DNA of 13,323 bases, taken from Candidatus Phaeomarinibacter sp. Lineage in GTDB: Bacteria > Pseudomonadota > Alphaproteobacteria > CGMCC-115125. This document shows positions 1 through 13,323 of this stretch, one piece after another; position 1 is the first letter of the stretch, and every line of letters starts with the position of its first letter. A program made the translations under genes and the position numbers. Location of the stretch: assembly GCA_028279995.1 (NCBI GenBank), contig JANQMQ010000710.1, positions 1 through 13,323 of the forward strand, given 5' to 3'. The notes under the pieces were generated by a model. The model was not told the origin of the DNA. It searched no databases and saw only the letters and a list, made by a program, of their open reading frames with translations.

Positions 1-1
1 C

Positions 2-958
2 GCCCGCACCCTCTTTGCCAGGATGATTGGCGCGACAGCAGATGACATCGCCGTAGTTCCCTCCGCGTCCTATGCGATCGCCAGCGCCGCCCGGAACCTG
101 CCCCTAAGCAAAGGCCAGGACATCATCACTCTGGCCGAGCAGTTTCCCTCCAACGTCTATGTCTGGCAGGAAGCCGCCGCCGACGCCGGTGCATCGGTTG
201 TGACAGTTAAGAAACGACAGGACGGCTGGACCGAGCCATTGCTTGAAGCGATCACCGGCAAGACAGCCATTGTCGCCATTCCACACTGCCACTGGACCGA
301 CGGTGCACTGGTGGACCTCGATGCCGTCCGCACCCGCACCCGGGAAGTCGGCGCGGCACTGGTCATTGATGCCTGCCAGTCCATGGGGGCCATGCCGTTT
401 GATGTCGCCCGCTATGATCCGGATTTTATCGCCGCGCCCTGCTACAAATGGCTGCTCGGCCCCTACGCCATGGGCTTCCTCTACGTGGCACCACGGCACC
501 ACGAGGGCACACCGCTTGAGCAGACCTGGACCGCCCGCGAGAAATCAGAAGACTTCGCGCGGCTAGTGAATTACGCCACCGGTTTCCAGCCCGGTGCGCG
601 GCGGTACGACATGGGCGAGCGCGCCCAGTTCCACCTGATGCCCATGGCCACGGCCGCCCTTGAGCAAATCCTCGACTGGGGCGTCGACAGCATTGCCGCA
701 ACCCTGATCGAGAAAACCCGCACCCTCACGAAGGACGCCGCAACCCTCGGCTTTGCCGCGGAACCTGAAAGCCGTCGCGCCGGTCATTATCTTGGACTCA
801 CCCGCGAAGCTCCCTTGCCGGACGATCTGCTGGCCAGTCTGGCTGCGGCAAATGTCTTTGTCAGCGTCCGCGGGTCAGCCATCCGGGTAACGCCCCATGT
901 CTATACGTCGGACAGCGACATGGAACGCTTCATGACAGCCTTGGAGTCCGCCCTGTGA
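2..958 (+). CDS. Class V aminotransferase-fold PLP-dependent enzyme (5' truncated)
   Basis: The frame is open from the first bases of the window, and the residues before the first Met (ending LFAR) continue the family pattern, so the true start lies outside and the ATG at 23 is internal. Numbering from that Met, the protein has the fold type I core: SASYA near 14-18 (cofactor phosphate region), VIDACQS at 114-120 with Asp116 for the pyridine nitrogen and Gln118, and CYKWLLGP at 140-147 with Lys142 as the likely Schiff-base lysine. A C-terminal VRGSAIRVTPHVY segment (282-294) supplies conserved arginines. Families with this layout include kynureninase-like enzymes, isopenicillin-N-epimerase-like enzymes and cysteine desulfurases. 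The sequence does not settle the substrate. No cysteine-desulfurase active-site Cys loop is obvious, so a desulfurase is less likely. Its stop overlaps the start of the next gene (GTGA), so it is probably co-translated with a transporter that may move its substrate or product (inference). Confidence 0.85.
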   Translation, partial: ARTLFARMIGATADDIAVVPSASYAIASAARNLPLSKGQDIITLAEQFPSNVYVWQEAAADAGASVVTVKKRQDGWTEPLLEAITGKTAIVAIPHCHWTDGALVDLDAVRTRTREVGAALVIDACQSMGAMPFDVARYDPDFIAAPCYKWLLGPYAMGFLYVAPRHHEGTPLEQTWTAREKSEDFARLVNYATGFQPGARRYDMGERAQFHLMPMATAALEQILDWGVDSIAATLIEKTRTLTKDAATLGFAAEPESRRAGHYLGLTREAPLPDDLLASLAAANVFVSVRGSAIRVTPHVYTSDSDMERFMTALESAL

Positions 959-1851
959 GCGACAAGCGCAGCAGCACCGCCTGGGTCCTTCTGGCTGCCC
1001 TCACCGCGTGCTGGGCCTCCGCCTTTACCTTCACCGCCATGGCCCTCAAAGGCATGTCCCCGGAATGGCTCGTCGTATTCCGTCAGTTCATCGCTGCAGC
1101 CTTGCTCTTTCCGCTGGCGCTGAAACTGGGGAAGCTGACGGATGTCCCGCGTGCTGCCTGGGGCTGGCTGACGGCTCTTGCGGTCGTGGGCAATGTCGCA
1201 CCGTTCTATGTCATCAGTTGGGGCCAGCAACACATCGAGTCCGGCCTGGCCGCCATATTCATCACCACGATGCCGCTCATGACACTGGCGCTGGCACATG
1301 TATTCGTTCCCGGCGAACGCATGACCGCACGGCGGCTGCTTGGCTTCCTCACAGGCCTCGCCGGCGTAGCGCTCATCGTCGGCCCGGAGGTGCTCCTTGA
1401 TGTGGGGACGGCCAACATCGAACTGCTGGCCCAGGGGGCCATGCTCTTCGGAGCTGTTCTGTTTGCCGCCAACGCCATCATTGCCCGCAACATGCCGCCA
1501 ATGGATTTGTGGGGCCGGTCAGCCTTCACGACCGGCATCGCCTTCATCGTGATCCTGCCTCTGGCCCTCGCCACGACACCGCTGCCTGCGGACATACCTG
1601 GACCGCAATCTCTTCTGGGTATTGTCGGCACCGGTATCTTCGCCACCGGCCTGGCCACAGTGATCTACTACCGGTTGATCGATGAAGCGGGACCGACATT
1701 CATGTCCCTGACCAACTACCTGGTCCCACCCGTTGCCCTCATCGCAGGCATCATCGTCCTGGGTGAGCAGCCGACGCTGTGGGCGCTGGCAGGCTTGGCC
1801 CTCATCCTCGTCGGCATTGGCATCGCCGAACTCAAGCGCAAGCGTGCCTGA
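955..1851 (+). CDS. EamA/DMT-superfamily inner-membrane transporter
   Basis: The 298-residue protein has ten hydrophobic segments, roughly 10-29, 36-57, 69-87, 95-115, 126-145, 157-177, 187-207, 219-239, 250-271 and 274-291. They form two five-helix EamA repeats. Typical family traits are the N-terminal ACWASAFTF, SGLAAIFITTMPLMTLALAH in helix 4, the matching SLTNYLVPPVALIAG in helix 9, and the positive tail ELKRKRA. The start is GTG at 955, overlapping the previous stop as GTGA, with GGAG at 943-946 eight bases upstream. Family members export or import amino acids, nucleosides or other small metabolites, and the substrate cannot be read from the sequence. The overlap with the aminotransferase-like gene suggests a functional link. 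It converges with the PhzF-family gene across 9 nt, and no clear terminator hairpin lies between them. Confidence 0.9.
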   Translation: MSDKRSSTAWVLLAALTACWASAFTFTAMALKGMSPEWLVVFRQFIAAALLFPLALKLGKLTDVPRAAWGWLTALAVVGNVAPFYVISWGQQHIESGLAAIFITTMPLMTLALAHVFVPGERMTARRLLGFLTGLAGVALIVGPEVLLDVGTANIELLAQGAMLFGAVLFAANAIIARNMPPMDLWGRSAFTTGIAFIVILPLALATTPLPADIPGPQSLLGIVGTGIFATGLATVIYYRLIDEAGPTFMSLTNYLVPPVALIAGIIVLGEQPTLWALAGLALILVGIGIAELKRKRA

Positions 1852-1860
1852 CGTTACAGA

Positions 1861-2661
1861 TCAAACTGAAATCTCGCCCTTGAGATAGTCCGCGCACGTC
1901 CCCTCGATGATCACACGATCATCCGCCAGCCGGGTCCAGATCGTACCGCCGCGTGGCGACATCTGCCGGGCCACCATCTGCTCCTTCTTCAGCTTGCGCG
2001 TCCAGAACGGCGTGACATCGCAAAAGGCCGATCCGGTCACATGGTCTTCATTGACGCCATGGGCCGGGGCGAAGACACGATTCACAAAGTCGAACCCGGA
2101 TCCCTCATCACCGGGCGCCGTCGCAATCACCACCTGATCGCGCGGCGCGGCAAACCGGGCCAACGGTTCGAATGCCGGCGTGAGCCGGGCAACTTCAGCC
2201 GCACTGTCAAACACAGCAATCAGATTAGCCCCACTGAGAACCATCCGTGGCCGCACACCAAGCATCGCCCCCAATTCGCGCGGCTCCGCCATCGGCTTCG
2301 ACGGGCGCGCCGGGAAATCCATCACAAGGCGGCCTTCATCGCCGCGGGACACAGTGAGCCTGCCCGACAGCGTCTCGAAGGACACGTTGGCAGCATCAGG
2401 CGTGAGGTGGTTCAGGATCACATAAGCCGTTGCAAGCGTCGCATGCCCGCACAGCTGCACTTCCACAGTCGGTGTGAACCAGCGCAGCCTGTACTCGTCA
2501 TCTCCCGGCACAAAGAAAGCTGTTTCAGCCAAATTGTTCTCAGCGGCAATCGCCAGCATCTGCTCGTCGGTCAGCCATGCATCGAGCGGCACGACCGCCG
2601 CCGGGTTCCCCTCAAAGGGCTTGGAAGCAAAAGCGTCGATCTGAAAAAGCGTCAGCGGCAT
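1861..2661 (-). CDS. PhzF-family isomerase-like protein
   Basis: This 266-residue protein (from the ATG at 2661) has the two-lobed diaminopimelate-epimerase-like PhzF fold. The N-terminal signature FQIDAFASKPFEGNPAAVV (6-24) is typical. ENNLAETAFF (41-50) carries the glutamate (Glu46) equivalent to the catalytic Glu of PhzF. LRWFTPTVEVQLCGHATLA (59-77) and the C-lobe DHVTGSAFCDVTPFW (206-220) are also standard. The frame can be extended to a TTG at 2685, but GGGGGA six bases before the ATG decides for 2661. It lies 30 nt downstream of thiD on the same strand and is probably transcribed with it. PhzF itself acts in phenazine synthesis, but no other phenazine gene is here and most family members have unknown substrates, so only the family is assigned. 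An enzyme-repair or metabolite-clearing role is possible but unproven. Confidence 0.88.
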   Translation of the reverse strand: MPLTLFQIDAFASKPFEGNPAAVVPLDAWLTDEQMLAIAAENNLAETAFFVPGDDEYRLRWFTPTVEVQLCGHATLATAYVILNHLTPDAANVSFETLSGRLTVSRGDEGRLVMDFPARPSKPMAEPRELGAMLGVRPRMVLSGANLIAVFDSAAEVARLTPAFEPLARFAAPRDQVVIATAPGDEGSGFDFVNRVFAPAHGVNEDHVTGSAFCDVTPFWTRKLKKEQMVARQMSPRGGTIWTRLADDRVIIEGTCADYLKGEISV

Positions 2662-2691
2662 GAGATATCCCCCGCAGGCTGGCAACCGGCA

Positions 2692-3513
2692 TCAGGAAGG
2701 ATCGCGCAACACCCAGCCATGGTCGAGCGGCCCTGCACCGGCACCGATCTTCGGCGCGTGTGTCATAGCCATATGCACATAGTCACGCGCATCTTCCACT
2801 GCATCCACAACATCCCTGCCCTGCGCCAGCAAGGTTGCGATGGCGCTGGCCAGCGTGCAGCCGGTGCCATGGGTCGACGTCGTGTTGATGCGCGGGCTGG
2901 TGAACGTGCGGATTTCAGTCGGTGTCGCCAGCACATCCACCACGACATCGCCGCCCAGATCCCCCCCGGTCACGAGCACACAGTCCGGCCCTGAGGCGAG
3001 CAACGCCCGCGCCGCCTCACGCACGTCACCCGCTGTCTTGACCGGCTGGTCAGCAAGCACGGCAGCTTCATGGATGTTCGGTGTGGCAATGAACGCCAGC
3101 GGTAGCAGCCGCCCGATCAGTGCCGCCTCGGCCTCCTGCTGCAACAGGCGGTCCCCTGACGTGGCAACCATCACCGGGTCAACCACCAGCGGCGGCACCT
3201 CGTCATAAGCCTCAATGGCATCCGCAACAGACATGATGATCTCCGCCGAGTGCAGCATGCCCGTCTTGAAGGCATCAACGCCGATGTCGGAAATGACTGC
3301 ATCCATCTGCTGGCGGACGAGTGCAGGCCGTAGCCCCTCAACCCCATGAACACCGGTCGTGTCCTGGACGGTAATGGCCGTCACAGCGGTGGCCGCATAG
3401 CCGCCGAGCGCCGTCACGGTCTTGATGTCCGCCTGAATACCGGCCCCGCCGCCTGAATCAGACCCGGCGACAATCAGTACCCGCGCCAGGTCAGAGGGCG
3501 TGATCTCGCTCAC
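2692..3513 (-). CDS. thiD: Hydroxymethylpyrimidine/phosphomethylpyrimidine kinase
   Basis: ThiD phosphorylates 4-amino-5-hydroxymethyl-2-methylpyrimidine (HMP) and then HMP phosphate, giving the pyrophosphate used for thiamin phosphate synthesis in the cytoplasm. The 273 residues show the ribokinase-fold ThiD pattern. [15 protein letters not shown] (17-31) is the substrate and glycine-rich segment, FKTGML (82-87) follows, and [14 protein letters not shown] is at 111-124. PNIHEA (145-150) is the N-x-x-E magnesium motif. [13 protein letters not shown] (214-226) has the anion-hole glycines and the conserved Cys219. The tail [11 protein letters not shown] matches the usual IG-G-GP-(L/V)-(D/N)H ending. 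The start is GTG at 3513, overlapping the glmM stop as GTGA. The upstream ribosome binding site is weak, so translational coupling to glmM is likely. No other thiamin gene is in the window, and pyridoxal kinase (PdxK) is a less likely paralogue. Confidence 0.95.
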
Positions 3514-4856
3514 GCGGAGCGACTCTCGATAACGGTGCAGATGTCATTCACAACCCGCTCGACCAGCGCATTGTCGTCCCCTTCCGCCATGACGCGGATC
3601 AGCGGCTCGGTACCGGACTTGCGGATGACCAGACGGCCCGTGTTACCAAGCGCCTGTGTACCCGTCTCGATGGCGTCCTTGACCTGATCATCTTCCAGCG
3701 GCGCACCGTCGCGGAACCGCACATTGCGCAGCAGCTGCGGCAGCGGATCAAACAGATGACAAATCTCGCTCAGGGGTTTTTGCGTTTCCGCCAGCACCGC
3801 CATCACCTGCAAAGCGGCAATCAACCCGTCGCCGGTCGTTGCGAAATCAGACAGCACCACATGGCCGGACTGTTCGCCACCAAGGTTAAAGCCATTGGCG
3901 CGCATGTGCTCCACCACGTAGCGGTCACCGACCTTGGTGCGGGCGAGCTTCATGCCTTTGCCTTCAAGATACCGCTCAAGACCAAGGTTGCTCATCACCG
4001 TTGCAACGATACCGCCGCCCTGAAGCAATTGCTTGTCGGCCCAGGACTGCGCAATGGCGGCCATCACCTGGTCGCCATCAACTGTCTCACCACGCTCATC
4101 CACAATGATGACCCGGTCCGCATCCCCATCAAGCGCAATGCCGATATCAGCCCGCAGCTCGCGAACCTTGCTGGCCATCATGTCGACAGCCGTGGAACCG
4201 CAGCCTTCATTGATGTTGGTGCCATTGGGTTCAACGCCGACCGAAAACACTTCCGCGCCGAGTTCCCACAACGCAGCAGGCGCCACCTTGTAGGCAGCGC
4301 CATTGGCGCAATCCACCACGACCCGGATGCCGTCGAGGCTCAGATGCCGCGGGAAGGTCCGCTTGGCGAATTCAATGTATCGAGCCTGCGCGTCCTCAAT
4401 ACGCTTCGCACGCCCGATGCTCGAGGGTGCTGCAAGGCCATCTGCCAGGCCGTTGTCCATGTGATGTTCGATCGCATGCTCGACATCATCGGAGAGCTTG
4501 TAGCCGTCGGGTCCAAACAGCTTGATGCCATTATCACCAAAGCCATTGTGCGAGGCGGAAATCATCACACCAAGATCTGCCCTCAGCGAGCGCGTCAGCA
4601 TCGCCACCGCCGGCGTCGGCAGCGGGCCGAACTGGAAGACGTCCATGCCGACAGATGTAAATCCAGCGACCAGCGCATTTTCGATCATGTAGCCCGACAG
4701 GCGCGTATCCTTGCCGATCACCACCCGGTGGCGGTGCTCACCGCGCGTGAAAACACGCCCGGCTGCCATGCCCACCTTCAGGGCAGTTGAAGCGGTCATC
4801 GGTTCAAGGTTTGCACGGCCACGAATGCCGTCGGTTCCAAAATATTTGCGTGACAT
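3510..4856 (-). CDS. glmM: Phosphoglucosamine mutase
   Basis: GlmM interconverts glucosamine-6-phosphate and glucosamine-1-phosphate, supplying UDP-N-acetylglucosamine for peptidoglycan and lipopolysaccharide. The 448-residue protein is full length for the family and has its four-domain plan. The N-terminus is [10 protein letters not shown] (4-13). The catalytic phosphoserine loop is [17 protein letters not shown] (96-112), with Ser102 the phosphorylated residue. The magnesium loop is DGDADR (243-248). The sugar-binding loop is GGEQSGH (326-332), and the C-terminal phosphate-binding loop is [12 protein letters not shown] (412-423). The sugar loop is GEQSG rather than the GEMSG or GEXSG variants of other hexose mutases, which supports GlmM. 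The ATG at 4856 has GGGGGA six bases upstream. folP lies 101 nt before it, and thiD overlaps its stop. Its position next to a Sul-type folP is of evolutionary interest because mobile sul2 genes carry a fragment of glmM. Confidence 0.97.
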
Positions 4857-4957
4857 GAAATGTCCCCCGCGTCGTCCTGCCGGCCTATGCGACCGTTATT
4901 TGACGCGCACTATAGACAAAGGCGTTGTTTACTAGGTTAACGAATGTTTTCAGCGTA
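4857..4957 (-). other. folP-glmM intergenic region (possible glmM promoter)
   Basis: This 101-nt gap is clearly more AT-rich in its folP-proximal half (about 4905-4957) than the flanking genes. On the minus strand it contains TATAGT (5 of 6 to the sigma-70 -10 box) about 50 nt before the glmM ATG. No good -35 box sits 16-19 nt upstream, and the nearest TTAACC is 20 nt away. The only firm element is the glmM ribosome binding site GGGGGA at 4863-4868. No terminator hairpin follows the folP stop, so read-through from folP is equally possible. Confidence 0.35.
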
Positions 4958-5782
4958 TTACCGGGTTTGCGGCGCATGCGCGCCATCCAGCGCACCGGTG
5001 ACAGCCAGCGCATCCCGGAGCGCTCCCGGTGCATGGGTGCGGATATAACGGGCTCCGGCCTTCGCTGCAAACATCTCGGCAGCCAGCGTCGCCGGCCCGA
5101 TATCCGCCACATCCCGGCCGGTCATTTTGCGCAGGAAACTCTTGCGGGAAACCGACACCAGCACCGGAAGATCATACCGCGCTTCCAGGCGGTTCAGGTC
5201 ACGCAGCACGGTGAGAGAGACATCCGGATCGGTCCCCAGAAAGAATCCCATTCCCGGATCCAGAACACACCGCTCGCGCGCAATCCCGGCTGCCTGCAAT
5301 GCAGCGAGCCGTGCGTCAAAAAAGGAGAATATCCGGTCCCATATGTCCGCGGCGTCGACATCCTGCCGCTGCGCCCGCCCACGCCCCTGCACCCCATGCA
5401 TGATGATGAGCTTCGCCGACGCACTGGCCAGCGCCGGATATATCTCCGCATGCGGAAACCCCTGAATGTCATTGAGGTAGGGAACACCATGCCCAAGTGC
5501 CCACAGCTGAACATCAGGCTCGAAACTGTCGACCGAAACGGGAATACCCGCCTCGACAAGCTGCGGCAACACACGGCCCAGGCGTGCAATTTCCTCAGCC
5601 GCCCCCACATCCGCAGAATCCGGATGGCTGGACGCCGGCCCCAGATCAATCATGTCTGCGCCCTGCGCCACCAGCGCCTGGGCGTGATCCACCGCCGCCT
5701 GCGGGTCGAGATATCTGCCACCGTCAGAAAAGGAATCGGCGGTGATGTTCACAATGCCAAGCAAGGTCGGCGAAGAGGTCAT
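4958..5782 (-). CDS. folP: Dihydropteroate synthase, Sul1/Sul2-type (sulfonamide-insensitive class)
   Basis: The enzyme condenses 6-hydroxymethyl-7,8-dihydropterin pyrophosphate with p-aminobenzoate to give dihydropteroate in folate synthesis. The 274-residue TIM barrel differs from usual FolP and follows Sul enzymes as I remember them: GIVNITADSFSDGGRYL (9-25), IDLGPASSHPDS (45-56) where most FolPs have an EST-R-PG type loop, VPYLNDIQGFP (100-110), LDPGMGFFLG (174-183), SVSRKSFLRKMTGR (210-223) and IRTHAPGALRD (247-257). The FFLG loop is about two residues longer than the usual DPG-GFGK-N form, and extra residues here with a Phe are the recognised Sul hallmark. The length lies between Sul2 (271) and Sul1 (279). 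ATG 5782 is preferred over TTG 5797 because the latter lies in the ftsH terminator T-run and has no ribosome binding site. A GGA lies about 10 nt before the ATG. It is flanked by ftsH and glmM, so it is the housekeeping copy in its native locus, not a cassette. Drug insensitivity is inferred, not shown. Confidence 0.93.
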   Translation of the reverse strand: MTSSPTLLGIVNITADSFSDGGRYLDPQAAVDHAQALVAQGADMIDLGPASSHPDSADVGAAEEIARLGRVLPQLVEAGIPVSVDSFEPDVQLWALGHGVPYLNDIQGFPHAEIYPALASASAKLIIMHGVQGRGRAQRQDVDAADIWDRIFSFFDARLAALQAAGIARERCVLDPGMGFFLGTDPDVSLTVLRDLNRLEARYDLPVLVSVSRKSFLRKMTGRDVADIGPATLAAEMFAAKAGARYIRTHAPGALRDALAVTGALDGAHAPQTR

Positions 5783-5795
5783 GAGGGAAACATCC

Positions 5796-5836
5796 AAAAA
5801 AGCGAAAGGCCCGGGAGCATAAACGCCCGGGCCTTT
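5796..5836 (-). terminator. Intrinsic terminator after ftsH
   Basis: A perfect 11-bp inverted repeat (AAAGGCCCGGG at 5805-5815 with CCCGGGCCTTT at 5826-5836) encloses a 10-nt loop. Reading on the minus strand, it is followed after CGC by six T (5801-5796). It begins 21 nt after the ftsH stop. The T-run ends only 13 nt before the preferred folP ATG, so folP must be expressed by read-through or from a promoter inside the ftsH 3' end. Confidence 0.88.
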
Positions 5837-5857
5837 GCGAAACAGTGGTGGCAGCGC

Positions 5858-7786
5858 CTAAGTGCCCTGCGGCTCGGCACCTGGAGGAACGTTGCCGGTA
5901 TCACCCGACGGACGCCGCCCCGCAGACGGCACCGATGACGGGGTACCCTGCTCAGGGGTGATGTCATCATCCGTATTGCGCTCGGGCTTCGTGCCCTTCA
6001 GCAACGCCTTGATCTCATCGCCGGACAGCGTTTCGTATTCCAGCAAGCCCTGGCCGATGATCTCAAGTTCATCCCGCTTCTCCGTGAGGATGCGCGTGGC
6101 TTCCTCATGACCGGCCTTCACAAGACGCGCCACTTCAGCATCAATCTGCCGGGCAGTCTCCTCGGAGACGTTCTGATTGCGTGCAACAGAATGGCCAAGG
6201 AACACTTCTTCCTGGTTCTCACCAAAGGCGAGAGGGCCAAGAGAGTCCGACATGCCCCAGCGGGTGACCATGTTCTTGGCAAGCTTGGTGGCCTGCTCAA
6301 TGTCGGAGCCGGCGCCCGCGGTCACGGCATCGTGGCCAAACACAATCTCTTCCGCAACACGGCCACCCATCAGGATCGCCATGCGCGACGTCATCTCCTG
6401 ACGGCTCATGGAGAGCTTGTCGTCTTCCGGTAACTGCATGACCATGCCCAGTGCTCGACCACGTGGAATGATCGTCGCCTTGTGGATCGGGTCAGTCGAC
6501 GGCACATTCAGCGCCACCAGCGCATGGCCGCCTTCGTGATAGGCCGTCAGCTTCTTCTCATCATCGGACATCACCATGGTACGCCGCTCCGCGCCCATCA
6601 TCACCTTGTCCTTGGCATCTTCAAACTCGGACATGGTGACCAGACGCTTGGCCCGGCGCGCAGCCAGCAGCGCTGCTTCATTGACCAGGTTTGCAAGGTC
6701 AGCACCTGAGAAACCAGGCGTACCGCGCGCAATCGTTCGGGCATTGACGTCCGGTGCCAGCGGCACTTTGCGCATATGCACCTTGAGGATCTTCTCGCGC
6801 CCGACAATGTCCGGATTCGGAACAACAACCTGACGGTCGAAACGGCCAGGGCGCAGCAGCGCCGGGTCCAGAACGTCCGGGCGGTTGGTAGCCGCAATCA
6901 AGATGATGCCTTCATTGGCTTCAAAGCCATCCATCTCCACCAGCAACTGGTTGAGTGTCTGTTCGCGCTCGTCATTGCCGCCGCCAAGGCCTGCACCACG
7001 ATGCCGACCCACAGCATCGATTTCGTCGATGAAGATGATGCATGGTGCGTTCTTCTTGGCCTGCTCGAACATGTCGCGCACACGGCTCGCGCCGACACCA
7101 ACGAACATCTCCACAAAGTCAGACCCTGAGATCGTGAAGAACGGCACATTCGCTTCGCCCGCCACAGCGCGCGCAATCAGCGTTTTACCGGTGCCGGGAG
7201 GACCCACGAGCAGCGCCCCCTTGGGGATACGTCCGCCCAGGCGCTGGAACTTCTGCGGGTCCTGAAGAAACTCAACGATTTCCTGCAAATCGTCCTTGGC
7301 CTCGTCCACACCGGCCACATCATCGAAGGTGACACGGCCATGGCGTTCGGTCAGCAGCTTGGCTTTTGATTTGCCAAAGCCCATGGCCTTGCCGCCGCCA
7401 CCCTGCATCTGGCGCATGAAGAAAATCCACACACCGATCAGCAGCAGCATCGGGAACCAGGAAACCAGAACGCTGAGCAGCGTCGGCGAATCGGACGAAC
7501 TCGGCCGGGCAGAAATCTGCACACCGCGCTCATAGAGGCGCTCGGTCACATTGGAATTCGGCGGCGCATAGGTGGTAAAGGCCCGCCCGTCCGAAAACGT
7601 GCCGGTGATCTTCTCACCCTGAATGGTCACATCCGCCACAGAGCCCGCATCGGCCTCCGCCAGAAGCTCGGAGAAGGTGATGTCGCTTGTTGCCCCCTGC
7701 TGGGCCGGAGCCTGAAACAGGTTGAACAGCGCCACCAGCAACAATGCGATGATGACCCAAAGCGCGAAATTGCGAAAATTATTCAC
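5858..7786 (-). CDS. ftsH: ATP-dependent zinc metalloprotease FtsH
   Basis: FtsH is a hexameric inner-membrane AAA+ protease that degrades misassembled membrane proteins and selected regulators. The 642 residues include TM1 (about 8-25), a periplasmic domain (about 30-102), TM2 (about 104-124), and the AAA module with Walker A GPPGTGKT (195-202), pore motif FVG (228-230), Walker B IIFIDEID (250-257) and the arginine-finger region ATNRPD to RPGRFDR (299-318). The peptidase domain has the zinc motif HEGGH (417-421), and Asp495 in AGSDIEQAT is the likely third ligand. The last 40 residues are a polar Pro/Gly-rich tail. The start is GTG at 7786, giving the family-typical [21 protein letters not shown] lies ten bases upstream. 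It follows tilS after 181 nt and is closed by its own terminator before folP. Heat-shock control is common for ftsH, but I found no convincing sigma-32 box. Confidence 0.98.
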
Positions 7787-7967
7787 AGGATTTTGGTCCT
7801 TGTCAGCGCGGGAAGGCTCAAATCAGCCCAAACGCGGCAGTTTCCCTATTGAAAGCCAGCATATTCAAAGATAGGCAGGCAATAAAGGATTACCAGTCCT
7901 TAGAGCAATTCCAAAACTGCTTAACGAGCCTTAAATCTCAAAGCCTTAGCCACAAGGGGCATGCGGC
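7787..7967 (-). other. tilS-ftsH intergenic region / ftsH leader
   Basis: This 181-nt gap holds no supported open frame. It is lower in GC than its neighbours and probably contains the ftsH promoter, but no hexamer pair with good spacing stands out. Two weak structures are visible: an AAGGA/TCCTT inverted repeat (7885-7889 and 7897-7901), and, directly before the GTG, AGGA-N6-TCCT (7787-7800), in which the likely Shine-Dalgarno bases form one arm. No terminator is obvious after tilS. Confidence 0.4.
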
Positions 7968-9305
7968 TTAAGTGGGCCCGCCCACAAAATCGGAGATAGG
8001 TCCAGAGACAATACCGGCCCGCATCGGCCCCAGAAACGCCACATGGTGTCGCGGTGTCGTGCCATCGGCCGCGAAACCAAGTGTCGGCACTTCCAGAAGC
8101 GATGTCCCGCAATAGACCGCCGGCACACACACCAGAGCGGCTTGCGGTACCGGTGTTGCAAGAGGGCCAAGCTCATCACGAACCTGTCTGGCGCCCTGCG
8201 TCCCCAGTGGCCCGATAGATACGTCCCCTCTCCCGCCGTCCTGGAAAGGCCGAGTAGAGACCTCAAAACGGCCATCCCAGACCAGCGGTTTTATACCCCC
8301 CAGTGATACGGATCCGGCAACCGCGCGCTTTTCCCTGAGTGCCAGCACATTGCCGTCCTGAACAACGAAGCGCACTCCGCCCAGCGTCGCTCCCGCGAAA
8401 TCCGTCTGTTTCAGCCGTTCGAGCAAGGCACGCGTATGGTGCAGGCGCGAAGGATAAGGCGCGCCACTTACAGCCATGACCAGCCGTGACAAGGACCTGA
8501 GGCCGATTTCCATCGGCACATCAACAAACCGAGCGCGGTCAATGCGCGCCCAGCCACAGGCATCAAAGCGGGCAGACGCGAGTATGTGGGCATTGGCCCA
8601 TCCGGCCAGCGCCTCCCGGGCGGTTGCAAGACGGTCAGCCGTCTCGGCTAGCCGCTGCGCCGTCAGCCCTTCCGCCTCAAGCAGCGGCCGCAGTGCCCGC
8701 ATGCGGACCCGTGCATGCTTCCTGTCCTCGTTTGAGGGGTCAGCCACATAGGCCTGCTGATGGTCGCCAAGCAGCTTCAGAAGATCCTGCCGCGATGTGG
8801 CAAGCAAGGGGCGCAGGATACGCAAACCATCGCGTGTCACGTCAGGTGCCATGCCTGACAGCCCATCGACTCCGCTGCCGCGCGCCAGCCGCAGCAACAC
8901 CGTTTCGGCCTGATCATCCTGCGTATGCGCCACCAGCAGGGCCGCAATGTCGTGCTCCTCACACCACTTGCCCATCAGGTCGTAGCGGATATCCCGCGCC
9001 GCGGCCTGAATGCTCACCGTGGGCCGGGCGCCCGTATGGGTCAGAATTGTATGCGCAACGCCAAGAGCCTGTGCCCACTCTCCAACCAGCAGTGCTTCCG
9101 ACCGCGCTTCTTCCCGCAGGCCATGGTCAACGGTCACAGCATGTAGAGGGCGGCCCGACCGCCTTGCTTCGTCAGCCGCCAGAACCAGCAGCGCCATGGA
9201 GTCCGGCCCGCCGGAGACGGCCACCGCAAGTGCGTCGTCCGGTGACAGGTCAAACGGCTTGATCAGGTCATCAAGAACCAGTTCGGGCGATGTGGCTCCC
9301 GGCAT
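7968..9305 (-). CDS. tilS: tRNA(Ile)-lysidine synthetase
   Basis: TilS uses ATP and lysine to change C34 of the CAU-anticodon tRNA-Ile to lysidine, which switches decoding from AUG to AUA. The N-terminal PP-loop domain has AVAVSGGPDSMALL (27-40) as the ATP pyrophosphate-binding loop. VTVDHGLREEARSEA (57-71), HTQDDQAETVLLRLARGSG (127-145) and DPSNED-KHARVRMR (189-203) are typical of the family. The C-terminal part (about 280-445) is less conserved, as usual for the tRNA-binding region. From the ATG at 9305 it is 445 residues, close to E. coli TilS (432). A TTG at 9323 would overlap cpoB, but the ATG gives a start 8 nt after the cpoB stop and a normal N-terminus. The close spacing to cpoB and position before ftsH fit the conserved alphaproteobacterial tol-tilS-ftsH cluster. 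Confidence 0.93.
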   Translation of the reverse strand: MPGATSPELVLDDLIKPFDLSPDDALAVAVSGGPDSMALLVLAADEARRSGRPLHAVTVDHGLREEARSEALLVGEWAQALGVAHTILTHTGARPTVSIQAAARDIRYDLMGKWCEEHDIAALLVAHTQDDQAETVLLRLARGSGVDGLSGMAPDVTRDGLRILRPLLATSRQDLLKLLGDHQQAYVADPSNEDRKHARVRMRALRPLLEAEGLTAQRLAETADRLATAREALAGWANAHILASARFDACGWARIDRARFVDVPMEIGLRSLSRLVMAVSGAPYPSRLHHTRALLERLKQTDFAGATLGGVRFVVQDGNVLALREKRAVAGSVSLGGIKPLVWDGRFEVSTRPFQDGGRGDVSIGPLGTQGARQVRDELGPLATPVPQAALVCVPAVYCGTSLLEVPTLGFAADGTTPRHHVAFLGPMRAGIVSGPISDFVGGPT

Positions 9306-9313
9306 TAGGCGGC

Positions 9314-10309
9314 CTACACACAACCGGCGCGGGCGCGCTCCTGCTCTGCGCGCGCCTTCACACTTTGCGGCGCGCCCGGAAAGGTACGCGGCACTTCTGC
9401 AAGGGTCAGGCAGGCGTCCTGCGTCTGGCCAAGTGCGGCGAGTGTGATACCAAGCTTGAGCAGGCTGTCCGGGGCTTTCGGACTGGAGGCATAGGTCTGG
9501 TACCCGGTCAGGAAGGCACGCGCCGCGTCCTGATACTGCTCACGAACATAGTAGGTTTCACCCAGCCAGTACTGGGCGTTCCCGGCAAGGCTTGTGTCGC
9601 CATAGGTCTCAAGGAACTGCGAAAATGCTACCTCGGCGGACGAATAATCACCCTGCCGCAGAAAGCTCATGGCGTATTTGTAGGCTTGGTCCGGTCCACC
9701 TTCCGGGAGCCCGGCCGTTGCGGCGGAAGAAAGCTGGCGCGGCGGTGTCAGCTGCGGCGCCGAGGAGGAGACACCGCCCAGCGTCCCTACACTGGCCTGC
9801 TGCGCTGCCGAGAGCGGTTTCTCCGCAGGCGCAGGAGCCTGCTGGGCCGCAAGGGGAGCCGGCGCGCCCGCCGGCGCGGTGGACGCAGCTGGCCGCTGCC
9901 CGCCGCCCGTGCCTTCTAGGTCACGGAGACGGTAGTCCGTGTCAGCTGCAAAGTTGTCGAGCTTCTGGTTTGCCTGGCGCAGCTCAAACTGCAGCCGTTC
10001 CACCTGCCCCGTCATGTCGCGCAGTGATGCTTCAATCTGATCAAGCCGCAACGAGATGCGTGCCGCGTCTGTGGCGCCCAGATCTGCAGCGGGCGCCGGA
10101 GCACCCAGCTGAGCCGGTGCCCTGCCCTGATAGACATTGCGCTGCACATCCTGGAGATCGCGCTCCAGCCGCAGCAGCCGGTCATACAGGGCGCGGGTGT
10201 CGGTTACCGATTGCTGGGCCTGCGCCGGAAAGGTGCCTGCGGCCAGAACCACGCCCGCACCGACCATCAATGACGGCAAAACAATCAGGGCAAATCTCAG
10301 CTTGGGCAT
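9314..10309 (-). CDS. cpoB: Tol-Pal associated periplasmic TPR protein CpoB (YbgF)
   Basis: CpoB links the Tol-Pal system with peptidoglycan synthesis during division in E. coli and acts in the periplasm. From the ATG at 10309 the 331-residue protein starts with a signal peptide: MPKLRF, hydrophobic 6-24, and probable cleavage after AQA at 31. An N-terminal coiled coil (about 36-60 and 84-133), rich in R/L/E/Q heptads, is the trimerisation region. A Pro/Ala/Gln-rich linker (135-205) follows. The C-terminal TPR domain (207-320) includes AYKYAMSFLRQGDYSSAEVAF, NAQYWLGETYYVREQYQDAARAF and DSLLKLGITLAALGQTQDAC, each a helix pair. The frame extends to a TTG at 10384 with another ATG at 10336. I prefer 10309 for its GGA six bases upstream and its standard signal peptide. 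It lies downstream of pal behind a strong hairpin, and tilS follows 8 nt after its stop. Confidence 0.88.
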   Translation of the reverse strand: MPKLRFALIVLPSLMVGAGVVLAAGTFPAQAQQSVTDTRALYDRLLRLERDLQDVQRNVYQGRAPAQLGAPAPAADLGATDAARISLRLDQIEASLRDMTGQVERLQFELRQANQKLDNFAADTDYRLRDLEGTGGGQRPAASTAPAGAPAPLAAQQAPAPAEKPLSAAQQASVGTLGGVSSSAPQLTPPRQLSSAATAGLPEGGPDQAYKYAMSFLRQGDYSSAEVAFSQFLETYGDTSLAGNAQYWLGETYYVREQYQDAARAFLTGYQTYASSPKAPDSLLKLGITLAALGQTQDACLTLAEVPRTFPGAPQSVKARAEQERARAGCV

Positions 10310-10444
10310 GACCAGTCCAGTACGGCGGTATTTCATGAGACGCAAATCACTCCACAAGCTTGGCAAAATTGAGGCCCGGCCCAAAGCCTAAACCACCAGT
10401 CCCTTCAAAAGCGATGAATTCCCGCTCCGGCGGCCGGAATCAAA

Positions 10445-10473
10445 GGGGCGCACACCACGTGGGTGTGCGCCCC
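10445..10473 (-). terminator. Strong hairpin after pal, probable (partial) terminator
   Basis: A perfect 12-bp stem (GGGGCGCACACC at 10445-10456 with GGTGTGCGCCCC at 10462-10473) encloses a 5-nt loop, beginning 30 nt after the pal stop. On the minus strand it is followed by TTTGATT, a poor T-tract. It may terminate part of the transcripts, or protect the 3' end of a tolB-pal message and lower cpoB output. I rate hairpin formation as near certain and termination as likely but not complete. Confidence 0.65.
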
Positions 10474-10503
10474 GGCAACAACAGTATCTAGGCCCGTCGG
10501 CCG

Positions 10504-11052
10504 TTAGGAGCCTGCGCCCTGAGTCACAACGGTGACTGCACGGCGATTCTGTGCCCAGCAGCTTTCGTCAGAGCAAAGCGCCACCGGGCGCTCCTTGCCG
10601 AACGAAATCGTCTGCACGCGGGATGGCTGAACACCAAGGCTTACCAGATAGTCCTTGGCAGAGTTGGCACGCCGCGCACCAAGCGCAAGGTTATACTCGC
10701 GGGTACCGCGTTCATCGGCATGACCTTCAAGCGTAACGCGCACAGCCGGATACTGGTTCATCCAGGCCGCCTGACGCTGAAGCGTTGCACGGGCATCAGC
10801 GCGAAGAGACGACTGGTCGGTGTCGAAGAACACGCGGTCACCGACATTGACCACAAGGTCCTGCTGGGTGCCCGGTGTCGGGCCGGACGGTGCCGGTGCT
10901 GTCGGCTGTGTCGTGGTCTGAACCACAGGCTGCTCTGGGTCAGAGCTGCAGGCGACAAGCGCCATCGCGGCAAAACCTGCCAAAGCCATCTTCACGGCAC
11001 GGCCGGCAAATCCGGAATTAATTGTCCGTGAACGGATCAACGTTGCGGTCAT
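10504..11052 (-). CDS. pal: Peptidoglycan-associated lipoprotein Pal
   Basis: Pal anchors the outer membrane to peptidoglycan and is mobilised by TolB and TolA at the division site. The 182-residue precursor has a lipoprotein signal peptide ending in the lipobox LVAC, with Cys35 the lipidated residue. Ser at +2 suits outer-membrane sorting. A short Pro/Thr-rich tether (about 40-62) leads to the OmpA-like peptidoglycan-binding domain: VFFDTDQSSL (74-83), LEGHADERGTREYNLALGARRA (108-129) and WAQNRRAV (166-173). Cys160 and Cys165 in ALCSDESCW could form a disulfide, and similar pairs occur in alphaproteobacterial Pal proteins. The frame is open upstream to about 11295, but ATG 11052 with AGGAGA nine bases before it and a correct signal peptide is clearly the start. 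It lies 289 nt after tolB, far enough for its own promoter, and is followed by a strong hairpin. Confidence 0.96.
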   Translation of the reverse strand: MTATLIRSRTINSGFAGRAVKMALAGFAAMALVACSSDPEQPVVQTTTQPTAPAPSGPTPGTQQDLVVNVGDRVFFDTDQSSLRADARATLQRQAAWMNQYPAVRVTLEGHADERGTREYNLALGARRANSAKDYLVSLGVQPSRVQTISFGKERPVALCSDESCWAQNRRAVTVVTQGAGS

Positions 11053-11341
11053 ATCAAAAAATCTCCTGCCTTCACGGACCACTTGTGGCCCCCAAAATCT
11101 GTTGCACCCATTAGAACCGCAAACCCAAGAAAACAGCTGTGTGTTCCAGTCCGCATGCGTTCCAAATACTTCTAGCCGTCTCGTGCTGCCTCCGAATGCG
11201 AGATGTCGAAACATCCTTAACAGCTCAATATGACGGTTGCCCGCAAAACCCTCCCGATTGTCGGGTCCGATGATCGGAACAGGTCTTCCGGGCATCTTGA
11301 CGTTTTCTTGGATCCCCTGAGGGACGTTATCCGCTTCCCCC
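11053..11341 (-). other. tolB-pal intergenic region (pal leader)
   Basis: This is the largest gap of the window (289 nt). It has no supported gene. On the minus strand it holds, in order, a weak stem (TCCC-TCA-GGGA type, near 11310-11325), two abutting 13-bp palindromes at 11253-11278, and a small stem GATGT-TTCG-ACATC (11202-11215) with a UUCG loop. The pal ribosome binding site AGGAGA ends about nine bases before its ATG. No clear sigma-70 promoter or strong terminator for tolB is visible. An 81-codon stretch in frame with pal is open here but is judged non-coding. Confidence 0.5.
11253..11278. repeat. Two abutting 13-bp palindromes upstream of pal
   Basis: CCCGATTGTCGGG (11253-11265) is directly followed by TCCGATGATCGGA (11266-11278). 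Both are perfect inverted repeats around a 3-bp centre, sharing the pattern CCGA-N3-TCGG with a 13-bp period. As RNA each can form a 5-bp hairpin with a 3-nt loop. As DNA they could be paired operator half-sites. They lie about 200 nt before the pal start codon and about 65 nt after tolB. Confidence 0.6.
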
Positions 11342-12682
11342 CTAACGGATCAAGGGAGACCAGGCCGGATCTGACCCGAATCCCGGCGTTGCCACCTGTC
11401 GTTCGTTATAGCCGGTCAGATCCACAGACCACAGGCTGGGACCGCCCCGCGCGCCCGGTGTCTCGCGGAAAAACATGAGAACCCGGCCATTTGGCGCCCA
11501 AGTGGGTCCTTCGTTGTGATAGCCCTCGGTCAAAATACGCTCACCCGTGCCGTCGGGACGCATCACGCCGATCAGGAACCGGCCTTTGTATTGCTTGGTA
11601 AACGCGATCATATCTCCGCGAGGTGACCAGACCGGCGTTGAATACCGGCCTTCGCCAAAGCTGATCCGGCGCACACCAGAGCCGTCAGAGTTCATGACAT
11701 AGATCTGCTGCGTGCCGCCCCGGTCGCTTTCAAAGGCAATCTCGCGGCCAGCCGGGCCATAGGTCGGTGACGTATCAATCGACGGCGAGTTGGTCAGACG
11801 CCGCGTACCACGGGTACGCAAATCAAGTTCATAGATGTTGGCATTCCCGCCGCGCTGCAGGCTCATGATGACCCGGTCACCATCAGGGGAGAACCGGGGC
11901 GCGAAGGTCATGCCTGGGAACTCGCCAACAACTTCCTGCTGCCGTGTTTCGATATTGAAGAGATAGACCCGCGGGCTGCCACCAGCATAGGAGAGATAGG
12001 TGATCTCCTGATTGGTTGGCGAGAACCGCGGCGTCAGCACAAGGGCGCCGCCATTGGTCAGGAAGCGCGGGTTATGGCCGTCCTGGTCCATCAGCGTCAG
12101 CCGCTTGACACGCTGGCCCTTGTTGCCGGTCTCCGACACATAAACGATGCGCGTATCGAAATAGCCGGTCTCTCCGGTCAGCCGCTCATAGATGGCGTCC
12201 GAAATGATATGCGACACACGCCGCCAGTTGTCCGGCTTCGTGAAGTACTGCAGCCCGATGAGTTGCTCTTCGCCAAATACATCCCATAGACGGAACTCCA
12301 CCCGAAGACGGCCGTCCGCCTCCTGCGTGACTGATCCGGTCAGCAGCGCCTGGGCGTCAATGATGCGCCAGTCACCAAAGCGCGGCGCGCTGTTGGGGTC
12401 GGTGATTTTCTGAATGAATGCTGCTTCACTCAGCGGACGGAACAATCCGGACCGCTCCAGATTGTTGCGGATGACACCGGCCATCTGATCACCGGTCTGC
12501 GCCGCCGCGTCGTCGCTTCCCACAAAGTCCGTCACCGCGAGCGGCAGCGGCTCGATGGTGCCCTGTGTGATGTCGATGCGCAGTTGTGCAAGCGCTGCCC
12601 CCGGCACCACAAGCACAACCACTGCCATAAGTGGCACGAGCCGTGTCAGATATCCCGCCAGAATTTGCCTGTACCCGCGCAT
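11342..12682 (-). CDS. tolB: Tol-Pal system periplasmic protein TolB
   Basis: TolB binds Pal and TolA in the periplasm and passes energy-dependent movement to Pal during envelope constriction. From the ATG at 12682 it has 446 residues. A signal peptide has the hydrophobic core 14-30 and cleavage after ALA at 32. The N-terminal alpha/beta domain (about 34-170) includes [10 protein letters not shown], the usual TolB IAVxxF segment, and [20 protein letters not shown] six-bladed beta-propeller (about 175-446) has repeated blades with R-FSP-(D/N) and I-Y-(M/L)-(N/D) motifs, at 218-250, 262-294, 305-336 and 350-380, and WAPNGR at 395-400. The TTG at 12688 in the same frame is rejected because AGAGG is eight bases before the ATG and only two before the TTG. 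It starts 31 nt after tolA and is surely transcribed with it. Confidence 0.96.
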
Positions 12683-12713
12683 TCCCAAAGCCTCTCGTAG
12701 CCTGCCAACCCGT

Positions 12714-13323
12714 TTAACGACCCAACATCTGGCTTGGATCGAACCTCAGCTCGATCTCCCGCCAGGATGCGTATTTCTCCACCGGCAACCGATAGGGTGC
12801 ACAGCGGCGCACGGCCCGCAAGGCCGCTTCCTGGGCAGCCTGCTGGTAAGACGACAACACGAAGTTGCCGCCCTTGACCTGTGGCGCCCGTGACAGGGAC
12901 CCATCCCGGTTCAGCCAGATCATCATCGTGACCACCAAATCCGCCGCATTTGTGGCACCAACCGGCGGAGACCAACAGGCGCTGATTTGCTGACGCATGA
13001 AGTCCAGTTCCGAGATGGTAAGCGACGTTTGCGCACCAATCCGTGACTGTTGGGGCACAGTTTGTGTCGGCGCCGGCTGTGCCGGTGCGGGCTGACGTTC
13101 TTCCGGCAGCTTATCCAGGAGGGCGGCAATCCGACCGGCATCGAAAGACGGGCGCCCCTGAACCGGACGCGTCGGTGGCGTCGGGCGTAGCCTGGGAGCC
13201 GGTGGCTGCGGCGGCGCCACATTCACTTTTTCCTGTGGCTCCGGCTCAGGCGATGGCGCTGGCTCGGGCTCCGGTGTCGGCGGCGGGGGTGTGGGCTCAG
13301 CCGGTGGCGGCGTCGGCGCAGGT
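12714..13323 (-). CDS. tolA: TolA, C-terminal part with Pro-rich linker (5' end outside window)
   Basis: TolA spans the periplasm from the TolQR proton channel to TolB and Pal. Only the last 203 residues are in the window, and the frame stays open to the edge. The N-terminal membrane anchor is therefore missing, and the GTG at 13226 is internal. The visible part starts with about 50 residues dominated by alternating Pro, Glu and Ala (PEPEP-type repeats), then [14 protein letters not shown], instead of the long Ala/Lys/Glu helix of enteric TolA. The C-terminal globular domain occupies roughly the last 95 residues: [52 protein letters not shown] and FDPSQMLGR at the end. The two cysteines (in ISACW and RRCAPY) sit where TolA domain III carries its disulfide. 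A TonB protein is an alternative from domain and linker style, but the position directly before tolB argues for TolA. Confidence 0.9.

Follow-up and report, generated by a model that had tools for sequence, protein, structure and literature searches.

Chromosomal folP genes that carry the Sul motif are known from Rhodobiaceae, e.g., Parvibaculum lavamentivorans (Sanchez-Osuna et al. 2019, PMC6335563), in a study of sul1/sul2 and Rhodobiaceae folP that a first-pass annotation of the present DNA had pointed to and that does exist. In that work, the folP of P. lavamentivorans conferred sulfamethoxazole resistance of >512 mg/L in E. coli (Table 2) and that of L. interrogans 512 mg/L, while R. sphaeroides folP conferred none (8 mg/L sulfamethoxazole). 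In the mobile enzymes Sul1, Sul2, and Sul3, a Phe of helix alpha6 is essential for broad resistance and a Leu contributes; replacement of the Phe by Gly compromised the resistance of all three (PMC10328974). A sulfonamide-resistant, non-mobile DHPS has also been reported from forest soil: SEW5_DHPS01, which is nearest to alphaproteobacterial DHPS and gave high-level resistance in E. coli (PMC6416219).

The window analyzed here (the whole stretch of DNA, 13,323 nucleotides) contains a folP gene for a dihydropteroate synthase (DHPS) of the Sul type. It is very probably the organism's own, and probably only, DHPS gene, belongs to the Sul-type lineage, and is predicted to encode an enzyme that is insensitive to sulfonamides at the target. 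The gene and its neighbors are as follows:
2692..3513, minus strand: thiD-type HMP-P kinase gene, overlapping the glmM stop (TIGR00097, 296.9 bits)
3510..4856, minus strand: glmM, phosphoglucosamine mutase gene, downstream of folP (TIGR01455, 621.7 bits)
4857..4957, minus strand: folP-glmM intergenic region, 101 bases
4958..5782, minus strand: folP, Sul-type DHPS of 274 aa, with ATG at 5782 and a stop ending at 4958
5858..7786, minus strand: ftsH, upstream of folP (TIGR01241, 893.7 bits)
The open reading frame (ORF) list also offers an alternative folP start, TTG at 5797, which would add five residues.

The protein scored 237.9 bits with the curated DHPS model TIGR01496 (cutoff, 162.6) and 195.7 bits with the Pterin_bind model PF00809 (cutoff, 25.5). 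Six Sul-like segments had been quoted from it at first pass, and all of them are found in order, at folP residues 12, 46, 102, 174, 210, and 248; this likeness is not due to chance, given an E value of 9.6e-95 against Sul2 in the PDB search and the TIGR01496 score. The nearest solved structures in that search were Sul2 (320.1 bits), Sul3 (276.9 bits), and Sul1 (252.4 bits), against 144.2 bits for the best ordinary DHPS, which bears out the claim of a better match to Sul1/Sul2 than to housekeeping FolP. The label “Sul1/Sul2-type” can be refined: Sul2 is the nearest, at 61% protein identity, and Sul1 (49%) is about as close as Sul3 (51%); identity to E. coli K-12 FolP is 33%. NCBIfam scores were 338 bits for Sul2, 280.7 for Sul3, 261.8 for Sul1, and 79.8 for Sul4, all below the curated cutoffs (575, 475, 600, and 600 bits, respectively), and 136.6 bits for the E. 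coli-type model PRK11613. An AlphaFold model of the protein had a mean pLDDT of 94.2, and its 15 best Foldseek matches in the PDB were all Sul1-3 chains.

The Sul-specific insertion, whose absence would have spoken against the family assignment of the first-pass annotation, is present in an 88-row alignment, where LDPGMGFFLG of the window is set against LDPGFGF--G of E. coli:
5234..5260, minus strand: codons for residues 175-183, DPGMGFFLG, which form the Sul motif including its two inserted residues in the alignment
5237-5239, minus strand: codon of L182, equivalent of Sul2 L181
5243-5245, minus strand: codon of F180, equivalent of Sul2 F179
The alignment used here places the E. coli gap against Sul2 residues 180-181, but in PMC10328974 the extra residue is Phe179; which pair is called “inserted” therefore depends on the alignment. 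Residues N12, S17, F18, S52, D174, K213, and S214 of Sul2 are all conserved in the window protein. The enzyme would join pABA to dihydropterin pyrophosphate, yielding dihydropteroate for folate. In the loop that follows the DPG strand, the insertion is predicted to bring F180 and the nearby L182 into the pABA pocket, leaving room for pABA while causing a clash with sulfonamides. A Phe and a Leu in this pocket lead to the prediction that the organism, a “Ca. Phaeomarinobacter”-like alphaproteobacterium, has an intrinsically insensitive target. Both enzyme activity and drug insensitivity are what we infer from sequence.

Residues occupy the two gap columns in 67 of the 88 rows. The Sul-type clade accounts for 66 of these, without exception among its members; the remaining one, the Lacticaseibacillus locus L040 (YAY), is one of 22 outsiders, and the two columns are empty in the other 21. 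The FFL motif occurs in 57 of the 66 Sul-type rows, and the key Phe is replaced in nine (by Y in six and by L, Q, or N in one each). An N, Q, or L at this position was seen in Sporomusa ovata (L036) and in loci L065 (genome G142) and L062 (genome G320), all of them Sul-type DHPSs.

At E ≤ 1e-60, the window protein found matches in 25 of 385 alphaproteobacterial genomes, spread over nine family codes. A further search, with at least 21 loci among the matches listed, also gave relatives at 49 to 59% identity from Pectinatus, Propionispora, Sporomusa, and Streptomyces. With alphaproteobacteria, some Bacillota, and Streptomyces, the distribution of the Sul-type DHPS exceeds the two families given in the text of PMC6335563. 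Genomes for the alphaproteobacterial survey and for a Streptomyces survey were drawn evenly from the larger group, with up to six and eight candidates scored per genome, respectively; given the E value threshold (≤1e-60 in both) and these limits, weaker members could be missed. In the S. ovata genome (G424), the Pterin_bind genes number nine; several have frames of ∼270 aa, and corrinoid methyltransferases are probably among them besides DHPS.

So broad a lineage, in which the key Phe is not strictly held, favors an alternative: the window gene is Sul-type by descent, its insertion tunes pABA affinity or excludes a natural pABA-like metabolite, and insensitivity is a by-product, maybe a partial one. 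This is possible, but we consider it unlikely, as the Phe is present in the window protein and motif-bearing relatives are insensitive in E. coli (PMC6335563, PMC10328974).

The preferred reading, a Sul-type DHPS predicted to be insensitive at its target, was set against phylogeny in two trees. The 88 hand-picked rows of the first comprised the window protein, Sul1-3, E. coli FolP, 50 FolPs from collected loci, and 33 of 358 listed proteins; from 68 locus FolPs, L003 (the window folP itself) and 17 others (actinobacterial near-duplicates and some ordinary alphaproteobacterial FolPs) were excluded, and locus L050 had no usable ORF. In this quick tree the 66 Sul-type rows fell together (SH-aLRT 100). 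The long branches of distant FolPs (Corynebacterium and others) met in it, and eight long-branch rows (seven non-Sul and the Sul-type L074) were therefore dropped for a second tree, together with three ordinary rows and seven near-duplicates; nine rows were added. In the resulting 79-row tree, built without the motif columns, 67 Sul-type rows, including the window protein and Sul1-3, are separated from 12 ordinary FolPs at 100/100 by a branch of length 1.02; the letter composition of ten rows, Sul3 included, was flagged by the tree program. Removal of the insertion columns thus leaves the window folP with Sul1-3 and outside ordinary alphaproteobacterial FolP, the position that the first-pass annotation had expected. 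Its nearest row, at 92% identity and 100/99, is “MAG: dihydropteroate synthase [Candidatus Phaeomarinobacter sp.]”. Another subclade holds Sul3, and the fork that unites the window genus with Sul1, Sul2, and other alphaproteobacteria reached only 80/83. Sul1 formed a long branch in both trees, and the highest identity to it among the best-scoring matches was 56% (P0167).

An ordinary, sulfonamide-sensitive alphaproteobacterial FolP that is Sul-like merely in places would fit the ordinary ftsH-folP-glmM slot and the passing score with the general DHPS model. It would not group with Sul1-3 at 100/100 once the motif columns are removed, nor carry an insertion that outside the Sul-type clade is confined to L040, and we regard it as very improbable.

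In an NCBIfam scan (E ≤ 1e-10), the ten window ORFs around folP matched ftsH, glmM, thiD, tilS, ybgF, pal, and tolB and drug/metabolite-exporter-like, PhzF-like, and cysteine-desulfurase-like models. Both neighbors named at first pass, ftsH and glmM, are hereby confirmed, and none of the ten ORFs matched an integrase or transposase model, which agrees with the claim that integron and IS remnants are lacking. The ybgF, pal, and tolB genes, at 9314-12688 of the window, lie upstream of tilS-ftsH-folP-glmM on the same strand. The ftsH-folP-glmM order is common to the window and E. coli K-12 and is found in all four genomes of the genus examined; GC content is 62.8% in folP and 61.7% in the window. 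Within flanks of ∼1.5 kb per side, both neighbors are present at 22 of the 25 alphaproteobacterial Sul-type loci (L003-L009 and L060-L077) and at 18 of the 23 that were treated as ordinary (L010-L032; 29 to 39% identity), so the Sul-type gene occupies the slot of ordinary folP. The insertion is absent from all 15 of these 23 ordinary loci that were aligned. At one Sul-type locus (L071, in G341:C26), folP has its usual place between the two neighbors, ftsH and glmM, but is on the opposite strand to both; an insertion or an inversion could account for this.

That a mobile sul gene was recently acquired and landed in the chromosome is scarcely credible despite the strong similarity to Sul2 and the at least 5,000 plasmid records with a match to the window protein, being already contradicted by divergence (identity to Sul2 of just 61%) and by synteny (ftsH/glmM flanks in all four genus genomes), with a host-like GC content, no mobile-element model matched by the ten ORFs scanned, no carriage on a mobile element apparent among housekeeping neighbors that recur at the same locus in congeners, and a place in the tree beside those congeners (100/99).

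The genome to which the window belongs is a draft of 741 contigs, 81.29% complete, and has two Pterin_bind genes. One is folP; the other, on contig C208, is MetH (1069.5 bits; cutoff, 1010.85), and it was all that the search for a second, ordinary folP, proposed at first pass, turned up. Three congeners (listed as 100% complete) likewise have two Pterin_bind genes each, of which the second, in a frame of 889 to 917 aa, is taken for MetH. Since folK was found in all three congeners and not in the draft, the draft is missing genes, and a second folP could be missing from it too. The window folP is apparently the only DHPS gene in its 81%-complete genome, as are its counterparts in the three congeners. 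The housekeeping locus, the host-like GC content, and the identity of the other Pterin_bind gene uphold the earlier claim that the gene is the organism's own.

The window gene had also been proposed as a likely relative of the source of sul1/sul2. It is indeed a relative of sul2, but among the sequences compared the closest relative of sul2 belongs to another genus, Parvibaculum. A search with Sul2 matched 37 of 40 genomes in the family of G323, and the best FolP identities to Sul2 were 91% in G413 (90.3% by tblastn), 81% in G412, and 75% in G416. We infer that G413 belongs to the Parvibaculum genus, its genus code being the same as that of G412. The G413 folP-glmM locus (L145, G413:C22:54000-64500) contains, in L145 coordinates:
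4764-5579: folP
5666-7012: glmM
Plasmid L054, on which sul2 is followed by a truncated homologue of the glmM that is complete in the window, is collinear with G413 in one piece of 1155 bp at 84.7% identity (folP, 83.1%; 89-bp spacer, 82.0%; glmM, 92.3% over 233 bp). The similarity extends from ∼11 bp before the sul2 start to 78-80 codons into glmM. Sul2 and the G413 FolP are sisters (100/100) in the 79-row tree, and a DNA tree of the glmM start places the plasmid fragment in a two-row set (100/95) with G413 nearest, although the bootstrap had not settled. The locus is syntenic with that of G412 across and beyond folP-glmM, which marks it as native to G413, and with 557.6 bits the G413 FolP falls narrowly short of the Sul2 model cutoff (575). 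With a dS of 0.855 (dN, 0.055) between sul2 and G413 folP, G413 is related to the sul2 donor and is not the donor itself. The window is further from sul2 than G413 (61% for the protein and 74 to 76% for glmM DNA); as far as sequence goes, its genus is not the sul2 source and is a cousin rather than a parent. Mobile sul2 very probably came instead from a related lineage of the Parvibaculum genus, as one folP-glmM' piece.

The donor proxy in Table 1 of PMC6335563, P. lavamentivorans, has 63.33% DNA identity to sul2; that paper was the only one found in a literature search on sul2 and Parvibaculum, and according to PMC10328974 the direct ancestor of the sul genes has not been identified. Proteins at 86 to 89% identity to Sul2 resembled intermediates and were rejected, because the four that were profiled (P0140, P0142, P0147, and P0148) match Sul2 nearly in full except for one to three 30-residue blocks, as in frameshifted copies. 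After these in the protein database rank P0150-P0154 and P0156, at 77 to 80%; G413 is closer. For Sul3, the nearest proteins are P0241 (90%) and P0242 (86%; longest contig, 807 kb), which group with it together with P0262, a Prevotellaceae MAG protein (69%). In Bacteroidales, one of 344 genomes had a Sul3 relative at E ≤ 1e-60, with 60% identity. The published direction of transfer is from Leptospira to Rhodobiaceae. The grouping of P0241, P0242, and P0262 with Sul3 suggests that the source of Sul3 may not be Leptospira, though the single match among 344 Bacteroidales genomes tempers this; the only spirochaete row with a name is P0295 (Spirochaetia MAG).

Sul-type DHPSs were found in three of 295 Streptomyces genomes (E ≤ 1e-60):
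L148 and L149: genome G422, S. griseofuscus
L150 and L151: genome G425, S. hygroscopicus
L155: genome G570
Tyr takes the key position in the two aligned from named Streptomyces genomes and in the Streptomyces protein P0338. The DHPS gene is followed in each of these genomes by genes for PabAB and a lyase-like protein; PabAB was recognized by Pfam in G422 only and by similarity (79 to 87%) in G425 and G570. The lyase-like assignment is a weak one (for Lyase_1, G570 scored 29.6 bits and G422 scored 24.1; cutoff, 27), and the copies of G425 and G422 share 44% identity. In G422 and G425 the trio adjoins a run of genes for a methylaspartate mutase, an ectoine-synthase-like protein, an adenylation domain, two amino-acid-ligase-like proteins, an exporter, and a small protein without a Pfam match, read as a carrier protein; nothing matching this run was found within the 20 kb read in G570. 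Two further Pterin_bind genes outscore the Sul-type one in G422 (286 and 217 bits) and G425 (287 and 218 bits) and are probably ordinary FolP. Such duplication of the target suggests self-resistance to an antifolate, and a literature search found no report of such a Streptomyces cluster in titles or abstracts. Because a Sul-type DHPS and PabAB beside a biosynthetic-looking run, with extra Pterin_bind genes, are what producer self-resistance would lead one to expect, the Sul-type DHPS could be an ancient defense against microbial antifolates that mimic pABA, the window folP a descendant that is now the sole housekeeping copy, and sul1-3 later escapes. We hold this to be quite doubtful; if true, it would explain how a sulfonamide-insensitive DHPS predates synthetic sulfonamides.

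The present analysis adds a genus in which an enzyme predicted to be insensitive to sulfonamides seems to be established as the housekeeping DHPS, which accords with the opinion, already published, that resistance is older than the drugs. It also narrows the ancestry of sul2: a single chromosomal locus in a genome of the Parvibaculum genus is collinear with sul2 and the truncated glmM behind it, and at DNA identities of 83% (folP) to 92% (glmM), sampling of that genus could find the donor. New here are (i) the place of the window gene in the tree, (ii) evidence against its genus as the sul2 source, (iii) a much closer relative of sul2, and (iv) the Streptomyces DHPS-PabAB pair, a testable lead to a natural antifolate.

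Among known systems, P. lavamentivorans folP shares with the window gene the two-residue insertion, the position beside glmM, and a chromosomal location in an alphaproteobacterial host; it differs in genus and in that resistance was measured there and is predicted here. The main text of PMC6335563 does not contain the name “Ca. Phaeomarinobacter.” As described in PMC6416219, SEW5_DHPS01 resembles the window gene in being non-mobile and of alphaproteobacterial affinity. Mobile Sul2 (PDB 7s2j and 7s2k) shares 61% identity, the active-site residues listed above, and the alpha6 Phe and Leu, whereas the window gene is chromosomal, adjoins a complete glmM, and scores under the Sul2 model cutoff. Sul1 and Sul3 have the same insertion, the former as a long branch and the latter in a separate subclade. 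Fold and reaction are common to the window enzyme and ordinary FolP such as that of E. coli K-12, which has the same ftsH-folP-glmM locus but lacks the insertion and is 33% identical. The kind of gene is already published (2019 and 2023), and the window gene adds a genus to it.
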